The translations under genes were made by a program, and so were the position numbers. This document shows, in pieces, positions 1 through 64,000 of a stretch of DNA of 64,000 nucleotides. Source of the DNA: an uncultured Lachnospiraceae bacterium (GTDB lineage Bacteria; Bacillota; Clostridia; Lachnospirales; Lachnospiraceae); NCBI GenBank assembly GCA_949155905.1, contig CASCWU010000003.1:1-64000 (forward strand). The letters are read 5' to 3'. How positions within the stretch are numbered: position 1 is the stretch's first letter; every line of letters starts with the position of its first letter. The notes beneath the pieces were generated by a model. That model did not search any database. It had not been told where the DNA came from and saw only the letters and a list, made by a program, of their open reading frames with translations.

Positions 1-710
1 CCTGTCAATACAGCTAAAAACAAGCTGTCGTTTGTTTTTAATGCCTGGCCTAACAACCCACGGATTAAGCTGGCCATTTCCTCGTAATATCCCGCCCGCT
101 CCGCCTTATCCAACGGCACATCATATTCGTCAATCAGGAGGATAGCCTTTTGTCCGTAATGCTTGTATAAAAGCTGGGACAGCGTCAACAGGCTTCCTGT
201 AAGCACTTCATTTGACATGATAAATTCCCGCTCAGCTGTTTCGTCTAACCTAGTCAATTTTTCATATTGCACTTTCTCTTTTTCTGAAAGCCTACTGCTA
301 TCCTGTAAAAATCCAAAGTGTAGCGCTTCATTCCCAATCGCCGAACAAAGCATCCCCCTGGCATCTTCAAAATTCCGTGCCGCCACGCCTTTCAGGGTAA
401 TCGAAATCACCGGAAATTTCCCCATATACTTCTCGCACAGCTCCGTTTCCTTTGCAATCTCCAGCCCTTCAAACAGGCTGGCATCGCTCCCATAGGCAAA
501 GAAGTGCTTGAGCATACTCATATTAAGCGACTTCCCAAACCGTCTTGGCCGGGTAAATAAGTTCACTTTCCCCCAATCCTGAAGCAGATCCCGGATCAGC
601 CTGGTTTTATCTACATAATAAAACCCTTCCTTGCGAATCTCCTCAAAATTTTCAATTCCTACTGGTAGCTTTATGAACTGCCGACCGCTACCTCTCCTCT
701 GCTCTGCCAC
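1..710 (-). CDS. AAA-ATPase-like / PD-(D/E)XK protein, N-terminal part (runs off the window)
   Basis: The N-terminal 236 residues of a protein closely matching the complete paralogue at 2293-4062; the C-terminal nuclease half lies beyond base 1. It carries the family's N-terminal block (a 'LPVGIENFEEIRKEGFYYVDKT'-like stretch), then the P-loop-like RPRRFGKS near residue 53 and a Walker B-like LLIDEYDVPLDK. Start: no ATG is in frame between the upstream TGA and the conserved block; GTG at 710 has AAGGAGG eight bases upstream and is preferred. The family (AAA-ATPase_like with a DUF1703-type nuclease domain) is often multicopy in gut Clostridia and its role is unknown; a DNA-related or mobile-element role is only inference. 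The promoter is the same type as that of the paralogue. Confidence 0.85.
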   Translation of the reverse strand, partial: MAEQRRGSGRQFIKLPVGIENFEEIRKEGFYYVDKTRLIRDLLQDWGKVNLFTRPRRFGKSLNMSMLKHFFAYGSDASLFEGLEIAKETELCEKYMGKFPVISITLKGVAARNFEDARGMLCSAIGNEALHFGFLQDSSRLSEKEKVQYEKLTRLDETAEREFIMSNEVLTGSLLTLSQLLYKHYGQKAILLIDEYDVPLDKAERAGYYEEMASLIRGLLGQALKTNDSLFLAVLT

Positions 711-788
711 CTGTCATCCCTCCTTCTTTTCCTCACGGTCTACTTGCTTTTGGAACACCAAATTCCCCTATCGTAATCCTTATCCCCC

Positions 789-817
789 AGTATAGTGGAA
801 AAAAGCAAGGATGTAAA
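789..817 (-). promoter_or_regulatory. Sigma70-type promoter of the partial ATPase gene
   Basis: On the minus strand TTTACA (817-812), a 17-base spacer and TATACT (794-789) lie about 80 bases upstream of the GTG start. The same two hexamers and spacing precede the paralogue at 4122-4150. Confidence 0.7.
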
Positions 818-945
818 GATTTACGGATACCACTGCGCCTACACACAAAAAACATGCGCTTCCTCCCGCACACCAATCCGTTCCCTTGAAAATCAGCGCT
901 TCCTCCGAGCCTCTCCAGGCCTACAAACGAAACAACTCTGCATAG

Positions 946-1512
946 TTACAAAACCGCCCATATTTTCTGACGGCTCGCCTCCTCCACCGTCAGGCTCAAT
1001 TCGCCATCTCCGATAATAATCCGGTCGCCTCTATCAATCCCCTTAGTTCCCTTTCCTTGTATCGTTCTCTGGATATTTTTTAGAGTATTTCCCTGGCTAG
1101 TTTGAGGAATATTTTCTTGGCTAGTTTCCTGGGTATTTTGTGGAATATCCCCTGTTTTTACAGAACATGGAAAGAACTCTGTCTGAACCGGAATAACCGC
1201 TGTTTCCTGCTCCGGTTCTTCCTCTGGGTTCTTGCAGCCTGCCGTAAAGCACACCCTCTGGCCGTTTTGGATGGAATATTCGGCTCCGTTCGGCAGGCCA
1301 AGCCGGTATTTCCGCCCCGGCAAAGGAATATCCGCCATAATCTCCAACGGCATTTTCATCCTAGAACGAAAACAAGCGATTTCCTCGCAGTATACCTCCA
1401 TCGACTCACGCACCATATTGACACGGAGCATACCAATTCCCTGCTCCTCATAGCACCTTGCCATCGCAGCATAGGCGCTTCGGTCTCCTATCCGAAATGT
1501 AGGAATAATCAT
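946..1512 (-). CDS. Pyruvate-kinase-like protein, short and probably frameshifted
   Basis: 188 residues with the look of a pyruvate kinase barrel start: an N-terminal 'RIGDRSAYAAMARCYEEQGI' segment, RVNMVRE, an 'LEIMADIPLPGRKYRLG' strand where pyruvate kinases have the DTKGPEIR region, and near the end GDRIIIGDGELSLTVEEAS, like the domain-B-return motif. A true pyruvate kinase is about 470 residues, so this is either a small divergent relative or a fragment. Residues 115-150 are a low-complexity TQET/SQEN/SQGN stretch. After VEEAS the minus-strand frame ends quickly, while the shifted frame continues as GGFVTMQSCFVCRPGE down to TGA at 893-895, which suggests a frameshift near 970. ATG at 1512 has GAAGGAGA eight bases upstream. 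Enzyme activity is unlikely without the remaining barrel. Confidence 0.6.
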   Translation of the reverse strand: MIIPTFRIGDRSAYAAMARCYEEQGIGMLRVNMVRESMEVYCEEIACFRSRMKMPLEIMADIPLPGRKYRLGLPNGAEYSIQNGQRVCFTAGCKNPEEEPEQETAVIPVQTEFFPCSVKTGDIPQNTQETSQENIPQTSQGNTLKNIQRTIQGKGTKGIDRGDRIIIGDGELSLTVEEASRQKIWAVL

Positions 1513-1591
1513 GCTATTCTCTCCTTCGCTCTTTTTTTGGTAAAGTGGTGTTTTTTTATTTTTTCTTTTTTCCTGATTTCTGATTTACAAT

Positions 1592-2083
1592 TTATGATTC
1601 TGGCATTTCTAAAAATTTCACGGTATTTGTATTTGCAATCCCAGCGTACAACGCCTTCGTATACCGCCCTGTAGTGTAAAAATGCTCCATCACATACTTC
1701 GCCGTAAACGGCATCTCCAAAGAACGCATTTCCTCCAGGGAAAACCATCTGCAGATTCCTTCATTAGAAACCAAGGCGTCCTCTACATGCTCCCTCAGAT
1801 TGGCAAAAAAATAATAATTCTGCCGAATCTCACCCTTTATTTTCCTCAATGTAACATAACGCAGCGTCATTCCCTCTATATCCTCTGGCTTTAAGCCCAG
1901 CTCCTCCTGAAGTTCCCGCTTTACACAGGCCGCCGCATCGTTGCACTCTTCCTTTTCAAAATGGCCGCCTGCGGAGCCTGTCCAGACGTTATTGACCACC
2001 CTGCCGCCCTGTCTGTATAAAAGGAGTACCTTTTCTCCCCGAAACAGATAGATAGAGGTCATATTTCTCAGCCTTCCTTCCAT
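1592..2083 (-). CDS. Nudix hydrolase (8-oxo-dGTP diphosphatase-like)
   Basis: A 163-residue Nudix protein that would hydrolyse a nucleoside diphosphate linked to another moiety in the cytoplasm; substrate not predictable. The Nudix box reads GGHFEKEECNDAAACVKREL followed by QEELG, with the metal-binding REx2EE core; the box carries a two-residue insertion between GxxxxxE and RE relative to the textbook pattern, a variant I recall from Firmicutes relatives. The C-terminal part (GICRWFSLEEM) is the usual strand-helix after the fold. An upstream in-frame ATG at 2110 adds nine basic residues, but the ATG at 2083 has AGGAGAGG seven bases upstream and is preferred. It ends about 80 bases before the pyruvate-kinase-like gene, so the two may be co-transcribed. 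Confidence 0.85.
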   Translation of the reverse strand: MEGRLRNMTSIYLFRGEKVLLLYRQGGRVVNNVWTGSAGGHFEKEECNDAAACVKRELQEELGLKPEDIEGMTLRYVTLRKIKGEIRQNYYFFANLREHVEDALVSNEGICRWFSLEEMRSLEMPFTAKYVMEHFYTTGRYTKALYAGIANTNTVKFLEMPES

Positions 2084-2292
2084 GGACTTTCCTCTCCTTT
2101 TCCCTTTCATATGCTCCCGGAATCTCTAAGCCTATTTTCTCCTCTTCCTTTTTCACTTTTCTTTTTTCTACTATAATTAAGCAAATCCAAAAAGCTACGC
2201 AAAAAATCTTGTGTTTTATAACTTCAATCTTATCGTTATATAGTGGGCAGATTTGTGCAGGATTTCAAATTTACTCATTTATAGTTTTCTAT

Positions 2293-4062
2293 TTATTTTA
2301 ACCTCTGTTCCACTTTTGTCATCACCCTGCACTTTTTCCGTTCGCAGGCAATCCCAACAAAAATGATTTTCTTCATCTCTTCCAACTCCAGTGCTTCACG
2401 GTAATGCTTTTTTTCAATCTGCTCCAAGGCTTCCAGACAACCTGCCTCCAAATCGCCTCCATCCGGGTACTTCATTTCAATCACAATTCCAATCTCTTCC
2501 TCCTCAATCTTCACCAGGATATCACTATAGCCGTCTCCTGATTCTACATTGGAGCGGACAGACCACTCCTTACGATGAGAAAGCAGCCCCAGCAGTACGC
2601 CATGATAGAAGTTTTCTTTCAGTTCCTTTCGTACCGCCGTATCCCGGATGCTGATCGTCTTTTTCAAATAAGCGGTAAACTGCTGTTCAATTCCTGCGGC
2701 ATCCCCTACACAGAGAGCGGCATACAGCGCCTCCAGCAATTCTGGCTCTTTCCCTGCTTCCCCGCGGATCCATTCCATCACCTGCTCCACAAAGATTTCC
2801 CGAATCTCCTGATTTGGAATAGCTAATTCGTAAGTATTCCTGCCTACCTGCCTTCGTTGGGTGAGATATCCGGTCATGAACATCACACTCCAGACATTTT
2901 CCGTATTCGCATATAATTCATGGTACGTCAGTTCCTGGCGAACCTCCTTTGTCACCGTACTGCCATTTACAAGCTGCTCCAGTTCCCATTTCGTACTGGA
3001 ATCTGCCGACTGGAGGAAGGTTCGGATAATCTCATTCCCGCTTGTGTTCATCCAGTAGGCCTGCGGAAATACGTCCGGATCCCGGCGTAATTCACTACAA
3101 TAGTTGATCACATCCCATGGACAGTAGACATCTACCTTTCCAAAGCAGTAACCGTCATACCACTCCTTCATTGAGGCAGATTTTTCTTCCAGGCCGTAAA
3201 ATTCCAGCATCTCCCGTACCTCATGGTCAAGAAAGCCAAAATATTCCCCAAATATCGTATTCGTAATTGAATATACCTTAAAGTTATTTAGACCAGTGAA
3301 AATGCTCTCTTTCGCCACTCTCAAGCAGCCTGTCAGCACCGCAAAAAACAGATGGTCATTTGTTTTTAAGGCCTGCCCCAACAGCCCACGGATCAAACTC
3401 ACCATTTCTTCATAATATCCCGCCCGTTCCGCTTTATCTAACGGTACGTCATACTCGTCAACCAGAAGGATCACTTTCTGTTTGTAATGCTTACATAGAA
3501 GCTCACACAAAGTTTTCAAGCTTCCTTCTAATACATCCTGGGACATCAAAAAACCTGGTTCTTCTCCTTTTCCCATTGTTATGAGCCTGGTATATTGCTC
3601 TTTTTCCTTCTCTGTTAGCTGTTCGCTCTTCATTAAAAATTGAAAGCGCAATGCTTCATTCCCCATCACCGAGCAAAGCTTCTCTCCGGCGTTCTGAAAA
3701 TTCCTCGCTTCTACTCCCTTCAAGGTAATCGAAATCACCGGGAATTTCCCCATATACTTCTCACATAGCTCTGTTTCTCCTGCAATCTCCAGCCCTTCAA
3801 ATAAGCTGGCATCGCACCCATATTCAAAAAAATGCTTGAGCATACTCATATTGAGCGACTTTCCAAACCGCCTTGGCCGGGTAAATAAGTTCACTTTCCC
3901 CCAATCCTGAAGCAGATCCCGAATAAGCCCAGTCTTATCTACATAGAAAAACCCTTCTTTACGAATCTCCTCAAAATTCTCAATTCCGACCGGCAGCTTC
4001 ACCCACTTTTTATCTGCTCGCTTCTTCTCTATAAAATATTCTTTTTGTCTCTTCCCTTCCAT
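2293..4062 (-). CDS. AAA-ATPase-like protein with C-terminal PD-(D/E)XK nuclease domain
   Basis: 589 residues, full length for the AAA-ATPase_like plus DUF1703-type nuclease architecture. Visible motifs are RPRRFGKS at residues 62-69 (P-loop-like), KVILLVDEYDVPL at about 196-208 (Walker B), a helical middle, and the nuclease core with Asp514 in YSDIL and Glu529-x-Lys531 in VIEMKY. Biochemical function of the family is not established; it is often multicopy in gut anaerobes. ATG at 4062 has GGAGGG seven bases upstream. It is a close paralogue of the partial gene at 1-710; both the coding sequence around the P-loop and the promoter are shared, pointing to recent duplication. It appears to be a single-gene transcript. 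Confidence 0.9.
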   Translation of the reverse strand: MEGKRQKEYFIEKKRADKKWVKLPVGIENFEEIRKEGFFYVDKTGLIRDLLQDWGKVNLFTRPRRFGKSLNMSMLKHFFEYGCDASLFEGLEIAGETELCEKYMGKFPVISITLKGVEARNFQNAGEKLCSVMGNEALRFQFLMKSEQLTEKEKEQYTRLITMGKGEEPGFLMSQDVLEGSLKTLCELLCKHYKQKVILLVDEYDVPLDKAERAGYYEEMVSLIRGLLGQALKTNDHLFFAVLTGCLRVAKESIFTGLNNFKVYSITNTIFGEYFGFLDHEVREMLEFYGLEEKSASMKEWYDGYCFGKVDVYCPWDVINYCSELRRDPDVFPQAYWMNTSGNEIIRTFLQSADSSTKWELEQLVNGSTVTKEVRQELTYHELYANTENVWSVMFMTGYLTQRRQVGRNTYELAIPNQEIREIFVEQVMEWIRGEAGKEPELLEALYAALCVGDAAGIEQQFTAYLKKTISIRDTAVRKELKENFYHGVLLGLLSHRKEWSVRSNVESGDGYSDILVKIEEEEIGIVIEMKYPDGGDLEAGCLEALEQIEKKHYREALELEEMKKIIFVGIACERKKCRVMTKVEQRLK

Positions 4063-4121
4063 ATCCTGGCCCTCCTATTCCACCATTTGTCCTCTCTTCC
4101 CTGTCTTTCCTATCTGACTAT

Positions 4122-4150
4122 AGTATAGCGAAAAAACCGGAAACTGTAAA
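4122..4150 (-). promoter_or_regulatory. Sigma70-type promoter of the ATPase/nuclease gene
   Basis: TTTACA (4150-4145), 17-base spacer, TATACT (4127-4122) on the minus strand, 60 bases ahead of the ATG at 4062. Identical hexamers and spacing to the promoter at 789-817. Confidence 0.75.
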
Positions 4151-4187
4151 GCAAGACCTCCTGCCAGAAAAATACCTTTAAACGACA

Positions 4188-4233
4188 AAAAAGCGTTTTA
4201 CCTATCCTATTTCAGACAAGTAAAACGCTTTTC
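4188..4233 (-). terminator. Rho-independent terminator after the Ig-flavodoxin gene
   Basis: Inverted repeat AAAAGCGTTTTAC / GTAAAACGCTTTT with a loop of about 19 bases, followed on the minus strand by a run of six T. It sits 15 bases beyond the stop codon at 4248. Confidence 0.8.
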
Positions 4234-4247
4234 TATTCCCAGGGCTC

Positions 4248-5162
4248 TTAGTTTCCCAGACTCAGGCCTGCTATCCATTCCTCTATGGTTGCTTTTGACA
4301 CATCTCCGCTAAAACGACGCCCTTCTTTTACCTCCGGGCTGCCGGAGGCAATGTCTTTGATATGGCTGACCGCAGTACTGATGCCGCTGCCTCCCGAAGT
4401 ACAAAACGGTACAATGATTTTCCTGGAGCAATCATAGCTTTCTAAAAAGGTATCAATAATCCGCGGCTCCTCTCCCCACCAAATCGGAAAGCCCAGATAG
4501 ATTACCTCATAATCACCAAACTTTTCGACACTTCCTTCTATACCCGGACGCGCCGAAGCACTCTGCTGTTCCTGATTTGCCCGGCAGGAATCGTTGTTAT
4601 AATCCAGATCTGCCGCAGTATATGGATCGCTCGGTGTTATCTCATAAAGCTCTGCCCCTGTTACGTCTGCAATAACCTCTGCTACACCCTTTGTTGTGTT
4701 CGTTGCAGAAAAATAAGCTACCAAAGCCTTCTTTGTACCGCTATCCTGTGTGGCGGAGCCTGAGGCCGTATCCTTTGTCACCTTCACCTTACATGTCACC
4801 TTCTTACTTTTGTATCCCTCCGCCCGGACAGTCACGCTTATCGTAGACGTTCCCTCTTTTTTTGCCTTCAGTTTTCCGTTTTTATTTACAGACACGACAG
4901 AAGGCTTGGAGGATTTATAGGTGACAGTCTTTTCCGCCAGCTTAGGCGAGGTGCTTATCTTTATTTTAGCTGTTTTTCCCTCCTTCATAGACACTGTAGT
5001 TCCATTCGCTTTTTTGCTTCCGATTTTCATCGTTACTGTTTTGATTGTTTTTCCAGAAGCCGCCTGAACTGCCTGGATAGAAAAAACAGCGGTACATACG
5101 AGGAAAAGCGCCAGCGCCCATTTCCATAGGAATCTCTTACACGGATTTTTTTGATTCAACAA
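4248..5162 (-). CDS. Secreted Ig-like (Big_2) flavodoxin
   Basis: 304 residues. A basic N-terminus, a hydrophobic stretch ALALFLVCTAVFSIQAVQAA ending in an AxA cleavage site and no lipobox Cys predict export. Residues about 38-130 form a Big_2-type Ig domain (KTAKIKISTSPKL, SSKPSVVSVNKNGKLKAKKEG, ISVTV). Residues about 145-304 form a flavodoxin fold: KALVAYFSATNTTKGVAEVIAD supplies the phosphate-binding loop, then VIYLGFPIWWGEEPRIIDTFL and IVPFCTSGGSGI. Such flavodoxins bind FMN and carry electrons; an exported one suggests an extracytoplasmic redox role, which is inference. The start is TTG at 5162 or the next TTG, both downstream of a GAGG site. Followed by a clear terminator. Confidence 0.85.
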   Translation of the reverse strand: MLNQKNPCKRFLWKWALALFLVCTAVFSIQAVQAASGKTIKTVTMKIGSKKANGTTVSMKEGKTAKIKISTSPKLAEKTVTYKSSKPSVVSVNKNGKLKAKKEGTSTISVTVRAEGYKSKKVTCKVKVTKDTASGSATQDSGTKKALVAYFSATNTTKGVAEVIADVTGAELYEITPSDPYTAADLDYNNDSCRANQEQQSASARPGIEGSVEKFGDYEVIYLGFPIWWGEEPRIIDTFLESYDCSRKIIVPFCTSGGSGISTAVSHIKDIASGSPEVKEGRRFSGDVSKATIEEWIAGLSLGN

Positions 5163-5276
5163 CTTAACCTCATCCCTTCTTTTATTTATTTGGCTCGCTT
5201 CCAGGTTATTGTACTATCTGTATATCAAAATGTCCAATACCTAATGCTAATGTTTTTCTATGCCTTTTAGGTATGG

Positions 5277-7478
5277 CTATTTGTTTTTCTCTGTCCTTTG
5301 TTTCTCCTGTTCCTTTGACATTTTCTTATACTCCCCTGGCGTCATCCCCAGTGATTTCCGAAACAAACGGTTTAATGGCTGTGCATCGTAAAAACCAACC
5401 AGTTCCGCCACCTCCTTGACGCTGTAATCCTGATCTGCTGCCAAAAGCTCTTTTGCCCGTTCAAATCGCTGCTGATTAATATATTCCAAAAGTCCATAGC
5501 CCTTCCAACGCTTAAACTGCTTGGAAAGCGTAGAAATATTCTGGCCGTACTGCTCTGCAATCGCGCCAACTGTCAACTGTGCTTCTCCATAATGCGCTTG
5601 AATATACAAAGCAATTTCCTCTATCTGCTGTTCGGTTATCTCTTTACTGCTTTGAGGCTCTTTTTGCGGCAACTCTGCCGACATCCCGGCAATCAACTCG
5701 GAAAACCTCGCTACCGCTTCCTTGATTTGGTGTCTTTCCAATACTTGCAGCAGCTCCTCACCCTGCTTTCTCCAGCCATTCTCCCCTTCCAGGCTTACCT
5801 TGGAAAAACATAAGCTGGCACTGTATTCCTTTGGATTCCAGCTGCGATACTCCAATAACTCACTGATATCCCGATAACACTGCGGCAACCCTTCCAGACC
5901 ATAGTGCCGACGACTGATGCAGACCGCAAGCTCCATAGAATAATACTGTGAAAAAAACAGTTTCAATTCCTCTGCCAATTTCAAAAAAATCTGCCCTACT
6001 TCCTCCTCTTCTATCTCCTCCGGTACATTAACGACAGAAAAAATGATCCCTTCTGTCTCTGCCTCTACCGATGGGTAAAACGGCTCTATTAGTTCATGCA
6101 GCACACTTTCTACTGCAAAAACAGCCAAATCATATTCCTGTGAGGTGACGGGTTCCTTCTTTTCCCATATTTTCCCCAGTTCTAGCAGTTCAATCCCAAG
6201 CAGCACAAAACCCTTGTCATGAAAATCTGCAATCCATTCCTGTAAACGTTCCTCCCACAGCTCAGGCTTTCGATACCCCTTCAGCATAATATTCATATAG
6301 GCGTTCTGCACAGAAGTCTGATTTTCCGCCAGGGCGGAACGGCTCTGCTGATAATTCTCTAAAAGCTTCTCCACAGAGGCACGAATCTGTAAAAATTCAT
6401 CTTTATCATCTATTCCCTTTTCCTTCCCTTTGGTGACAAGCTGCAGCAGCTCCTTGACCGGAAGGTACTGCAGCTTCGCCAGATAATAAATTAAGATACC
6501 ACCGATCACGATACAGGCCGCAATATAAATAACCAACAAAAGCATCATATCATTTATTGTTTTTTGATACTCCTGTCTGGACACCTGAACCAAATAGGAT
6601 AATTCATAATCCTTAGAATCCTGCAGCAAAAAGAAATACTCCTTATCCCGCATCAGCCAGTAGGAATCCATCGCCTGTGCCTGCAAATCTCCCTGTTTCA
6701 CAAAGTTTTTTTCCTGTGCAGCCGCCTGGCGTGCCATCTGTACTGCTTTTAAAAAAGAAACATCCCCTTTTTGCTTTTTTCCTTCCTCTACTCCCATCCA
6801 TTTCCCGTCTGGAAAAAGCAAATACAGCGTTGCCTCTTCGTTTGTCACCATATTCCAGATATACGATTCATCCAAATATACAACAACACGAGCTGCCTGC
6901 TCCTCCCCTAAATGGATCGAATACAAATAAGTCAAGCGATCTCCCACCAACCTAAGCTCCCCCTGAAAAGCTTCAGCAATTAATTCTTCCCGAAATTCCT
7001 CCAAAGAACAACCAAATCGCTTTTGTTCAAATCCTCGTATATCCTTCAGGGAACTAAAAAGCTCGCTTGTAATGATGTCGTCCTGCCTCGGCAGATAGAC
7101 ATATAAATCAGAAATGACACCATTAATCAGCTTATAATTTGCAATTTGTTTTTCAATTTCTAGCACCTTTAACCTTTGCTCCGGCGTATATCCGCTGCCA
7201 TCATTCCGCTCCAGGGCTGCTACTGCTCTGGAATTTAGCAAGCTATAGCAAATCTGGTACAGACTTTCCAGTTCATTTTCCAAATAAATCTGTACGGAAT
7301 AGACTGCCTGATGCTGCAGCCGATGCACGTTTTTCTGCTCCCTTGCCAGCGCATCTCCGTAAATGATACCGCCGAACAATACCGGCAAGGCTAATACAAG
7401 CCCATAGGAAAGCATCCAGCGGTATAAGGTACTGGAAATTTTTCTGGAAATATGCCGTTTGATTGGAAATCCGGCCAT
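5277..7478 (-). CDS. Membrane-anchored AraC-family transcriptional regulator
   Basis: 733 residues from ATG 7478, which has GGAGG nine bases upstream; the longer frame to 7538 lacks a site. Layout: transmembrane segment at about 17-38, an extracytoplasmic sensor of about 240 residues, a second transmembrane segment (LLLVIYIAACIVIGGILIYY), a linker, a poorly conserved middle domain, and a C-terminal double helix-turn-helix of AraC type (LTVGAIAEQYGQNISTLSKQ and VKEVAELVGFYDAQPLNRLF, then MTPGEYKK). Proteins of this build sense carbohydrate outside the cell and activate nearby sugar-uptake genes. It is followed on the same strand order by an esterase and a sugar-binding lipoprotein, the likely targets. 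Confidence 0.88.
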   Translation of the reverse strand: MAGFPIKRHISRKISSTLYRWMLSYGLVLALPVLFGGIIYGDALAREQKNVHRLQHQAVYSVQIYLENELESLYQICYSLLNSRAVAALERNDGSGYTPEQRLKVLEIEKQIANYKLINGVISDLYVYLPRQDDIITSELFSSLKDIRGFEQKRFGCSLEEFREELIAEAFQGELRLVGDRLTYLYSIHLGEEQAARVVVYLDESYIWNMVTNEEATLYLLFPDGKWMGVEEGKKQKGDVSFLKAVQMARQAAAQEKNFVKQGDLQAQAMDSYWLMRDKEYFFLLQDSKDYELSYLVQVSRQEYQKTINDMMLLLVIYIAACIVIGGILIYYLAKLQYLPVKELLQLVTKGKEKGIDDKDEFLQIRASVEKLLENYQQSRSALAENQTSVQNAYMNIMLKGYRKPELWEERLQEWIADFHDKGFVLLGIELLELGKIWEKKEPVTSQEYDLAVFAVESVLHELIEPFYPSVEAETEGIIFSVVNVPEEIEEEEVGQIFLKLAEELKLFFSQYYSMELAVCISRRHYGLEGLPQCYRDISELLEYRSWNPKEYSASLCFSKVSLEGENGWRKQGEELLQVLERHQIKEAVARFSELIAGMSAELPQKEPQSSKEITEQQIEEIALYIQAHYGEAQLTVGAIAEQYGQNISTLSKQFKRWKGYGLLEYINQQRFERAKELLAADQDYSVKEVAELVGFYDAQPLNRLFRKSLGMTPGEYKKMSKEQEKQRTEKNK

Positions 7479-7601
7479 CGCGACAGTCCTCCTTTTTTGA
7501 TAGCACAAAAGTACAGGATACGAAAAAGTATCCTGCACCTTTGTTTTTTTCTTGCTGCAAATGTTTTCTATAACCCTCGGTTAGTAAAGCAGATATCTGC
7601 A

Positions 7602-8996
7602 TCAATGAAACATATGTACATAAGGATGTTCTTCGGTAAATTCCGACCATTCGATGTTCTGATTATCCTCGTTACATATCATCCCGTCCTCCGCTTTACC
7701 GGATGGATTGCCGGTTTTCATAAAATTCGTCCAGCAGGAGAGCATTTCCTCCGATACCCGGTAATCTGCCTCCTCCTTTGGTCTCCAGCTCCGATTCAAT
7801 GTCCCAAACATATACCAAAGCTCACAGGAGTGGAACGCGCCTGCGTCGTCCCCTAACGGCTGCTTGGCAAAAAAGTAGTTATAGCAGTGTCCGGTATGAA
7901 GCGACTGGCAAAGCTTGCTCCATTTGAGGATGCTCTGATACATCGTCGTTTCTGTATCTGGTATCCGTGCCGGATCACAACCCATATCGTGGGAATTCGA
8001 GCCAATCATATAGGTAATCGGATGCAGTCCTCCGGCAGCAATCGTTTCATCCAACCCATCCTTTAACAGTCTTCCGTCCTTGACGACAGAGAATACAAAC
8101 GGCATCTCCGGCCAGCCCTTTCCGGCGGCTTTTTCCATTATCTCCCGCATAGTCTCCTCCTGCTGACTTTGCAGCTCCTCTGCCGGAATACTACGAAGCT
8201 GCTCTAGCAAGGAGCCTTCCGGATAAAACCGCCGGAAATAGGCTTCGTTTTTAGCAGCGGCCTCCTGCCAGGAGAGACAGTGGCTTAAATAGCCTGCTTC
8301 ATAACCGCCGCCGCTTTGCAGGATGGCACGCTGGTACAGACCCCTTGTCTCCTCGGCGCAGCTTAATACCGAAATACTCATACTGCCTGCTGACTGACCA
8401 AATACCGTGATGTTTTCCGGATCTCCGCCAAAAGCAGCGATGTTTTCCTTGACCCATTTGATAGCGGCAATCTGATCGAGCAGCCCGACGTTTCCGCAGG
8501 TGTTGTCCCCGTTTTCCTCCGCCAGCTCCGACAGCGTGAGGAAGCCCCACATACCAAGACGGTAATTTATTGTAACGAGAATAACACCGCGTTTGCAGTA
8601 GGCTTCGCCGTCAAACGGCAACTCGGAACCATATCCTCCCTGGAAAGCGCCTCCATGAATCCATACCGCCACAGGGAGCGCAGCCTGTTCTTCTCCTGCC
8701 TGTGCCGGAGTCCAAACATTCAGATAAAGACAATCCTCCGACATTGGAACCAGGTAGTCTGGATTAGAATAAAACTCTTTTCCATAAAAGCCATCGTGTC
8801 CAGAACGCTGAATGGACTCCGGTGGAAATTTCTGTGCCTTTTTTACTCCCTCCCAAGCATCTGCTTCCTGTGGAGGGCAGAAGCGCAGAGCGCCGATGGG
8901 AGGCTTCGCATAAGGAACGCCCTTGAAAACAGCATAGCTGCCCATGTCGATTCCCTCTAGTTTTCCCTTTGTAGTTGTCACCTCATACAATCCCAT
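7602..8996 (-). CDS. Type B carboxylesterase / lipase family protein
   Basis: 464 residues, alpha/beta hydrolase of the carboxylesterase B family. Oxyanion-hole motif IHGGAFQGG at about 113-121, nucleophile Ser202 in GQSAG, and His389 in the FHSCELWYMFG motif; the EDCLYLNVWTP block typical of the family is at 87-97. No signal peptide, so cytoplasmic. It lies between a sugar-type regulator and a sugar-binding lipoprotein, so removal of acyl groups from imported glycans is a reasonable guess; the substrate cannot be read from sequence. ATG at 8996 has AGGAGA nine bases upstream. Slightly shorter than the usual 490-550 residues. Confidence 0.9.
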   Translation of the reverse strand: MGLYEVTTTKGKLEGIDMGSYAVFKGVPYAKPPIGALRFCPPQEADAWEGVKKAQKFPPESIQRSGHDGFYGKEFYSNPDYLVPMSEDCLYLNVWTPAQAGEEQAALPVAVWIHGGAFQGGYGSELPFDGEAYCKRGVILVTINYRLGMWGFLTLSELAEENGDNTCGNVGLLDQIAAIKWVKENIAAFGGDPENITVFGQSAGSMSISVLSCAEETRGLYQRAILQSGGGYEAGYLSHCLSWQEAAAKNEAYFRRFYPEGSLLEQLRSIPAEELQSQQEETMREIMEKAAGKGWPEMPFVFSVVKDGRLLKDGLDETIAAGGLHPITYMIGSNSHDMGCDPARIPDTETTMYQSILKWSKLCQSLHTGHCYNYFFAKQPLGDDAGAFHSCELWYMFGTLNRSWRPKEEADYRVSEEMLSCWTNFMKTGNPSGKAEDGMICNEDNQNIEWSEFTEEHPYVHMFH

Positions 8997-9083
8997 TTCT
9001 TAAATTCTCCTATTGAACCCATCCGAGATGGGCTTAGTTCCGCAAGGTTTTTGTCCAGACACCTTGCTGTTTACCCCTGGCTT

Positions 9084-10835
9084 TTAGCGAGAAGAGTAGC
9101 GGTCTGCCTGTGCCTGGCGGATAGCGAGGCACTTATCAATACCATAGTCATGAAGCTTCTGTACAAAGCTGTCATAGCTATCCATAGACTCTGCCCCGAT
9201 GATGTATTTCACGGTGCTTTCCTGTACAAGTGTTTGAACATCTGTATAGATGGAATTAAATTCTATCTGCTCGTCGTAGGTCATATCGTCTACGTTCAAC
9301 AGCATGCTTCTGTCCTGGCCGGTCCATAACACCTTCCCGGCTAACTTCGGCTCCAGGTTCGGATACAGAAAGTTCATGTATTCCCAGTTATAAAAGCCAA
9401 GTGCAGCAGGGCCGGCAACGGAATAAAGGGAAAGGGCATCCGGGGAGGTATAACCCTCCGGATTATTTAAAATCAAATCCGTAAATTCATAATTGCCGTT
9501 TCCGTCCGTCGTATAGGTTTCCCCTTCTATTCCATAATGATTGAGTTCCATTGCTTCCTTAGTATACCAGTAATCCAACCATTTGGCTACCAATATCGGA
9601 TCCTTACAGGTTGCAGATATTATGTTGTCACCTGCAGTAATATTTGGAGTATAGAATACCTTTGGAGCATCTCCTTTATTAAGAACCGGGTTTTCTACTG
9701 CTACTACTTCAATCGAATCGTTCGGATATTTTCCATTTTCATAAAATCCATCTGCTAGATAATTCCAGGATACATTAAAACCGCCTGTTTTATCGTTATA
9801 AACGGCTTCATCAGAAGCGCCGAAAAGTCCGCCAAAGCCTGTTGTAATGAAGTTCGGATCGATTAAGCCCTCTGCATACCAGGCACGGAACAGTTCTATC
9901 CATTGACGGTATCCCTCCTCCATCGGGCCATAGCCAATCGTTCCGTCCGGCTTTGTATAAAACTCGCTTGCCACGCCATAGGCCGTTAAAAACGGCTCCA
10001 TCATCGTATAACCATACTGTCCGGTAGAAAGTGGCGCTTCGGCTCCTTTCTGATCCCGGAATGCAACCAGGACGTCGTGCCATTCGTCGATGGTGGCTGG
10101 AACCTCCAGATTCAGCTCGTCCAGCCAGTCCTTGCGGATTGCCAGTCCATTCCAGGCCTGTTCCTCTGAGGCCATCACCTGATTGTTGCCAAATACGCAT
10201 TTTAAAATATGGAACTTTCCATCGCTGGCGGTCAGCTTTTTCCAGATGTCATCATTTACGGTTGCAATAGCCAGATAATTTGGCATATAACTTTTGACCA
10301 GATCATCACAGTCTAAAAATACGCCGTCGTCAATTCCCTTCTGGTTTCCACCGGTATAGGTTCCGCCTGCCATCACATCTGGCAGTTCTCCGGATGCCAG
10401 CATCAGGCCAAATTTTTCAGAGGCCTCCATCATGCTAACGGTGATCCAGTTTACATGAACGTTTGTCCGTTCCTCGATTTTCTGGATAGTCGGCAAATCA
10501 TTTAAATCTTCCACATATTGATTGGAATAAGTACGCCAAACTGAAATTTCCTTCTTTTCCTCTGTCAAAGGAAGCGTCCATTGCTCCGGCTCCCCAGTTG
10601 TTCCTTCGGAGCCTTGAGCGCCGTCCCCTGTGGTGCTTTCCTCATCAGAGGTATCTCCATTTGAAGTATCCTCTTTTGTCCCATCTGTCATAGACGGTGT
10701 CTTTTGGGAATCGTTCTTCCCTGTGTCCTCTTTCTTTCCGCAGCCTGCCAGTACTATACTGGTAGTCAGCAGCAGACATAGCATCAGGCACAGCCATTTG
10801 CTGGCAGTCCTTTTTGTGTGGTTCCCCTTTTTCAC
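9084..10835 (-). CDS. Extracellular sugar-binding lipoprotein (ABC transporter, LplA-like)
   Basis: 583 residues with a lipoprotein signal: basic start, hydrophobic core, LAGC with Cys32, then a Ser/Thr/Glu/Asp-rich linker to about residue 85. The mature part has the large family-1 solute-binding fold (EISVWRTYSNQYVEDLNDLP, MLASGELPDVMAGG, a 'YWMMEPFLTAYG'-type middle, WLDYWYTKEAMELNHYGIEG), the group that usually works with LplB/LplC permeases on complex oligosaccharides. No permease gene is adjacent. GTG at 10835 has AAGGAGG nine bases upstream. Its neighbours are an esterase and an AraC-type membrane regulator, so the three probably form a glycan-scavenging unit that borrows permeases from elsewhere. 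Confidence 0.88.
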   Translation of the reverse strand: MKKGNHTKRTASKWLCLMLCLLLTTSIVLAGCGKKEDTGKNDSQKTPSMTDGTKEDTSNGDTSDEESTTGDGAQGSEGTTGEPEQWTLPLTEEKKEISVWRTYSNQYVEDLNDLPTIQKIEERTNVHVNWITVSMMEASEKFGLMLASGELPDVMAGGTYTGGNQKGIDDGVFLDCDDLVKSYMPNYLAIATVNDDIWKKLTASDGKFHILKCVFGNNQVMASEEQAWNGLAIRKDWLDELNLEVPATIDEWHDVLVAFRDQKGAEAPLSTGQYGYTMMEPFLTAYGVASEFYTKPDGTIGYGPMEEGYRQWIELFRAWYAEGLIDPNFITTGFGGLFGASDEAVYNDKTGGFNVSWNYLADGFYENGKYPNDSIEVVAVENPVLNKGDAPKVFYTPNITAGDNIISATCKDPILVAKWLDYWYTKEAMELNHYGIEGETYTTDGNGNYEFTDLILNNPEGYTSPDALSLYSVAGPAALGFYNWEYMNFLYPNLEPKLAGKVLWTGQDRSMLLNVDDMTYDEQIEFNSIYTDVQTLVQESTVKYIIGAESMDSYDSFVQKLHDYGIDKCLAIRQAQADRYSSR

Positions 10836-11001
10836 GTTTCTTTTCCTCCTTCATGATTTTGAAATGTCGGCAAAAGGAAGTACTGCCTCCTCCCCTGCAA
10901 CACTATCATAAACCAGGAGACACGAAAGGGAAAGAATCAATATTTTCCGGGAAGATTTATTTTTTGAAGGAGGGGAAAAGCTTGATTTTATCAAGGTTTT
11001 A

Positions 11002-11148
11002 TCATACCTCATTGCCAGCTTGTCTTTCTGCCTCCAGCATAGCATATTCCTGACTTCTGTTGTATTTCATCAATGAACATTTCGTCTGTCTGGAATATTT
11101 CGATTTCGTCAGGTTGTAATTTGCCCTCTCAATAACCCCACGCTTCAT
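11002..11148 (-). CDS. Small basic protein coupled to the helicase gene
   Basis: A 48-residue frame beginning MKRGVIERANYNLTKSKY and ending in a helical LEAERQAGNEV. Its ATG overlaps the helicase stop as ATGA (11148-11145), with GAGGGA six bases upstream, an arrangement typical of translational coupling. It has no signal or membrane segment and I do not recognise it. Charge pattern and coupling argue for a real gene; short length argues for caution. The rest of the 10836-11144 gap shows no other gene, only the upstream region of the binding lipoprotein. Confidence 0.45.
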   Translation of the reverse strand: MKRGVIERANYNLTKSKYSRQTKCSLMKYNRSQEYAMLEAERQAGNEV

Positions 11149-12833
11149 GATGTTCCCTCGCTTTCGCTTTCTGTTTCCGTTTTAACCCGTTTCATACAAA
11201 CCCAATAATTTCGTTCCGCCATATTTGCCGCCTCCCGGATGTTCTGTTCCAGCTTTTCCCGCTTTAACAGCCAGTCCGCACGCACGCAGCCAATTCGCAG
11301 GCAACGCTGGATCTCCCGGATTTTTTCCTCATTCATCCTGGCACGTTTGCTATGCTGCAGCACCCGCTTCGCCGCCCTGTCATAAACAGGATGGACAAAC
11401 TGGCCGGAGGAAGCCCGGTATTCCAGCTCGAATATCCGATTCCCTGCGTTTTTTCCCTTCCCGCGTCCGGCTTCCGGCAGAAAGCAAGCATCCTCCGAGC
11501 TTTCCGTAATATGTAGATAATAAAGCGAAGCCCGTTCCTTTCCTTCCTGGTTCCGCACAATTCGTCCTAGCCTTTGGGTGCGCTGCCGCTGCGCCGAGGT
11601 TCCTGATAAAATAATTCCGACCGAGACCTCCGGAATGTCCACTCCCTCGTCCATCCCCTTGCAGGCAATTAAAATCCTCAGTTCGCCCATCCGAAATCGT
11701 TCCAGAGCATTTTTATTTGCCTGCGACCCCATTTTAGAATGATACCGCCCTACCCGTCCTGGATATTGCTCCCGTAAACGCTGGTATAACTCCTCGGCCT
11801 GTTCGATCCGTTCCCCCAAAACGAGGATCCGATCCTGTAGATCCAGCCGTCCAATCAGCTCACAGGCACAGGAAATCCGGCCGGCGGCCTGACAGACCAG
11901 GCTTTTCCGTTTGTAGGAAAGCACCATATATTGCCGGGAAGCTTCCGCTAACTTCGGATTTTTGTCCGTCACCAACATCCGCAAGGTTTCAAAACGTTCC
12001 TTTCCCGTCCGATATTTGAGTTCTGGATGCAGCTTTTTCAACTGGTAATCCAAATACAGCAGCCGTCCGGTCATTTCCTCATACTGCTCCCGTTCCTCCT
12101 CTTGGAAAAACAGCCCGATATGATAACAGTCATAGTGGCAGATGGTACGCTGGAAGGCGGCCTCCGTCATTCCATACTGATAAATTTTCGCGCCCAGAAC
12201 AGAAGCCAGATAACGCCGATCCTCTCCGGAGGGAAGCGTGGCCGAAAGCCCCAGAGAGAAAAACTGTCCCGGACAGGAGTTCAGGTAAGGCAGAAATTCA
12301 AAAATCAACTGATTCTGTCCGCTGGCGTAATGATGACATTCGTCTGCAATCAGCAAAACCGCCTCGCCATTTCGCAGCTCCAAAAGAATCTGCCTTGCCA
12401 GCTCGTAACGGGCGGAATTCACGACATAAATCATATATTTCCGGCTTCGGGTGCGGGCTGTCTGGGAGCTTGCGGTTATTTGGAGATTTCCTGCATTTCT
12501 TAGGCTCCCGGGTTTTTCAGATGCTGCTGATTCGACTACAGTAGGTGTTTTGTAGCCGCCGCCACGCAAGCCGATTTCCATTTGGCTAGTTTCTGTTTCC
12601 CTCTGCTCTAAAAATTCCCGCAGCGCCTGGTTCCACTGCCGGAGCAGGCTTCCGGTCGGAACGACGATTTTTACAAAAAGCTTCTGACCAAGCGCTTCCT
12701 CTAACCGGACGGCAGCCTCCAGCGCCAGACGGGTTTTCCCGGAGCCGGTGACGGCCTGCACCATCCCTCTGCCGCGGTTCGCCATCCAACGGGAAAGACA
12801 TTCCTCCTGCCAGGGGTAAAGAGTCTGCTTCAT
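11145..12833 (-). CDS. Superfamily II DEAD/DEAH helicase
   Basis: 562 residues. Motif Q-like YPWQEECLSRWM at 6-17, Walker A AVTGSGKT at 27-34, motif II DECHH at 164-168, motif III SAT at 197-199, and C-terminal motifs DEGVDIPEVSVGIIL and QRLGRIVRN. This places it with XPB/UvrB-like helicases that translocate on DNA. Residues about 78-130 are an unusual Ser/Thr/Gly-rich insertion between the first motifs. It is the middle gene of a minus-strand operon (77-residue protein, 12-base gap, helicase, then a 48-residue protein overlapping by four bases) that diverges from two BrxC/BrxD-type ATPases. That pairing resembles the brxD-brxHI pair of type 2 BREX, suggesting DNA processing or defence. Confidence 0.88.
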   Translation of the reverse strand: MKQTLYPWQEECLSRWMANRGRGMVQAVTGSGKTRLALEAAVRLEEALGQKLFVKIVVPTGSLLRQWNQALREFLEQRETETSQMEIGLRGGGYKTPTVVESAASEKPGSLRNAGNLQITASSQTARTRSRKYMIYVVNSARYELARQILLELRNGEAVLLIADECHHYASGQNQLIFEFLPYLNSCPGQFFSLGLSATLPSGEDRRYLASVLGAKIYQYGMTEAAFQRTICHYDCYHIGLFFQEEEREQYEEMTGRLLYLDYQLKKLHPELKYRTGKERFETLRMLVTDKNPKLAEASRQYMVLSYKRKSLVCQAAGRISCACELIGRLDLQDRILVLGERIEQAEELYQRLREQYPGRVGRYHSKMGSQANKNALERFRMGELRILIACKGMDEGVDIPEVSVGIILSGTSAQRQRTQRLGRIVRNQEGKERASLYYLHITESSEDACFLPEAGRGKGKNAGNRIFELEYRASSGQFVHPVYDRAAKRVLQHSKRARMNEEKIREIQRCLRIGCVRADWLLKREKLEQNIREAANMAERNYWVCMKRVKTETESESEGTS

Positions 12834-12845
12834 ATCTGTCTCCTC

Positions 12846-13079
12846 TCAATACCACATGGATATGGTTCGATTTGGTAATGCTTTCCCTGCTGTCCGATAT
12901 TGCTTTATACAGTGTTTGGCATGTGCTACATAACTATTGACTTCGTTTAAGGTATTTGTAATAATTTCCCAGGCAGTATCATCTAGTTCTAAATAAAAAT
13001 GCTGTTCCTCTTGCCCTTCCATATAACAATCCATAGAAATAATATTTGCATTGCTTTGTATATTTTCTATTCTCACCAT
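12846..13079 (-). CDS. Small hypothetical protein, first gene of helicase operon
   Basis: 77 residues from ATG 13079, which has AAAGGAGG nine bases upstream; the longer frame to 13133 lacks a site. Sequence is acidic and beta-rich at the start (MVRIENIQSNANIISMDCYM), with FYLELDDTAWEIITNTLNE in the middle and a basic end. No signal or membrane segment. Unrecognised. It ends 12 bases before the helicase start, so the two are co-transcribed and it may be a helicase partner. Confidence 0.7.
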   Translation of the reverse strand: MVRIENIQSNANIISMDCYMEGQEEQHFYLELDDTAWEIITNTLNEVNSYVAHAKHCIKQYRTAGKALPNRTISMWY

Positions 13080-13293
13080 AAAACCTGACCTCCTTTTAAT
13101 GTGTGAACTCGGTACATTTTCGTATTGCTCCACTATTCAGATTAATTTCATTTAATTCGTGTTTTAGCAAAATAATATCATGTGGCTGTATACTTTTGAA
13201 AAGAAAAGCTGTACTTTTCCTTTCCATTTTACTACATCTCACCCCGTTCCGCCACCTCCACCGCCAAAATTTTTCTTTTTTCTCATTTCCTTA

Positions 13294-13322
13294 TTGAAAA
13301 TCCCTCTCTATTCCGATATACT
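13294..13322 (+). promoter_or_regulatory. Promoter of the BrxC/D-type ATPase operon
   Basis: TTGAAA (13294-13299), 17-base spacer, TATACT (13317-13322), 33 bases before the ATG at 13355. The divergent helicase operon starts from the other side of the same 275-base gap. Confidence 0.75.
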
Positions 13323-13354
13323 GGAAGAAAACTATAGAATCCGAGGAAAAACGT

Positions 13355-14140
13355 ATGAATTATGAAGAATTTTATCAAACCCTACAGCCGCAGGAAAAGG
13401 CGTTAAAGGACGGTCTGGCTTCTTTGCAGAAGCTGTTTAAGATGATAGGGAAAGAGTCAGCGGGCGGCGACGTGAAAAACCTCGTCAAAGATCTGGCAGC
13501 GATGGCGGACGCGGCGGCTTCTCTTTCTGCGTCTATCAAGGAGATCCGCACGACGGCGGAGGGCTTTGATTCCAAAACCTATTTTGAATCCGGGGAATTT
13601 GCCCAGCAGATGTTAGACTCCTGTGCGGAAAAGGGCGTGGACGTCCGCGGAGAATTTCCAATTTATGAGATGTTCCCGTACCGTGTCCGGCTGGATGCGG
13701 AAAACCAGGATGTATATTTGGATCGGAAAAAGGTACAGTGCATGAGGCCGCAGAGCCTGGTGGAGACGGTGAAAAAGGGACAGGAGAAGCTGAACAAGGC
13801 TTCCTTTAACCCGCAGAGTTTTGCCAGCGAGTTGAATGAGGCTTACGATTTGGCGGTACTCAAGCTGAAACGCCAGCCGGGCTCGGATATTTATTTATTA
13901 AATCTGTATAAATTCCTGGCACCGATGAGCCGTTTCCGCAAGGATTACGACCAGCAGAGCTTTGCCTTTGACCTGGCCAGGCTTTATATCGATGGGACAA
14001 ATGAAACAAAAAACGGAACCAAGTTCCAGTTCGGCCCGACTAGAGAAGGGAAAAAGACCATCCGTATCCTCAAGGCCGACGGGCAGGAGGAATTTTTGGC
14101 GACGATTCGCTTTTACCGGGACGACCCAGAGACAGAGTAA
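13355..14140 (+). CDS. Unrecognised protein, first gene of the BrxC/D-type ATPase operon
   Basis: 261 residues, soluble, no signal or membrane segment. Residues 1-75 are alpha-helical (KALKDGLASLQKLFKMIGKE, LVKDLAAMADAAASLSASIK), followed by a beta-containing part (GEFPIYEMFPYRVRLDAENQ, VYLDRKKVQCM) and a helical C-terminus ending in ILKADGQEEFLATIRFYRDD. I cannot assign a family. The start ATG at 13355 has a GAGGAAA site. It is followed after 92 bases by two overlapping ATPase genes and transcribed from a clear promoter, so it is probably a dedicated partner of those ATPases; a DNA-binding or adaptor role would be a guess. Confidence 0.8.
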   Translation: MNYEEFYQTLQPQEKALKDGLASLQKLFKMIGKESAGGDVKNLVKDLAAMADAAASLSASIKEIRTTAEGFDSKTYFESGEFAQQMLDSCAEKGVDVRGEFPIYEMFPYRVRLDAENQDVYLDRKKVQCMRPQSLVETVKKGQEKLNKASFNPQSFASELNEAYDLAVLKLKRQPGSDIYLLNLYKFLAPMSRFRKDYDQQSFAFDLARLYIDGTNETKNGTKFQFGPTREGKKTIRILKADGQEEFLATIRFYRDDPETE

Positions 14141-14232
14141 AGGAGATTACTATTTTTGCTATTGTTTATAGACTAAGAAGTAATGATGCGAATTCCTGGC
14201 CAAAGAGGACAGGAGAACAATGAGGTATTACA

Positions 14233-15474
14233 ATGAATACAGAGTTTACAGGAACTACAGAATTCGCAGGAGGTGCGGAATTTCCGGGATCGTCTGACAG
14301 ACCGGAGCCTTACAGCATCCTTTCTGCAGAGCGGCTGACCTGTGGGATTCAGTTTTTGGCGGATTTCTGGAGGGAAAAATATTTTCAGGAATATATCCGG
14401 GATGGCGGTAGCAAAATCAAATTTGTCACCGGACGGCAGGGAAGCGGGAAAACGCACTTTTTACGTCTGATGGCTGCAGTCGCTAAGCAGGAGTGCTACA
14501 AGGTGGTACAGTTTTCCGCAAAAAACGTCTGGATGCACGATTTTAAAGAGCTTTACGTAGAGATTTTCCACCAATGCGATATCCTAGACTGCCTGGAGGC
14601 TGTAAGCCGCCGTGTGATACAGGAAATGGGCTTTGAGCCGGAGGAAATCCCGGAGGGAATGAAATTTATCGACTATCTATCCCAAAACGACCTGGGGGAC
14701 GCCCTGACGAAACGGGAAATCCGTTCCCAGCTACGGCAGATGTTTCTGGAAAATCCGATGCTAGACAACAATTTCGCCCTGGCCTGTAGTATGCTGACCG
14801 GAAGTATCTTAGGCTATCCGGTGCTGGAGGAGCAGAACCGGGAGCTGCTTTCTGCCTGGTTAGAAGGCGACCGCACGATTAAGCTTTCCCAGCTTCGGGC
14901 GATGGACTTTTACCCGAGCCGCATCACCAAATACAATGCCAGACATATGCTCCGTTCGCTTTCTGAGGTAGTACGGATGGCGGGTTATCCTGGCCTGTTT
15001 ATTGTCATTGATGACCTGGAAATCCTCACCAGCCGTTCCAGCTTAGAGCTGGTGCATTATACGAAAATGAAGCGGGAGGATACATACGAGAGCATCCGCC
15101 AGCTCATTGACGACATCGACAGCATGAAGCATATCATGTTTGTCTATGCCTTTGACCGGGAGTTGATGGACAACGAAAACGCAGGCTTAAAATCCTATCA
15201 GGCGCTATGGATGCGGATACAAAATGAAATCGTTGGAGAGCATTTCAACCGTTTTGCCGATATGGTAGACCTGGATCGTCTGGCGGCACAGGAATATACG
15301 ACAGATGTGATCATCTCCATTTCCGAGAGCCTGGCGAATCTGCAGAAAAATACACCAGTCAGACCGCTTAGTGAACAGGCTGCCAGGGATATTGCCGAGC
15401 AGGCACGTACCAGTGCGATTGGGATTCCGCAGTTAATTCAGATGGCAATGCAGGGGGTGAATGAATATGTATGA
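14233..15474 (+). CDS. BrxC/BrxD-type (DUF2791-like) P-loop ATPase, first copy
   Basis: 413 residues. Walker A GRQGSGKTH at 67-75 and Walker B GLFIVIDDLEIL at 254-265, with a helical insertion of about 150 residues between them and HIMFVYAFDRELMDN (sensor-like strand) at about 295. The C-terminus (RDIAEQARTSAIGIPQLIQM) is the wHTH-like end typical of this ATPase group, relatives of the BREX ATPases BrxC/BrxD. The first 25 residues (TEFTGTTEFAGGAEF) are low complexity and may be a linker. The stop overlaps the next ATPase gene, implying stoichiometric production. Without PglX and PglZ nearby it is not a standard BREX operon. Family assignment is from motif pattern and context. Confidence 0.78.
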   Translation: MNTEFTGTTEFAGGAEFPGSSDRPEPYSILSAERLTCGIQFLADFWREKYFQEYIRDGGSKIKFVTGRQGSGKTHFLRLMAAVAKQECYKVVQFSAKNVWMHDFKELYVEIFHQCDILDCLEAVSRRVIQEMGFEPEEIPEGMKFIDYLSQNDLGDALTKREIRSQLRQMFLENPMLDNNFALACSMLTGSILGYPVLEEQNRELLSAWLEGDRTIKLSQLRAMDFYPSRITKYNARHMLRSLSEVVRMAGYPGLFIVIDDLEILTSRSSLELVHYTKMKREDTYESIRQLIDDIDSMKHIMFVYAFDRELMDNENAGLKSYQALWMRIQNEIVGEHFNRFADMVDLDRLAAQEYTTDVIISISESLANLQKNTPVRPLSEQAARDIAEQARTSAIGIPQLIQMAMQGVNEYV

Positions 15475-16663
15475 TATTGAAGCGAGGCACATCATCGAGG
15501 CGCTGCGCTCCGGTGTACCTTCTCGTGCTGTCGGGCAGTATTTTTCCGAAGCACGGCCAAAAATCATGAAGGAAATTTCCTCCCGGCTGGAAATGGTCTG
15601 CGACGAACGGCGCTCAAGTGGTATGGTGATCAGCGGAAAATACGGCGAAGGAAAAACACACCTTCTAAATACCGTTTTTAATCTCGCCCATTCCGACAAT
15701 ATGGTCGTTTCTTATTTATCACTTAGCAAGGAAACTCCAATGGATAAGCTTTATCTCGTCTATCAGAAACTCATCCAGAATACCTACCTGCCGAAGCGGG
15801 AACAGCCCGGCTTTTTACAGGAGCTTCAAAAGCTTTCCGCCAACAGCCCGGTAGCCAACGAAATGCAGCTCTTCGCCGCCAAGCATTTGGAAACGGATAA
15901 GCTGTATTATCTGTTCCGTTCTTACCTGAATACAGAGGATTCCGACGAAAAATTTTTACTTCAGGCCGATTTGGAGGGGGATTTCATTGCCAACGCCCCA
16001 TTGAAAAAGATTTACCGCCGGATTTTTAACCAGACCGTGAAATATAACCAAAACTTCACAAAAACAAAGCATTGCGGCGATTATTTTTCCTTTATGAGCC
16101 ACCTGTTTACTCAGCTTGGTTATCAGGGCTGGGTGATTTTGATAGACGAAACCGAGCTAATGGGACGCCTTGGCAAAAAAGCGCGCCTAAACGCTTACCG
16201 GAACATGGCGCAGTTTCTGCTTCCTGAGCTTTGTCCGGAGGCAACCTTCTCTATGTTTGCTCTGAGCGCTTCCTATACGGAGGATGTAATCGAGAGCAAG
16301 CATGAATATGAAAATCTGGCTGCCATTTACCCGACAGAACCAGAGCCGGCCAGAACCGTACTGGAACTCTTGGTAAAGGCACCGCAGCTTCTTCCACTGG
16401 CAAAGGAGGAAATCAGCAAGATTTTATCGAAAATACAGGAATTTCACGGTAGGGCATATAACTGGACTCCAAACGTTTCCATTGCCTCTCTGATAGAATC
16501 TACCCAGTCCGGTGGCTATCTGCTCCGCACGAAAATCCGCGCTGCTATCGAATTTTTAGACCAGCTATACCAATATGGAAAGGCCGGGAAAACGACGGTC
16601 AATGAGCTGGGAGAGGAGACCTTTACCGAGGACGTACCATCTATTGAGGAATTAACAGATTGA
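15467..16663 (+). CDS. BrxD-type (DUF2791) P-loop ATPase, second copy
   Basis: 398 residues from ATG 15467; ATG at 15461 is also possible but leaves too little space from the AGGGGG site. The N-terminus ARHIIEALRSGVPSRAVG is the hallmark opening of the BREX-type ATP-binding protein BrxD (DUF2791), followed by Walker A GKYGEGKTH near residue 57-65 and Walker B GWVILIDETELM near 222-233. A C-terminal region (AAIEFLDQLYQYG) closes the fold. It overlaps the preceding ATPase gene by eight bases. BrxD works with a helicase (BrxHI) in type 2 BREX; here a helicase is transcribed divergently 3 kb away, which supports a shared DNA-processing complex. Confidence 0.83.
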   Translation: MYDIEARHIIEALRSGVPSRAVGQYFSEARPKIMKEISSRLEMVCDERRSSGMVISGKYGEGKTHLLNTVFNLAHSDNMVVSYLSLSKETPMDKLYLVYQKLIQNTYLPKREQPGFLQELQKLSANSPVANEMQLFAAKHLETDKLYYLFRSYLNTEDSDEKFLLQADLEGDFIANAPLKKIYRRIFNQTVKYNQNFTKTKHCGDYFSFMSHLFTQLGYQGWVILIDETELMGRLGKKARLNAYRNMAQFLLPELCPEATFSMFALSASYTEDVIESKHEYENLAAIYPTEPEPARTVLELLVKAPQLLPLAKEEISKILSKIQEFHGRAYNWTPNVSIASLIESTQSGGYLLRTKIRAAIEFLDQLYQYGKAGKTTVNELGEETFTEDVPSIEELTD

Positions 16664-16690
16664 TACACAAAAAAGGGAGGTACTCGTTTT

Positions 16691-18043
16691 ATGGAAAAGA
16701 ATTTAACAACCGGCAGTGTCTTTCAAACAGTCCTGCAGTTCTCGTTGCCGTATCTGCTGTCTTATTTTTTACAGACGCTTTATGGGATGGCAGATTTGTT
16801 CATTATTGGGCAGTTTAACGGGGTGGACAGTACGACTGCCGTTTCCATTGGAAGCCAGGTCATGCACATGCTGACGGTGATGATCGTCGGGCTGGCGATG
16901 GGCGCTACGGTGATGATTGGCCGGGCGATAGGATCACGGAAGCTGGAACAGGCCGCACAGACGGTTGGCAATACCATCACTTTATTTATGGTGGTGGCCT
17001 TTCTTTTGATGGGAGGCCTGCTGCTGGCCGTAAAGCCGATTACAGCGGTAATGTCCACTCCCGCGGAGGCTGTGTCCGGCACGATTTCCTATCTGACGAT
17101 TTGCTTTATTGGGATTCCCTTTATTACGGCCTATAACATCATCAGCTCGATCTTCCGGGGGATGGGAGATTCCAAAAGCCCGATGTATTTTATCGCGATT
17201 TCCTGCGCTGCCAATATTGCCCTCGATTACCTTTTTATCGGTTTTTTCGGCCTTGGCGCGGCAGGAGCAGCACTCGGCACGACACTTTCCCAAACGCTTA
17301 GCGTACTCCTGGCTCTGCTTGTCATCCGCAGACAGCAGATAGGTATCCGCCTTTCCGTTAAAGATTTAAGGCCGCATCGGGAAACGATGGGCAGCCTTTT
17401 AAAAATTGGTATTCCCGTTGCCCTACAGGACGGTTTTATTCAGATTTCCTTTATTGTCATTACGATCATCGCCAATCAACGTGGGCTTAACGACGCGGCA
17501 GCAGTCGGAATTGTAGAAAAGCTGATTGGTTTTATCTTTCTGGTTCCCTCTACCATGCTTTCTACCGTATCGGCGCTTGCAGCGCAGAATATCGGCGCCG
17601 GACGGCATGACCGCGCCCTCCTGACCCTGCGCTATGCGATTCAGATCGCCGTTTCATGGGGAGTAGTTGCTGTGCTGGTGATGCAGCTGGCAGCAGAACC
17701 GTTTGTCAGCCTTTTTGTCGATCCAGGAAAAGCAGGCAGTGAGGAGGTAATCCGTCTAGGAGGACAATATATGCACGGCTATGTATGGGATTGTATTTTT
17801 GCCGGGATCCATTTTTGCTTCAGCGGATATTTTTGCGCGTACGGCCTTTCCATGATTCCCTTTATCCACAATTCTATTTCTATCGTCTGCGCCCGCATCC
17901 CTTTGGCCTACCTTGCCTCCACGCGCTTTGCAGACACCCTGTTTCCGATGGGGCTGGCCTCCACAACCGGATCGCTGCTGTCTGTTTTAATCTGCGCCGG
18001 TGTCTTTCTCTGGATGGTGAAGCGAAAGTCTGAGAATGCCTGA
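16691..18043 (+). CDS. MATE family multidrug efflux transporter
   Basis: 450 residues, about twelve membrane segments, cation-coupled drug/organic-cation antiporter of the MATE family. The N-terminal TGSVFQTVLQFSLPYLLSYFLQTLYGMADLFIIGQF block and the repeat half with IGIPVALQDGFIQISFIVIT are typical. ATG at 16691 follows GGGAGG at ten bases. It begins 27 bases after the ATPase operon and may be read through from it, but a functional link is not implied. Confidence 0.92.
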   Translation: MEKNLTTGSVFQTVLQFSLPYLLSYFLQTLYGMADLFIIGQFNGVDSTTAVSIGSQVMHMLTVMIVGLAMGATVMIGRAIGSRKLEQAAQTVGNTITLFMVVAFLLMGGLLLAVKPITAVMSTPAEAVSGTISYLTICFIGIPFITAYNIISSIFRGMGDSKSPMYFIAISCAANIALDYLFIGFFGLGAAGAALGTTLSQTLSVLLALLVIRRQQIGIRLSVKDLRPHRETMGSLLKIGIPVALQDGFIQISFIVITIIANQRGLNDAAAVGIVEKLIGFIFLVPSTMLSTVSALAAQNIGAGRHDRALLTLRYAIQIAVSWGVVAVLVMQLAAEPFVSLFVDPGKAGSEEVIRLGGQYMHGYVWDCIFAGIHFCFSGYFCAYGLSMIPFIHNSISIVCARIPLAYLASTRFADTLFPMGLASTTGSLLSVLICAGVFLWMVKRKSENA

Positions 18044-18063
18044 ACGACCGAACACTGCCAAGA

Positions 18064-19095
18064 TTAGCATGTCTCCCTCTTTACAATCCGTTCATTGACA
18101 TAAAGCTGAAACTCTCGGATCTTTTTCCTGTCCGGAAGATCCGGAAGTGACGTATGCTTCTTGGCATAGTCTAAGCGCTTTTCATATTCGTTCAGCATAT
18201 CATAAAAGGAATCCAACGGCTGGCGGTTCTCATCTAAATACTTTCCGTTCCGAATATCCATGAGCAGCTCATGCTCCGCTTCCCGGTAAGTAATGATTTC
18301 CTCCTTTTCCAGAATATCCAGGCACATCATATACAGCCGGATCAAATGCGCCATATGCTTGCCCAGCTTATCATGACTGATCGCCTTTTCATTCCGTTTG
18401 CCGATTTTGTTGTAGCTGCTGACAATCGCTTTCATTTCATTCCACATCCCTGCCCAGTCCCGCAGAGGATAATGCTCCAAATGAACGTCCATAAAAATCT
18501 CGCTTTCATATCCCTTCTGGACAGCCTTGTCAATATACAAGGCAATATCACTGTTCTCATGAGGAAAATACCTGGTCTTAAAATCGTATTTAGCATTCTC
18601 AATGCTTCTTAAAATATAGGCTTCCTGCTGTGCCTGCCCTACCAGTCTGGCCGCCTTATTTTCCATCCGCCTAAGCTGGCTCTGGGCATAGCCGCCAAAC
18701 GCATGGATACAGATTTTGGAAAGAAACATATGCCGATTTTCCTTTAATTCCCTTCCTAAATCCGACAGATACAGGTAATGCTCCGGCTTACAGCCCAAAA
18801 TCTCAATCGTATTAGGATTGTTGGCCGCGAGAAGGCAAAGCATCTTATGAAAGGAATAGATCACGGTATCCGTCTTTTCCTCTACGACCTGCTCAAAATC
18901 CTCACCCAGCAGCACCTCCTCCTTCGAGTTTAGAGCGATTCCCCGGATATCCAGATCCGACCCCTCTTTGTCCATCCCATAGGCATGGCTGCCTCCCAGG
19001 GTCAGCAGCATCAACGCACTGCCCAGGCTTTTCTCTTCCCTTAAAAAATCATATTCCTTTGTCGCAAGCTTTTCTTTTATTTCTCCAATCTGCAT
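18064..19095 (-). CDS. YcgL-type predicted nucleotidyltransferase (COG3541-like)
   Basis: 343 residues. The pol-beta nucleotidyltransferase signature is GGSHAYGMDKEGSDLDIRGI at 34-53, with the catalytic Asp47-x-Asp49 pair; a third carboxylate should lie in the VIYSFHKM region. The C-terminal half is helical (EAEHELLMDIRNGKYLDENR). Members transfer a nucleotide to an unknown acceptor; substrate not known to me. Convergent with the MATE gene (20-base gap). Upstream on the same strand is a frameshifted reading frame that probably encoded its usual neighbour. Confidence 0.85.
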   Translation of the reverse strand: MQIGEIKEKLATKEYDFLREEKSLGSALMLLTLGGSHAYGMDKEGSDLDIRGIALNSKEEVLLGEDFEQVVEEKTDTVIYSFHKMLCLLAANNPNTIEILGCKPEHYLYLSDLGRELKENRHMFLSKICIHAFGGYAQSQLRRMENKAARLVGQAQQEAYILRSIENAKYDFKTRYFPHENSDIALYIDKAVQKGYESEIFMDVHLEHYPLRDWAGMWNEMKAIVSSYNKIGKRNEKAISHDKLGKHMAHLIRLYMMCLDILEKEEIITYREAEHELLMDIRNGKYLDENRQPLDSFYDMLNEYEKRLDYAKKHTSLPDLPDRKKIREFQLYVNERIVKRETC

Positions 19096-19121
19096 AGCGA
19101 TTCCCGATTTCCTTTCTTTCC

Positions 19122-19157
19122 TTCTGTAAATTTCTGTCCTTCTGTAAGCTTCTGTCC
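19122..19157. repeat. Two tandem 18-base units
   Basis: TTCTGTAAATTTCTGTCC is followed directly by TTCTGTAAGCTTCTGTCC, with the start of a third degenerate unit. It lies between the nucleotidyltransferase start and the frameshifted neighbour. Confidence 0.6.
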
Positions 19158-19159
19158 TT

Positions 19160-19532
19160 CTACAACCTTCTGGCTCGTACTACCAGACCAAATTTCTGTA
19201 TAGCCTTTTTCACTAACGCCATATCCCCTCTGTAGTCCTCCTCCAAGGCAAAGCTGGTCAAATCCCGGAAATAATACGTATAGATGCCCTTGTGATACTC
19301 CAGATTCCGAAAATAAGAAGCCAAATACAGGCGCTCCAGCAGATGGAACCCACCTGTCACCAAAATAAAATGCTCCGTCACTGCCAGCTTGTCCGAAGCA
19401 TACTGCGGCGGATGTTCGGCATCTAAAAATTCCAGACAAAACTGCCGAAAGACGTTCTAATTCGGAAGACTCCTGCTTCAAAAATCTCCAGCGCCTCATG
19501 CACTCCGGCTCTAACCCTTCCGATATATTCAT
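19160..19532 (-). pseudogene. Frameshifted companion of the YcgL-type nucleotidyltransferase
   Basis: Two frames appear to make one protein. The first begins at ATG 19532 (MNISEGLEPECMRRWRFLKQ, then SSELERL). The second, from about 19440, reads FCLEFLDAEHPPQYASDKLA, then VTEHFILVTGGFHLLERLYL and continues to stop at 19160 (ending QKFGLVVRARRL). The shift lies near 19435-19450. The second part is clearly coding in character. I do not recognise the family; position beside the nucleotidyltransferase suggests a partner. Either a real inactivating indel or a sequencing error. Confidence 0.55.
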
Positions 19533-19672
19533 AATCCTGCACCTCGTTTCTGCTTTTGTAGCTTACTTGCCATAATTTTGTGCGCTTTGGCACACCTGCA
19601 ATCAAAAGTTGACACAATGCTCTTCTGTGTCAGCATTATACCCTGTTTTCCCGGTGCTTACAAGCAATTTTT

Positions 19673-20194
19673 CTACCATCCAGCCAGCGCGACGCTCGCC
19701 ACAATCCCAGCCAGTGTCGCCACCAGCGCTCCTGCAAGTGTATAACGTGTTTTCTGCACCTTTGCTGCTGTAAAATAAACCGACATCGTGTAAAAAATGG
19801 TTTCTGTACTGCTCATCATAATCGAAGCCACCCTCCCAATATAAGAATCTGTACCAAATTCCTTAAAAATATCCAGCAGCAGTCCGGTTGCTGCAGAGGA
19901 GGATACCATTTTCATCAAAGCCAGCGGCACTAGCTGGCCTGGAAAGTGAAGCCAGGACGTAAGCGGAGAAAGAAACGCCGCCAGATAATTAAGTCCACCG
20001 GAGGCTCGCAGAATGCCAACGCTTACCATCAATGCAATCAAAGTCGGCGCAATATCAAGCACGACCTGAAAGCCATCCTTTACTCCCTTTAAAAACGATG
20101 CAAATACATTCGTTCTCATCAACAGACCAAAACCGACAATATAAAAAATCACAATCGGAATCATATAATCGGAAAGATATAGTAGAAAATTCAT
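19673..20194 (-). CDS. spmB: Spore maturation protein B
   Basis: 173 residues, integral membrane protein of the nucleoside-recognition (Gate) fold. MIPIVIFYIVGFGLLMRTNV at the start, FLKGVKDGFQVVLDIAPTLI, then PTLIALMVSVGILRASGGLN and SSTETIFYTMSVYFTA are characteristic. SpmA and SpmB are needed for full dehydration of the spore core in Bacillus and Clostridium. The ATG overlaps the spmA stop as ATGA, so the two are translationally coupled. Expression would be expected in the forespore; no sporulation promoter was identified by eye. Confidence 0.92.
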   Translation of the reverse strand: MNFLLYLSDYMIPIVIFYIVGFGLLMRTNVFASFLKGVKDGFQVVLDIAPTLIALMVSVGILRASGGLNYLAAFLSPLTSWLHFPGQLVPLALMKMVSSSAATGLLLDIFKEFGTDSYIGRVASIMMSSTETIFYTMSVYFTAAKVQKTRYTLAGALVATLAGIVASVALAGW

Positions 20195-20907
20195 CGCCTG
20201 ACCCCCTTTCCGAAGGATGTAGCATTTTGCCTGGAACTCTGATAAGCAGCCTCACGCTTAGTTGCCAGTTTTCTGGCTATAATCGAAAACAGCACACCTG
20301 CCAGAGTAGAGCAAAACGTAGCCAGGATTGCCGCCCCCACGATATCCGTCGGACGGACAGCTCCGTACTGCGTGCGGTAGGCAATGATATTGATCGGAAT
20401 CAGCTGCAGGGAGGAAATATTGATAATCAAAAAGGTACACATATCCACACTCGCCCGCCCGCCTGTTTTTCTGGGATTCTGATTTTTATTTTTGCTCTCT
20501 ATATCTGTTCCATAGGTATTTGCTCTGCCTTCCTTCTCCTCTTCCCATTTTGCTAACTCCCGCATCGCAGACAGGCCAAGAGGAGTCGCGGCCCAGCCTA
20601 GTCCAAGGATATTGGCGATCATATTGGAAATGATGTATTCAGTTGCCGGATGCTCCTCAGGTAAATCCGGGAACAGCAGGCGCATGACCGGACGCATTCC
20701 CTTACTCATTCCTGCTATCAGCCCGGAATCTCTGGCAATCTGCATAATTCCGGTCCAAAGCGTCATCACCCCCAGCATAGTGATACAGAGTGTCACTGCT
20801 TCTCTGGAGGAGCTGATTGCCGCTTCACCTACTGCCGCTCCCTGCCCGGTACAGATTCCGATTATAACTCCCAGGATAATCATGCCTGCCCACAAAATAG
20901 CAATCAT
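20191..20907 (-). CDS. spmA: Spore maturation protein A
   Basis: 238 residues from ATG 20907, preceded by AAGGGG at eight bases; an upstream in-frame extension to 20973 has no better site. Membrane segments include MIAILWAGMIILGVIIGICT at the N-terminus and the Gate-domain GVMTLWTGIMQIARDSGLI. NMIANILGLGWAATPLGLSAM and FLIINISSLQLIPINIIAYR are typical SpmA blocks, separated by a charged loop rich in Lys, Asn and Arg. Works with SpmB in spore core dehydration; shows that this organism forms spores. Confidence 0.92.
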   Translation of the reverse strand: MIAILWAGMIILGVIIGICTGQGAAVGEAAISSSREAVTLCITMLGVMTLWTGIMQIARDSGLIAGMSKGMRPVMRLLFPDLPEEHPATEYIISNMIANILGLGWAATPLGLSAMRELAKWEEEKEGRANTYGTDIESKNKNQNPRKTGGRASVDMCTFLIINISSLQLIPINIIAYRTQYGAVRPTDIVGAAILATFCSTLAGVLFSIIARKLATKREAAYQSSRQNATSFGKGVRR

Positions 20908-21128
20908 CCGACTGTCCCCTTCTTGCCTGCTCCCGTCCTTTTCCTTGAGGCAGGCATTCTGTCTTTGCTTCACTATATGCGTTTTAGGAAGGATTATACT
21001 AAAAAATACAAAGATCTCCTCTGTTTGGGTTTAGATCGATTTTCGGCTACAGCTCCCATAAACCTTGAATTCCCTTATAAAATGGTAATTTCAGCAGAAA
21101 AAAATACAAATTTTCCTAAAATTCTATC

Positions 21129-21157
21129 TTTACATTACTTTTTCGACATGATACAAT
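21129..21157 (+). promoter_or_regulatory. Promoter of the AbrB-family gene
   Basis: TTTACA (21129-21134), 17-base spacer, TACAAT (21152-21157), 28 bases before the ATG at 21186. Confidence 0.7.
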
Positions 21158-21185
21158 AGATAAAGTAAAAATATAGAAAGGATGG

Positions 21186-21452
21186 ATGGCTACTATGAAA
21201 AGCACGGGTATTGTCAGAAGATTAGATGAGCTTGGGCGTATCACGCTTCCGATTGAGCTTAGAAGGACAATGGATGCAACCGAACGGGACCCATTGGAAA
21301 TCTACGTAGAAGAAAACAGAATCATCCTGCAGAAATACGAGCCAAGTGATATTTTCACCGGCGAGAAGGAAGATCTGTACGACTACTGCGATAAGAAAGT
21401 GTCCAAGAAGTCTATCATCGAACTGGCGAAATTAGCCGGATTGATCGAGTAA
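21186..21452 (+). CDS. abrB: AbrB-family transition-state regulator
   Basis: 88 residues. The swapped-hairpin DNA-binding domain covers residues 4-55: KSTGIVRRLDELGRITLPIE and LEIYVEENRIILQKY, closely following Bacillus AbrB. The C-terminal 30 residues (IIELAKLAGLIE) are the multimerisation tail. AbrB proteins repress stationary-phase and sporulation genes during growth. Two starts are possible: ATG 21186 (AAAGG four bases upstream) or ATG 21195 giving MKSTG; Bacillus AbrB also has short residues before KSTG. It is convergent with rsmI as in Bacillus, where abrB sits next to the same gene. Followed by a GC-rich hairpin. Confidence 0.88.
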   Translation: MATMKSTGIVRRLDELGRITLPIELRRTMDATERDPLEIYVEENRIILQKYEPSDIFTGEKEDLYDYCDKKVSKKSIIELAKLAGLIE

Positions 21453-21464
21453 CCTGATGGGACC

Positions 21465-21487
21465 GGGGCTGCTGCTTCTGCAGCCCC
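21465..21487. terminator. Hairpin between convergent abrB and rsmI
   Basis: Perfect 8-bp stem GGGGCTGC / GCAGCCCC with a 7-base loop, located 12 bases past the abrB stop and 17 bases past the rsmI stop. The T-tract is weak on either side, so it is a probable bidirectional terminator. Confidence 0.65.
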
Positions 21488-21503
21488 CTTCTATTCCGAG
21501 CCT

Positions 21504-22361
21504 TTATCCTTCTTCGCCTTCCAGTTCGAGCAGCATCTGATACACGTCACGGCGAGAAATACCCCGATCTGCGGCTACTGCCTTCATCGCTTCTTTTTTT
21601 GTCATTCCCTGTGCCAGATACCACTCCATCTGTTCTGCCAACGGCAGCCTCCGATTTTCCTCCTGCCGTTCTTCCTGCTGTGTCTTTAAGCTCTTTCCCT
21701 CTATCACCAGAACGTATTCCCCTTTTGGCTCCTGCTCCTGATAATGTGCCGCCGCCTCCTCTAAGGTAGAACAAAGAACCGTTTCATGACGTTTTGTCAG
21801 CTCCTTACAAACCGATACCGCCCGATTTCCCAACAACCCTGCCAGTTCCTCCAGCGTCCGTACCAGACGATGCGGTGCTTCATAGAGAACAATCGTACGG
21901 GACTCCTGTCTAAGCGTCTCTAAAATCGCCGCCCGTTCCTTTTTTTCTGTCGGAAGAAATGCCTCGAATGCAAAGCGTCTGGTGGAGAGCCCGGAAAGTG
22001 TCAGCGCCGTCACACAGGCCGCTGCTCCTGGCAAGGACGTAACCGAAAGCCCTGCCTCATACGCCTGCCTTACTAGCTCCTCCCCTGGATCGGAAATCCC
22101 CGGCGTCCCGGCATCCGTAATCAGGGCAATATCCGCCCCGGCCAGCATTTTTTCCACCAGTACTTTTGCTTTATCGTATTTATTAAATTCATGGTAGCTT
22201 GTCATCGGAGTATGAATCTCAAAGTGATTGAGCAGCTTGATGCTGTTGCGGGTATCCTCTGCCGCAATCAAATCAACCTCCTTTAATACCCGAAGCACCC
22301 GGAATGTAATGTCCTCTAAATTCCCGATTGGCGTTGCACACAGGTATAGCATTCCTGCCAT
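21504..22361 (-). CDS. rsmI: 16S rRNA (cytidine(1402)-2'-O)-methyltransferase
   Basis: 285 residues. TetrapyrroleMethylase-type fold with LYLCATPIGNLEDITFR at the start, AAEDTRNSIKLLNHF, ALITDAGTPGISDPGEELVR (SAM pocket) and SLPGAAACVTALTLSGL, all diagnostic of RsmI. It 2'-O-methylates C1402 in the decoding centre. The C-terminal helix-turn region (MTKKEAMKAVAADRGISRRD) matches the family. ATG at 22361 has AGGAGG eight bases upstream. It closes a block in the same order as Bacillus (yaaR-holB-yaaT-yabB-rsmI), downstream of which abrB is found. Confidence 0.95.
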   Translation of the reverse strand: MAGMLYLCATPIGNLEDITFRVLRVLKEVDLIAAEDTRNSIKLLNHFEIHTPMTSYHEFNKYDKAKVLVEKMLAGADIALITDAGTPGISDPGEELVRQAYEAGLSVTSLPGAAACVTALTLSGLSTRRFAFEAFLPTEKKERAAILETLRQESRTIVLYEAPHRLVRTLEELAGLLGNRAVSVCKELTKRHETVLCSTLEEAAAHYQEQEPKGEYVLVIEGKSLKTQQEERQEENRRLPLAEQMEWYLAQGMTKKEAMKAVAADRGISRRDVYQMLLELEGEEG

Positions 22362-22377
22362 ATGGATCGCCTCCTAT

Positions 22378-23148
22378 TCAATACCCATACGTCTCATAAA
22401 TTTCCGCCGTATACACCCCAGGCGCCTGATAGACAATCAGAGGACGTTCTACCGTCATCCGGGGGCTTCCTCCCTTGACGGCCTCTAACAGCACCATATT
22501 CGGCTCCTTGTCCACATAAGGATAGACCAGCCGCATTCGTTTTGGCTCCAGGCTTTGTACGGACAGTTCTCGGACAATCTCTGCCAGACGAAACGGGCGG
22601 TGTACCAGAAAAAATTTCCCGCCTGGCTTTAGTACCCTCGCAGTCTCTCTTGCCAAATCCGCCAGGCTGCACAGCAGCTCATGCCTGGCAATCGTCCTGG
22701 CGAAATCTTCATTTTTCAGACCATGCCCGCTGGTCATATAAGGCGGATTGCTCGTGACAACGTCAAAGGAAGCCATGCCGAATATCTGCGAGGCTTCCCT
22801 GATATCTCCTGTCTCTATACGTACCCTGCCCTCTAATCCATTGCCTTCTACGCTCCGGCGTGCCATATCTGCGCTTTCCTCCTGAATCTCCAGACCGACA
22901 AATTCTGCGCCCTCGGTTTTGGCGGAAAGCAGAATCGGAATAATCCCGTTCCCGCTTCCCAAATCCAGGCAGCGTCCTCCCTTTTTTACACTCGCATAGC
23001 CGGACAGTAAAACCGCATCCATTCCAAAACAGAATTTTGACGGGTTTTGAATGAGCTTTAGATGGTTTCGCTGCAAATCATCTAACCGTTCTCCCTCCCG
23101 CAGACGGAAGGCTTCCCTTTGTCCGTTTATCTCTATCTTCTTTTCCAC
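22378..23148 (-). CDS. trmN: tRNA1(Val) A37 N6-methyltransferase family protein (YabB/TrmN6-like)
   Basis: 256 residues. SAM-binding motif I LDLGSGNGIIPILLS, catalytic NPPY in VVTSNPPYMTSGHG, and the N-terminal DAVLLSGYA block mark an N6-adenine methyltransferase of the YfiC/YabB family acting on tRNA. GTG at 23148 lies three bases after the yaaT stop with GGAGA upstream. Part of the yaaR-holB-yaaT-trmN-rsmI cluster. Confidence 0.9.
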   Translation of the reverse strand: MEKKIEINGQREAFRLREGERLDDLQRNHLKLIQNPSKFCFGMDAVLLSGYASVKKGGRCLDLGSGNGIIPILLSAKTEGAEFVGLEIQEESADMARRSVEGNGLEGRVRIETGDIREASQIFGMASFDVVTSNPPYMTSGHGLKNEDFARTIARHELLCSLADLARETARVLKPGGKFFLVHRPFRLAEIVRELSVQSLEPKRMRLVYPYVDKEPNMVLLEAVKGGSPRMTVERPLIVYQAPGVYTAEIYETYGY

Positions 23149-23150
23149 CT

Positions 23151-24062
23151 TTATTCTCCGTCCAGACGGGATTTTCCTTCCCGCTTCTCCAGGTTTTCTA
23201 ACTCTCTTAGCTCGGCATCGTCTAAGCTTACCTTCTCACGTTTTTTCTTAGGGTGGAATTTCAAATCCGCGACCTTGTATTCCCGGACTTCCTTTTCGTC
23301 ATTTTCCAGAGTGACGATAACCTTAACCGTCTGCTTTAGAACGCTGACGCTCTGCACCTCACCGCTCAGCCCGTCTGCCGTCGCTACCCGATCCCCGAGG
23401 TTTGGCAGCTTGGAGTTTAACTCCTCATAGGCCTCCTCCTCATTTTTCAGGCAACACATCAGCCTGCCGCAGACACCGGATATTTTAGTCGGATTCAAGG
23501 ACAGATTTTGCTCCTTTGCCATTTTAATCGATACCGGAGCGAACTCTGACAAATAGGAATGGCAGCACAACGGTCTGCCGCAAATCCCGATTCCGCCGAT
23601 GATCTTCGTCTCATCCCGGACGCCGATCTGCCGCAGTTCAATCCTTGTCCGAAAAACGGAGGCCAGATCCTTAACCAACTCTCTAAAGTCAATCCGTCCG
23701 TCTGCGGTAAAGTAAAACAGCACTTTATTGTTATCAAAGGTATATTCTGCATCAATCAGCTTCATTTCCAGTCCGTGCTTTTGTATCTTTTCCAAACAAA
23801 TGCCAAAGGCAGTCTTTTCCTTTTCCCGATTTTTTTCGTTGATCTCATAGTCCTCAGGGGTCGCTACCCGAATCACCTGCTTTAAGGGCTGAATCACCTT
23901 TTCGTCCTCTACCTCCCTGCAGCCTAACACTACTGTGCCGAACTCTACGCCGCGCGCGGTTTCGACGATCACATGCTCGCCCTTCTTTACCTCAATGCCT
24001 GCCGGATCAAAATAATATACCTTACCGGCGCGCCGGAATCTTACTCCGATTACTGTTGTCAT
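23151..24062 (-). CDS. ricT: PSP1-domain protein YaaT (RicT-like)
   Basis: 303 residues. The PSP1 domain fills the centre (FTADGRIDFRELVKDLASVF and ELRQIGVRDETKIIGGIGIC), with the cysteine set GICGRPLCCHSYL and GVCGRLMCC typical of RicT, which with RicA and RicF carries 4Fe-4S clusters and promotes RNase Y-dependent mRNA maturation and sporulation in Bacillus. N-terminal VIGVRFRRAGKVYYFDP is also canonical. The C-terminus is a charged tail. The stop of holB overlaps its start region by four bases, so the two are coupled. Confidence 0.92.
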   Translation of the reverse strand: MTTVIGVRFRRAGKVYYFDPAGIEVKKGEHVIVETARGVEFGTVVLGCREVEDEKVIQPLKQVIRVATPEDYEINEKNREKEKTAFGICLEKIQKHGLEMKLIDAEYTFDNNKVLFYFTADGRIDFRELVKDLASVFRTRIELRQIGVRDETKIIGGIGICGRPLCCHSYLSEFAPVSIKMAKEQNLSLNPTKISGVCGRLMCCLKNEEEAYEELNSKLPNLGDRVATADGLSGEVQSVSVLKQTVKVIVTLENDEKEVREYKVADLKFHPKKKREKVSLDDAELRELENLEKREGKSRLDGE

Positions 24063-25084
24063 CTATTCTTCCTTTCTGACTGGGACAAATCGTCTAACAT
24101 CATCTCCAATGCCGTATCCAGGTTGACGTTCGCGTCCAGACGCTCCTTCGCCCGATCCATCGACTCTAAGGCATGCTCCACGATGCCATAGCTCCGTTTC
24201 CCCGCCTGCGCAGAAATAACCGGATACTCCTCCCGGTACAAAAGGCGGTTCGGATCGTTGGTTGCTTTTAACACCAGCATGTCCCGGAACCACAACTCCA
24301 TCAGATCGATGCAGTCCTTGATCTGCGTCTTGTACTGTGCTATTTTCTTGACAGTCTCTACCATCTCATGCAGCTCCATTTCGTCCATATGACGCAGGAA
24401 ATACAGCACGTCCTCCTTCATCCTGGTAAAATCCTCTGACAGCGCGTAACGTTCCGCCCGCCCGATATTTCCTCCGGAAAACTCTGCTGCCATCTGTGCC
24501 ATATAGTCCGGCACCCGCAGCTCCTCCATCAGATATTGCTTAATCTTATCTGTCTCTACCGCCTTGACCGGCAGCGCCACGCAGCGCGACCGGATGGTAG
24601 AAAGCAGACGATTGACATTTCCGGCCAGCAGCAGGACAATTCCATAGGACGGCGGCTCCTCAATCGTCTTTAAAAGAGCGTTCTGCGCCTGCTCGGTCAT
24701 CCGGTCGGCGTCTGCTATGATATAAATTTTATATTGGCTGCTATACGGCTTAATTCCCATATCTGCATTTAACTGAGTACGGATATCATCTACTCCGATG
24801 CTGGCCTTTTCATGTGTGACATAAAGGATATCCGGGTGGTTGCCGCTCTCTGCCTGCAGACAGGACTTACAGACGCCGCAGCCCCGCAAATAACGGACTC
24901 CCTCCTGTTCCTCCTCTACCGGGCTTTCGCACTGCAGCAGCCTTGCATAGTGCTTTGCCAGAAACATTTTGCCCATACCCTTTTCCCCATGAAGAATATA
25001 GGCATGGGATATTTTCCCCGCCTTCATCGCCATCGTCATATGCCCAATGATCTGTTCATGTCCGATAACCTCGTTCTTTTTCAC
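24059..25084 (-). CDS. holB: DNA polymerase III subunit delta prime
   Basis: 341 residues from GTG 25084, which has GGGAGG eight bases upstream; an upstream GTG at 25105 would add seven residues but lacks a site. Clamp-loader AAA+ features: IGHEQIIGHMTMAMKAGKIS, Walker A-like LHGEKGMGKMFLAKHYARLL, a zinc cluster with CGVCKSC, and DADRMTEQAQNALLKTIEEP, followed by LLSTIRSRC. It loads the beta clamp at the replication fork. It lies between yaaR and yaaT as in Bacillus. Confidence 0.94.
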   Translation of the reverse strand: MKKNEVIGHEQIIGHMTMAMKAGKISHAYILHGEKGMGKMFLAKHYARLLQCESPVEEEQEGVRYLRGCGVCKSCLQAESGNHPDILYVTHEKASIGVDDIRTQLNADMGIKPYSSQYKIYIIADADRMTEQAQNALLKTIEEPPSYGIVLLLAGNVNRLLSTIRSRCVALPVKAVETDKIKQYLMEELRVPDYMAQMAAEFSGGNIGRAERYALSEDFTRMKEDVLYFLRHMDEMELHEMVETVKKIAQYKTQIKDCIDLMELWFRDMLVLKATNDPNRLLYREEYPVISAQAGKRSYGIVEHALESMDRAKERLDANVNLDTALEMMLDDLSQSERKNR

Positions 25085-25101
25085 AAAGCTTCCCTCCCTG
25101 C

Positions 25102-25542
25102 TCACGTAAAAATATCCAGCAGCAGGCCTCTGATTTCATCAATTTTATTGAGAATCAAAAGATGATCCTTTTCATCCTTTATCAGCTCCTGCGCCAGTTC
25201 ATCTAAGTTCTGGTCAATCAGCCGTACCATCCCGTATACCCGATGCCTTCCTCTTCGATCCAGAAAATTTTCCCTGGAAAACTGATGGGAACGGGTGACA
25301 ACCTCGTTTAAAAACTCCTTCACAAGCTGTCTGTAACGCCGCATATCCCGGATATCAGTCTTTTTTCCAAGCTTTTCTCCCTGGCGCGTGATTTCTTCCA
25401 TCATCGAGGTCAGGCGTTCGGAAAGTGTCGCATCCTCAATATGGCTGACCAGAGTAAATTTAAAGGAAGCATCCTGCTCCTGCACCGGCGCTTTTTTCTC
25501 TATCTGCATAGCCTCCGGCATTGCATTTACCTTAATGTCCAT
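25102..25542 (-). CDS. yaaR: YaaR family protein (DUF327)
   Basis: 146 residues, soluble and helical, with the conserved core [20 protein letters not shown] and [20 protein letters not shown]. Function unknown; it is conserved next to holB in Firmicutes. GGAAGTGAG-type site precedes the ATG at 25542. First gene of the holB block with a promoter-like TATAAT about 45 bases upstream. Confidence 0.88.
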
Positions 25543-25569
25543 AAGCTCTCACTTCCTTTCTGAATATAT

Positions 25570-25594
25570 TGCTCCTCTGTGTCAACATTATACC
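25570..25594 (-). promoter_or_regulatory. Promoter-like motif shared with 19618-19642
   Basis: On the minus strand GGTATAATGTTGACACAGAG begins the motif, including a TATAAT -10 box ahead of yaaR. A nearly identical stretch (GGTATAATGCTGACACAGAA) lies at 19642-19618, upstream of the frameshifted gene at 19532. The -35 (TTGTTT with a 15-base gap) is poor. Confidence 0.45.
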
Positions 25595-25622
25595 ACAGCT
25601 TCCTGCAAAACAAAAGCAAATC

Positions 25623-26204
25623 TTATTTTCGTATCTGCCGGGCTAATTCTTCCAGGCATTCGGTCAGATTTTCGTTAGAATACCGCTTCGCAATCCCGAG
25701 CCTCGCTAACTCCTCCTCTGAAAAATCCTCATTATCTGCCAGAAACCGACGGCACAGCTCGGCATATTTCGGGCTGCTCTGCTTATCCTCCCGCTCCAGC
25801 GCCCGGTGAAGCCTCGTGCGATCTGAAATCTCCAGATAAAGCGGAACAATCTGCTCCGATCCGAAATAATCCCGGATTTTTTCATAGCCCTCCAGTGTCG
25901 TTGTCATAATTTTATTTCCTTCTTCTAAAGAAAACTGTCCGTCATCTACATGAAAATAATACCACGGCCCATAAACCGTATCATATTTCCGGCATTCCAA
26001 TACCCTTCCGACCTGTCGGTACTGCTCTAGCTGCCCCTCGGAAACAAAGTGGTAATCCACGCCATCCCTCTCCTTCTCCCTAAGAGGCCGTGTAGTATAT
26101 CCTACAATTTCCCGCAAGCCTAATTCCGGCCGCGTCAGCAGTTCTCTTAAAACCGTATCCTTCCCGGTAGCGCTTTTCCCCATCAGAATAAATAACCTGC
26201 CCAT
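25623..26204 (-). CDS. Guanylate kinase-like P-loop protein
   Basis: 193 residues from ATG 26204. P-loop MGKSATGKDT, then the guanylate-binding region GYTTRPLREKERDGVDYHFV and VYGPWYYFHV, following guanylate kinase but with a divergent loop (GKSATGKD instead of GPSGxGKS). It may phosphorylate GMP or a related nucleotide; it is too divergent to call it the housekeeping gmk. An in-frame extension reaches 26297 and overlaps the upstream gene; the methionine preceding GRLFILMG is the natural start, with a weak AAAGGG site. It lies between a PII-like gene and the yaaR-holB block. Confidence 0.8.
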   Translation of the reverse strand: MGRLFILMGKSATGKDTVLRELLTRPELGLREIVGYTTRPLREKERDGVDYHFVSEGQLEQYRQVGRVLECRKYDTVYGPWYYFHVDDGQFSLEEGNKIMTTTLEGYEKIRDYFGSEQIVPLYLEISDRTRLHRALEREDKQSSPKYAELCRRFLADNEDFSEEELARLGIAKRYSNENLTECLEELARQIRK

Positions 26205-26260
26205 CCTCTGCTCATTCCATCCCTTTCGTTTCTGAAAAAGAATTCCGCAAAACGGAATTT

Positions 26261-27046
26261 TCAAATCGGCCCGAACTGATCCACCTTCATGCTGCATACC
26301 ACTCCCTGCGCCTCTGACTGCAGACCATATTTCTCATTGACCGTATCCATAATCGGATTCCGCAGCTCATTTGCCACGACAATCGCAATGATCTCCTTTT
26401 CCGACTGCACCGATAATCCGTGCGGCTGCTGCTCTACATCCTTTCCGCCGCCCCATCTGGCACGGAATACCGTGCCTCCTCTGGCTCCTAAGCTTCTGGC
26501 TGTGGCAATCACATTTTCCGTATAGCCCTGGTTGACGGAAATCAAAATCAGGCTGTGCTTTTTTTCCTCCTGCATGGCTTCCTCCTTTTTCTGTTCCACA
26601 GAATCGGTACGCTCCTTTTTATCCCCGAACATATCCTTTCGGATATTTAAGACTGCTACCACCCGGTTTGTCATCCCGGTTATCGGCAGAGCAAATAAAA
26701 TTCCCTTTGTATCCACTACGCCCCGCAGCTCATCCTTCATCCCCTCCATCAGCCGATGCACCATCGTTTCTGCTGCAAAGCTGATAATAATATCCTTCTC
26801 CTTGGAATCCAGCCCCAAAATATCCATGATTTCCGAGGTTGCCGTCCCATGCCCCACGGTCTGGTAGTGGAAGCTGACCCCCTCTCGGTTATATAAATTC
26901 ATAATCGCCTTGCCCTTGCCGCGCTCCACAATCGAAACCAGCAGCTTAGGACGCTCTGTCTCCATACGCCTGTCAGTATGCTCATTGAGCTGAGGCAGTG
27001 TAATCTGCGGCAGAGCAATCGGCGAAACCGGCACACCACTCATCAT
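26261..27046 (-). CDS. Tandem PII-like signalling protein
   Basis: 261 residues with two GlnB-like halves: residues about 30-130 (KLLVSIVERGKGKAIMNLYN then HYQTVGHGTATSEIMDILGL) and 160-261 (HSLILISVNQGYTENVIATA, GARGGTVFRARWGGG, QSEKEIIAIVVANE). The two are joined by a charged linker (DKKERTDSVEQKKEEAMQEE). PII-like proteins report energy or nitrogen state to a membrane partner. It lies 117 bases downstream of a DUF1538 permease on the same strand, a recurring pair in this class of proteins. ATG at 27046 has GGAAGGAAG upstream. Confidence 0.8.
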   Translation of the reverse strand: MMSGVPVSPIALPQITLPQLNEHTDRRMETERPKLLVSIVERGKGKAIMNLYNREGVSFHYQTVGHGTATSEIMDILGLDSKEKDIIISFAAETMVHRLMEGMKDELRGVVDTKGILFALPITGMTNRVVAVLNIRKDMFGDKKERTDSVEQKKEEAMQEEKKHSLILISVNQGYTENVIATARSLGARGGTVFRARWGGGKDVEQQPHGLSVQSEKEIIAIVVANELRNPIMDTVNEKYGLQSEAQGVVCSMKVDQFGPI

Positions 27047-27162
27047 ACTCTTCCTTCCTTTTTATTTTTCCCATCTGTCTAACTCTGCCTCAAGAACACT
27101 TATAGAGGTTTGAGTCATGTCCTATCTGATATACCACACCTGTACTATCGTATACTGCTGCT

Positions 27163-28521
27163 TTATTCGCTGTCAAAGTACAGTACAACGTCCTCCTCCT
27201 GCTCAAGCTGATTCTGGTAATAGCGCCGAATTGCGTGCTTTTTCAGCTCGCTGGTCAGCCCCAGCACCTGGATCGTAATCAACGGAGTCATCGCTACCAT
27301 CGCTACAATACCAAAGGCATCCGTAAGGATATCACCTCCTACGGCATTGCAGGCTCCCATGGCAAATGGCAGAAGGAAGGTCGCGGTCATCGGGCCGCTG
27401 GCCACACCGCCAGAGTCAAATGCAATTCCGGTATACATTTTAGGTACAAAAAAGGAAAGCAGCAAGGATATCAAATAACCCGGCACCAAAAACCACATAA
27501 TCGAAATCCCTGTCAAAATCCGCAGCATGGCAATCCCAACCGAGCTGGCGCCAATCGTCGCCCCGATAAACTGGCCGGTCGGCATAAAGCCGACATTGAC
27601 GCCGGTCAAAAACAGCACTAAGCCGACATAGGTATACACAAGACCGCTGATAATTCGGATCACATGCCTTCTCTTGTACCGCTTTGTCACTGCCTGAAAT
27701 ATTACAAACATCAGCGCAATCGGCAATACGGCAATCGCTACCTCCTTCAAATAAGCCGGAAAGGCACGGACAAACTCCCTTGCTGCCAGCCTTGTAGTAG
27801 TAATATCGGCTACTGCGGTCATTTCATATACTGCCGTTTCGGGCTTGTAAAAAATCCCCAGCATCAACACAGCCAAAATCGGCCCGATGCTGCAAAGCGA
27901 TACCAGACCAAAGCTGTCCTCCTGTGAGGTCTTATCACTCCTAAGAGCCGCCAAACCAACGCCCAGCGCCATGATAAACGGAACCGTAATCGGCCCGGTC
28001 GTCACACCGCCGGAATCAAAGGAAACCGGAATAAACGAAGCCGGAGCAAAGCAGATCAGCAGAAAAATAGCGGTATAGAAAACAATCAGCATCCGGTTTA
28101 AAGGGATTTTAAATATAATACGGATAATTGCAATCATCATGAATACTCCAATCCCGGCAGCTACCGCCAGAATCAGAACCAGATTCGGAATCGCAGGAAC
28201 CTGCTCGGCCAGCACCTGAAGATCCGGCTCGGCCAGCGTAATGATAATACCAAAGACAAGTCCAATCATAATCGGATAACGGGACTTTTTCGCTTTACTC
28301 AGCTCGATACCCATACCTTCCCCCATCGGCGTCATCGCCAAATCCGCGCCCAAGGTAAACATCCCCATCCCTAGCACAAGCAGCAGCGCCCCAAACAAAA
28401 ACAGCACCAGTGTCCCGGAGGATATCGGGGTAATCGAAATGCTAAGCAGCAGTACAATCGCCGTAATCGGCAGCACCGAGGAGAGTGACTCCCAGATTTT
28501 TTCTTCTAAATGCTTCTTCAA
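27163..28521 (-). CDS. DUF1538 family membrane transporter
   Basis: 452 residues, about ten to twelve membrane segments in two repeated halves. Each half carries a signature of the same form: FDSGGVTTGPITVPFIMALG in the first and FDSGGVASGPMTATFLLPFA in the second, with MTPMGEGMGIELSKAKK and AEPDLQVLAEQV between segments. Substrate unknown. I take TTG at 28521 as the start because AGGTGG lies nine bases upstream; a GTG at 28551 also opens the frame. Its partner is probably the PII-like gene 117 bases downstream, which would gate transport. Confidence 0.83.
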   Translation of the reverse strand: MKKHLEEKIWESLSSVLPITAIVLLLSISITPISSGTLVLFLFGALLLVLGMGMFTLGADLAMTPMGEGMGIELSKAKKSRYPIMIGLVFGIIITLAEPDLQVLAEQVPAIPNLVLILAVAAGIGVFMMIAIIRIIFKIPLNRMLIVFYTAIFLLICFAPASFIPVSFDSGGVTTGPITVPFIMALGVGLAALRSDKTSQEDSFGLVSLCSIGPILAVLMLGIFYKPETAVYEMTAVADITTTRLAAREFVRAFPAYLKEVAIAVLPIALMFVIFQAVTKRYKRRHVIRIISGLVYTYVGLVLFLTGVNVGFMPTGQFIGATIGASSVGIAMLRILTGISIMWFLVPGYLISLLLSFFVPKMYTGIAFDSGGVASGPMTATFLLPFAMGACNAVGGDILTDAFGIVAMVAMTPLITIQVLGLTSELKKHAIRRYYQNQLEQEEDVVLYFDSE

Positions 28522-28619
28522 ATAACCATTCCACCTTTCCCCTATCAGCACGATAAATATTATCTCAATATTAGCATATCACAAATTTTCTTATCACTCA
28601 AGCTGTTTTCCCTTTTTAA

Positions 28620-28667
28620 TAAGAAAAAAGACTGCCATACAAAAGAGCGTTTTCTCCTGTATGGCAG
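28620..28667 (-). terminator. Rho-independent terminator of the MATE gene at 28695
   Basis: 10-bp stem CTGCCATACA / TGTATGGCAG (28632-28641 and 28658-28667) followed on the minus strand by TCTTTTTTC, 28 bases past the stop at 28695. Confidence 0.85.
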
Positions 28668-28694
28668 CCTTCCTTTCTCTGTTTCCCAGCAGCC

Positions 28695-30083
28695 TCAATC
28701 ACTGTTTCCTGTCACCACAAGCAGCTCCCGCTTCTTCCAAACGCCGCTAAAGAAATACAGCATTGCTGGAATTGCAGTGAAATAAGCTGCCAGACAATAT
28801 CCAAGGAAAAATCCGTACAGTCCCCAATTCAGCACATTGCCGAAAATCAGGCTTAGGCTGATTCTGGCAATTACACCATCTAACAGTCCTAAAATCAGAC
28901 TCAGCTTCGCATTCCCGATTCCCTGGATAAATGGATTAAAGGCGTGCATAATCGCCATCGCCGGCATAGCTACTACAATTGTAGAAATAAACATCTGTGC
29001 CAGATCTAACACCTCTTCATCCGAGGTAAAGAGAGAGAAGATCTGTCTCGGCCAAATCATAAAAACAACAAAGGCCAGTAAATAAATCGCGGCATTGATC
29101 ACAAAGCCATAATATACAACCTGCTTGGAGCGTTTCTGCTCCCCGGCCGCCATATTCTGACCGATCATCGTAGAGGAGGCCATCATAATCGACTGTGTCA
29201 GCATACCTGGAATCATCTCCACACGCCTGCCAACGCCGAACGTCGCAGAGGCCGCCAGCCCATAGGCATTGACAAAGCTGCTGACAAACAGCATAGAAAC
29301 TGTAATCGCACTGTGCTGAAGCGCCATCGGAAGTCCTAGCTTTAATAAAATTTTCAGCTTATCCTGCGCCACCTGAAAGCTCTTTAGTCGGAAGTCAAAG
29401 CCAAAGGCCTCCTTTCTCTGGTACAGGTAAACAATCGAGCTGATAAAGGAAACTGCCTGGGCAATGATCGTTGCCAGAGCCGCCCCTCCAGCTCCCATAT
29501 GGAATACGCCAACAAACAGCAGATCCAATATCACATTGACTACCGAAGCAATCGCAATAAAAATAAACGGCTTTTTAGAATCCCCCATTCCCCGCAGAAT
29601 GGCCGACACCGTATAATAGCCGCAGGTAAAAATATTCCCGGCACTGCAGATCAGCATGTAGGCAGATGCCTGTTCCCAGGACTCCTCTGGCAGATTTAAT
29701 ACCCGGAGCATCGGCGCATAAAAAATAATCCCTAACAGAGAAATCACTACGCCAATCACACCAACCGTCGTAAACAATGTACCAATCGTCTTTTTAATCC
29801 CGTCCCGATCCTGTATCCCTGCCTGCTGGGAAATCAAAATCTGCCCGCCGGACGAGAAACCCATCACGAGCGTTGTCATCAGCATAATAATCTGAGAAGA
29901 TACTGTCACCGCCGACAGACCGCTGCTGCCAACATATTGTCCGACCACGACCATATCCACCATCGAATAAAATGTCTGAAGCAAATTAGAAAACATAAAG
30001 GGGATTGCCAATTTCACCAGGGTTGACAGCACATTTCCCTTTGTCAAATCCTGAATCATGCTTTTGCTTTGCGTACCTTTCAT
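28695..30083 (-). CDS. MATE family multidrug efflux transporter
   Basis: 462 residues with about twelve membrane segments; MATE signature LTKGNVLSTLVKLAIPFMFS followed by NLLQTFYSMVDMVVVGQYVG and a second half starting LLKLGLPMALQHSAITVSM. Cation-antiport drug or metabolite export from the cytoplasmic membrane. ATG at 30083 has a spaced AAAGGA site. Transcribed alone, with a strong terminator. One of three MATE genes in the window. Confidence 0.92.
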   Translation of the reverse strand: MKGTQSKSMIQDLTKGNVLSTLVKLAIPFMFSNLLQTFYSMVDMVVVGQYVGSSGLSAVTVSSQIIMLMTTLVMGFSSGGQILISQQAGIQDRDGIKKTIGTLFTTVGVIGVVISLLGIIFYAPMLRVLNLPEESWEQASAYMLICSAGNIFTCGYYTVSAILRGMGDSKKPFIFIAIASVVNVILDLLFVGVFHMGAGGAALATIIAQAVSFISSIVYLYQRKEAFGFDFRLKSFQVAQDKLKILLKLGLPMALQHSAITVSMLFVSSFVNAYGLAASATFGVGRRVEMIPGMLTQSIMMASSTMIGQNMAAGEQKRSKQVVYYGFVINAAIYLLAFVVFMIWPRQIFSLFTSDEEVLDLAQMFISTIVVAMPAMAIMHAFNPFIQGIGNAKLSLILGLLDGVIARISLSLIFGNVLNWGLYGFFLGYCLAAYFTAIPAMLYFFSGVWKKRELLVVTGNSD

Positions 30084-30214
30084 TTTTTTGTTTCATCCTT
30101 TCCCTTTTCTTATTTTATCCCTCGCTATTTTATCCTTTCTGATACAGTCTTGTCAACTATCGTTAAGCTGGCTAATGGTTAGTACCCCTAATCATTTTAC
30201 GGTTTTTCTCCAAA

Positions 30215-30263
30215 TAAAATCTACTGGAAAAGCATATGTATTACCGTATGTTTCTCCAGTAGA
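30215..30263 (-). terminator. Terminator after the GH35-type gene
   Basis: TCTACTGGA / TCCAGTAGA inverted repeat (30220-30228 and 30255-30263) with A/T-rich inner stem, followed on the minus strand by TTTTATTT, about 50 bases past the stop at 30312. Confidence 0.65.
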
Positions 30264-30311
30264 AGTATCATAAAAATTTCCACCTATGTTAAAAGGAAGT
30301 ATCCCTTCTCT

Positions 30312-31895
30312 TTAAGCCTCATATTCAAATACCCGGAAATACAACGCCTCTGGCATCGCTCCTATCGTCGTATCACTTGATGCCTCATCTCCATTTAAAA
30401 TACGGCCTCTCTTCCAGACACCATCCACATAGCGGCCTTCTTCCTTCCGTTCGATCTCGGCTACCTTCCTGCTTCCTTCCTTGGCCTCTATCCCGACACG
30501 GATCCGGCTGCCGACTATGACAAATTCCCAGTCAGAAAGCTGAATCAGGAAACCTCCGCTGACCGGCTCACCTGGCTGCTTTGGCGGCTGGAATGGTCCG
30601 AAGCCTCCCATTCCGTAGGAAATCTTCACGTTAAAATGCGGAAGCTTAATCGTCGTTCCCTTGTCATGGTACTCCAGGAAACCATAAATCCGCCCTTCCT
30701 CATGCGCCCTTTGCACAAGCTCCTCCATGTTTTCTACCAGCTCATAGGCGGTGGCCAGTGCCCGGCCTGCCGACGCATCGGTCTGCAGTGCGGTAGGAGC
30801 AATATTGAGTTGTGCCAGAAGCTGGGCGTCTAAAGCCTTCGCGGCTCCTGCCATATCCTCGATCCCAAATGGCGCAAAGCAAATCGCATTGTGACGGCCT
30901 ACGGCATAGAAATAAAACGGAATCGCATCCCCGTTCTGCCGTACCTCCGGGATAAAAAGCGGATTCCCCTTGGAAGCATATTCGTCGCAGACATCCCGGT
31001 AATGATCGACGTAGATATCCGGACTGACAAAATCAATGCTCGATGCCGCCAGCCTCCACATATCATACATTTTAAACTGCGGCCCGCCCGACGGATAGCT
31101 GCCTGGGTTCCACGGATACTGCTCTAACCAGGCATTGACATACATCGGAATCGGATATTCCTCTTTCCCAGCAGCGGCAATCGTTTCAACGGCCTGCCCG
31201 TAATGCCATGCCATAAACTGCTCGTCTGCATCCTCTCCAAATGCCTCTGCCCAGGAGCCGCTTACTCCAAAGCGCTCTGCTACAGCAGCTGGGATTTCTT
31301 TGACAAATTCCTGATCGGCATAAGCTGAATGATCTCTGGCCGAACCCAGCACACCGATTTCGTTTTCTACCTGCATCGTAATAATTGTAGACTCCGCCTC
31401 GTCGATTTCCCGGATATGCCTCATCACGGCACGGTATGCCCTGGCATCCGCCTGGACTGCCTCCTGGCACAGCGGGGAAATAATCCGCATCCTTCCGCCC
31501 ATATAGCCAAGGCTCTGCCCTGCCGCCGAACGTACCAAAAAGAAACGCTTCTGGTCATGCTTTACCCAGTCCGGCACATACGTAGAGGCACTGTTTTTCC
31601 AAAGTCCAAACCACAGCAGCACCAAATGCATCTGCTCCCTTCTGGCCTGCTCTACCAGCCCGTCGATCAGGGTAAAGTCAAAGACCCCCTCCTCCGGCTC
31701 GACACATTCCCAGTAAATCGGCGCAACCACGCAGTTTACATGAAGCTGGCGGAGCGCCGGCCAGACCCGTTCCTCCATATACTCTAAAGAGGAGGAACTG
31801 GAATTGTGGATTTCGCCGGAACGCGCGTAAAACGGTTTGTCCTTTACATAAAGCCTCGTCATATCGTGTTCTTTTTTTAAATAGGGAATTGACAT
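30312..31895 (-). CDS. GH35-type beta-galactosidase-like glycosidase (DUF5597-type)
   Basis: 527 residues from ATG 31895 (AAGGAGAG six bases upstream); an in-frame extension to 32000 has no site. TIM-barrel GH35/42-like features: EERVWPALRQLHVNCVVAPI, YWECVEPEEGVFDF, acid/base Glu179 in QVENEIG, and nucleophile Glu317 in LFIPEVRQ, then a C-terminal beta region (GYRFRLIQLSDWEFVIVGSR-type) with an added Ig-like/DUF5597 domain. No signal peptide, so it should act on imported oligosaccharides. It diverges from a GntR/LacI-type regulator with which it shares repeated sites in the intergenic region. Exact sugar unknown. Confidence 0.85.
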   Translation of the reverse strand: MSIPYLKKEHDMTRLYVKDKPFYARSGEIHNSSSSSLEYMEERVWPALRQLHVNCVVAPIYWECVEPEEGVFDFTLIDGLVEQARREQMHLVLLWFGLWKNSASTYVPDWVKHDQKRFFLVRSAAGQSLGYMGGRMRIISPLCQEAVQADARAYRAVMRHIREIDEAESTIITMQVENEIGVLGSARDHSAYADQEFVKEIPAAVAERFGVSGSWAEAFGEDADEQFMAWHYGQAVETIAAAGKEEYPIPMYVNAWLEQYPWNPGSYPSGGPQFKMYDMWRLAASSIDFVSPDIYVDHYRDVCDEYASKGNPLFIPEVRQNGDAIPFYFYAVGRHNAICFAPFGIEDMAGAAKALDAQLLAQLNIAPTALQTDASAGRALATAYELVENMEELVQRAHEEGRIYGFLEYHDKGTTIKLPHFNVKISYGMGGFGPFQPPKQPGEPVSGGFLIQLSDWEFVIVGSRIRVGIEAKEGSRKVAEIERKEEGRYVDGVWKRGRILNGDEASSDTTIGAMPEALYFRVFEYEA

Positions 31896-32013
31896 AATAT
31901 TCTCTCCTTTTCGTTTTATTTTTTCTGATTGACAACCCTCTGTCTGGACTTTCCTGATTTCCTCCAGTTCCTCAAACAGAGGGAACTTCTCTTGTGACAA
32001 AACTCGGTTGGTA

Positions 32014-32180
32014 TAGAATTCATTCCATATGCGAAAGATTCATTCTATTTATTTTTTCTTTTTTCAGTAAGATATCCTTTATTCATTCTACTATATACGA
32101 AATATTAAGTCAAGCCATTTTCCTGAATTTTATTTTTTCCCTAATTTCAGCTTGAAAATAGAATGTATTTATGCTATTGT
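32014..32180 (+). promoter_or_regulatory. Operator repeats and regulator promoter between GH35 and GntR genes
   Basis: ATTCATTCTA occurs at 32038-32047 and 32081-32090, a related TAGAATTCATTC at 32016-32027, and the reverse form TAGAATG at 32159-32165. The last lies inside the spacer of TTGAAA (32152-32157), 17 bases, TATTGT (32175-32180), the likely promoter of the regulator gene. This suggests operator sites for the GntR/LacI protein, controlling itself and the glycosidase. The rest of the 332-base gap is AT-rich. Confidence 0.55.
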
Positions 32181-32227
32181 AATGGTATGAATTTTCATCC
32201 AAAAATTTTTCTTATGAGGTTACTTTT

Positions 32228-33427
32228 ATGAATACAAACAAAAACGCAAAATACCTTCACATCGCCAATACTCTCCGCCAGGATATCCAAAGCGGCCTCC
32301 TTCCGCCGGAGAGCAAGCTAGATACTGAAGATATCCTGATGGAACAATATCAGGCCGGACGGAATACCATCCGCCACGCAGTCGCTCTTTTGGAGGAGGA
32401 GGGACTTTTGGTACGCAGGCAAGGCAGTGGCACCTATATCCGTCGCCCGCTCCGGGAAAAGACGATGACAATCGGCGTCATGGCTACCTACCTTTCGGAA
32501 TATGTATTTCCTATGATGATCCAGGGAATCGAAGAGGAAACCGCCAGACTTGGCTATCGTTTTTTGCTCCGGTCTACCGGAAACCGGATTGATGAGGAAA
32601 AAACGCTTCTCCAGCAGTTTATTGAGCATCCTGTGGACGGGCTTATCATTCAGGCCTCTAAATCCGCCTTTCCAAACCCAAACCTGGAGTTCTACCAGCA
32701 GCTTTTTAGCCTGCAAATCCCTGTCGTGTTTTTATGCAATTATTATCCTAGTCTTTTTCCCGGAAGAGAATCCCCATCCAACCATCAGCCCAGCCGTCTG
32801 TTCTCTCATATTTCAAGCCCGTTTGTCGAGGCCGCTTGGAATCTGCCCGTTTCTTCCTCTGTCAAATCAGAGCGAACAGCCTCCGCCATTACCACCGACG
32901 ACTTCCAGGGCGGCTACCTGGCGGCGGAAGCCTTGATCAAACAGGGACACCGCCATATCGCCGGGCTGTTCAAGGCGGATGATATCACCGGACAGGAGCG
33001 TTACGCCGGATTCTTAGCCGCTATGCGTACTTATCAGTTGGAAATCGACGACGGCTGTATTTTCTGGTATTCTACCGGACACCGGAAACGGATGTTTGAC
33101 GGTTCCTGGGCGGAGGCCGTCTACAACACAATCCGGCCAGCCAGCGCCGTAATCTGCTTTAACGACCAGATCGCCGTGCCGTTAATGAAGCTGTTGCTGC
33201 AAAAGGGAAAACGGATTCCGGAGGATATGGCAATGATCAGCTTTGATAACAGCAGCCTGGCCAGTCTCGCCCCGGTTCCCCTCACCAGCCTGGACTATGA
33301 CAAGCAGGAAATCGGCCGCCTGGCAGTGCAGACCTTGATCAAACAGATCGAGCAGCCCGGCACTGCCTCCTTTCTCACCCTTCCCTTCCGTCTGATACAG
33401 CGGGAAAGCACATCTTCTTGCATTTAG
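32228..33427 (+). CDS. GntR/LacI-type (AraR-like) transcriptional regulator
   Basis: 399 residues. N-terminal GntR winged helix (HIANTLRQDIQSGLLPPESK, MEQYQAGRNTIRHAVALLEE, GLLVRRQGSGTYI) followed by a LacI-type sugar-binding domain (IGVMATYLSEYVFPMMIQGI, VDGLIIQASKS, IPVVFLCNYY, ERYAGFLAAM, AVICFNDQIAVPLM). AraR is the known protein of this build. A stretch of about 40 residues after FLCNYY (SLFPGRESPSNHQPSRLFSH and on) is an unusual insertion. It diverges from the GH35 gene and precedes an esterase and a binding-protein gene, so it probably regulates a glycoside-use unit. Promoter with overlapping operator repeats at 32152-32180. Confidence 0.88.
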   Translation: MNTNKNAKYLHIANTLRQDIQSGLLPPESKLDTEDILMEQYQAGRNTIRHAVALLEEEGLLVRRQGSGTYIRRPLREKTMTIGVMATYLSEYVFPMMIQGIEEETARLGYRFLLRSTGNRIDEEKTLLQQFIEHPVDGLIIQASKSAFPNPNLEFYQQLFSLQIPVVFLCNYYPSLFPGRESPSNHQPSRLFSHISSPFVEAAWNLPVSSSVKSERTASAITTDDFQGGYLAAEALIKQGHRHIAGLFKADDITGQERYAGFLAAMRTYQLEIDDGCIFWYSTGHRKRMFDGSWAEAVYNTIRPASAVICFNDQIAVPLMKLLLQKGKRIPEDMAMISFDNSSLASLAPVPLTSLDYDKQEIGRLAVQTLIKQIEQPGTASFLTLPFRLIQRESTSSCI

Positions 33428-33494
33428 TCTGGAGGCATGGTAAAATATTCCTATCACACTTATCAAAAAAATGGAAAAACAGGAGGATATTCTT

Positions 33495-34385
33495 ATGGCA
33501 GTAGAAGACGGAAAGATGCAACAGTTTGACCAGTCCGCTATCCATGCTTTAATCGAAAGCAGGCGTGAAAAATTTGCCCAGATGATGGAGCAGGCCAAGA
33601 CATTGGATTACCAGATCGAGGATTTACGCACAGAAGCTGGCTTTACCGCCAGGCTGGCTATCAAAAAAGCCCATGAGGGCATAAGAGGGGTGTTCATCGT
33701 TTGCGCCGGAGGAGGCTTTTTATTTAAATCCTGGAACGAAGCGCTTCCGGTAGCAGAATATTTCTATGAAAAGGGTATCAATGTAGCCATCCTGGATTAC
33801 CATGTCAATCCGGCAGGCCCGATAGACATTCAGTCAGAGGCCACCCGGATGGCTGGAGAGGACGGTCTGATGGCAATACGGTATTTGAGGGCCAACGCAG
33901 AGCGTTATTCTATTTTGCCGGATCATATCGCGATTGGCGGATTTTCAGCCGGTGGAATTTTATCTGGATATGCCGCTACCAAATTTGACTATGGCGACAC
34001 AGAGGCTGAGGAACCACTGCTTCGGGTATCCTCCAGACCGGACGCTGCGCTGATTTTATATGGAGCCTTTTCTACTACCAGCAGCACAATCGGCCATATC
34101 ACCAGAGAAGAACTGGCCAGAGCAAATGAGTTAGACAATGTGCGAAACATCCGGGTAGACAGCCCGCCGATGTTTGTATTTCAGACACATGAGGACGATC
34201 CGCGATTGGCTCTGAATTTCTGCTATGAACTGGCCGTACATGGTGTTCCATATGAAATTCATACCTTTGAACAAGGCCCGCATGGCGGCGGCCTCTATAA
34301 TGGAAAGGAAGAAACACCGGACGTCCCGCATACTGCGATGTGGGCAGACTTAGCGGCAGATTGGCTGATTTCCAGAGGCTTCTAA
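33495..34385 (+). CDS. Alpha/beta hydrolase (esterase family)
   Basis: 296 residues from ATG 33495, with GGAGG eight bases upstream (an upstream ATG at 33471 lacks one). Oxyanion region IVCAGGGFLF, nucleophile in GGFSAGG, probable Asp in FQTHEDDP and His in EQGPHGGGLY. Cytoplasmic, as there is no signal peptide. This class removes acyl groups from sugars or small esters. It follows the GntR/LacI-type regulator by 68 bases and could belong to the same regulon as the GH35 enzyme. Confidence 0.85.
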   Translation: MAVEDGKMQQFDQSAIHALIESRREKFAQMMEQAKTLDYQIEDLRTEAGFTARLAIKKAHEGIRGVFIVCAGGGFLFKSWNEALPVAEYFYEKGINVAILDYHVNPAGPIDIQSEATRMAGEDGLMAIRYLRANAERYSILPDHIAIGGFSAGGILSGYAATKFDYGDTEAEEPLLRVSSRPDAALILYGAFSTTSSTIGHITREELARANELDNVRNIRVDSPPMFVFQTHEDDPRLALNFCYELAVHGVPYEIHTFEQGPHGGGLYNGKEETPDVPHTAMWADLAADWLISRGF

Positions 34386-34395
34386 GAAGCTACAG

Positions 34396-34424
34396 TTGCA
34401 AATGACCCCAAAACATAGTATAAT
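34396..34424 (+). promoter_or_regulatory. Promoter of the binding-protein/chemoreceptor operon
   Basis: TTGCAA (34396-34401), 17-base spacer, TATAAT (34419-34424), 32 bases before the ATG at 34457. Confidence 0.75.
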
Positions 34425-34456
34425 ACCGCTAGAATTCATAGAAAGGTAATTAAGCA

Positions 34457-35695
34457 ATGAAACGGATTTCTTTTTTTCTCCTGCTGGCAACAGGTGTATT
34501 TTTTTTGCTGGCATCCTGCAAAGGACAGGATACGCCTCCTGCGGATATGGAACCGGCCAAAAAGCCCCTGATTGAGCTAACCGTCTGGGGTGCCGAAGAG
34601 GATGAGCCTCTTTTAAAAAACATTTTTACTTCTTTTGAACGTTACTATACCGATGAGGCGGATTTTGCACTTACGTATCAGGCACAGAGTGAATCCAACT
34701 GTAAGGATGCCCTGCTGGGAGATTTAGAGGCCGGAGCGGATGTCTTTGCTTTCGCAGACGATCAGGTCGCTGCTCTGGCGGCTGCCGGAGCCTTAGATCC
34801 GATTGAAGAGGATGCAGAGCTTCGTTCGGCAAACCTCCAGACAGCAGTCGAAGCTGCCAGCGTAGAGGATGTTTTGTATGCCTATCCTCTGACGGCTGAT
34901 AACGGCTATTTCCTCTATTATCATAAGGCCTACTTTTCAGAAGAAGATATTCAAAGCTTCAACCGGATGGTAGAAGCAGCAGCACAGGCTGGACGGAAGG
35001 TTGCTATGGACTGGTCCTCGGCCTGGTATGTATATGCTTTTTTCGGCAATACTGGTCTGACCGTTGGGCTTAATCCGGACGGCATCACCAATTATTGTAC
35101 CTGGAACAGCACAGACGGGCCGATTCAGGGAGTAGACGTCGCAGAGGCCATGCTTGCTATCGCCGCCAGTCCCGGATTTACCAGTCTGACCGACGTCGAA
35201 TTCCTTTCTGGTGCAAAGGACGGCTCTGTGATCGCAGGCGTTTCTGGCGTATGGAACGCCGTTGCTCTTGCAGAAGCATGGGGAGACAATATGGGAGCCG
35301 CCAAACTTCCCTCCTATACCTGCGCTGGAAAGGAGATCCCTATGGCCTCCTTTTCCGGCTGCAAGCTTATCGGAGTAAACGCCTACTCAGAGCATCCCGA
35401 CTGGGCGGCAAGGCTGGCAGAATGGATTACCAACGAAGAGAACCAATCCCTTCGTTTTGCTATGCGCGGGCAAGGCCCCTCCAATATCCGTGCCGCTAAT
35501 TCTAAAGAAGTACAGGCCTCCCCTGCTATCTCTGCCCTGCTTGCACAATCCGAATTTTCTCAGCTTCAGCGAGTTGGCGGAAGGTTCTGGGACCCGGTTA
35601 CGGAATTTACCAGCAATATGCTCCAAGGCAATCCTGCCGGCCTGTCCCTTCAGGCTCAGCTAGATCGGCTTACAGAGGGTGTAACAGCACGATGA
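34457..35695 (+). CDS. Extracellular solute-binding lipoprotein (family 1)
   Basis: 412 residues with lipoprotein signal FFLLASC (Cys21). The mature domain has the maltose/maltodextrin-type fold: LTVWGAEEDEPLLKNIFTSF, DLEAGADVFAFADDQVAALA, YAYPLTADNGYFLYYHKAYF, AGVSGVWNAVALAEAWG, and C-terminal LAEWITNEENQSLRFAMRG. No permease follows; instead a chemoreceptor gene begins 38 bases later. The pair implies that ligand-loaded binding protein signals to the chemoreceptor, as MalE and RbsB do with Tar and Trg, although it could also supply an unlinked transporter. Confidence 0.87.
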   Translation: MKRISFFLLLATGVFFLLASCKGQDTPPADMEPAKKPLIELTVWGAEEDEPLLKNIFTSFERYYTDEADFALTYQAQSESNCKDALLGDLEAGADVFAFADDQVAALAAAGALDPIEEDAELRSANLQTAVEAASVEDVLYAYPLTADNGYFLYYHKAYFSEEDIQSFNRMVEAAAQAGRKVAMDWSSAWYVYAFFGNTGLTVGLNPDGITNYCTWNSTDGPIQGVDVAEAMLAIAASPGFTSLTDVEFLSGAKDGSVIAGVSGVWNAVALAEAWGDNMGAAKLPSYTCAGKEIPMASFSGCKLIGVNAYSEHPDWAARLAEWITNEENQSLRFAMRGQGPSNIRAANSKEVQASPAISALLAQSEFSQLQRVGGRFWDPVTEFTSNMLQGNPAGLSLQAQLDRLTEGVTAR

Positions 35696-35733
35696 CAGAC
35701 AGGCAAAAACAGGAAGGATTCGGAGGAAAGAAT

Positions 35734-37323
35734 ATGAAAAGCAGGCTGACGTTACAGCAACGGTTGATTTTTCCCATTATCCTGCTGGGATTGATCACCT
35801 TACTGTCAAATATAGTAGCAGTATTTAATATCAACAATGTCAATTCTAACGCAGGAACGATTGTAGACGACTATATGGCCAGTGAAACGAGCCTAGAGGA
35901 AATCCGCTGTTCGGTGATGGAACTTCACCGCCTGGCCTTATCCCATATTGTAGCAGCGGATCATGCCACTATGATCCGTCTGGTACAGCAAATCAAAGCA
36001 CAGGAAAACACCCTGGATGAAAAGCTGGCTGATTATACACAATATGTCACCAATGAAGAGGAATCTATGCTCTATACTTCCCTTTTGGCAGATTATGACG
36101 GCTTTAAACATGCCCTCGTCAAACTGGTATGCGCCAGTGCCGACAGCAAAACTGAAGAGGCCTATGCCATGGCAAACGGAGACGTAGCGGCCTACAGCAC
36201 ATCTACAGAAGCTCATATCAACGCCCTATATGCCATGGTCAGTACACAGGCTTATACTGCACGGAACCGCCTTAACACGGTTTACCTTTCCTCGGTCATG
36301 ATCAGTGCCATTACGCTTACTCTTGGTGTCCTTTTGGTCATTGCCGCATTCCGTATCATACGGCATTCTGTAATTGCACCAATGCGTGGTACTGTTGATA
36401 TGCTGCAAAACAGTTCCGATAGAATCAGCGGAGTAGTCGGCGACGTTCGGCTCCGTACCCAAACCTCTACTGAAAGCGTACAGGCACTTTCTAAGCTTAC
36501 CACACAGCTTTCTACGGCTTTAGGACAGATCGCAGGCAATACATCTGCTATCCGTACCAGCGCTTCCGATACGCAGGAGGATTCCGTTCATATCGCAGAG
36601 GAATGTTCGGCTATCGCCTCTTATTCTCTCCAGATGAGAGGCCGGGCCGAGGAGGTAGAACAAGCTGCCAGGCAGCAAATCAGCGCTATCCGTACACAGA
36701 CGGAGGAGATTTTATCCTCTCTTGATGAAGCGATTCAAAAAAGCCAGAGCGTCCAGCGAATCAGCGTTTTGACAAAGGATATTCTTTCTATCTCCTCTTC
36801 TACCGATCTGATCGCTCTAAACGCTTCCTTAGAAGCTACCAGGGCAGGCTCGGCAGGAAAGGGCTTCGCCGTAGTCGCACGGGAAATCCGCCAGTTGGCT
36901 GACTCCTGTGCCGAAACAGCCGGTCATATCCAGGATGTCAATACTGTCGTCACCGAAGCGGTGAACTACCTCGCCGGCAACGCACAGGAATTAGTCGATT
37001 ATTTAAGCAATGCGATCTTGTTCCAGTTCGAGCAATCCGCCCAATCAGGAAAGCAGTACCGGGAAGATGCCGTTTACATCGAGCATTGTATGGAAACCTT
37101 TCAACGTCAGGCAGAACGGCTCCGTACTTCTATGGATGAAATCACAACCTCCATTACAAATATTTCCGATGCCATCGAACAGGCGGCCTCCGGCGTCAAC
37201 GGCGCTGCAGGCAGTACTCGCAGTCTGGTAGACGATATGGCGGAAATTACAGCACGTATGCACACCAATCAGGAAATTGTCGAAGAATTGCAGCAGCAAA
37301 TGGAGCTTTTCTCCAACCTGTAG
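35734..37323 (+). CDS. Methyl-accepting chemotaxis protein
   Basis: 529 residues from ATG 35734 (GGAGG seven bases upstream); a longer frame opens at 35692 and overlaps the binding-protein stop. Membrane segment LIFPIILLGLITLLSNIVAV, an extracytoplasmic four-helix-bundle-type sensor of about 150 residues, second membrane segment SSVMISAITLTLGVLLVIAA, then the cytoplasmic signalling helix with the hairpin tip LIALNASLEATRAGSAGKGF and AVVAREIRQLADSCAETAGH. It controls CheA kinase. No clear HAMP is visible after the second segment; the tip sequence deviates from the standard 'NAAIEAARAGE'. Adjacent binding protein is the likely ligand presenter. Confidence 0.87.
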   Translation: MKSRLTLQQRLIFPIILLGLITLLSNIVAVFNINNVNSNAGTIVDDYMASETSLEEIRCSVMELHRLALSHIVAADHATMIRLVQQIKAQENTLDEKLADYTQYVTNEEESMLYTSLLADYDGFKHALVKLVCASADSKTEEAYAMANGDVAAYSTSTEAHINALYAMVSTQAYTARNRLNTVYLSSVMISAITLTLGVLLVIAAFRIIRHSVIAPMRGTVDMLQNSSDRISGVVGDVRLRTQTSTESVQALSKLTTQLSTALGQIAGNTSAIRTSASDTQEDSVHIAEECSAIASYSLQMRGRAEEVEQAARQQISAIRTQTEEILSSLDEAIQKSQSVQRISVLTKDILSISSSTDLIALNASLEATRAGSAGKGFAVVAREIRQLADSCAETAGHIQDVNTVVTEAVNYLAGNAQELVDYLSNAILFQFEQSAQSGKQYREDAVYIEHCMETFQRQAERLRTSMDEITTSITNISDAIEQAASGVNGAAGSTRSLVDDMAEITARMHTNQEIVEELQQQMELFSNL

Positions 37324-37400
37324 CAGTCCTTCCCATTTTTATAGAAACCAAATGTAATCTCCTTGTTTGGAGAAAAACAAAGAAAGGATGTTTAAGTTTC

Positions 37401-38282
37401 ATGAATCAAACTGCAATCGTTACAGACAGCAACAGCGGCATTACACAAGCAGAGGCCAAAGCATTGGGAATCACCGTACTTCCTATGCCGTTTTTTATTA
37501 ACGAAGAACTGTTTTTCGAGGAGGTTACACTCTCTCAGGAGGATTTTTACCGCCATCTGGAGGAGGATTCCAACATTTCCACCTCTCAGCCGGCTCCCGG
37601 CAATGTGACGGAGCTTTGGGATACCTTGTTAAAGGATTACGAAACCATTGTACACATCCCTATGTCGAGCGGACTTTCCAGTTCCTGCGAATCTGCTATG
37701 GCTCTGGCCGACGATTATGACGGACGAGTACAGGTTGTAAATAACCAACGGATTTCCGTTACACAAAGACAATCGGTTCTTGATGCGATAGAGCTGGTAA
37801 AGCACGGGAAATCAGCCGCCGAGATCAAAGAAATTTTAGAATCCGTTAAATTTGAATCCAGCATTTATATCACTCTGGAAACCTTAAAATATTTAAAAAA
37901 GGGCGGCCGGATCACTCCTGCAGCGGCTGCGATTGGCACTATCCTAAACCTCAAGCCGGTTCTTACCATCCAGGGAGAAAAGCTGGATGCCTACGCCAAA
38001 TGCCGGGGCAAAAAATCCGCCAGAAAAACAATGATCGATGCCATCCGCAAGGATTTGGAAACACGATTTGCTAAGGACTGGGCAGCAGGCCGGGTGCATA
38101 TGTCTATCGCCTACTCCGGAAATCTGGAGGAAGCCAGGGACTGGGAGCAGGAGCTAACCGAGGCCTTTCCAGGCGTTACGTTCCATATGAGCCCGCTTTC
38201 GCTAAGCGTCTCCTGCCATATCGGACAAGGCTCTCTGGCTGTCGCCTGCAGTGTGGCTCTGCCAGAAGAGGTATTACGCTAG
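37401..38282 (+). CDS. DegV family fatty-acid-binding protein
   Basis: 293 residues. N-terminal IVTDSNSGITQAEAKALGIT, the STSQPAPGNV lipid-head pocket (residues about 60-69), MSSGLSSSCESAMAL, and YLKKGGRITPAAAAIGTILN all match DegV. The family binds fatty acids for the FakA kinase that feeds exogenous lipids into phospholipids. No FakA gene is nearby. ATG at 37401 has AAAGGA upstream. Followed by a terminator. Confidence 0.93.
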   Translation: MNQTAIVTDSNSGITQAEAKALGITVLPMPFFINEELFFEEVTLSQEDFYRHLEEDSNISTSQPAPGNVTELWDTLLKDYETIVHIPMSSGLSSSCESAMALADDYDGRVQVVNNQRISVTQRQSVLDAIELVKHGKSAAEIKEILESVKFESSIYITLETLKYLKKGGRITPAAAAIGTILNLKPVLTIQGEKLDAYAKCRGKKSARKTMIDAIRKDLETRFAKDWAAGRVHMSIAYSGNLEEARDWEQELTEAFPGVTFHMSPLSLSVSCHIGQGSLAVACSVALPEEVLR

Positions 38283-38300
38283 AACTAGAGAAACACAACA

Positions 38301-38339
38301 GAGGCCGACAGGAAACCCTTTCCTGCCAGCCTCTTTCTA
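38301..38339 (+). terminator. Terminator after the DegV gene
   Basis: GAGGCcgaCAGGAAA / TTTCCTGccaGCCTC inverted repeat followed by TTTCTAT, 19 bases past the stop at 38282. Two internal mismatches. Confidence 0.75.
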
Positions 38340-38354
38340 TCTCTACCCTATGGA

Positions 38355-39749
38355 TTATCCCAGCACATTATGCTCCGCCCATTTTCCGCTTAGGAACCGA
38401 CAGCCATACAGCACCGCACGCATAATCCAGTCTGCAAACATCGCGATCCAGACCGCCATCGTTCCCATATGCAGAACGCGGATCAGGAAAATGCAAAGCG
38501 CTACCCGGACTACCCACATAATCGTGCAAGAGGTAAGCATCGTAAACTTGACGTCTCCGGCAGCACGCAGCCCATACGGAATAATAAACGCAAATACCCA
38601 GAAAAACGGCTTTACTACCGTAATCCAAAACATCATTTGAAAACAGAGGCTGGCACTGGCCGACTCCATCCCGCCGATTATCGTAATCGGCTTTGTCAGG
38701 GCAAAGACCACTGCACAGCTAAGGACAATCACACCCTCTCCGATCAGCAGCAGCTTTCGGATATAATACGTCGCTTCCTCCTTCCGGTCGGCGCCCAGAC
38801 ATTCTCCGACAATCGTCATCAGCCCGATTCCTACGCCAATGCCTGCCATCCCATTTAATCCCTCTAAAATATTGGTCATCGCCTGTGCTGCAATCGAAAC
38901 CGTCCCCAGTGTAGATACCGTGGACTGAATCGCCAGCTTTCCAAATTGGAACATCCCGTTTTCAATCCCGGCCGGAATTCCAATCGAAAGAATCCGTTTG
39001 ATCATCGCTCCATCTGGACGAATCTGTAAATAATCCCGAACTATAATCGGCTGGCTCTCTCCCTCAGAAGCTCCTTGTCCAAAACGCCGCTCCTCGTTCG
39101 GCTGCTTCACATGCGCCAGCCTCCATAAGACAACCACCGCACAGAAGGTTCGTGAGGCCAGTGTCGCCAGTGCCGCTCCTGCGACACCCATATGGAAAAC
39201 ATAGATTAACAACGCATTTCCGCCGATATTGATAAAATTGGATGTCACAGAAATCAGCATCGGTCCCTTTGTATTCTGCTGCGCCCGAAAGGTAGAGGCT
39301 CCGGCATTATACAGAGCGATAAACGGAAAGGACAGGCTGGTAATCAGGAAATACACCTGTGAATTTTTCATAACATCTGCTTCTACCTGGCCAAAAATCA
39401 ACCGCAGCAGCGGATTCCGAAACAACAAGCAAGCTGCCATAATTCCTACGGAAATCAGCGTCACGACATAGAGCATCTGCCTGGCTGCATGGTTCGCCTT
39501 CTTGATATCCCGGCTTCCCATATATTGAGCGCAGATAATAGAACCACCTGCTGCCAACGCCGAAAACGCCTGAATAATCAAAATATTGATCGAATCTACC
39601 AGCGATACGGATGAAATCGCCGCTGAACCGACGTTGCTGACCATAATCGTATCCACGGTTCCCATCAGTGAATTTAATAGCTGCTCTAAAATCAACGGCA
39701 GCAAGATCCGCCTCAAATCGGCGTTGCTAAACATATGCTTTTGTTCCAT
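38355..39749 (-). CDS. MATE family multidrug efflux transporter
   Basis: 464 residues, about twelve membrane segments, third MATE protein in the window. RRILLPLILEQLLNSLMGTV followed by DTIMVSNVGSAAISSVSL, GGSIICAQYMG and, in the second half, ILSIGIPAGIENGMFQFGKL are typical. Cytoplasmic membrane cation antiporter. ATG at 39749; convergent with DegV. Substrate not predictable. Confidence 0.92.
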   Translation of the reverse strand: MEQKHMFSNADLRRILLPLILEQLLNSLMGTVDTIMVSNVGSAAISSVSLVDSINILIIQAFSALAAGGSIICAQYMGSRDIKKANHAARQMLYVVTLISVGIMAACLLFRNPLLRLIFGQVEADVMKNSQVYFLITSLSFPFIALYNAGASTFRAQQNTKGPMLISVTSNFINIGGNALLIYVFHMGVAGAALATLASRTFCAVVVLWRLAHVKQPNEERRFGQGASEGESQPIIVRDYLQIRPDGAMIKRILSIGIPAGIENGMFQFGKLAIQSTVSTLGTVSIAAQAMTNILEGLNGMAGIGVGIGLMTIVGECLGADRKEEATYYIRKLLLIGEGVIVLSCAVVFALTKPITIIGGMESASASLCFQMMFWITVVKPFFWVFAFIIPYGLRAAGDVKFTMLTSCTIMWVVRVALCIFLIRVLHMGTMAVWIAMFADWIMRAVLYGCRFLSGKWAEHNVLG

Positions 39750-39886
39750 GATCCTTTTTCCCCCCGTTTGCTTTCTATATTTTAACCGTTCCTTCTTTTT
39801 TCGTCAATCCTTTTCTCTTTCCTGGCTTCACAGAGGCTATAGATACCTGATTCCTTCCATAAATAAAAGTCAATCTGATTTGAGTG

Positions 39887-39913
39887 ACAGGAAATTTATG
39901 AGAACATATATTA
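39887..39913 (+). promoter_or_regulatory. SigmaK-like (late mother-cell) promoter
   Basis: AC (39887-39888), 16 bases, CATATATTA (39905-39913) fits the sigmaK pattern mAC-N16/17-CATAnnnTA. It lies 70 bases before the DUF11 gene. Match by eye to a short degenerate consensus, so moderate confidence. Confidence 0.4.
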
Positions 39914-39983
39914 TAGTAGGAATCATCATTTTTTATTCCTATGTGTATCGAACAGCTTATAACAAATAACAGGAGGAATTTTT

Positions 39984-40835
39984 ATGGCAGCTTTTTACAA
40001 TCAGGCTACGCTTTCCTATAACGGAAATACGACTACTTCCAACATCACCACCGGCGAAATTCTGGAAGTTTTGTCTGCTACCAAAACGGCACTGCGCGAC
40101 ACCTATAAGGCGAACGAGCGTGTTACGTATATCATCAGTATTCTCAATTCCGGCAGTACTGCCTTTACCGGGCTTACCATAACCGATAACCTGGGCGCTA
40201 TCACAGGCACGCCGACCCGATATCCCCTGAGCTTTGTAGCAGATTCGCTCCACTACTACATCAACGGGACACAGGTGACAGCACCGACTACTACTGCGAC
40301 TGCCCCTTTAACCTTGAACGGCATCACGATCCCGGCCGGGGGAAATGCTATGATCATCTACCAGGCTCTGGTCAATCAGTATGCTCCGCTGTCCACCGGC
40401 TCCGCTATCACAAATACAGCCACGATTTCCGGCACCGGACTTACCAACGATATTGAAGTATCGGAACGAATCACTGCTGACAATACCGCGATGCTGACGA
40501 TCAGCAAATCCCTTTCGCCTACTACTGTGACAGAAAACGGACAGATCACCTATACGTTTATTATTCAAAATCTGGGTAATACCGCGGCTGACGCTACCGA
40601 TAACGTATCGATCACCGATACCTTTAACCCAGTCCTCGATCCGATTTCCGTCACCTTTAACGGAGCTGCCTGGACAGAGGCTACCCACTATACCTATGAC
40701 AACACCACGGGAGCATTTGCTACTATACCGGGACAAATTAACGTACCGGCCGCTACCTTTACCAGTGATCCAGATACCGGCGCCTGGATTGTCAACCCTG
40801 GCGTCAGCACACTGACTGTAACCGGAACGGTATAA
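39984..40835 (+). CDS. DUF11-type repeat protein, no signal peptide
   Basis: 283 residues, Thr/Ser/Asn-rich, made of two DUF11-like beta-sandwich repeats (NERVTYIISILNSGSTAFTG and NGQITYTFIIQNLGNTAADA, each followed by TITDN/SITDT). Such domains usually lie in secreted adhesins, but this protein begins MAAFYNQATLSYNGNTTTSN with no signal peptide or membrane anchor. AGGAGGAA precedes the ATG. A sigmaK-like promoter upstream and the spmAB genes elsewhere suggest a spore coat or exosporium component released by mother-cell lysis; this is inference. No neighbour on the same strand. Its 3' flank has a palindromic repeat array and a perfect hairpin. Confidence 0.8.
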   Translation: MAAFYNQATLSYNGNTTTSNITTGEILEVLSATKTALRDTYKANERVTYIISILNSGSTAFTGLTITDNLGAITGTPTRYPLSFVADSLHYYINGTQVTAPTTTATAPLTLNGITIPAGGNAMIIYQALVNQYAPLSTGSAITNTATISGTGLTNDIEVSERITADNTAMLTISKSLSPTTVTENGQITYTFIIQNLGNTAADATDNVSITDTFNPVLDPISVTFNGAAWTEATHYTYDNTTGAFATIPGQINVPAATFTSDPDTGAWIVNPGVSTLTVTGTV

Positions 40836-40895
40836 TGCTATACGATAGCATGCTATACGATAGCACGCTATACGATAACGCGCTATACGATAACA
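40836..40895. repeat. Four tandem 15-base palindromic units
   Basis: Starting at the base after the TAA stop at 40835, TGCTATACGATAGCA is repeated twice exactly, then CGCTATACGATAACG and CGCTATACGATAACA. Each of the first two is TGCTAT-ACG-ATAGCA, a 6-bp stem with a 3-base loop. No coding function. Confidence 0.85.
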
Positions 40896-40901
40896 CTAAA
40901 A

Positions 40902-40939
40902 TGCCGTGCGTCCTGTCATAGCTGACAGGACGCACGGCA
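40902..40939. terminator. Perfect 17-bp hairpin between convergent genes
   Basis: TGCCGTGCGTCCTGTCA / TGACAGGACGCACGGCA with a 4-base loop. The flanking T-tracts are poor, but position between the convergent DUF11 and ATPase-fragment genes suits a bidirectional terminator. Confidence 0.7.
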
Positions 40940-40957
40940 ACAATCCGAACATTTTGA

Positions 40958-41644
40958 TTATCTATCCAACAATTCCCCTATCTCCACGAGTACGATACTA
41001 CTATTCCTTTTTGCCTCTTCCCATAGCGCCTCCTGAAAACCGGTCTTTGAAAAAAGATAAAACCAGGTTCGACGGCGCTTCTTAGGAAATACGGCTGCTT
41101 TTTGCTGTAATTCTTTCCACACTGACAGATCCAACGGCTCATTGCGCCATTTACATTCGCAAATCAAATAATCCTCGCCGTCGCTGGCAATCAGATCAAT
41201 TTCTATCTGACGGCGTTTTACCGAATCTGTTCCCCACCATCTTCCGATAGAAATAAATAAAAACGGCAGCTCTCCTCTGCTGTTTTTCCAAAGCAAATAT
41301 TCCCGGCATACCCGTTCAAACACGATACCCATATAAGTAGAATAATCCGGCTCAACCCGCCTTTTCCATACGGCTTCCTCTGCATCTGTCTCTAACAATG
41401 TTCTATTCGGAAACACATAGCGATACCAAAAACGGAACATAAGGTCTGAAATACCATATAATGTTTTACGGGAAGAATCTTTCTCTCCAAAAGGAGTTTC
41501 CTTGTATAAAATGCCCAATTCACAAAGTGTCTTTATATATTTCAAACACTTTGCCGATTCTTCTCCTGTTTTTGTTACAATCTCATTGCTCTTTGTTGCT
41601 CCATTTGCAATCGCCTCGATAATGGCACCTTTCCCGAAAAACAA
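40958..41644 (-). pseudogene. C-terminal half of a DUF234-type ATPase
   Basis: 228 residues corresponding to the region after the AAA domain of the DUF234 (PF03008-type) ATPases: IIEAIANGATKSNEIVTKTG (wHTH), YGISDLMFRFWYRYVFPN (the conserved linker block), then the nuclease-like core IEIDLIASDGEDYLICECKW with the Asp and Glu-x-Lys residues. The N-terminal P-loop half that such proteins (usually 430-500 residues) must have is gone; only a TTG at 41644 inside an inverted repeat, just after an in-frame TAA, is available as start. Probably an inactivated remnant. Confidence 0.7.
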
Positions 41645-41678
41645 TTAACTTTAAAGTAAGTAACTTTAAAGTTAATTG
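41642..41678. repeat. Perfect 16-bp inverted repeat at the truncation point
   Basis: CAATTAACTTTAAAGT (41642-41657) and its exact reverse complement (41663-41678) flank five bases (AAGTA). It covers the apparent 5' end of the ATPase fragment; it could be a deletion scar, an operator or the remnant of a transposon end. Confidence 0.75.
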
Positions 41679-41733
41679 TAAAGAGCAATCCACTTCCTGT
41701 CAAGCACTATCTGATTATCCGGCTATTCTTTGC

Positions 41734-41946
41734 TCAATCATAATTCGGCCTCACTACAATAGCGCCGAATACAAGAGCCTTTACTATGCAAAACAGAAAC
41801 AATGCGATACCAAGCAGCAGCAGACACACAAAGATATAATCATTGATTTTTTTCTTCCGATACAAAAAGAAAGCTATCACAGCGGCCAACAAGCCAATGA
41901 TTCCCCCAGCCATCCATTTGACGGCTAATAATTGCAATTCGTCCAT
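41734..41946 (-). CDS. Small two-helix membrane protein
   Basis: 70 residues with two hydrophobic helices: MAGGIIGLLAAVIAFFLYRK and FVCLLLLGIALFLFCIVKAL, separated by a basic loop (KKKINDY). Unrecognised. ATG at 41946 with a spaced AAAGGAG site. It sits in a run of broken genes and may be a survivor or a fragment. Confidence 0.55.
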   Translation of the reverse strand: MDELQLLAVKWMAGGIIGLLAAVIAFFLYRKKKINDYIFVCLLLLGIALFLFCIVKALVFGAIVVRPNYD

Positions 41947-41985
41947 CTATCAACCCACACTCCTTTTCTAAGATTCTAATCTGCC

Positions 41986-42252
41986 TCATTTTAATTCTGC
42001 TCTCCGGAAAAGCCGATAAGATAACGTAATCGCCGCGGATAAAACCAGGATTGCCGTCAGCGCGAGGATTCCCAATATTTTATCCGGCACACATAGCCTT
42101 TGCTACGTCACGACACAAATAGGAAACCGGCACCAGAAGCATACAAAGCCCGATATCATAAAAGAGCCGCAGCAAAAAGCCCCGCCAAATCCAATCAAAC
42201 CTTTTTTGCTGTGTATAACTTTGTATAACTCTGCACGAAATAATTGTTTCAT
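41986..42252 (-). pseudogene. Degenerate ABC-2 type permease
   Basis: Three frames each keep a piece of one permease. From ATG 42252: MKQLFRAELYKVIHSKKGL, a typical start of lantibiotic/bacitracin-type ABC permeases. A second frame reads LLRLFYDIGLCMLLVPVSYL. The third ends ILGILALTAILVLSAAITLS, then YRLFRRAELK and stop at 41986. About 200 residues of the usual protein are missing, so it is a deletion- and frameshift-ridden relic. No ABC ATPase is next to it. Confidence 0.6.
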
Positions 42253-42323
42253 TAGCTGCACACCCCTTTGTTTTCGACCAATATTCTACTGCAACATAGT
42301 GCTGTCTCTTAAATTTTACATTT

Positions 42324-43223
42324 TCACAGAAACTGAATTTCTCCTGCCATCCAGTCCTTTTCTTCCTCCTCTAAAAAATATAACTTTTTTACAAGCCGAT
42401 AGATCTTGTCTGGAAAGAATTCCACGTCTTTTGGTATTAAAAAACGCTGCTTATCCATTCCTCGTGCAGATGCGCTATACAAACAGTCCTCCCAGCCATC
42501 TGCTTCCGCTGCCTGTTCCCAGGTATTTTTCTGCCAGCACTCAATTTTCCAGTCCTGTGCATAGGAAACAGGCTCATCCGTCTTATTTTCAACAACATAT
42601 TCTACCCAATATCCTTTTTCTTCCTCTTCTATTTCAGACACCGTCAGTACGATACCTTCCTTTCCCTCTGAGAGAGAAGCCATAGCCTCTGTCAGATTGT
42701 CCTTATCATGCCAAATAGTCGTTTTCGATTTTACACTTTCTCCCTTCTGTTCTCCCGTTCCGTATACTATTATTTTCTCTAATATCATTTCCTTTGGATT
42801 AATCTGATACTCAACTTCCCATACCCCATTCTTTTTGTATTTGTCTCTATATTGATTTTCTTTTTTTGTAATATACCCCTTAGGCATGCACGCTTGCAGT
42901 ATTTCCGTAAGTGCTTTTTCATAAAATTCTGCTTCCTGTTCTTTTTTTATCCATTTCTCACTTTCTTCTTCATAAACGCTGCATTCATACTCCTGTTCTT
43001 CGTTTCCATATCGAATTTTACAGATATCTCTGCCGGAAAAGGTATCGGATACAACCTCCTGTTCTATCACGAAGGTTCCTTCCCTCCCTTGCAGCCAGGC
43101 CTCTAATTTCTCTGTCAATTCTTTTTTCATCCTGTTTTGACAGGTATACAATAGTACCGCGGCAAAGCAAAGAATCCCAACGATACCAATTAAGAGGATC
43201 CGGTATTTTCTTTTTCTATCCAT
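42324..43223 (-). CDS. Membrane-anchored protein with C-terminal Ig-like domain
   Basis: 299 residues from ATG 43223 (GAGGG nine bases upstream; an upstream TTG at 43247 lacks a site). One N-terminal membrane anchor (ILLIGIVGILCFAAVLLYTC), then a highly charged middle, and a C-terminal beta-sandwich with EGIVLTVSEIEEEEKGYWVE, YVVENKTDEPVSYAQDWKIE and a final RFLIPKDVEFFPDKIYRLVK, which looks like the immunoglobulin-like Big_14 type. Probably faces the outside. The protein at 47505-48170 has the same order of anchor and C-terminal domain. Function unknown. Confidence 0.65.
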   Translation of the reverse strand: MDRKRKYRILLIGIVGILCFAAVLLYTCQNRMKKELTEKLEAWLQGREGTFVIEQEVVSDTFSGRDICKIRYGNEEQEYECSVYEEESEKWIKKEQEAEFYEKALTEILQACMPKGYITKKENQYRDKYKKNGVWEVEYQINPKEMILEKIIVYGTGEQKGESVKSKTTIWHDKDNLTEAMASLSEGKEGIVLTVSEIEEEEKGYWVEYVVENKTDEPVSYAQDWKIECWQKNTWEQAAEADGWEDCLYSASARGMDKQRFLIPKDVEFFPDKIYRLVKKLYFLEEEEKDWMAGEIQFL

Positions 43224-43377
43224 AAACTTCAACCCTCTTTCCTGCAAGTCTGCTATTATATACTTCTGAATCCTTTACTTGAACAATATAAGTACTAAAT
43301 TAGTTAATAGAAATTACTATTTTATTTGATTTTACTATAAAGAATGGTATTTTACAAGCTTTTTCTTGCACTTTATA

Positions 43378-43608
43378 TTATTTTAATAAAAGAATACAGA
43401 TGCTCTTTTCTTTCCCCGGACAATAACGCACAGCTCCGCCTTTCCCTGTTTTTCCTATTCTTCTGAGGAAAAACCAAACATTCCGTTTGTCCAATCGTTG
43501 ATACATTTTATCGCTTCTGGATAAATAAGACAGAGGACCTGTTTTCCCCTTCAAATACGCATCTTTAAAAAACCTCAGTTCTAACAGTTTTCTTACTTTT
43601 GTTTTCAT
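43378..43608 (-). CDS. Doubtful small basic protein
   Basis: A 76-residue frame (MKTKVRKLLELRFFKDAYLK, then YLSRSDKMYQRLDKRNVWFF) with AGGGGA ten bases upstream of the ATG. Highly basic, no signal or domain. It lies in an AT-rich stretch of the decayed island. Could be a fragment or a chance frame. Confidence 0.25.
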   Translation of the reverse strand: MKTKVRKLLELRFFKDAYLKGKTGPLSYLSRSDKMYQRLDKRNVWFFLRRIGKTGKGGAVRYCPGKEKSICILLLK

Positions 43609-43783
43609 TGCTTATTCCCCTAAAATTTCAAAACGTGTCTACATACGTTCTGCCTGGCTCCATTTTACCACATACTAAAATGACTTTATAAGGTTCTCAG
43701 ATAATGAATTTAACAACCTTTTTTGAATAATCTGTTGTTTCTGAAACAATTTTTCTTTGAAACTTCTCTTCAAATATCTCTTT

Positions 43784-43820
43784 AAAAAAGAGCCGAAATA
43801 TACATATTTCAGCCCTTTTC
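43784..43820 (-). terminator. Terminator after the small membrane protein gene
   Basis: AAAAGGGCTGAAATAT / ATATTTCGGCTCTTTT (minus strand) with two internal mismatches and a two-base loop, then T6, 19 bases past the stop at 43839. Confidence 0.8.
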
Positions 43821-43838
43821 TCTAACAGGAAAACTATA

Positions 43839-43982
43839 TTACCTCAATAATTCTGCATGATATGCTATACTCTGTTTCAAATTCATGACACCCATTTCAA
43901 TGGCTTTTGCAATTAAAAAACCTGCGATTACAATAGCTGCAGCAATAAGCAAATAACCTATTAAGTTTTGATAATTTTTCAT
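43839..43982 (-). CDS. 47-residue single-span membrane peptide
   Basis: MKNYQNLIGYLLIAAAIVIA begins a single hydrophobic helix (residues 7-25), then KAIEMGVMNLKQSIAYHAEL. Too short for routine calling, but it has AAGGA ten bases upstream, lies 34 bases downstream of a secreted-protein gene on the same strand and is followed by a clear terminator, so it is probably expressed. Could be an accessory or immunity-like membrane peptide for the gene at 44016; that is only a guess. Confidence 0.6.
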   Translation of the reverse strand: MKNYQNLIGYLLIAAAIVIAGFLIAKAIEMGVMNLKQSIAYHAELLR

Positions 43983-44015
43983 CCTTTATCATTCCTTATT
44001 ATACAGATTTTTTGT

Positions 44016-44546
44016 TTAATGTACCCCAAAACGCTTATCATTGCTATATCCTACACCGAATGCATCTGCATCTCCTACATTTGATGTCAAAGATCCAACA
44101 TGCCAATTTCTATTGTTCCAATTACCTCCACATGTAACGCTCCAACTATTTTCCCATGCCTCATAAAAAATGGTTGGAGTTTGCATTGTAATATCATTTG
44201 TTCCACTATATGGAACTGTAGTAGGGGTATTTGTATTTGGCATAAACTCATAAACTCCATACATTTCTAACCTTTTGTTAATCTCTTCTTTTTCTTTGCC
44301 TGATGCAAAAGTTGACTGCATCATTAGTTTTTCAATTTCCTCTAAAGATCCACGTTCAATTTTTCCAGCCTTTAAATCAGTGGAATATCGAATATCCATT
44401 TGCTGTGAAAACTCCAACTTGCTATTTGCCTCCAAATATACCTCTGCTGAACTCATAACAGAGGGAGAACTTTCTTCTGCTGAAACAGGTATTGTCATTC
44501 CCATAAAAAGAGCCGCCAAAAGAACAAATGCTACTAATTTTTTCAT
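44016..44546 (-). CDS. Secreted protein of unknown function
   Basis: 176 residues. Signal peptide KKLVAFVLLAALFMGMTIPV ending SAEE. The first part of the mature protein is helical (SLEEIEKLMMQSTFASGKEK); the C-terminal part is Asn/Thr/Trp-rich (PTIFYEAWENSWSVTCGGNW), possibly beta. AAGGAGG lies eight bases before the ATG. The C-terminus stops soon after GYSNDKRFGVH and may be shortened relative to relatives. It is co-directional with a 47-residue membrane peptide and its upstream region abuts the peptide-regulator module, whose regulator may control it. Unrecognised. Confidence 0.65.
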   Translation of the reverse strand: MKKLVAFVLLAALFMGMTIPVSAEESSPSVMSSAEVYLEANSKLEFSQQMDIRYSTDLKAGKIERGSLEEIEKLMMQSTFASGKEKEEINKRLEMYGVYEFMPNTNTPTTVPYSGTNDITMQTPTIFYEAWENSWSVTCGGNWNNRNWHVGSLTSNVGDADAFGVGYSNDKRFGVH

Positions 44547-44752
44547 TATATTATCCTCCTTGAGTAACTGGTTGTATATAGATAGAGTCGCCTATAAACT
44601 CATATGTTGATTATGCAGTTTATATCTATAAAAATTCTTTTATTTAATTTCTCTATCCTGCTCCTCTTTTCATCTCATCATCCCTCCTTTCCATCTCGTC
44701 GCACCTCCTCTCCGTTTGTTCTGCCCTCATCCTAACACATTTTTTGTCCAAA

Positions 44753-44828
44753 CAGAATGATGTTTGAAACAATTCAGAGGAAAATTGTTTCAAACGTCAT
44801 TCTGTTTCTATCCATTTTATCCTATACT
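44753..44828 (+). promoter_or_regulatory. Palindromic operator and promoter of the secreted peptide gene
   Basis: A 22-bp inverted repeat, CAGAATGATGTTTGAAACAA.. and its partner ..TTGTTTCAAACGTCATTCTG (44753-44774 and 44783-44804, one mismatch, 8-base loop), is followed after 18 bases by TATACT (44823-44828). The -35 position overlaps the palindrome end and lacks a good hexamer, as expected for an activator-dependent promoter. The copy at 54806 has the same geometry. Confidence 0.7.
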
Positions 44829-44850
44829 TAAACGCGTAGCAAATATCCAA

Positions 44851-44882
44851 GGAATTGATAAAAATCATTTTTTAACAATTCC
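44851..44882 (+). promoter_or_regulatory. Leader hairpin of the secreted peptide mRNA
   Basis: GGAATTG ... CAATTCC (44851-44857 and 44876-44882) in the 5' untranslated region. The stem is kept and extended by one G-C pair in the second copy at 54902-54933. Confidence 0.55.
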
Positions 44883-44926
44883 TTACACACGACTAAAAAT
44901 TTACTATGAAGGAGGTCATACCTACT

Positions 44927-45127
44927 ATGAAACTGAAAAAATGTCTTACTACCCTAGCCACCCTATCCCTTTCTCTAACGGTTCTTCTTCCGTTTACACC
45001 GCCGCCAGATCCAAAACCTCCGGTCGGAAACGAAGCAGAAGATCCTGCCCCTGATTCAAATCCAGACGAAAAAGAACCAGGTGCAGAACCTCAAAGCGAT
45101 AAAAATCGGCCTCCTAAACGTAAATAG
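44927..45127 (+). CDS. Secreted proline-rich propeptide (candidate signal peptide)
   Basis: 66 residues. Hydrophobic export sequence MKLKKCLTTLATLSLSLTVL then LPFTPPPDPKPP, an acidic proline-rich middle, and a basic end NRPPKRK. AAGGAGG lies 11 bases upstream of ATG 44927. A second copy at 54978 is the same length: sequence differences are mostly third-position or 6-base in-frame indels, showing selection on the protein; the final 17 residues (from EPGAEPQSDKN) are identical. It ends nine bases from the end of a convergent XRE/TPR regulator gene. Export signal, conserved C-terminus and adjacent TPR regulator fit the RRNPP scheme in which the processed tail is reimported to bind the regulator. 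No experimental support is known to me. Confidence 0.75.
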   Translation: MKLKKCLTTLATLSLSLTVLLPFTPPPDPKPPVGNEAEDPAPDSNPDEKEPGAEPQSDKNRPPKRK

Positions 45128-45135
45128 ACACCTTG

Positions 45136-47142
45136 TCAAACCCATTTTACTCCATATTTTTTTTCACAGCGTTCCTTGATAAACCGAGCGTCAGCGCTTT
45201 GTTTTGCTATGGCTGCAATCACATAACTTTCATAAAACAACGGTACACACGTTTTCTGGATTGCAGCCATATCCTGTTTCTCCTGTTCCATCTTCTGCTC
45301 CGTATTCCAGGCGATTTCATATAACAGACTACTCACCGTATAGGGTCTTTGCATCCGATAGGCAAGCGGAGGCGCTTCCTCCGCCAGTTTCAGCGCCTCC
45401 TCATATTCCCCGTCACTTCCCAGAGAATTCACCAGATTTTCCACGATCAGCAAATAGGCGGTCGCATTGTACTCCAGCTTCATTCCCTCTTCCTGATATT
45501 TCAGAACTCCCTTTTTCACCTTCTCACGGGACGATTTCCGGAATTTTACTAACTGGTTCATCGTGACATGATACCGCTTCTTTGCCTCTCTCAGCAAACG
45601 GATAGCCTCTTTCCGATCTCCTAATTTCTCAAAGGCAATCGAAATATTATTCAAAATCTCTGCCTCTATTTCTGTCAAAGGCCAGAGCCAAAGCTCGCAT
45701 TCCTCATCCACCGTCAGGTAAAATGCTTTCTGGAGCAGTTCCAGCTCCTGCTTCCGGCTGATTCTTCCCAGTTCTCCTTCTATGATCGCATAGGTACTGA
45801 TAAGATATTGCTGATTAAAAGGATTCTCCTGACCGTTTTCCAGTTCTAACTCCCTTCTTAGCTCCTTTAATACCTCTCCTGCCTCCTGGTAGCGTTGGCT
45901 GCTAATCAGCATATCTATTTTTGTTGCAAGTAAAATCAGATCATACCGTTTGGTACGGATTTTTGGATAAAAGCGGCAGGTATCCGCCCCCAGGCGTTCC
46001 AACAGCTCGGTAAAGTGCTTCAGGGAGGGCTTGCTCTCTCCCCGTTCTATCGCCCCCAGGCGTTCCGGCTCGCAAATGCCTGGACATACCTTCTCCTCTG
46101 AAAGTCCCTTGCTCAGCCGCAGGCGTAAAAGCCGCTCTCCCAACACCTGACCGCGGTAGATCATATTCAGCAAGGGGTAGAAATAACGCCGGGAGTCCCA
46201 TGGTATCGTCGGCCTTTTCAAGAAGGCCTCCAGGATCGGAATTGCCTCCCGGTATAGCTCGGGATTCTCTCCTTCTGGAACCGGAACGCCTCCCTTTTCC
46301 CATCCTGCCAAAGATAAGCGCACCAAATCTTTTAATCCATACATCCGGTGCTGCTCCCAGAGGCAGGCCAGCCCCTTCTCACAAACAGACAATTCCGCAT
46401 ACCGCTTTTCCTTTCGCAGCTCTTCCGCCAGACTTAATACCGTTTCCGGGTAAAGGTAATTCAGACGCTTTTTATCCAGAGAGCGCCTTTCTATGTAGGC
46501 AAGAATCTCCTGGTAGAGCCAAATGCCTGTCTGTAAACGATCCTGACGATCCGGATAACGTCTGCCGGATCGTCCCTGCCGACACTCTCCCTCCGCCAGC
46601 AAAATCAAAAGAGCCTGCTCCTGTTCTCCGTACAGAAAGCTTTGAATCTTCTCCAGGGAAAAACCGGGAACCGTCAGGCGAAGGAGTGCCACCAGCTCCT
46701 CCCTTCTGTCCTGCTGATCTCCCTGCTCCATCCTAAGAGCGTTTTGGATATAACCGATAAACTGCCGGTGCAGTTCTTCCTTTCCGATTCCCTGTGTGTT
46801 TTTACGTCTTTTTTTCCCCAGCGCCTCCTCAAACTCCTGTTTGTATTCCTCTAATAACTGCTCTGTGCTGCAAAAGGCGCCCTCCCGCAGCGTATAGACA
46901 ATCTCATTCCGCCGCTGCAAAAACAAATACTCTGGCAAAAAGTAAGAAATTCCATACGCTCCCAGAGAGACCCCAATCCGCTCAAACAGCACCTCCAGCG
47001 TAAAGCTGTCCGGTTCCAGATCGCCCTGCTCGAAATGACAGCAGGCGGCCGTATCGTACAGTCCATAGCAAACCAGCGTCCGTTTTAAGTTCTGCAGTTC
47101 TCGAATCCATTTAAAGATTGCCCCCATGGAAATATGGTTCAT
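45136..47142 (-). CDS. RRNPP-like regulator: XRE helix-turn-helix with TPR repeats
   Basis: About 668 residues from ATG 47142; a TTG at 47154 also opens the frame and neither has an ideal site. The N-terminus (IRELQNLKRTLVCYGLYDTA, then FTLEVLFERIGVSLG) looks like a divergent XRE domain; a second, clearer XRE-type segment, VLGERLLRLRLSKGLSEEKV then RLGAIERGESKPSLKHFTEL, lies near residue 340. The C-terminal half is TPR-like helices (EAGEVLKELRRELELENGQE, AEILNNISIAFEKLGDRKEA, EEALKLAEEAPPLAYRM). Soluble. This is the architecture of peptide-sensing regulators such as Rgg, PlcR and PrgX. It converges with a secreted peptide gene. Partial copies occur at 49562-49805 and 55184-55345. Confidence 0.75.
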   Translation of the reverse strand: MNHISMGAIFKWIRELQNLKRTLVCYGLYDTAACCHFEQGDLEPDSFTLEVLFERIGVSLGAYGISYFLPEYLFLQRRNEIVYTLREGAFCSTEQLLEEYKQEFEEALGKKRRKNTQGIGKEELHRQFIGYIQNALRMEQGDQQDRREELVALLRLTVPGFSLEKIQSFLYGEQEQALLILLAEGECRQGRSGRRYPDRQDRLQTGIWLYQEILAYIERRSLDKKRLNYLYPETVLSLAEELRKEKRYAELSVCEKGLACLWEQHRMYGLKDLVRLSLAGWEKGGVPVPEGENPELYREAIPILEAFLKRPTIPWDSRRYFYPLLNMIYRGQVLGERLLRLRLSKGLSEEKVCPGICEPERLGAIERGESKPSLKHFTELLERLGADTCRFYPKIRTKRYDLILLATKIDMLISSQRYQEAGEVLKELRRELELENGQENPFNQQYLISTYAIIEGELGRISRKQELELLQKAFYLTVDEECELWLWPLTEIEAEILNNISIAFEKLGDRKEAIRLLREAKKRYHVTMNQLVKFRKSSREKVKKGVLKYQEEGMKLEYNATAYLLIVENLVNSLGSDGEYEEALKLAEEAPPLAYRMQRPYTVSSLLYEIAWNTEQKMEQEKQDMAAIQKTCVPLFYESYVIAAIAKQSADARFIKERCEKKYGVKWV

Positions 47143-47277
47143 CCAGTTATACAATTCCTCCAGTTATCCAGCCTCTTGTGCTTTTTCTTTTTCTCGTTGT
47201 ATCTTTGCGACAGGTAAGAACGCCCTCCGCCTTTCTGTTATGTAATGCCTTTTATTCTACATTTTACCATATAGAAT

Positions 47278-47438
47278 GATTAGGGTGTCAAAAGGTATTC
47301 AAGCAATGAATTGTAGTTATTGTTTGTAAATTGTTTGTGATATCCTTTCAAAACCGGAGAATTTTTCTATTGATTTCAGGTAAAATTCTCATACAATTAA
47401 AACAACTCCAGAGAGCAGTACCTTTTGACACCCTAATC
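47278..47438. mobile_element. 161-bp MITE with 20-bp inverted ends
   Basis: GATTAGGGTGTCAAAAGGTA (47278-47297) and its exact reverse complement (47419-47438) bound a non-coding AT-rich element. It is flanked on both sides by ATAGAAT (47271-47277 and 47439-47445), a 7-bp target duplication. No gene inside. It sits just upstream of the regulator gene. Confidence 0.85.
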
Positions 47439-47504
47439 ATAGAATACGAGGTTTCAAGAACAAACGCAAATCTGCACAAGATAAACATATGGAATCATTT
47501 AGAT

Positions 47505-48170
47505 CTATGGTATATTTTTGTATAGAGGTTCGGAGAAATAATTTGCACTTTTTGGTATATCAAATTCGACATAGGTAAATTCTCCTTCTGCAAATTCTAT
47601 AACCAAGCGATAATGTCCATACCAAAATCGGCCAGAATAATAAGGTAACTCTCGATTGCGAGAGGTAGGCGTTCCGATAGGAAGTGTATAGAAAACACTT
47701 TTTTGAGGGGGAATGCTCAGGAAAGAAATTGATTCGGTATAGCGATTCGAGGCGCCCCCATAGTTGCTGCATTCATACCAATCACCATCAATCAAGTAAT
47801 CTAATTGCGGAGGGCTATAAATTTGATACGAAGTTTTACTTAAATTAGTAATTTCATAATACATTACCCAAAGATCCGGTGATTCATAAAAAAGGGAAGT
47901 ATAATCAAATCCCTGTTGATGTTCGAAACGATATGGTTTTAATGTGATAGGAGGGTTGGTTGAAAAGTGACGTGTCACTATACCTTTCTGCTTTACATAA
48001 TTCTCTAAATAAATTTCATAAAGATCATCTGAGTCATCATTTATAAAATCATCTGTTATAATGGTATGGTTTTGAAATTTGCGAAAAGGAGAATCGGTTA
48101 AATTGAAAAAAAATCCGATACATCCACCCAATAAAAAAACAAAGAATATTTTCCATTTTTTGTGTGTCAA
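47505..48170 (-). CDS. Membrane-anchored protein with C-terminal Ig-like domain
   Basis: 221 residues from TTG 48170 (AAAGG nine bases upstream; a TTG at 48179 lacks a site). One N-terminal hydrophobic anchor (IFFVFLLGGCIGFFFNLTDS). The C-terminal part (LWVMYYEITNLSKTSYQIYS, FLSIPPQKSVFYTLPIG, YRLVIEFAEGEFTYVEFDIP) resembles an Ig-like Big_14 domain, as in the protein at 42324. Probably faces outside. No known function; next to AT-rich intergenic DNA. Confidence 0.6.
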   Translation of the reverse strand: MTHKKWKIFFVFLLGGCIGFFFNLTDSPFRKFQNHTIITDDFINDDSDDLYEIYLENYVKQKGIVTRHFSTNPPITLKPYRFEHQQGFDYTSLFYESPDLWVMYYEITNLSKTSYQIYSPPQLDYLIDGDWYECSNYGGASNRYTESISFLSIPPQKSVFYTLPIGTPTSRNRELPYYSGRFWYGHYRLVIEFAEGEFTYVEFDIPKSANYFSEPLYKNIP

Positions 48171-48179
48171 GTTAATCAA

Positions 48180-48620
48180 CCTTTCTTTTCAAAATGAATG
48201 TGATTTCAAGTTGGTTTATTGGAATTTTATGTCTATTATAGTTTATATACAATATCTTAAATTTACAAAGACAAATAGAGTATTTATTAAAATTAGTATG
48301 ATAATCTACCAATATTAATTAAGTATTTCTGAAATCAGAACTATTCTAAATATTATAAAAATGACAATATTTTTTATGAAAATCTTCTAAAATACATATT
48401 GTTATAGAAAAAATCGAAATTCTGTATATTTTATCAAAAAAATCCCAAAATTTATAGTTCAAATAGATAAAATTATATATTTATCAAAAAACCAGTAAAT
48501 TGTGTAGAATATTTTAGGAAATTATTAAAATAGTAGGAAATGCTATTATTGTATTTCCTACTATAAAAAATTCATTCAATTATAGTACATACTTACTAGT
48601 ACAATCAAAGTAGATCGTAG
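48180..48620. other. AT-rich gap with no gene seen
   Basis: About 440 bases, much richer in A/T than the rest of the window, with no convincing frame, RNA or repeat. Lies between a membrane protein gene and a broken protease gene. The composition suggests a recently acquired or relict segment. Confidence 0.6.
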
Positions 48621-49436
48621 TTAATTTAATTTGGGTATATAGGAGTTGTTTTGACAAGGATAAGCTAGTCTACTAAAATATCCCATACGATCATTGCCAT
48701 TTTCTACTCCAGATAAAACGCCATATAGTTGACGTGTGCCATCTCCCTTAATGTACCATACAGGACCACCACTATCTCCTCCTTTAGCTATTGTAATACT
48801 TGAGTTCATGAATGAAGTCAGTCCTAATATTTTTGTAAGCTCATATGTAACTGGAGTATTAAAATTCATAACAGTTCCTGCGGTTAAACCTGTAACGGCA
48901 CCATATTTATAAACTATTCTGCCCTCAAACAGTTGATAATCATCTCCACTATATATAGAACTAATTTTACCCGTTGTAGTAGTATTCAGACGAATTAAAT
49001 TTGTAAGAACATTTTGCCCCGTATGTAACAATCCATAATCTCCATTTTGATGATCTGCAAATTGGATAATTGGATTCATTCCTGGAAGAACTGTATTGTT
49101 GCCAGCAGGATTGTTAGGTTGGTAATATAATTCTTTTGTAGTTTTTAATACATGACCTGCTGTTAATACACAATTCATACGTGTTCCCATTTCTGTTAAA
49201 TAAGTTCCGCAAAAACCAATTGTACCCCATTGCTCTAATTTATTACCATTTAAAATATATAAGGAATCTCCACCAATTAAAGATACTGTAGGTTCTGGGT
49301 ATTTATTGGTTATATGAAAACGTATATAAGGAGATATATTATTCTTATATTCTGAAAAAGAGATTTCATTTATTATTTCAGAATATTCAGGAAATATAGC
49401 ATTCAGTTGTCAATTTTCAAATAGCATCTTGTTCAT
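48621..49436 (-). pseudogene. Trypsin-like serine protease, N-terminus lost
   Basis: The catalytic triad region is intact: His in VLTAGH, Asp in NGDYGLLH and Ser in GGDSGGPVW. The same frame continues upstream through EYSEIINEISFSEYKNNISP but meets TGA at 49410-49412; ATG at 49436 reads only MNKMLFEN before it. No signal peptide remains, and about 125 bases further on a fragment of the XRE/TPR regulator begins. A secreted protease of this class would be exported, so this copy is probably inactive, although internal starts such as ATG 49190 could still make a cytoplasmic fragment. Confidence 0.7.
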
Positions 49437-49561
49437 TAAGGCTCTAAGAAGTTATTTTATCGCCTTCTCTTTCTACATATAGAACAAGTAAATAATATAT
49501 TTTGTGACTATCATATACCTTCAGGAAATCTGTAATTGATTGGCTAACTGAAGCAGATCTT

Positions 49562-49805
49562 TCTCGAAATGACAGCAGGCGGCCGAATCGTACAGTCCAT
49601 AGCAAACCAGTGTCCGTTTTAAGTTCTGCAGTTCTCGAATCCATTTAAAGATTGCCCCCATGGAAATATGGTTCATCCAGTTATACAATTCCTCCCGTTA
49701 TCCAGCCTTTTGTGCTTTTTCTTTTTCTCGTTGTATCTTTGCGGCAGGTAAGAACGCCCTCCGCCTTTCTGTTATGTAATGCCTTTCATTCTACATTTTA
49801 CCATA
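49562..49805 (-). pseudogene. 5' remnant of a second XRE/TPR regulator
   Basis: Nearly identical to 47028-47275, the first 38 codons and upstream sequence of the intact regulator (start equivalent at 49676; MNHISMGAIFKWIRELQNLK). Identity stops sharply at about 49562, where protease-side sequence begins, and at 49805, where the IS begins. Only the N-terminal helix-turn-helix part survives. Confidence 0.85.
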
Positions 49806-51129
49806 CTTGAGAGTGAAAAGTTTATAGCACTAAGAAGCCAGGAAATCCTCATAGATTTTTGACTTATCCTGCTTTTCCTGAATTATTTGTGTTATACGTA
49901 ATTCCGGCCTTTTCCCTAAAAGTCGAAAAAAATGGTAGCAAAACGCCCCAATCTGCTGTTTCAGCTCCCGGAAGGTACACTCAATCCGAAACTGGTAGCT
50001 GTATAACCGGAGGATGGTAAGGGGATCCAGTCCCAGGCTGGTACTGACTAAAATACTTTGGATCCCATTCCACTCTACCAATACAAAACGGAGTTCCTGG
50101 TAGAGTTGCTGGTGCCAGAGAAGATCCACACAGTAATAATGGACGGTTTCTTTCTTCCCATACAGTTCCATCCTGGCTTCCTGGAACTGTTCTTTCCGAG
50201 AGGAAAACAGTTCCTTCAGGTGGAGTGTTGCCCCTTTTTTCCTGGGACGTCCCCTGCCAGGCTGTTTCGCCGTTGGTTTCTCATAGGCGACACAAGATTT
50301 TTTGGCTTTCGTCACCAGCTCCAGGGTATGGCCTCCGTTTTGGAAGGAAGCCAGTGTTTCCAGGGCTGGCCGACTCAGGAAATACCGATCTAAGAGCAAC
50401 AGAGAATCCCCGAATACTTGGGTGGCCCGGCAGGCATCCTCGAGCATCTGCACTACATGGGAGGAACTATGGATAGAAGGGCTCCACTTCTTTGCAGCCT
50501 GAAGGCCATCGTGGAGCCGGATGCTTAACGGGACACAAGCCCAATGCCCGACGCTTCCTGCCAGGATACCAAGGCCGCCAAACAGATGGCCATGGATGTA
50601 CTCTGGTTTGGCAGAGTTTTCGGATTCCTGGAACAACTTTTTTATCCCTGGCATCCGGCGGCCTTCCTTGGATTGCTTGACCCCATCCCCGACCAGGACA
50701 TAGCGGTTCCCTTCCTGGTAAAGGGGAAGGAATTCTTTGGCAGTCTGGAACCAACGCTGCCGTAGCTGCTCCAAAGACCAGGAGGAAGCCCGGAAAAAGT
50801 GCAGCATGGAGTGGTAACAGCCAGGATCCAGGGCCAGATCCCGGATAATAGAGGTAAGCCCCAATTGATCGGAACGGAGCAGGAAGCCAAGGACAATGGT
50901 CACAAACCAGTGGAAGGAAGCCTTCCGGGAAAAACAGGATGCAAAGGAAGCGAATAAATTTTCGATAAAAGATAGCATTATGATATGGTAAACCACGGGA
51001 AAGTGTGCTATACTGATTACTAGAATAACTCTTTCGGTGGTTTGTCTCCTTTCTAGTTTCGCAACTTTAAGGATACCACAAAATCATAAGAAAGGGTTAT
51101 TCTTTTTTTGAAAACTTTTAACTCTCAAG
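49806..51129. mobile_element. Insertion sequence, about 1.3 kb
   Basis: Ends CTTGAGAGTGAAAAGTTT (left, 49806-49823) and CTTGAGAGTTAAAAGTTT (right end read inward, 51129-51112), 18 bp with one mismatch, enclose one transposase gene. A subterminal pair of GAATAACTCTTTC-type and GAAAGGGTTATTC-type arms lies near 51023 and 51090. No target duplication is recognised; flanking bases differ. The right end supplies the last codons of the gene at 51118. Confidence 0.8.
49830..50978 (-). CDS. DDE transposase of the IS (IS4/IS701-like)
   Basis: 382 residues from ATG 50978 (GTG at 50996 also opens the frame; neither has a clear site). DDE elements: GDGVKQSKEGRRMPG (first Asp), LLLDRYFLSRPALETL (second Asp), and YQFRIECTFRELKQQIGAFC (Glu, YREK-like). 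It has a HTH-like start and GRGRPRKKGA linker. The region after YHFFRLLG is shorter than I expect from larger relatives and may carry a deletion. Transposition mechanism is cut-and-paste by the family. Moderately GC-rich compared with the DNA around it. Confidence 0.82.
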   Translation of the reverse strand: MLSFIENLFASFASCFSRKASFHWFVTIVLGFLLRSDQLGLTSIIRDLALDPGCYHSMLHFFRASSWSLEQLRQRWFQTAKEFLPLYQEGNRYVLVGDGVKQSKEGRRMPGIKKLFQESENSAKPEYIHGHLFGGLGILAGSVGHWACVPLSIRLHDGLQAAKKWSPSIHSSSHVVQMLEDACRATQVFGDSLLLLDRYFLSRPALETLASFQNGGHTLELVTKAKKSCVAYEKPTAKQPGRGRPRKKGATLHLKELFSSRKEQFQEARMELYGKKETVHYYCVDLLWHQQLYQELRFVLVEWNGIQSILVSTSLGLDPLTILRLYSYQFRIECTFRELKQQIGAFCYHFFRLLGKRPELRITQIIQEKQDKSKIYEDFLAS

Positions 51130-52044
51130 AAATGTATAATACCCCATTTTTTCTGTCTCGTCTGCTTCCTCTAGCAGTTTCTCTGGAGCATAGGTATAAA
51201 GCTCCTCCAAAGCCCTCCCCTTTTCCCGGTAAACCTCCCACTTTTCGGATAAACGGAATCCTTCCTTTTCCTCTTCCTCATAGTAGCGCATCACCAGATC
51301 GGTATATTCTTCTAGCTTCTTTCCGCCATAAATTGCAGCCTCCTGGTCACGGGTTACATTCACCGGCACGAGATATCCTTCCGGGGTAATGATTTGGCTG
51401 CAGCTTCCCATCCCGAACGCTTCCTCTCCCTTTTTTGGAACCGTTAAAAATACAAGCATTTTTGTTCCGTCGGCTACCCGGAAATTGTCTATGATACCGC
51501 CCAAATGCACTGCTGCGCTGCCTGGCTCATGGGCGATTTTTACCAAAAGCTCCTCCTCGTAACGGCCTGTCCGGTCGTAGAGATATTGTTCTACCTCTAC
51601 GGTTTTTTTCCATGCTTCCGAAGCATATTGGATAAAATAAGGCTTTTCTGCCAAAAGCCGTTTGATTTCTTTCTGCGTCAATTCCTTTCCTTCTGGATCG
51701 GACATATGTCCAAAAAACCTTTGGTACACAGCAACCATCTGCGTCCATCTGCCATTATAAACCTCCGAATCCTTTACCCGGACAATGGCGCATAGCTCCG
51801 ATTGCTCGATTTCCCGATAAAGGTAGGACGGATAGGACGTCTCCTGATAGGTATAGCCCTCCATATAGGCGGCATAATCCGAGTAAGGAGCATACTGGGT
51901 CAGCAAATACAGGTTCCGCTGGCGATAGGACATCGCATCCAGCTTTTCTGCCTGGCTGGGGGCGGAAAGTTTTGTAAGAATTATGCTGCTTATCCAGAAA
52001 AGGGCGAGTAAGCTTCCGGCTATCAGGAAATGGCGTTTTTTCAT
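51118..52044 (-). CDS. Membrane-anchored protein, 3' end supplied by IS
   Basis: 308 residues with an N-terminal anchor (FLIAGSLLALFWISSIILTK) and a large outside domain: LYREIEQSELCAIVRVKDSE, QMVAVYQRFFGHM, KMLVFLTVPKKGEEAFGMGS. The last residues (LES) and the TAA are inside the IS end at 51118-51129, so the true C-terminus was replaced; a few residues may be missing. GAGGTG lies eight bases before ATG 52044. It shares a pattern (an 'AIV.G.V' strand, then a Tyr-rich strand and a short 'KGD' loop) with the lipoprotein at 53690. First-to-last of a run of surface proteins. Unrecognised. Confidence 0.65.
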   Translation of the reverse strand: MKKRHFLIAGSLLALFWISSIILTKLSAPSQAEKLDAMSYRQRNLYLLTQYAPYSDYAAYMEGYTYQETSYPSYLYREIEQSELCAIVRVKDSEVYNGRWTQMVAVYQRFFGHMSDPEGKELTQKEIKRLLAEKPYFIQYASEAWKKTVEVEQYLYDRTGRYEEELLVKIAHEPGSAAVHLGGIIDNFRVADGTKMLVFLTVPKKGEEAFGMGSCSQIITPEGYLVPVNVTRDQEAAIYGGKKLEEYTDLVMRYYEEEEKEGFRLSEKWEVYREKGRALEELYTYAPEKLLEEADETEKMGYYTFLES

Positions 52045-52072
52045 AAGATGTTCACCTCACGGATCTTTGTTA

Positions 52073-52489
52073 TCAAGTGTGGTATTTTTCCTCCTCATTA
52101 TATAGAAAAATCCAAACTAACCAGTTTTCCCCACTCTTAGTCAAAACCAGTTCTATCCGCGTCTCAGACGTATCTCCAAAACGATATCGTGTCTCGGTAT
52201 TCCCGTCTCCTTCCGTTTTTTCTATTCCTAATTGATCCAGGGCGGGAAGTGGTTCTGCTAGCTGATTCATGTAGGCCAAAGCCTCTGCATGAGAGGAAAA
52301 ATGCAGATAACACTGGCCCTGTTGAAAGTTCAATTCCTTTTCACCAAAACTATAGGAAATATAACCATACTGATATCCTGGCGCTTCCAAAGCCATTTTA
52401 TATTCTACCAGTCGGTATAAGTCCCCTTTGATCTCCAGGTCTCTGATATCAGGAGTAAAATCTTCTGTCTTTTTCAGCCTTTTTTCCAT
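52073..52489 (-). CDS. Hypothetical protein downstream of broken lipoprotein
   Basis: 138 residues from ATG 52489, overlapping the end of the preceding frame by 16 bases. Sequence MEKRLKKTEDFTPDIRDLEI, AEALAYMNQLAEPLPALDQL and a C-terminal TRIELVLTKSGENWLVWIFL. No signal peptide and no clear ribosome site. Because it overlaps the lipoprotein frame at a frameshift-like junction, it may be the real C-terminus of that protein rather than a separate gene. Confidence 0.45.
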   Translation of the reverse strand: MEKRLKKTEDFTPDIRDLEIKGDLYRLVEYKMALEAPGYQYGYISYSFGEKELNFQQGQCYLHFSSHAEALAYMNQLAEPLPALDQLGIEKTEGDGNTETRYRFGDTSETRIELVLTKSGENWLVWIFLYNEEEKYHT

Positions 52490-53580
52490 TTCTTTACTGG
52501 TGAATAAATGGTAAGCTCCTGCTTTCCACTTTCCAGATTGGTGATAAGCGTATAAAACTGATCTTCTGTATGGCGTACAAAAAGAACCGTTTCTGTACTT
52601 TCTGTGTCCGGCTTCCTCAAATAGGTCGTTTCTCCTGACTTCAAATCTAGTAAAATCAGATTGACTCCATTTGCCCATACAACCAAATCCCCGTTTTCCT
52701 CCAGCTCATACTGGGTATTTCCGATCTGTTTTGTCTCTCCAGTTTTCCGGTCATACGTATACAAACGGTTAAAGTAAGTGGCATAGGTAATATAGTGCTT
52801 TGAAGCAATCACGGTCGTCGGGTACTCCCATTCCTCCAGATGGTTTATCGGATAGGAATACAATTCCTCTGGTTCTTCCATTCCGCTTAGCTGATAAACT
52901 ATATGGGCGGTATTCTCCTCATTGGGTTCAAGCCAGACAATTCTGTCCCCGCAATTTCTCAGACGTGGTATCATCGACTGTCCCTCCTGCTCCCGCAGCA
53001 GGATTGTGTTTCTTTGCTCCAAATCCATCCCATATAGCTGCCAGCTTCCGGTGTCTATTCCAACTGTATCGGAAGCCACGATCTAATAAATGTGGTTGGC
53101 CGTAATTGCCGGATCATGGATCCGTTTGCCATCACTGTCAAATTCATAAATTGTTTCCGCTGTATTATTTTTGCTGTTTACGAGCTTGAGCTGACAATGA
53201 TTGTTGTTACTTTGTGCATCCTGATAGATTGTTTCCGAAAATAAAAACAGATCTTTCTGTCTGGAGGAATAGGAAATATAATCGATCACTGGGATACTGG
53301 TGTGTTCTGTAAATTCTATCCTTTGTTCCATCTGGCCGTCCATTGGCTTTGTTTCCGGTACTTCGATTGCTTCCTCTGTACCACTTAAAAACCAAAGATC
53401 ATAGTAGGCGTCCCAGCTCCCGCTATAGTCCGGAGCGGTTGTGGCTGATATGGTTTCCGTTTCCAGTTTTTCCAGGCCTTTTTGGTATTGAGCCTTGTTT
53501 TCGCCTTTGCTGCAAGCGGAGAGTAGGAATACTGCAACAAGGAAACACATCCTTATCTTATATTTTTTCTTTTTTAACAT
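52474..53580 (-). pseudogene. Lipoprotein (propeller-like) broken by an in-frame TAG
   Basis: From ATG 53580 (GGAGGG nine bases upstream), lipoprotein signal FLLSAC (Cys23), then EVPETKPMDGQMEQRIEFT and KDLFLFSETIYQDAQSNNNH up to ITANHIY, where TAG occurs at 53083-53085. The same frame continues without another stop as IVASDTVGIDTGSWQLYGMD, PTTVIASKHYITYATYFNRL, VVWANGVNLILLDLKSGETT and ends at 52474. Repeated 'YxxxxxL..LDL..GE' strands resemble a beta-propeller. Restoring the TAG would give 368 residues. Cell-surface location if intact; function unknown. Confidence 0.7.
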
Positions 53581-53689
53581 TAGGTAGCTCCCTCCAATTT
53601 TTATATTGTTCACCAAAACCAGAGACACCCTATTTATCTCTAGGTTGTCTCTGGTTGAAATGATATTTTCAGTTATTTACCATACTAAA

Positions 53690-54319
53690 TTAGCTTTTCG
53701 GTTCTTCCAGACAGGCTCGGATCGCCTCGCAATATTCCTCCAGAGATATTTCTGTTGTGTAATATGGCTTCTCTTCTGCCTCTATCTCCTGAGCGACCGT
53801 TTCAAAGGGAAGAATATAACTCCCTACCTGAATTTGTTGATTTTCATCTACGATGAACAAAGCCAGTGGTGCGATTAATTTATTTGTTTCGTTTAAAAAA
53901 ATTAATATTTCCTCTCCTTTTTGTAGTTCATGAATATCGGTACAAATATAGATTGTGTCTTCTGTTTCCCCTCCTTCTTCCTCATAAATTACGGTTTCGG
54001 CATCCGGATCTCCTTTTATACAATCCAATACCTGGATTTCTACTTCTCGATAATAGATTTTACTTATTTTTTCTCCTTCTGGAGTTTCCACATCATAATA
54101 TTTCGTATCACTTTTGGTATTTACTATACCATGAACAATCGTGGTAGCCGCTTCTACTGCCTCCTCCAAATTATACCTTCTCCACATCCCAGTGGTTTTA
54201 ATGATAGTCTTTTCAACAGTTTCTTCTGATTTTTGGCTGCATCCAGCTAACATAACTATAAGTAATAAAAAAAGTACTGTTGCTGTTTTTTCATTTTCAT
54301 ACCTCTCCCTTCTAATCAT
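53690..54319 (-). CDS. Lipoprotein with displaced start
   Basis: 209 residues with lipobox LAGC in VLFLLLIVMLAGCSQKSEET. The natural start would be MKMKKTATVLF, but the A-run there is one base short, so ATGAAAATGAAAAAA reads into another frame; an upstream ATG at 54319 (MIRRERYENEKTATVLF) keeps translation. The mature part has NLEEAVEAATTIVHGIVNTK, EVEIQVLDCIKGDPDAETVI, EEILIFLNETNK and VGSYILPFETVAQ. It overlaps the end of the metalloprotease frame by eight bases. Shares a fold pattern with the protein at 51118. Surface location; unknown function. Confidence 0.65.
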   Translation of the reverse strand: MIRRERYENEKTATVLFLLLIVMLAGCSQKSEETVEKTIIKTTGMWRRYNLEEAVEAATTIVHGIVNTKSDTKYYDVETPEGEKISKIYYREVEIQVLDCIKGDPDAETVIYEEEGGETEDTIYICTDIHELQKGEEILIFLNETNKLIAPLALFIVDENQQIQVGSYILPFETVAQEIEAEEKPYYTTEISLEEYCEAIRACLEEPKS

Positions 54320-54745
54320 ATATTATAATGTAAGAAGCTGTGTCATATTCTTGAAAAGTTCTTTTTATGTGACCAGGACTTACATATGGATTCATTACAT
54401 TACTCTCACATGTTTTGCTAAAGCATGGTGGCTCACTACCATCTTCATGACAATGTGCAACTCCTAACATATGTCCAAGTTCATGAAGTACCACTGTCTG
54501 AATATCATAACATCCCGGTGAATACCCTACAGACCATTTCTCTGTAGACGCCAAATGAATTGTAGCACCTAAAATTTCATCCCCTCGAAGGATATGTTCG
54601 GTATAGCCTATTTTAGGAAAAGAATAATTACTATAAATTACACGACTATCTGTAGCTCCTGTGGTTAGATAGAGGGAAACTATACTTTTCCCTTTGGTGT
54701 CACGCACTTTATTCCACTGTTGCATAGCAGCTCGCACTGCTTCCC
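54312..54745 (-). pseudogene. Metzincin-type zinc protease, N-terminus lost
   Basis: Catalytic motif HELGHMLGVAHCHE (HExxHxxGxxH) and the Met-turn-like SNVMNPY are present, preceded by AVRAAMQQWNKVRDTKG. Upstream of about 54745 the sequence becomes the flank of the peptide module, so the signal peptide and propeptide are missing; the apparent longer frame up to 54851 runs through the palindrome there and is an artefact. A secreted matrixin-like peptidase before truncation. Its stop overlaps the start of the lipoprotein gene at 54319. Confidence 0.7.
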
Positions 54746-54805
54746 ATCTCGTCGCACCTCCCTTCCGTTTGTTCTGCCCCCATCCTACCACAATCCCCAC
54801 TAAAG

Positions 54806-54879
54806 CAGAATGACGTTTGAAACAATATTCTGGAATTGTTTCAAACGTCATTCTGTTTCCTCCTATTTTACCGTATAAT
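54806..54879 (+). promoter_or_regulatory. Palindromic operator and promoter of the second peptide gene
   Basis: Perfect 21-bp inverted repeat CAGAATGACGTTTGAAACAA.. / ..TTGTTTCAAACGTCATTCTG (54806-54826 and 54835-54855, 8-base loop), then 18 bases, then TATAAT (54874-54879). Same geometry as 44753-44828, though the spacer and loop bases differ. Confidence 0.72.
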
Positions 54880-54901
54880 CAGACGCGTACCAAACATCAA
54901 A

Positions 54902-54933
54902 GGAATTGCTAAAAATCATTTTCTGGCAATTCC
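54902..54933 (+). promoter_or_regulatory. Leader hairpin of the second peptide mRNA
   Basis: GGAATTGC ... GCAATTCC (54902-54909 and 54926-54933), the counterpart of 44851-44882 with one extra pair. Confidence 0.55.
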
Positions 54934-54977
54934 TTACGCACACCAAAAATATTTTACTATGAAGGAGGTTTCCTATT

Positions 54978-55178
54978 ATGAAACTGAAAAAGTACCTTAC
55001 TACCGTAGCCACCTTATCACTTTCCCTGGCGGTTCTTCTCCCTTTTACCCCGCCGCCGGAACCGGATCCAAAACCGCCGGTTGAAAACGAAACGGAAGAT
55101 CCTGCACCTGATTCAAACAAAGAGGAACCAGGTGCAGAACCGCAAAGTGATAAAAATCGGCCTCCGAAACGTAAATAA
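54978..55178 (+). CDS. Second secreted proline-rich propeptide
   Basis: 66 residues: MKLKKYLTTVATLSLSLAVL LPFTPPPEP, an acidic proline-rich centre and the same basic end. GGAGG lies nine bases before the ATG. Compared with 44927-45127, the frame is kept despite many changes, and the C-terminal 17 residues from EPGAEPQSDKN are identical. The neighbouring regulator is reduced to a C-terminal stub at 55184-55345, so this peptide could act only on the intact regulator at 45136 or on nothing. Confidence in coding is high because of the two-copy comparison. Confidence 0.75.
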   Translation: MKLKKYLTTVATLSLSLAVLLPFTPPPEPDPKPPVENETEDPAPDSNKEEPGAEPQSDKNRPPKRK

Positions 55179-55183
55179 ACACC

Positions 55184-55345
55184 TTGTCAAATCCATTTTA
55201 CCTTATATTTTTTTTCACAACGCTCTTTGATAAACATAGCGTCAACGCTTTGTTTTGCTATGGCTGCAATCACATAACTTTTTATAACGATGATACACAT
55301 TTTTTCCGGATTGCAGCCATACCCTTCTTCATTTTCTGGATCTGC
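55184..55345 (-). pseudogene. C-terminal stub of a second XRE/TPR regulator
   Basis: Matches 45136-45300 of the intact regulator: AIAKQSVDAMFIKERCEKKY then KVKWI and TGA. One base is missing relative to the intact gene near 55295, so the frame is broken, and homology fades at about 55345 near the VapC stop. Not expressed as a regulator. Confidence 0.85.
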
Positions 55346-55355
55346 CCAGGAAAGT

Positions 55356-55766
55356 TCAAAAAGTGGAATCCACCCAATTTTCCAATTCTAAACCTGGTAC
55401 GCGTTCAAACTCCCGAATGTTATTTGTAACAAGAATCAGTCCTTCGGCTCTGGCGTGTCCGACAATTAACATATCAAGTGGTTCAATCGGTGTACCACGC
55501 TTTTGCAAATATGTCCGAATTTCCCCATACGCCGATGCTGCAGCTGCCTCAAAGGGAAGAATACTTAATGGGAGCAAAAACTTTAATAACGACTGTTCAT
55601 TTTGGGGCGGATTAAAGCTGTTTTTGATGATATACTCTAATTCTGCCAGAGTAATTGCCGAAACACATATCCCATTATCTAATTCTTTCTTAAATCGCTC
55701 TAAGACCTTTTCTGGCTTGTTTTTCATTACATAAATACAAATATTGGTATCTAGCATATATGTCAT
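55356..55766 (-). CDS. vapC: VapC-type PIN toxin
   Basis: 136 residues. PIN nuclease: YMLDTNICIYVMKNKP with Asp6, Glu42 in AELEYI, Asp98 in EPLDMLIVGHA, and VTNNIREFERV with the C-terminal acidic site. VapC cuts RNA, usually initiator tRNA or 23S rRNA, unless VapB binds. Its ATG overlaps the antitoxin stop by four bases (ATGA). The stop lies next to the regulator stub. Toxin sequence looks intact. Confidence 0.9.
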   Translation of the reverse strand: MTYMLDTNICIYVMKNKPEKVLERFKKELDNGICVSAITLAELEYIIKNSFNPPQNEQSLLKFLLPLSILPFEAAAASAYGEIRTYLQKRGTPIEPLDMLIVGHARAEGLILVTNNIREFERVPGLELENWVDSTF

Positions 55767-55951
55767 AGAGTTTCTCTTTCCTTTTGGACACCCTGGTCAC
55801 GGCCGCCATCAAAAATATCGTTGGTGAACCCTTCTAAACCATCCATAAAAATTTTCCATACGGACTCCTTCGGAGCCAGAAGAACAGCGTCCTCAAGCTG
55901 CTGCACTACTACTTCGTCTACATGGAATCGAAATTTTTTTGGCAAACGCAC
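55763..55951 (-). CDS. vapB: VapB-type antitoxin, possibly shortened
   Basis: 62 residues from GTG 55951, with GGAG ten bases upstream. The AbrB-like part RLPKKFRF is present and the toxin-binding end (QQLEDAVLLAPKESVWKIFM, DGLEGFTNDIFDG) is typical. In relatives an N-terminal 'NGRSQAV' segment precedes RLPKK; here NGRSQAV is still readable upstream but no start codon precedes it, and a peptide-gene remnant lies immediately beyond. Antitoxin DNA binding may be weakened while toxin neutralisation is kept. Confidence 0.75.
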   Translation of the reverse strand: MRLPKKFRFHVDEVVVQQLEDAVLLAPKESVWKIFMDGLEGFTNDIFDGGRDQGVQKERETL

Positions 55952-55985
55952 TGCCTGGCTTCTCCCATTTTCAGGAAGATCTCGA

Positions 55986-56030
55986 CTGCACCTGATTCAA
56001 CCAGAGGAAAAACCAGGTGCAAAACTTCAA
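55986..56030 (+). pseudogene. Remnant of a third peptide gene
   Basis: CTGCACCTGATTCAA followed by CCAGAGGAAAAACCAGGTGC reads like the APDS...EEKPGA section of the peptide genes, in two frames separated by an indel. Only about 45 bases remain, between the antitoxin and the chemoreceptor gene. Confidence 0.6.
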
Positions 56031-56031
56031 A

Positions 56032-57948
56032 CTATTTTTTTAGCTGAAACCTCCCCACCAGCTCCTTCAAGGCAGTCGCCTGGCCGGACAGCTCCTCGCT
56101 GGCGGCGGCGCTTTCCTCGGCGGTGGCCATATTGGTCTGGACGACGACGGAAATCTGCTCGATTCCCTGAGCAATTTCGGAGGCGCCTGCGGCCTGCTGC
56201 TTTGTATATTCGGCGATGCTGTTGACCAGGCTGCTCATTTCATCTGCCTGAACCGCCACGTCGAGCATGGCCTGAGCGGTCGTCTGGGCGGCGCCTACGC
56301 CCTCCTCCATCGACTGGATGGTTTCATTCAGGAGAACGGTCGTCTCCTGGGCGGCCTGCGTAGATTTCGTAGCCAGCTCCCGAACCTCGTCTGCTACGAC
56401 GGCAAAGCCCTTTCCGGCCTCTCCTGCACGGGCAGCCTCGACTGCTGCGTTTAAGGCCAGGATGTTGGTCTGAAAGGCGATATCCTCTATCGTATTGACA
56501 ATCTGATGGATTTTGCTTGACTGGGCGCTGCTTTTTTGAAGAATATCTGTCATAACATCCATCTTCTGGTTGCTCTCCAAAATTCCCTGCTTCACATTGC
56601 CTGCAATCTGTCTGCTCTTTTCTGCTCCCTGTGCAATCTTCTGGACACTGTCAGAAACAGAATTGATATGCTTTGCCAGCGTATCTACCTCTGCTGCCTA
56701 CTCGGTAGAGCCCTGAGACAGCGTGACGGCTCCGGTGGAAACCTGATCGGCTCCGGCAGCCACCTCTCTGGAGGCAAGAGCGATCTGCTTGATGGTTCCA
56801 TTCAGCCTTACAGAAATCTCCTCCATGGAGGTCTTTAATTTGGCAAACTCTCCGACATAGTCGTTTTTTAAAGAAAACGTCAGATTCCCCGCAGCGATTT
56901 CCATCAGCTTTTCCGAGGTTTCGTCGATATAGGTGACATATTCCCTAAGCTGCCGTGTCACCTGGTTAAAATCACTGACCAGCACGCCCAGCTCATCCTT
57001 GGAATGATATTTGATCGTCTGATCCAATTCGCCTTCGGCAATTTTCGTCGCCACCTGGCTCAGCTCTCTGACCGGGATACTGATGATCACCCGTACCTGA
57101 ATGATCAGCAGCAGAATCAGGATAATGACAGCGATTGCTGCCACGGTCGTCACGGTTCTGGTCAGCTCGCTTAGTCCCTGCAGCACCTCGGCTCTCGAAA
57201 CATAGGCTACGGCTATCCAATCGCTGCCTGGGATCTTTTCTACCTGAACATAAATATTTTCATCCTGATACAAAGACAACCCGGTCTGCTGCTTTTGAAT
57301 CTGCTCATTGGCATAACGATACAGACCCTCTGTCAAATCCTCTAGCTTCTGCCCGGTAATTGCGCTGTCCCGGTGTCCGATGATCGTATTTGTTCTGGTA
57401 TCTACCAAAAAGATCCCGCCCGTCTCCTCAATCTGAATCGTGCTGACAATATCGGAAATCGAATCCAGATAGACATCTCCCAGTATAAACTCCTCCGAGG
57501 CAATCCCATTCTGATACCAGCTTTTTGTCAGAGCGTTAAATTCCGGTCCCGGTACAAAGGAGGCATGATACAAGGAGCCGTCTGTCAATGCCACATACAA
57601 TCCGGCCGGATAGGCGTCGTTTTGATTTACCGTATGCTTGATAAACGCCTTCATTTCCTCGATATTCATGTTTTCATACTCAATCGTATCTCTTTGTGCC
57701 TCCAGCATGGTCAGGGTCTTATTCATCCATGCTTTGGTTTCCTGCAACGTCCGTTCCGTCGTCATCTGCAGGATATCCTCGCTTTTCTCTAAAAGGCTGT
57801 CCGACATTTTGCTGTTGACTACGGCCAGCAGCACTGCTATCACGATCACGACGCTGACGACAATCGCTGCCAGCAGCTTTCCGGTCAGGCTGGCTCCCCA
57901 GCGTACCAGTGCAGTCGGTCTGTTCGATCTTTCTTTTTCTGATTTCAT
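56032..57948 (-). pseudogene. Methyl-accepting chemotaxis protein split by an in-frame TAG
   Basis: One continuous frame of 638 codons from ATG 57948 to 56032, interrupted by TAG at 56698-56700 within GSTE-stop-AAEV where the family usually has Gln (STEQ). Before the stop: membrane segment LLAAIVVSVVIVIAVLLAVV, a dCache-type outside sensor, membrane segment TVAAIAVIILILLLIIQVRV and a HAMP. After it: the signalling hairpin [20 protein letters not shown] then [12 protein letters not shown]-to-T change would create it. Without read-through the product would bind ligand but not signal. GAGGG precedes the start. Confidence 0.8.
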
Positions 57949-58175
57949 ACTTACATCCCTCTCTTTTCTCTTTTTCTTCTTTACCCTTTACCAAATCTCA
58001 GAACGTCTCTGATGGTAAGACATTCTCTTATTTGACAGAATCTTAAACACAAGAGTAATATCGTTTTTATCATAACAGGAAACGGAGGAAAAAATAAGAA
58101 TCAGAATTTTTTCTGCTTTCCAGATTTTGTATGGATTTTACAGCAAAAAAGTGACATAAAATACCTTCATTTTAG

Positions 58176-58205
58176 TTGCAAATCCCCCCTTTTTCCGTGT
58201 ATAAT
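58176..58205 (+). promoter_or_regulatory. Promoter of the response regulator gene
   Basis: TTGCAA (58176-58181), 18-base spacer, TATAAT (58200-58205), 41 bases before ATG 58247. Confidence 0.7.
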
Positions 58206-58246
58206 GAAGCTTATATGGCACACTTACAAGAGAGGAGGACGCTTAC

Positions 58247-59308
58247 ATGGGAAAATACAGGCTGATGCTCGTAGACGATGAGCCCTGGGCCTTGGTCGGA
58301 CTGAAAGAAATCATTGATTGGGAAACAGCGGGCTTCACTATCACGGCTTGCTGCTCCTGCGGAAAGGAAGCCCTCGAGCTGGCAGGGCAACTCCGCCCGG
58401 ATGCCGTAGTAACCGATATCCGTATGCCGGATATTACAGGCCTGCAGCTTATAGAGCGTCTGCGTGCCTGGCAGCCACAGATCGAATGTATTGTCGTCAG
58501 CGCCTACTCCGATTTTGAACTGGCCAGAGAAGCGATCCGTCTGGCGGCGGTTTACTATGTCCTAAAACCGCTCTCTGCCGAAGAAGTACAGGAGGCAGCC
58601 AGACTGATGCGCCAGAATCTTGACAGGCAAGAGGGCGGCGCAGGATGGGACAGACAGCAGGAAGAGGCTATCCTGCAGATTGATAAGGAAAATCCGTCCT
58701 TTCCTTCTATTGACGGAAAAGGACATAGCTGCTATCTGTTGCTGGCGGACAGTCTTTCCCTGCTTCCGGTACAGGAAAATAAAAAAGGCTGCTGGATTCT
58801 CCTACAGACCGGCGGCTGCTTCGGCGTTCTTACGGATCGGCTTCCGGCATCCATTCCAGAGGGCTGCGGTGTCAGCATTGCCTTCCCCGACACCTCCCAG
58901 GCAGACCAGATGCTGCAAACGGCTGCTGCCTCCCTAGAAGGCGGCTTTCGCTTTGCAAAGCCGGAGGACTATGGAAAATCTCAGGTATCTGTAGCAGATA
59001 TCCAGCTTTATCTTTATGAGCATTTAGAAGAAAATATCTCGTTGGGACAGCTTGCCAAGCAATTCTATATTACCGAAACCTATCTGTGCGATATTTTTAA
59101 AAAACAGACTGGAGAAACCATCGTCAGCTTCCTCCGCAAACTCCGTATTCACCGTTCTAAAAAGTTGTTGGTGTCCAGCACGCTTTCTCTGAGCGAAATT
59201 GCCGCCCGCTGCGGCTACAAGGACTATTCTTATTTTGGCAAGCATTTTAAGGCGGATGTCGGCATGTCGCCGGATTTATACCGCAAAAGGGGACGGCAGC
59301 TTCTATAG
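58247..59308 (+). CDS. YesN-like response regulator with AraC-type DNA-binding domain
   Basis: 353 residues. Receiver domain with Asp10-Asp11, phosphoacceptor Asp57 in VVTDIRMPD, and Lys107 in VLKPL; a short middle; C-terminal double HTH (LGQLAKQFYITETYLCDIFK and LSEIAARCGYKDYSYFGKHF, then MSPDLYRKRG). GGAGG lies eight bases before the ATG. Partners the histidine kinase gene that ends head-on against it at 59303 and probably controls the nearby sugar ABC genes at 61467. Confidence 0.9.
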   Translation: MGKYRLMLVDDEPWALVGLKEIIDWETAGFTITACCSCGKEALELAGQLRPDAVVTDIRMPDITGLQLIERLRAWQPQIECIVVSAYSDFELAREAIRLAAVYYVLKPLSAEEVQEAARLMRQNLDRQEGGAGWDRQQEEAILQIDKENPSFPSIDGKGHSCYLLLADSLSLLPVQENKKGCWILLQTGGCFGVLTDRLPASIPEGCGVSIAFPDTSQADQMLQTAAASLEGGFRFAKPEDYGKSQVSVADIQLYLYEHLEENISLGQLAKQFYITETYLCDIFKKQTGETIVSFLRKLRIHRSKKLLVSSTLSLSEIAARCGYKDYSYFGKHFKADVGMSPDLYRKRGRQLL

Positions 59309-61216
59309 AGGCAGGCTTTCATACTCCTTTTTCGGGGTATCCTCCCCTCTGCCTCCCTGAACCGGGATATGAAGCTCTATCACCGTATAGTAGTCCTCCT
59401 TTGAGCGAATTTCCATCCTCGCCTCTTCGCCGAAATTTAAGCAAAGGCGGCGGCTGATATTCGCCAGCCCGATATTCACATCCTCCGAACGCTTTCCTAC
59501 CAGGCCTTCCAGTCCAGACGGAATCCCCCCGGCGGAAATAGGTTCCGCAGAGCCCTCTCCAACCTGTTCCCTGGTTCCAGAAGGCTTCCCGGCTTCTCCC
59601 TTCGTCCTCTCATACAAGCCCCGCCGGATCTCCTCCAGCCGTTCCCCCTTTATTCCGACTCCATTGTCCGCTACCCGGACGACAACGCAGTTTCCCTCCA
59701 AAAACGACTGAATCAAAATCACTCCATTCATACGGCCCTGAAAACCGTGCTTTATCATATTTTCTACCAATGGCTGCAAGGACATCGACGGCAGATAGCA
59801 GGACAGGGTTTCCTCTTCCAGCGCCTTCTGTACCCGGTAACGCCCCGGAAAGCGTACCTCCATCACCGAAAGATAACTCTCCAAATGCCCGATCTCTGCC
59901 CGGAGTGTAACCAACTGCGGCGCCTCCAGGGAGTAACGGAACATCTGCGACATCCCGCTAATTAACCCTTCTATCGGCTCTGCCTTATAATGATGCGCCA
60001 GAGAACGCATAGATTCCAGGGTATTAAATAGAAAGTGAGGCGTAATCTGACTACGATAAGCCAGCATTTCTGCCTGTGTCTGCGCCAATACAGCCTCGTG
60101 CTTATCCGCCATCAGGCTCTGTTCTCTCTGATGAGCCGCACGCAGGGACTCAAAGGTCTTATTTAACACCTCTGAAATCGGCCCCAGCTCCTGGATATAC
60201 GGCGTATGTACCCGTTTTTCTGTATTTTCGGCTCTTCGGATATCCGACACCAGCCGGTAGATATCATGATGCAGTCCCCTTAAAATCCAAACCATCAGAA
60301 TCAATATCAGCATTAAAAATAAAATAATCAGCAGCAGCGGCATATTTCCCATCCGAAAAAACGGCTGATGCCCCGCCTGGTTCGGCAGTAAAAAATACAG
60401 CTCCAGTCCTGTACCTGCCATCTCCTGACGGCACCACAAATATTGTCTGCTGCCAATCACCGCCTCGTTTTCTCCTCCGGAAAGCCGTCCTATCGCCTCG
60501 GCCTCCTCCTCGGAAAGCACCCGGCTGCTTCCAAGCACCTCTCCCTGATGCAGCAGCACGGATACGCTGTCCTCATAGCTATCCAGTCCGGCCAGAGAAA
60601 GCAGTTCATCCAAATCATAAATCACCAGACCAGTTATTGGATTATAACGGTAACGATAGCCGTCGATATTTCCGTAAACCGGAAATACATATACTAAATA
60701 CTGGCTGTCTCTATCCACAATCACCGGTGCATAAAAGCCATCTGTAAACCGCCGCTCTTCCATGCTCCCCATTCCTGCCATTGTAAGGACAAGCTCTGTA
60801 ATCTCCCGATAAGAGGTCGTATTGGAAATCAGCCGTTCGTTGACCCCTAACAGCACAATATCCTTAAAATGATTCCCATACAGCCGGGCATAGCTAATCG
60901 TATCCGAAGCCGTCCGCTTTGCTTCAATCACCACATTGGGATTTTCAGACAGCAAAAATTTCTGACAGGCTGCGGAATAGCCTAAGGTTACTGCCACGTT
61001 CTGCGAATCTGCCAGCGCTCCCTGCAGCCGTTCTGCAGCCAGCTCGCTCAGCTCCAGAAAATTTTTCCGCTCCCAGCTTTTTGTTCTGGCGGCAATTCCG
61101 AAAATATAATAAAAAAAGATAGCAAACAGAGCGCAAATCAACAGGATAAAGGACAATACCAGACATTTTTTCAAGGAACGAATCCGGAAAAATCGGGAAC
61201 GCTTTTCAATCGACAT
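59303..61216 (-). CDS. YesM-like sensor histidine kinase
   Basis: 637 residues. Membrane segment CLVLSFILLICALFAIFFYY, a large outside sensor, second segment MPLLLIILFLMLILILMVWI at about 292-311, then the His_kinase domain: His394 in ITPHFLFNTLESM, Asn486 in VENMIKHGF, Asp517 in VADNGVGI and GLANISRRL. A 40-residue low-complexity insertion (KGEAGKPSGTREQVGEGSAE and on) splits the nucleotide-binding loop. It phosphorylates the response regulator coded on the opposite strand; the two genes overlap by six bases at their 3' ends. ATG at 61216 has GAGGTG five bases upstream. Confidence 0.9.
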   Translation of the reverse strand: MSIEKRSRFFRIRSLKKCLVLSFILLICALFAIFFYYIFGIAARTKSWERKNFLELSELAAERLQGALADSQNVAVTLGYSAACQKFLLSENPNVVIEAKRTASDTISYARLYGNHFKDIVLLGVNERLISNTTSYREITELVLTMAGMGSMEERRFTDGFYAPVIVDRDSQYLVYVFPVYGNIDGYRYRYNPITGLVIYDLDELLSLAGLDSYEDSVSVLLHQGEVLGSSRVLSEEEAEAIGRLSGGENEAVIGSRQYLWCRQEMAGTGLELYFLLPNQAGHQPFFRMGNMPLLLIILFLMLILILMVWILRGLHHDIYRLVSDIRRAENTEKRVHTPYIQELGPISEVLNKTFESLRAAHQREQSLMADKHEAVLAQTQAEMLAYRSQITPHFLFNTLESMRSLAHHYKAEPIEGLISGMSQMFRYSLEAPQLVTLRAEIGHLESYLSVMEVRFPGRYRVQKALEEETLSCYLPSMSLQPLVENMIKHGFQGRMNGVILIQSFLEGNCVVVRVADNGVGIKGERLEEIRRGLYERTKGEAGKPSGTREQVGEGSAEPISAGGIPSGLEGLVGKRSEDVNIGLANISRRLCLNFGEEARMEIRSKEDYYTVIELHIPVQGGRGEDTPKKEYESLPL

Positions 61217-61466
61217 CTTATCACCTCATCCTGTTCATATTCTGCGAAGGCAAGGAGCTTTCCAGCGCCTCCAATACTGTTATCATACCCATTCCTCCTT
61301 TAATTTCAATCGTTCCGCAGGATTATCCGAATATCCTCCCACTAAAACAGAAGATTGTCACTCGTCCTCCTTCTATTTCTTTGTTATAATTTACGACGAA
61401 ATCAAACGATATACGGGTAAAAACGACTGATTTCAACAAATGCTAATATGAAGGAGGAGAAAACCA

Positions 61467-62429
61467 TTGACGAAAACGCCAAACACCAAAAGGCCCGTCA
61501 CTTCCGCTGAAGCAAAGGGCTTCCAAAAAATCGGAATCAATATCCGAAAGCATTGGCAGATTTACGTCCTGCTGATTCCGGCTCTTGTCTGGTATCTGAT
61601 GTTTGCCTACTATCCAATGGCAGGCTTACAGCTCGCCTTTAAAACCTACAAGGCAAAACTGGGCATCTGGGGTTCCCCATGGTGCGGCTTCCAAAATTAT
61701 ACGGCGGTATTCCGTGACGTTGCTTTTTGGAACTCTATCAAACGTACTCTCTTTATTAACTTTGGACGTCTGATCTTTACCTTCCCGGCTCCGATCCTGC
61801 TTGCTATCGCCTTTAACGAGCTGCGTGTCGGACGCTACAAAAAGGTCATGCAGACCGTCTTTACATTTCCGCATTTCCTTTCCTGGGTTATCGTGGCTTC
61901 TGTTATCCAGAACCTGCTCTCCGTAGACGGTCTGATCAACAGTGCGATTTCCGCTCTTGGCGGAACACCAATCAATATCCTGGGCAGTGAAAAGGCATTC
62001 CAGCCTCTCTTATACCTCAGTGATATCTGGAAGGGCGCCGGATATTCCTCGATTATTTATCTTTCCGCTATCTCCGGCATTGACCAGGATCAATACGAAG
62101 CGGCGGAAATTGACGGCGCCAGCCGTTGGCAGCGTATCATACATATTACGTTACCTAGCATCCTGCCGACGATTTCCGTTATGTTTATCCTGACCTGCGG
62201 CAATCTGATGACTGCCGGCTTTGACCAGATCTTTAACCTGTCCAATGCCGCTACCAAAAACGTAGCCGAGGTACTGGATATGTATATTTACCGTGTCACC
62301 TTCCAGGGCTCTGTAGACTTTGGTTTTTCCACAGCCGTAGCGCTGTTCCGTTCTGTTATCAACATGATTTTCCTGCTGGTAGCGGATAGAACCTCCAAGG
62401 CACTGGGCGGCGGCGGATTATTCGGTTAG
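61467..62429 (+). CDS. Sugar ABC transporter permease, LplB-like
   Basis: 320 residues with about six membrane helices. IYVLLIPALVWYLMFAYYPM is followed by the LplB-type start, the permease EAA motif is EAAEIDGASRWQRIIHITLP, and FRSVINMIFLLVADRTSK is at the end. Translation starts at TTG 61467, with AAGGAGG nine bases upstream. It forms the membrane pore with the next gene for oligosaccharide uptake. The divergent kinase/regulator pair likely controls it; a TATAAT at 61385-61390 has no good -35. Confidence 0.9.
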   Translation: MTKTPNTKRPVTSAEAKGFQKIGINIRKHWQIYVLLIPALVWYLMFAYYPMAGLQLAFKTYKAKLGIWGSPWCGFQNYTAVFRDVAFWNSIKRTLFINFGRLIFTFPAPILLAIAFNELRVGRYKKVMQTVFTFPHFLSWVIVASVIQNLLSVDGLINSAISALGGTPINILGSEKAFQPLLYLSDIWKGAGYSSIIYLSAISGIDQDQYEAAEIDGASRWQRIIHITLPSILPTISVMFILTCGNLMTAGFDQIFNLSNAATKNVAEVLDMYIYRVTFQGSVDFGFSTAVALFRSVINMIFLLVADRTSKALGGGGLFG

Positions 62430-62445
62430 AAAGGAGGAGCCTAAC

Positions 62446-63360
62446 ATGGCTAAAACTGCCGCGGCAAATACTGCCGTACAAACCAAGCATAAAAAAAGAA
62501 AAAGCTTTGAGGCTTTGGATTGGATTCTTTTGATTCTCCTGACTGCCGGTCTTTTGGCCGTCCTCATTCCATTCCTCAACGTAGTGGCCATTTCCTTTAC
62601 CTCTTATAAGGAATACATGCAGTCCACCTGGGTCGTCTGGCCGAAAAATCCGACGTTAGATGCCTACAAGGAGCTGTTTAAGGACAGCCGTATTCTAATC
62701 GGCTATAAGACTACTCTGATGTATTTACTGGTCGGCTTGCCGCTGAACCTGATTCTTTGTGTCACTCTGGCCTATGCGCTCTCCAGAAAGGGCTGGCCAG
62801 GCCGGAAGGTTATCTTAATGCTGGTACTGTTTACGATGATTTTTAACGGCGGTATCGTTCCGATGTATCTTGTTATGAAAAGCTTTAACCTGACGAATAC
62901 CATCTGGTCCGTTATTCTGGCACAAGGTATGAACACCTTCAATATGATTCTGATCTACAACTATTTCTGCTCCCTGCCGGAAGCGCTTGTCGAGTCGGCC
63001 AGTCTGGACGGAGCAGATGAATGGACGATTATGGCACGGATTATCGTTCCGTTAGCAAAGCCAATCCTGGCAACCGTAGTACTCTTTGTTGCCGTACAGC
63101 TTTGGAACGAGTACTTTATGTCAATGATTTTCCTGCGCTCGAAGGACTTCCAGTCCTTGCAGCAGGTACTGCGTTCCATCGTTATGGACTCACAGGTAGT
63201 TGATACCGCCTCCCAGACCGTAGACGTCGGTGAACGGAACTTTACCGATGCAATTAAGATGGCTGCTGTTATGGCCACGATGGTTCCGGTCATGTGCGTA
63301 TATCCGTTTTTGCAGAAATACTTTGCAAAAGGAATCATGATGGGCGCTATCAAGTCCTGA
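62446..63360 (+). CDS. Sugar ABC transporter permease, LplC/YtcP-like
   Basis: 304 residues, six membrane helices. ILLILLTAGLLAVLIPFLNV, LVKLVLFTMIFNGGIVPMYL-type helices, and the EAA motif VESASLDGADEWTIMARIIV. The C-terminus FAKGIMMGAIKS is the classic end of this permease family. It starts 16 bases after the LplB-like gene with GGAGG upstream, so the two make a heterodimer. A binding-protein gene follows after a repeat array; no ATPase is visible in the window. Confidence 0.92.
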   Translation: MAKTAAANTAVQTKHKKRKSFEALDWILLILLTAGLLAVLIPFLNVVAISFTSYKEYMQSTWVVWPKNPTLDAYKELFKDSRILIGYKTTLMYLLVGLPLNLILCVTLAYALSRKGWPGRKVILMLVLFTMIFNGGIVPMYLVMKSFNLTNTIWSVILAQGMNTFNMILIYNYFCSLPEALVESASLDGADEWTIMARIIVPLAKPILATVVLFVAVQLWNEYFMSMIFLRSKDFQSLQQVLRSIVMDSQVVDTASQTVDVGERNFTDAIKMAAVMATMVPVMCVYPFLQKYFAKGIMMGAIKS

Positions 63361-63544
63361 CCGGGTCCTGCTTTCACAGTGCATTCCTGCTTCTGCTTTT
63401 CAGACTGCCTTCCGAACTGCCCTCGTTCACAGCACAGCCCTTTGTATGCCTGTGATCCTCCTGGCTCCCTGGAAAGCAATAAAAAAGCAGCGGCAGCTTG
63501 CATACCGGCAGCTCCGCTTTCTGGAGCATGCTCCGGCTTACTTG

Positions 63545-63614
63545 GGAGCATACTCCGTCGCTTTTGGAGCATACTCCGTCGCTTTTGGAGCATACTCCGT
63601 CGCTTTTGGAGCAT
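63545..63614. repeat. Tandem 21-base hairpin units between permease and binding-protein genes
   Basis: GGAGCATACTCCGTCGCTTTT occurs three times in a row (63545-63565, 63566-63586, 63587-63607) plus a partial fourth. Each unit can form GGAG-CATA-CTCC. A perfect palindrome GGAGCATGCTCC stands at about 63523-63534. Lies in the untranslated stretch of about 300 bases that has no gene. Confidence 0.85.
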
Positions 63615-63662
63615 AGCTGGTCATATAGGAAAACGCCGCTACGCGGCAGAATGGAGGATATC

Positions 63663-64000
63663 ATGAAAAAGGAAAAAACGCTTTCCCGTATCCTGGCACT
63701 TCTTTTGGTATTGGTGATGGCCGCCAGCCTGACAGCCTGTGCTGTCAAAGACAAGGGCTCTGATTCCAAAAAAGAAGACAGCAATCAGAGCAGCCAGGAC
63801 AACAATTCGGAGGATACTGATTCCGATGACAAGAATTCCGAAGATACCAACACTCCGGCTGATACAAAGACAGATTCTGGTGTATTAGCTGCCAAAACAG
63901 ATGTCACGGCAGAGGATATTCTGGCCAAGGATTTTTCCGAGAATATCAAAATCAGCTTTGCCGGAGTTCAGGTGACAGACGGCCTGGACTATAATCATGG
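63663..64000 (+). CDS. Sugar-binding lipoprotein, start only (runs off the window)
   Basis: The first 112 residues: MKKEKTLSRILALLLVLVMA then LTAC with Cys26 as lipid attachment, and an Asn/Asp/Ser-rich linker (KKEDSNQSSQDNNSEDTDSD) to about residue 75. The start of the mature domain (EDILAKDFSENIKISFAGVQ) fits a large solute-binding protein. GGAGG lies five bases before the ATG. It is the binding protein for the LplB/LplC permeases just upstream. Confidence 0.85.
   Translation, partial: MKKEKTLSRILALLLVLVMAASLTACAVKDKGSDSKKEDSNQSSQDNNSEDTDSDDKNSEDTNTPADTKTDSGVLAAKTDVTAEDILAKDFSENIKISFAGVQVTDGLDYNH

Follow-up and report, generated by a model that had tools for sequence, protein, structure and literature searches.

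A putative PlcR-branch peptide signaling module with a double-unit receptor in an uncultured Lachnospiraceae bacterium

The locus and its propeptide gene

Our question at this locus was whether a short gene for an exported peptide, ending almost against the end of an opposing regulator gene, might encode the signal to which that regulator responds. The source genome, that of an uncultured Lachnospiraceae bacterium, comprises 3.57 Mb in 175 contigs, and the window (the whole 64,000-nt stretch analyzed here) is from contig C3. In it a 66-residue propeptide gene (44927-45127, + strand) converges on a gene for a 668-residue receptor (45136-47142, - strand), with 8 nt between the two. A first-pass annotation of this DNA had proposed an RRNPP-like communication module, and most of that proposal is supported below by sequence homology, by how the genes are paired, by the signal sequence and by the contact residues and operator; in our reading the gene pair is probably a peptide quorum-sensing module of RRNPP type, in the PlcR branch, with autoinduction.

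The peptide gene itself held up on inspection. Its ORF is preceded by an AGGAGG box at 44910-44915, and its product starts with MKLKKCLTTLATLSLSLTVLLPF, which is K-rich and then hydrophobic; the layout is a Sec-type signal followed by the Pro-rich TPPPDPKPP, an acidic linker and a polar tail, GAEPQSDKNRPPKRK. At 66 residues, with a signal sequence and a distance of 8 nt, it falls within the bounds by which RRNPP propeptides are recognized (10-100 residues, -60 to 400 nt). A Pfam search with the propeptide returned no match, and NCBIfam returned nothing useful for either the propeptide or the 668-residue regulator. There were four homologous propeptide copies elsewhere in the genome. Between the window propeptide and the second copy (54978-55178, +; 89% identical, with the same tail) we counted 6 changes at the first codon position, 2 at the second and 18 at the third, and we consider the ORF truly coding because dN was 0.05 against a dS of 0.57 (dN/dS ~0.09). 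Third-position changes dominate among the propeptides in general (dN/dS ~0.09-0.4), which indicates purifying selection, and different genera have all retained the signal sequence, the RBS and the frame.

These constraints bear on a different explanation of the convergent gene, namely that it works through RNA antisense to the receptor mRNA and that its ORF is incidental. The stop codons overlap or nearly do so in most loci (the commonest gap being -3 nt, an overlap of the stops), and therefore the transcripts must meet; against this, a kept signal sequence, RBS and frame, together with third-position bias and low dN/dS, are features of a protein-coding gene, and we regard a purely antisense role as very improbable. 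Antisense interplay may exist on top of a peptide function.

The first-pass annotation had also treated the basic end NRPPKRK as a conserved signal, a claim that we dropped for the family as tails differ elsewhere: the motif is common only to the second copy and, in part (RPPK), to the C19 paralogue. Across the family what the tails share is weak, a [PT]-x-[SND]-D motif that lies 10-18 residues before the end. The second copy, identified from homology, dN/dS and operator comparison, is an orphan; it retains an intact operator and purifying selection, though of its own receptor there is just a C-terminal remnant (55190-55363, -; 57% identical), and the surviving window receptor may serve both propeptides. 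Two other paralogous peptides had irregular starts. In that of C25 (L026:3450-3631) an A-run immediately follows the start codon, and there the start and the rest of the ORF fall into different frames, perhaps through slippage, phase variation or an error of assembly. The C2 frame (L029:3402-3593) has an RBS, but none of ATG, GTG or TTG stands where its start would be expected.

A receptor of two PlcR-like units

The regulator had been described as a large protein with two XRE-like segments and TPR-like C-terminal helices. Both HTHs were supported by profiles and AlphaFold; the description as simply large needed amending, as from sequence and predicted fold the protein is two fused PlcR-like HTH-TPR units. 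The first unit contains HTH 1 (residues 6-55; 46978-47127, -), apparent from AlphaFold helices and from matches to Rgg2, PrgX and ComR profiles, and TPR-like array 1 (residues 69-308; 46219-46938, -). The second contains HTH 2 (residues 334-383; 45994-46143, -), apparent from HTH_3 (E 3.4e-4) and a PlcR alignment, and TPR-like array 2 (residues 400-663; 45154-45945, -), which we presume to be the peptide-binding half. In a Pfam search the whole protein matched TPR_10 (1.8e-7) and HTH_3, the latter below its cut-off, both in the C-terminal part. Profile-profile comparison aligned the N half with the C half over 295 columns (probability 100, E 4.4e-44). With a profile of 24 relatives the C half matched PlcR over its full length (E 4.4e-20), and the N half matched Rgg2 (4e-6), PlcR (8.5e-5) and also PrgX and ComR. 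The suggested check of the regulator by HMM search thus gave TPR and HTH domains as well as homology to reference receptors, and where the first-pass annotation had known of no described system that fits, these matches instead point to a divergent RRNPP branch close to PlcR.

The predicted fold was confident (mean pLDDT 83.9 for the whole receptor and 89.2 for the N half alone), and the top solved-structure match, whether we searched with the whole model or with only the N half, was PlcR bound to PapR7 and DNA. Foldseek gave 2.8e-7 for the whole model and 5.1e-5 for the N half, and VIA-align gave Z 17.7 with an rmsd of 10.3 over 270 residues and Z 18.0 with an rmsd of 7.8 over 238 residues, respectively. 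For the N half PlcR was ~3 Z units ahead of the next family, a lead that matters because helical repeats readily yield middling structure-match scores.

An HTH ahead of each TPR array and a C-terminal TPR domain are as found in RRNPP transcription factors. At 668 residues the receptor lies outside the 250-500 residues that RRNPP_detector applies as a detection rule, which we treated as a search rule and not a functional criterion; each half (~330 residues) and the split or single-unit relatives (~300-350 residues) lie within it. Since the PlcR subfamily has one PlcR-type unit and there are two fused here, we class the receptor, on homology, as a relative of PlcR and do not file it as PlcR. In a large RRNPP survey the validated receptors were 285-473 residues long and those searched for were 250-500 (PMC10075063), and fused receptors are probably absent from that survey because 668 residues exceeds the rule.

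The two halves differ in residues expected to contact a peptide. Asparagines N498 and N569 of the receptor, which with N443 lie in array 2, align with N159 and N201 of PlcR, and RNPP receptors in general conserve an Asn at a TPR position of this kind, where it holds the peptide backbone (PMC3601957). Of the 24 relatives, 22 retain N498 and 23 retain N569, and the equivalent positions of the N half are mostly leucine, so that array 1 is without the peptide-contacting Asn. In a larger set of 51, aligned more loosely, N498 was kept in 22 and N569 in 27; the conservation in the C half is firm in the closer set of 24 only. We infer from these alignments that the peptide is read by the C half, with the N half as a ligand-blind partner.

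Receptors and peptides are paired across the family

The source genome holds about nine receptors of this family, and a convergent, signal-bearing short ORF was present at the 3' end of nearly all those not cut by a contig end. Scanning the opposite strand for such ORFs up to 600 nt from receptor 3' ends, in this and related genomes, we found one at 40 of 73 receptor genes versus 3 of 174 control genes, and any of three other positions around the same 73 receptors had a peptide ORF in only 1-2. Some of the 33 relatives without a peptide by this strict scan are at contig ends, and some peptides are frame-broken. A scan of named genomes returned no loci with three close paralogues as query and 29 with an outside-clade query; 17 of these had the convergent peptide, including loci in Anaerocolumna aminovalerica, Velocimicrobium porci and Roseburia hominis An869. 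The same arrangement was seen in 13 of 22 members of a further set drawn mostly from other families of the order (the 73-, 29- and 22-member sets share some members). The expectation that homologues of the regulator would neighbor exported peptides tail to tail was therefore borne out. In one locus (L103) two tandem full-length fused receptors (2992-4962 and 5212-7188, 69% identical) have in common a single convergent propeptide.

Relatives of the receptor occur in three forms: as one fused gene, as two overlapping genes with one for each half (L114, L117, L123 and L135), and as single ~300-residue units matching one half, the last being the usual form in other families of the order. We infer an order of events in which the fused form derives from a single unit via a two-gene pair. 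Judged from these homologues, the fused, multi-channel convergent system spans Lachnospiraceae and related families of the order. Searches of IMG/VR and plasmids with the receptor family found no match and a phage search found one weak partial match (26% identity over 27% of the query), and for this reason we do not present the system as one of mobile elements. Lachnospiraceae are unnamed in the main text of the large RRNPP survey (PMC10075063), and in the open-access literature we found no paper joining RRNPP with Lachnospiraceae and no description of a fused RRNPP receptor. The fused receptor and its Lachnospiraceae-wide family thus appear undescribed in the open-access literature searched; single-unit relatives may already be listed somewhere, e.g., in supplementary tables.

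Pairing also speaks to whether the peptide could be a secreted effector or structural peptide under the control of a receptor that senses another ligand. For an RRNPP propeptide its Pro-rich and acidic middle is long (those validated have 21-50 residues; PMC10075063), and peptides of the family adjoin secreted products and RiPP genes, as an effector might. However, the peptides adjoin receptors whatever the output genes are, the receptor family is peptide-binding by homology with its contact asparagines kept, and the ~16-residue tails vary with the receptor while the signal parts do not. For 43 pairs receptor similarity correlated with the last 16 peptide residues (Mantel rho 0.15, p 0.002, a weak correlation computed without correction for shared ancestry) and not with the first 28 (rho 0.01, p 0.42). 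We consider the effector explanation improbable, and keep to the peptide as the probable ligand of its receptor.

A candidate operator between divergent promoters

The dyad that the first-pass annotation had noticed at the peptide promoter was recovered by dyad and arm searches, with a score that none of 100 shuffles of the region matched. Its distal arm, AAACAGAATGATGTTTGAAACAATT, is at 44750-44774, and its proximal arm, the reverse complement AAACAGAATGACGTTTGAAACAATT, at 44783-44807. The proximal arm ends 15 nt upstream of a -10 element, TATACT (44823-44828, +), for which there is no -35 match (2/6), and a second -10, TGn-TAGGAT (44729-44734, -), is likewise 15 nt from its own arm on the divergent side. 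Only one further site in the genome matches the arm perfectly, at 54807-54854 in the operator of the second propeptide copy, where both arms are preserved while the spacer has changed; other matches have 3 mismatches. A large regulon for this operator was thus unsupported, there being no further close arm match in the genome.

Similar arrangements recur in the family. Dyads upstream of peptides had a median score of 15.5 versus 7.5 for other genes (p 1.5e-13), with no dyad clearly above shuffles in 12 of 55 loci. In the 37 loci with a clear dyad the distance from the proximal arm end to the best -10 had a median of 17 nt (quartiles 15-20), and 65% of them had a spacing of 13-20 nt versus 26% in shuffles; -35 boxes were no better than shuffled (5 of the 37 reached 4/6 matches, the shuffled figure being ~16%). 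The nearest upstream ORF was divergent in 36 of 49 loci, and the spacing to a mirrored -10 on the divergent side agreed within 1 nt in 25 of 35, where 6.6 were expected by permutation; these spacings were taken from symmetric arm ends, so that the test is one of symmetry about the dyad center. Arms are 17-30 nt long in the family and the gap between them is 0 to 22 nt. Their sequence differs among the paralogues of the genome; many relatives have the arm sequence CCATGACGTTTTTGGAAA, CCATGACGTTTTTGGA is common to many, and several operators contain GGACA/TGTCC. The idea that each arm is itself palindromic was unsupported (summed z 1.4, with only L103 clear).

Taken by its layout, the dyad looks like a candidate activator site serving two divergent promoters. 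The sign of regulation could be the opposite, with free receptor repressing both promoters from an operator that overlaps the -35 and imported peptide relieving this. The operator does cover the -35 position, and there are precedents among receptors: PlcR and NprR are activated by their peptides, and PrgX and Raps are inhibited by theirs (PMC3601957), and in C. acetobutylicum QsrB has its action countered by its own peptide (PMC7376267). Weighing against repression, promoters without a recognizable -35 are as expected where an activator is needed, and PlcR, the closest relative, is an activator. Repression seems to us unlikely, and activation is assumed in the mechanism proposed below.

Divergent genes and neighborhood

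The divergent gene of the window (44016-44546, -), the presumed output from its position and orientation, encodes a 176-residue protein with a signal sequence, which drew no match in Pfam, nor any in NCBIfam at E 0.001, leaving it without a homology explanation. Divergent genes vary by locus and include radical-SAM RiPP maturases, ABC transporters, EAL proteins and secreted proteins of no known family. That of C25 is a CcpM-like radical-SAM RiPP maturase (E 3e-148, just under the model cut-off), and that of C19 is a radical-SAM maturase of CXXX-repeat type that reads as two ORFs. Beside the second propeptide copy the divergent gene is matrixin-like (M10 metallopeptidase, E 2e-8; L031:2316-2852, corresponding to window 54315-54851, -); as listed this ORF overlaps the operator, and therefore its true start must be further in. 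EAL genes (c-di-GMP phosphodiesterase-like) lie divergently by different receptors at L089:5373-6230, L123:1718-2587 and L150:4172-5038, two of them confirmed and the third taken from the count of three.

A 243-nt repeat (98%), covering the receptor start and its upstream region, is found at 47029-47271 and 49563-49805, and an N-terminal remnant of a further receptor copy is at 49551-49676 (-; 90% identical). The second repeat adjoins an IS701-like transposase (49830-50996, -), and by its sequence we read it as a sign of a third, broken receptor copy. Near this broken copy there is a trypsin-like serine protease (48621-49190, -; Pfam Trypsin 6.7e-4, NCBIfam Rv1815 family 2.6e-5). Upstream of the intact receptor, inverted ends attagggtgtcaaaaggta and taccttttgacaccctaat at 47280-47440, spotted by eye only, resemble those of a small MITE.

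Proposed mechanism

We propose that the propeptide would leave the cell by the Sec route, that extracellular proteases would free a short C-terminal peptide from its variable tail, and that an oligopeptide permease would re-import it; five OppA-like binding proteins are present in the genome. The peptide would then bind the TPR groove of the C-terminal unit, with the N-terminal unit, its contact asparagines lost, as a built-in ligand-blind partner. Liganded receptor would bind the 25-bp operator arms and recruit RNA polymerase to both divergent promoters, raising the peptide gene in a positive feedback along with the divergent output gene, here that of the secreted 176-residue protein. The approximately nine paralogous receptors would be parallel channels that each have a distinct operator sequence and, in most cases, a distinct peptide tail. 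A fuller account, which we hold to be about as apt to be right as wrong, is that in Lachnospirales a single PlcR-like unit became a two-gene pair and then a fused, built-in heterodimer with one peptide-reading and one ligand-blind half, that one polypeptide occupies each long arm and the two divergent promoters are thus driven by a pair of molecules with a free gap between the arms, and that up to nine such channels per cell turn on the production of secreted proteins, c-di-GMP enzymes or antimicrobials of the RiPP class.

Lachnospiraceae are major gut bacteria. If the proposal is true, the system could explain how they coordinate antibiotic and secreted-protein production, would give a testable communication code for gut commensals, and would make short peptides a natural switch for silent radical-SAM RiPP clusters. 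The receptor would also be a naturally linked pseudo-dimer separating ligand sensing from DNA binding, in contrast to an RRNPP family otherwise studied as separate subunits.

Comparison with known systems

PlcR-PapR of the Bacillus cereus group is the nearest relative in sequence and fold, sharing an XRE and TPR regulator, an exported propeptide and, in the C half here, Asn 159/201; it differs in that our receptor has two fused units (668 versus ~285 residues) in a convergent gene pair, with operator arms of 17-30 nt mirroring two divergent promoters and many paralogous channels per genome. The Rgg/SHP pairs of streptococcal RaS-RiPP clusters likewise have an RRNPP receptor with radical-SAM RiPP genes and a peptide gene as neighbors (PMC13361665, PMC8092268). 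However, SHPs are short and hydrophobic, whereas in the propeptides here a Sec-type signal is combined with a polar tail (polar/basic in the window, where the 66-residue propeptide also has an acidic linker), and the receptor here is of a different, usually fused branch. Clostridium acetobutylicum has several parallel RRNPP pairs in one genome, as seen here, with eight Qsr/Qsp systems (PMC7376267), but its receptors are single units (survey range 285-473 residues, PMC10075063) and its precursors are 39-50 residues, nearly all Trp-ending, with ORFs described downstream of the regulator. ComR/ComS, finally, resembles our system in having an XRE-TPR activator of its own peptide gene and in the pseudo-palindromic 20-bp ComR box with an inner GACA/TGTC (PMC5131891), to be compared with the GGACA/TGTCC of several operators here; its receptor is an unfused single unit in a different genetic layout.

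Follow-up and report, generated by a model that had tools for sequence, protein, structure and literature searches.

The systems closest to the locus analysed here are PlcR-PapR of the Bacillus cereus group and the Rgg-SHP (Rgg2-Rgg3) and ComR-ComS systems of streptococci. The classical PlcR box reads TATGNAANNNNTTNCATA, and streptococcal Rgg/ComR peptide-regulator pairs have their operators at -35, with the SHPs being short hydrophobic peptides of about 20-30 amino acids. To our knowledge, little has been charted of how the Lachnospiraceae, Firmicutes that abound in the gut, signal between cells. Two further systems invite comparison, as set out in the accessible parts of their descriptions. 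The arbitrium receptor AimR of AimR-AimP, also of RRNPP type and with an operator of unusual length, acts as a dimer with one canonical HTH for each of two 6-bp boxes, which lie 25 bp apart (other spacers are tolerated) at the ends of the site and are its only repeated parts (PMC6458997). In enterobacterial bidirectional promoters, pseudo-symmetric DNA drives divergent transcription in which one polymerase excludes the other (PMC12825309).

In the window, by which we mean the whole 64,000-nucleotide stretch of DNA analysed, two long inverted repeats (dyads A and B) each precede a gene for a small peptide. We consider it probable (roughly 70%) that these dyads are operators of a quorum-sensing cassette of the RRNPP kind, in which a regulator together with its peptide would activate both the peptide gene and a divergent target. 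The candidate regulator gene (45136-47154, reverse strand; 672 aa as listed, start codon uncertain) is convergent with the gene for peptide A, and its product joins an N-terminal, Rgg-like HTH-TPR unit to a C-terminal, PlcR-like one, with HTH sequences at two places and TPR-like repeats. Pfam matches were to HTH_3 and TPR, that to HTH_3 at 21.0 bits falling just below the cut-off of 23. In a profile of 43 relatives, the C-terminal half matched PlcR end to end (E 2.3e-24) and the start of the N-terminal half matched Rgg2 (E about 1e-6). The AlphaFold model, from a 7-row alignment, was weak (mean pLDDT 66, pTM 0.43) and was used as support only; the top PDB fold match to this model was PlcR-PapR-DNA (3u3w). 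In some genomes, e.g. at loci L083, L104 and L113, the halves occur as separate, overlapping genes of ~310 aa each, and by this sequence comparison the window protein is therefore best read as two RRNPP-type units fused into one.

An HTH followed by TPRs, with an adjacent gene for a small, predicted secreted pro-peptide (here convergent), is the arrangement used to recognise RRNPP(A) receptors, and the regulator shows both features. Its length lies outside the 250-500 aa that RRNPP_detector allows for a receptor, each half on its own being ~310 aa; in the accessible part of its description, the program by default discards receptors above 500 aa (PMC10075063), so that the fused form would be missed. 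Beyond the match to PlcR along the whole C-terminal half, the likeness to PlcR-PapR extends to a secreted pro-peptide gene beside the regulator and to the feedback expected on that gene, whereas the two units in one chain, the convergent peptide gene, the 66-aa Pro-rich peptide and a mirror operator of 56-58 bp flanked by two -10 boxes are different; the PlcR box was absent from the dyad sequences when these were read by eye. With the streptococcal systems the locus shares, besides the Rgg2-like N-terminal half, the pairing of peptide and regulator with a putative operator at -35, but its fused double receptor and longer, signal-bearing, Pro-rich pro-peptide set it apart from Rgg-SHP, and peptide A is not of the SHP type in length and hydrophobic character. 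In its mode of action the cassette would resemble PlcR-PapR and Rgg-SHP, to which its parts are related; receptor size, gene layout and operator differ.

Peptide A is encoded on the forward strand at 44927-45127 (66 aa from the ATG at 44927; an in-frame ATG at 44906 would give 73 aa), and its stop lies 9 nt from the stop of the convergent regulator gene. It has a basic N-terminus, a hydrophobic stretch and a Pro-rich tail, with the C-terminus ...GAEPQSDKNRPPKRK. Peptide B (54978-55178, forward strand, 66 aa) is 89% identical, and the two genes are separated by 16 synonymous and 7 non-synonymous codon differences. The final 17 codons are free of non-synonymous changes, so that both genes appear to be maintained. 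They belong to a segmental duplication that comprises a common leader, dyad, promoter, peptide gene and regulator-gene end, the last of these adjoining peptide B as a C-terminal regulator remnant (55187-55363, reverse strand; match placed at 55190-55363). Copy B may be regarded as a putative satellite: its peptide gene and operator are intact but it lacks a full regulator gene, and the copy A regulator presumably acts on it.

Peptide genes of this kind are a regular feature of the family. Where the assembly continues for 300 bp or more 3' of the regulator (99 ends), a convergent, signal-bearing ORF was found in 70 cases, compared with 14 of 94 5' flanks, and the C-termini of 29 of these 70 peptides fit [IVL]x[PT][LQYFMWT] (shuffled mean 9.2, maximum 20), a motif chosen after the peptides had been seen; the automated picks at L030 and L033 differ from the peptides read by eye. 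The source genome holds nine near-full-length regulator paralogs, and all eight with a 3' flank in the assembly have a small signal-like frame convergent with the regulator, its start being damaged on contigs C25 and C2. On C25 (L030:2441-2630) the paralogous peptide gene is frameshifted within seven consecutive A just past the start codon, where sequencing error, decay and slippage are indistinguishable, and on C2 (L033:2880-3095) ATA stands at the expected ATG of the frame. As a separate observation, a conserved A+T-rich hairpin with 16-bp arms and a 4-nt loop is found at 44849-44884 and 54900-54935, where the 5' UTR of each peptide gene is presumed to lie, and might stabilise or control the peptide mRNA.

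Dyad A (44750-44807; 25-bp arms) and dyad B (54803-54858; 24-bp arms) each have an 8-nt centre, and the inverted repeats that a sequence-only reading of this DNA had claimed for both peptide genes are thus present. The 20-mer CAGAATGACGTTTGAAACAA occurs in the window at 44753-44772 (+, one mismatch), 44785-44804 (-), 54806-54825 (+) and 54836-54855 (-), compared with an expectation of 0 from 100 shuffles of the window. That reading had also held that the arms are conserved while loop and spacer drifted; the right arms of A and B are indeed identical and the left arms differ at few positions (one inside the 20-mer), whereas loop, spacers and flanks have diverged. Its 18-base gap is likewise found, the forward-strand -10 boxes of the peptide A promoter (TATACT, 44823-44828) and the peptide B promoter (TATAAT, 54874-54879) both lying 18 bases past the 20-mer. 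A genome scan, which it had proposed as a way to find the regulon, returned at up to three mismatches the four dyad arms and one lone half-site with three mismatches across the source genome (3.57 Mb, 175 contigs). Full dyads of this sequence are confined to A and B, and the expected regulon would therefore be the two peptide genes and their divergent neighbours.

Absent from the earlier reading is a further -10 box that each dyad has on its other side, in the opposite orientation. Both are TAGGAT, at 44729-44734 for dyad A and at 54782-54787 for dyad B (reverse strand), and in both dyads the left and right boxes lie 15 and 15 nt from the extended arms. This second box could be an accident of A+T-rich flanks, with the peptide promoter alone being regulated, and some features lean that way: TAGGAT is a weak -10 box, left boxes are weaker than right ones in many relatives, and in 7 of 20 held-out dyads the best -10 boxes stand at unequal offsets. 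We nevertheless judge an accident to be decidedly unlikely, given how often the two offsets coincide. Among discovery dyads, the best left and right offsets agreed within 1 nt in 17 of 32 (re-paired mean 5.5). The prediction of equal offsets was fixed after the held-out loci had been fetched and before they were examined; these came from genomes of the same order, some of which share a genus with discovery genomes, and 23 of their 35 ends carried a dyad scoring at least 14, with agreement within 1 nt in 14 of the 23, and in 13 of 20 after stop-proximal dyads had been dropped (re-paired mean 4.1, maximum 11 in 20000). Agreement to 1 nt was thus seen in 30 of 52 dyads but in only 1 of 20 control inverted repeats from the same loci. 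The left box had a mean score of +0.61 at the exact offset and at most -2.25 at all other offsets from -10 to +10, and the spacers between dyad edge and -10 box are 26% identical between the two sides, which argues that the paired boxes are not merely part of a longer repeat. An accident also sits poorly with the divergent leader and ribosome site, which are conserved between A and B, and with the divergent ORFs of 60 aa or longer, preceded by a ribosome site, that start within 460 bp at 43 of 52 dyads (a count without a control).

The final symmetry tests left out dyads scoring below 14 or ending within 100 bp of the regulator stop; an earlier test had left out dyads below 13 and loci L103, L067, L127, L123 and L110. 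Close relatives (L116/L118, L152/L153 and L178/L179) were counted apart in the dyad and symmetry counts.

As far as can be read from these positions, each dyad is the symmetric centre of a predicted pair of divergent promoters, and the divergent gene is therefore very probably co-regulated with the peptide gene. This layout differs from that of AimR in that the inverted repeat runs along the whole of each arm (14-33 bp) and a promoter points outwards on either side. Unlike in the enterobacterial bidirectional promoters, about 90 bp with a putative regulator site separate the two -10 boxes, so both promoters could fire.

We propose that the convergent gene makes a secreted pro-peptide, the C-terminal part of which is probably the mature signal, and that the peptide, by analogy with the described systems, presumably returns into the cell, where the TPR domains would bind it. 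The mirror-image site would then be occupied by the regulator, its C-terminal HTH giving specificity. Because the site is symmetric and a -10 box stands at equal distance on each side, one bound complex could serve a pair of RNA polymerases pointing in opposite directions, at the peptide gene (positive feedback) and at the divergent target. The sequences themselves show the dyads, the paired -10 boxes, the gene arrangement, the family relations and the association of operator and HTH; that the regulator binds and activates instead of repressing, that the peptide matures and is imported, and that the system signals at all, we infer from RRNPP relatives. The distance from dyad centre to -10 box (median 44.5 nt, quartiles 42.5-47.9) would suit a peptide-dependent activator with a class-II-like geometry towards both promoters.

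The same cassette could work with the opposite sign, the regulator being a repressor that covers both promoters until the peptide releases it, in the manner of Rgg3 or PrgX. The dyads overlap the -35 region of both promoters, in agreement with the sequence-only reading, which is a point in favour of repression. That reading's claim that a -35 match is missing also holds, since TTGACA finds at best 2 of 6 matching bases in any of the four window promoters (15-19 bp spacing); they would therefore be weak without an activator, which speaks against repression, and the narrow range of centre-to--10 distances fits contact with polymerase better than simple blocking. Among relatives, however, a -35-like sequence with 4 or more matches to TTGACA (16-18 bp) is present in 22 of 60 symmetric promoters, compared with ~12% of background sites, and a repressor relieved by the peptide is for that reason a serious rival, albeit one that we consider unlikely. 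The positive feedback through an activator suggested earlier is thus consistent with the near-lack of a -35 box in the window and is tempered by the relatives, in which -35-like sequences are commoner than background.

An activator site also has to be weighed against a role of the dyads in RNA, as terminators or hairpins that, for example, end a regulator transcript running antisense through the peptide gene. The stems are long, with a mean computed energy of -30.9 kcal/mol, and many are flanked at their base by runs of A and T; 17 of 52 have at least 5 T in the 8 nt past the stem in the regulator direction. We regard this as highly improbable: intrinsic terminators combine a G+C-rich stem with a T run, whereas the mean G+C of the 52 dyads is 0.32, low for a terminator, and dyad A is followed in the regulator direction by GGACAAAA, with no T run. 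The dyads moreover lie upstream of the peptide gene and not between the convergent peptide and regulator genes, and a terminator would predict neither paired -10 boxes nor an association with the C-terminal HTH.

Such an association is seen across the family. Among 37 fused regulators, operator similarity was correlated with C-terminal HTH identity (partial Mantel r 0.325, 0 of 2000 permutations), whereas no such signal was obtained for the N-terminal HTH (partial r 0.065, 313 of 2000), the three other regulator parts being held constant in each case; L067, L158 and all unfused regulators were left out, and 40 regulators became 37 after removal of those at least 60% identical. When split by arm position the C-terminal HTH signal was weak, peaking at 0.178 for positions 17-24 nt out from the centre, no clear signal emerged for the N-terminal HTH, and the inverted repeat itself is strongest 6-23 nt from the centre. 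The C-terminal HTH thus appears, from these sequence correlations, to set specificity, and the outer arm positions show this best. The suggestion that the dyads are protein-binding operators gains from this result, from their presence at homologous loci and from their differences among paralogs, but needs amending in one respect, as each would be the operator of a divergent promoter as well as of the peptide gene. We also considered whether each arm is a pseudo-palindrome for two HTHs and obtained no support for it: internal palindrome scores averaged 2.34 against 2.13 for shuffled sequence in 41 arms of fused regulators (p about 0.17), and 3.00 against 2.98 in 9 arms of unfused ones.

The presumed target of dyad A (44016-44546, reverse strand) encodes a protein of 176 aa that starts with a signal-like sequence and matches no Pfam family; downstream of it an ORF for a 47-aa one-helix membrane peptide (43839-43982, reverse strand) is possibly part of the same transcript. 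At dyad B the divergent ORF (54312-54851, reverse strand) has an M10-type metalloprotease domain, its true start is uncertain, with the upstream part overlapping the dyad, and no clean start codon was found past the promoter. The 43 divergent products of the family include 7 radical SAM proteins and 2 each with EAL, ABC transporter and glycosyltransferase domains, and many others start with a signal-like sequence. The radical SAM targets are reminiscent of the Rgg-controlled RaS-RiPP loci of streptococci, as far as the accessible parts of the sources on these describe them. Divergent to the closest paralogous cassette (contig C19), a radical SAM ORF (L027:5580-5918) is cut after 113 aa; a longer reading frame starts nearby, and this is possibly a RiPP-type locus.

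Relatives of the regulator (E 1e-25 or better) occur in 34 of 397 sampled genomes of the family, and relatives were found in 59 of 392 sampled genomes of the order, those named being uncultured Lachnospiraceae and one Oscillospiraceae. Dyads scoring at least 14 lie in 35 of 63 regulator 3' flanks and in 7 of 57 5' flanks, so that the repeat recurs at homologous loci, and in a shuffled control this score was reached in 1 of 63 flanks across 20 shuffles each. All eight paralogs of the source genome with a 3' flank in the assembly carry a dyad there, with scores of 11 to 23 and a sequence that differs for each paralog. Ends that lack a dyad of this score number 28 of 63 in the discovery set and 12 of 35 in the held-out set, some of the ends below 14 keeping an imperfect dyad with the same outer core; loci fetched twice (L037, L039, L040, L041, L078, L086 and L087) were skipped. 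At L185-L187, an imperfect dyad 3' of the regulator has outer TGAC-type cores at conserved spacing. Carriage by mobile elements was also considered: 2 weak partial matches among 50,697 phage records and none among 72,556 plasmid records give no support for a mobile-element system.

We see even chances that these loci represent a large class of quorum-sensing systems, as yet without a name, that occurs in Lachnospiraceae and families related to them and in which fused PlcR/Rgg-type receptors act at a symmetric two-way promoter, the signal and a divergent effector (often a secreted protein or radical SAM enzyme) are co-activated, and the C-terminal HTH provides a readable operator code. In the open-licence PMC literature we found no description of such a system in Lachnospiraceae in titles and abstracts, and no paper with both 'RRNPP' and 'Lachnospiraceae' in its full text; the accessible portion of the main text of PMC12700828 has no mention of 'two HTH' or 'Lachno', and term searches of the accessible text of PMC10626739 and PMC3150281 gave nothing bearing on the dyad site. 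If such a class exists, the C-terminal HTH code would allow as many as nine signalling channels to coexist separately in a single genome, the layout would predict receptor, signal, binding site and first target gene for each locus, and direct tests would become feasible both of peptide signalling and of how it connects to secreted and RiPP-type effectors.

The region around these genes is a mosaic of decayed cassette copies. Besides the remnant beside peptide B, an N-terminal remnant of a third regulator copy lies at 49551-49688 (reverse strand; 89% identical over 46 residues) and adjoins a gene for an IS701-type transposase (49830-50996). Elsewhere in the window a MITE-like element of roughly 160 bp (47274-47441) is bounded by inverted copies of TTAGGGTGTCAAAAGGTA, with one further weak match in the genome.
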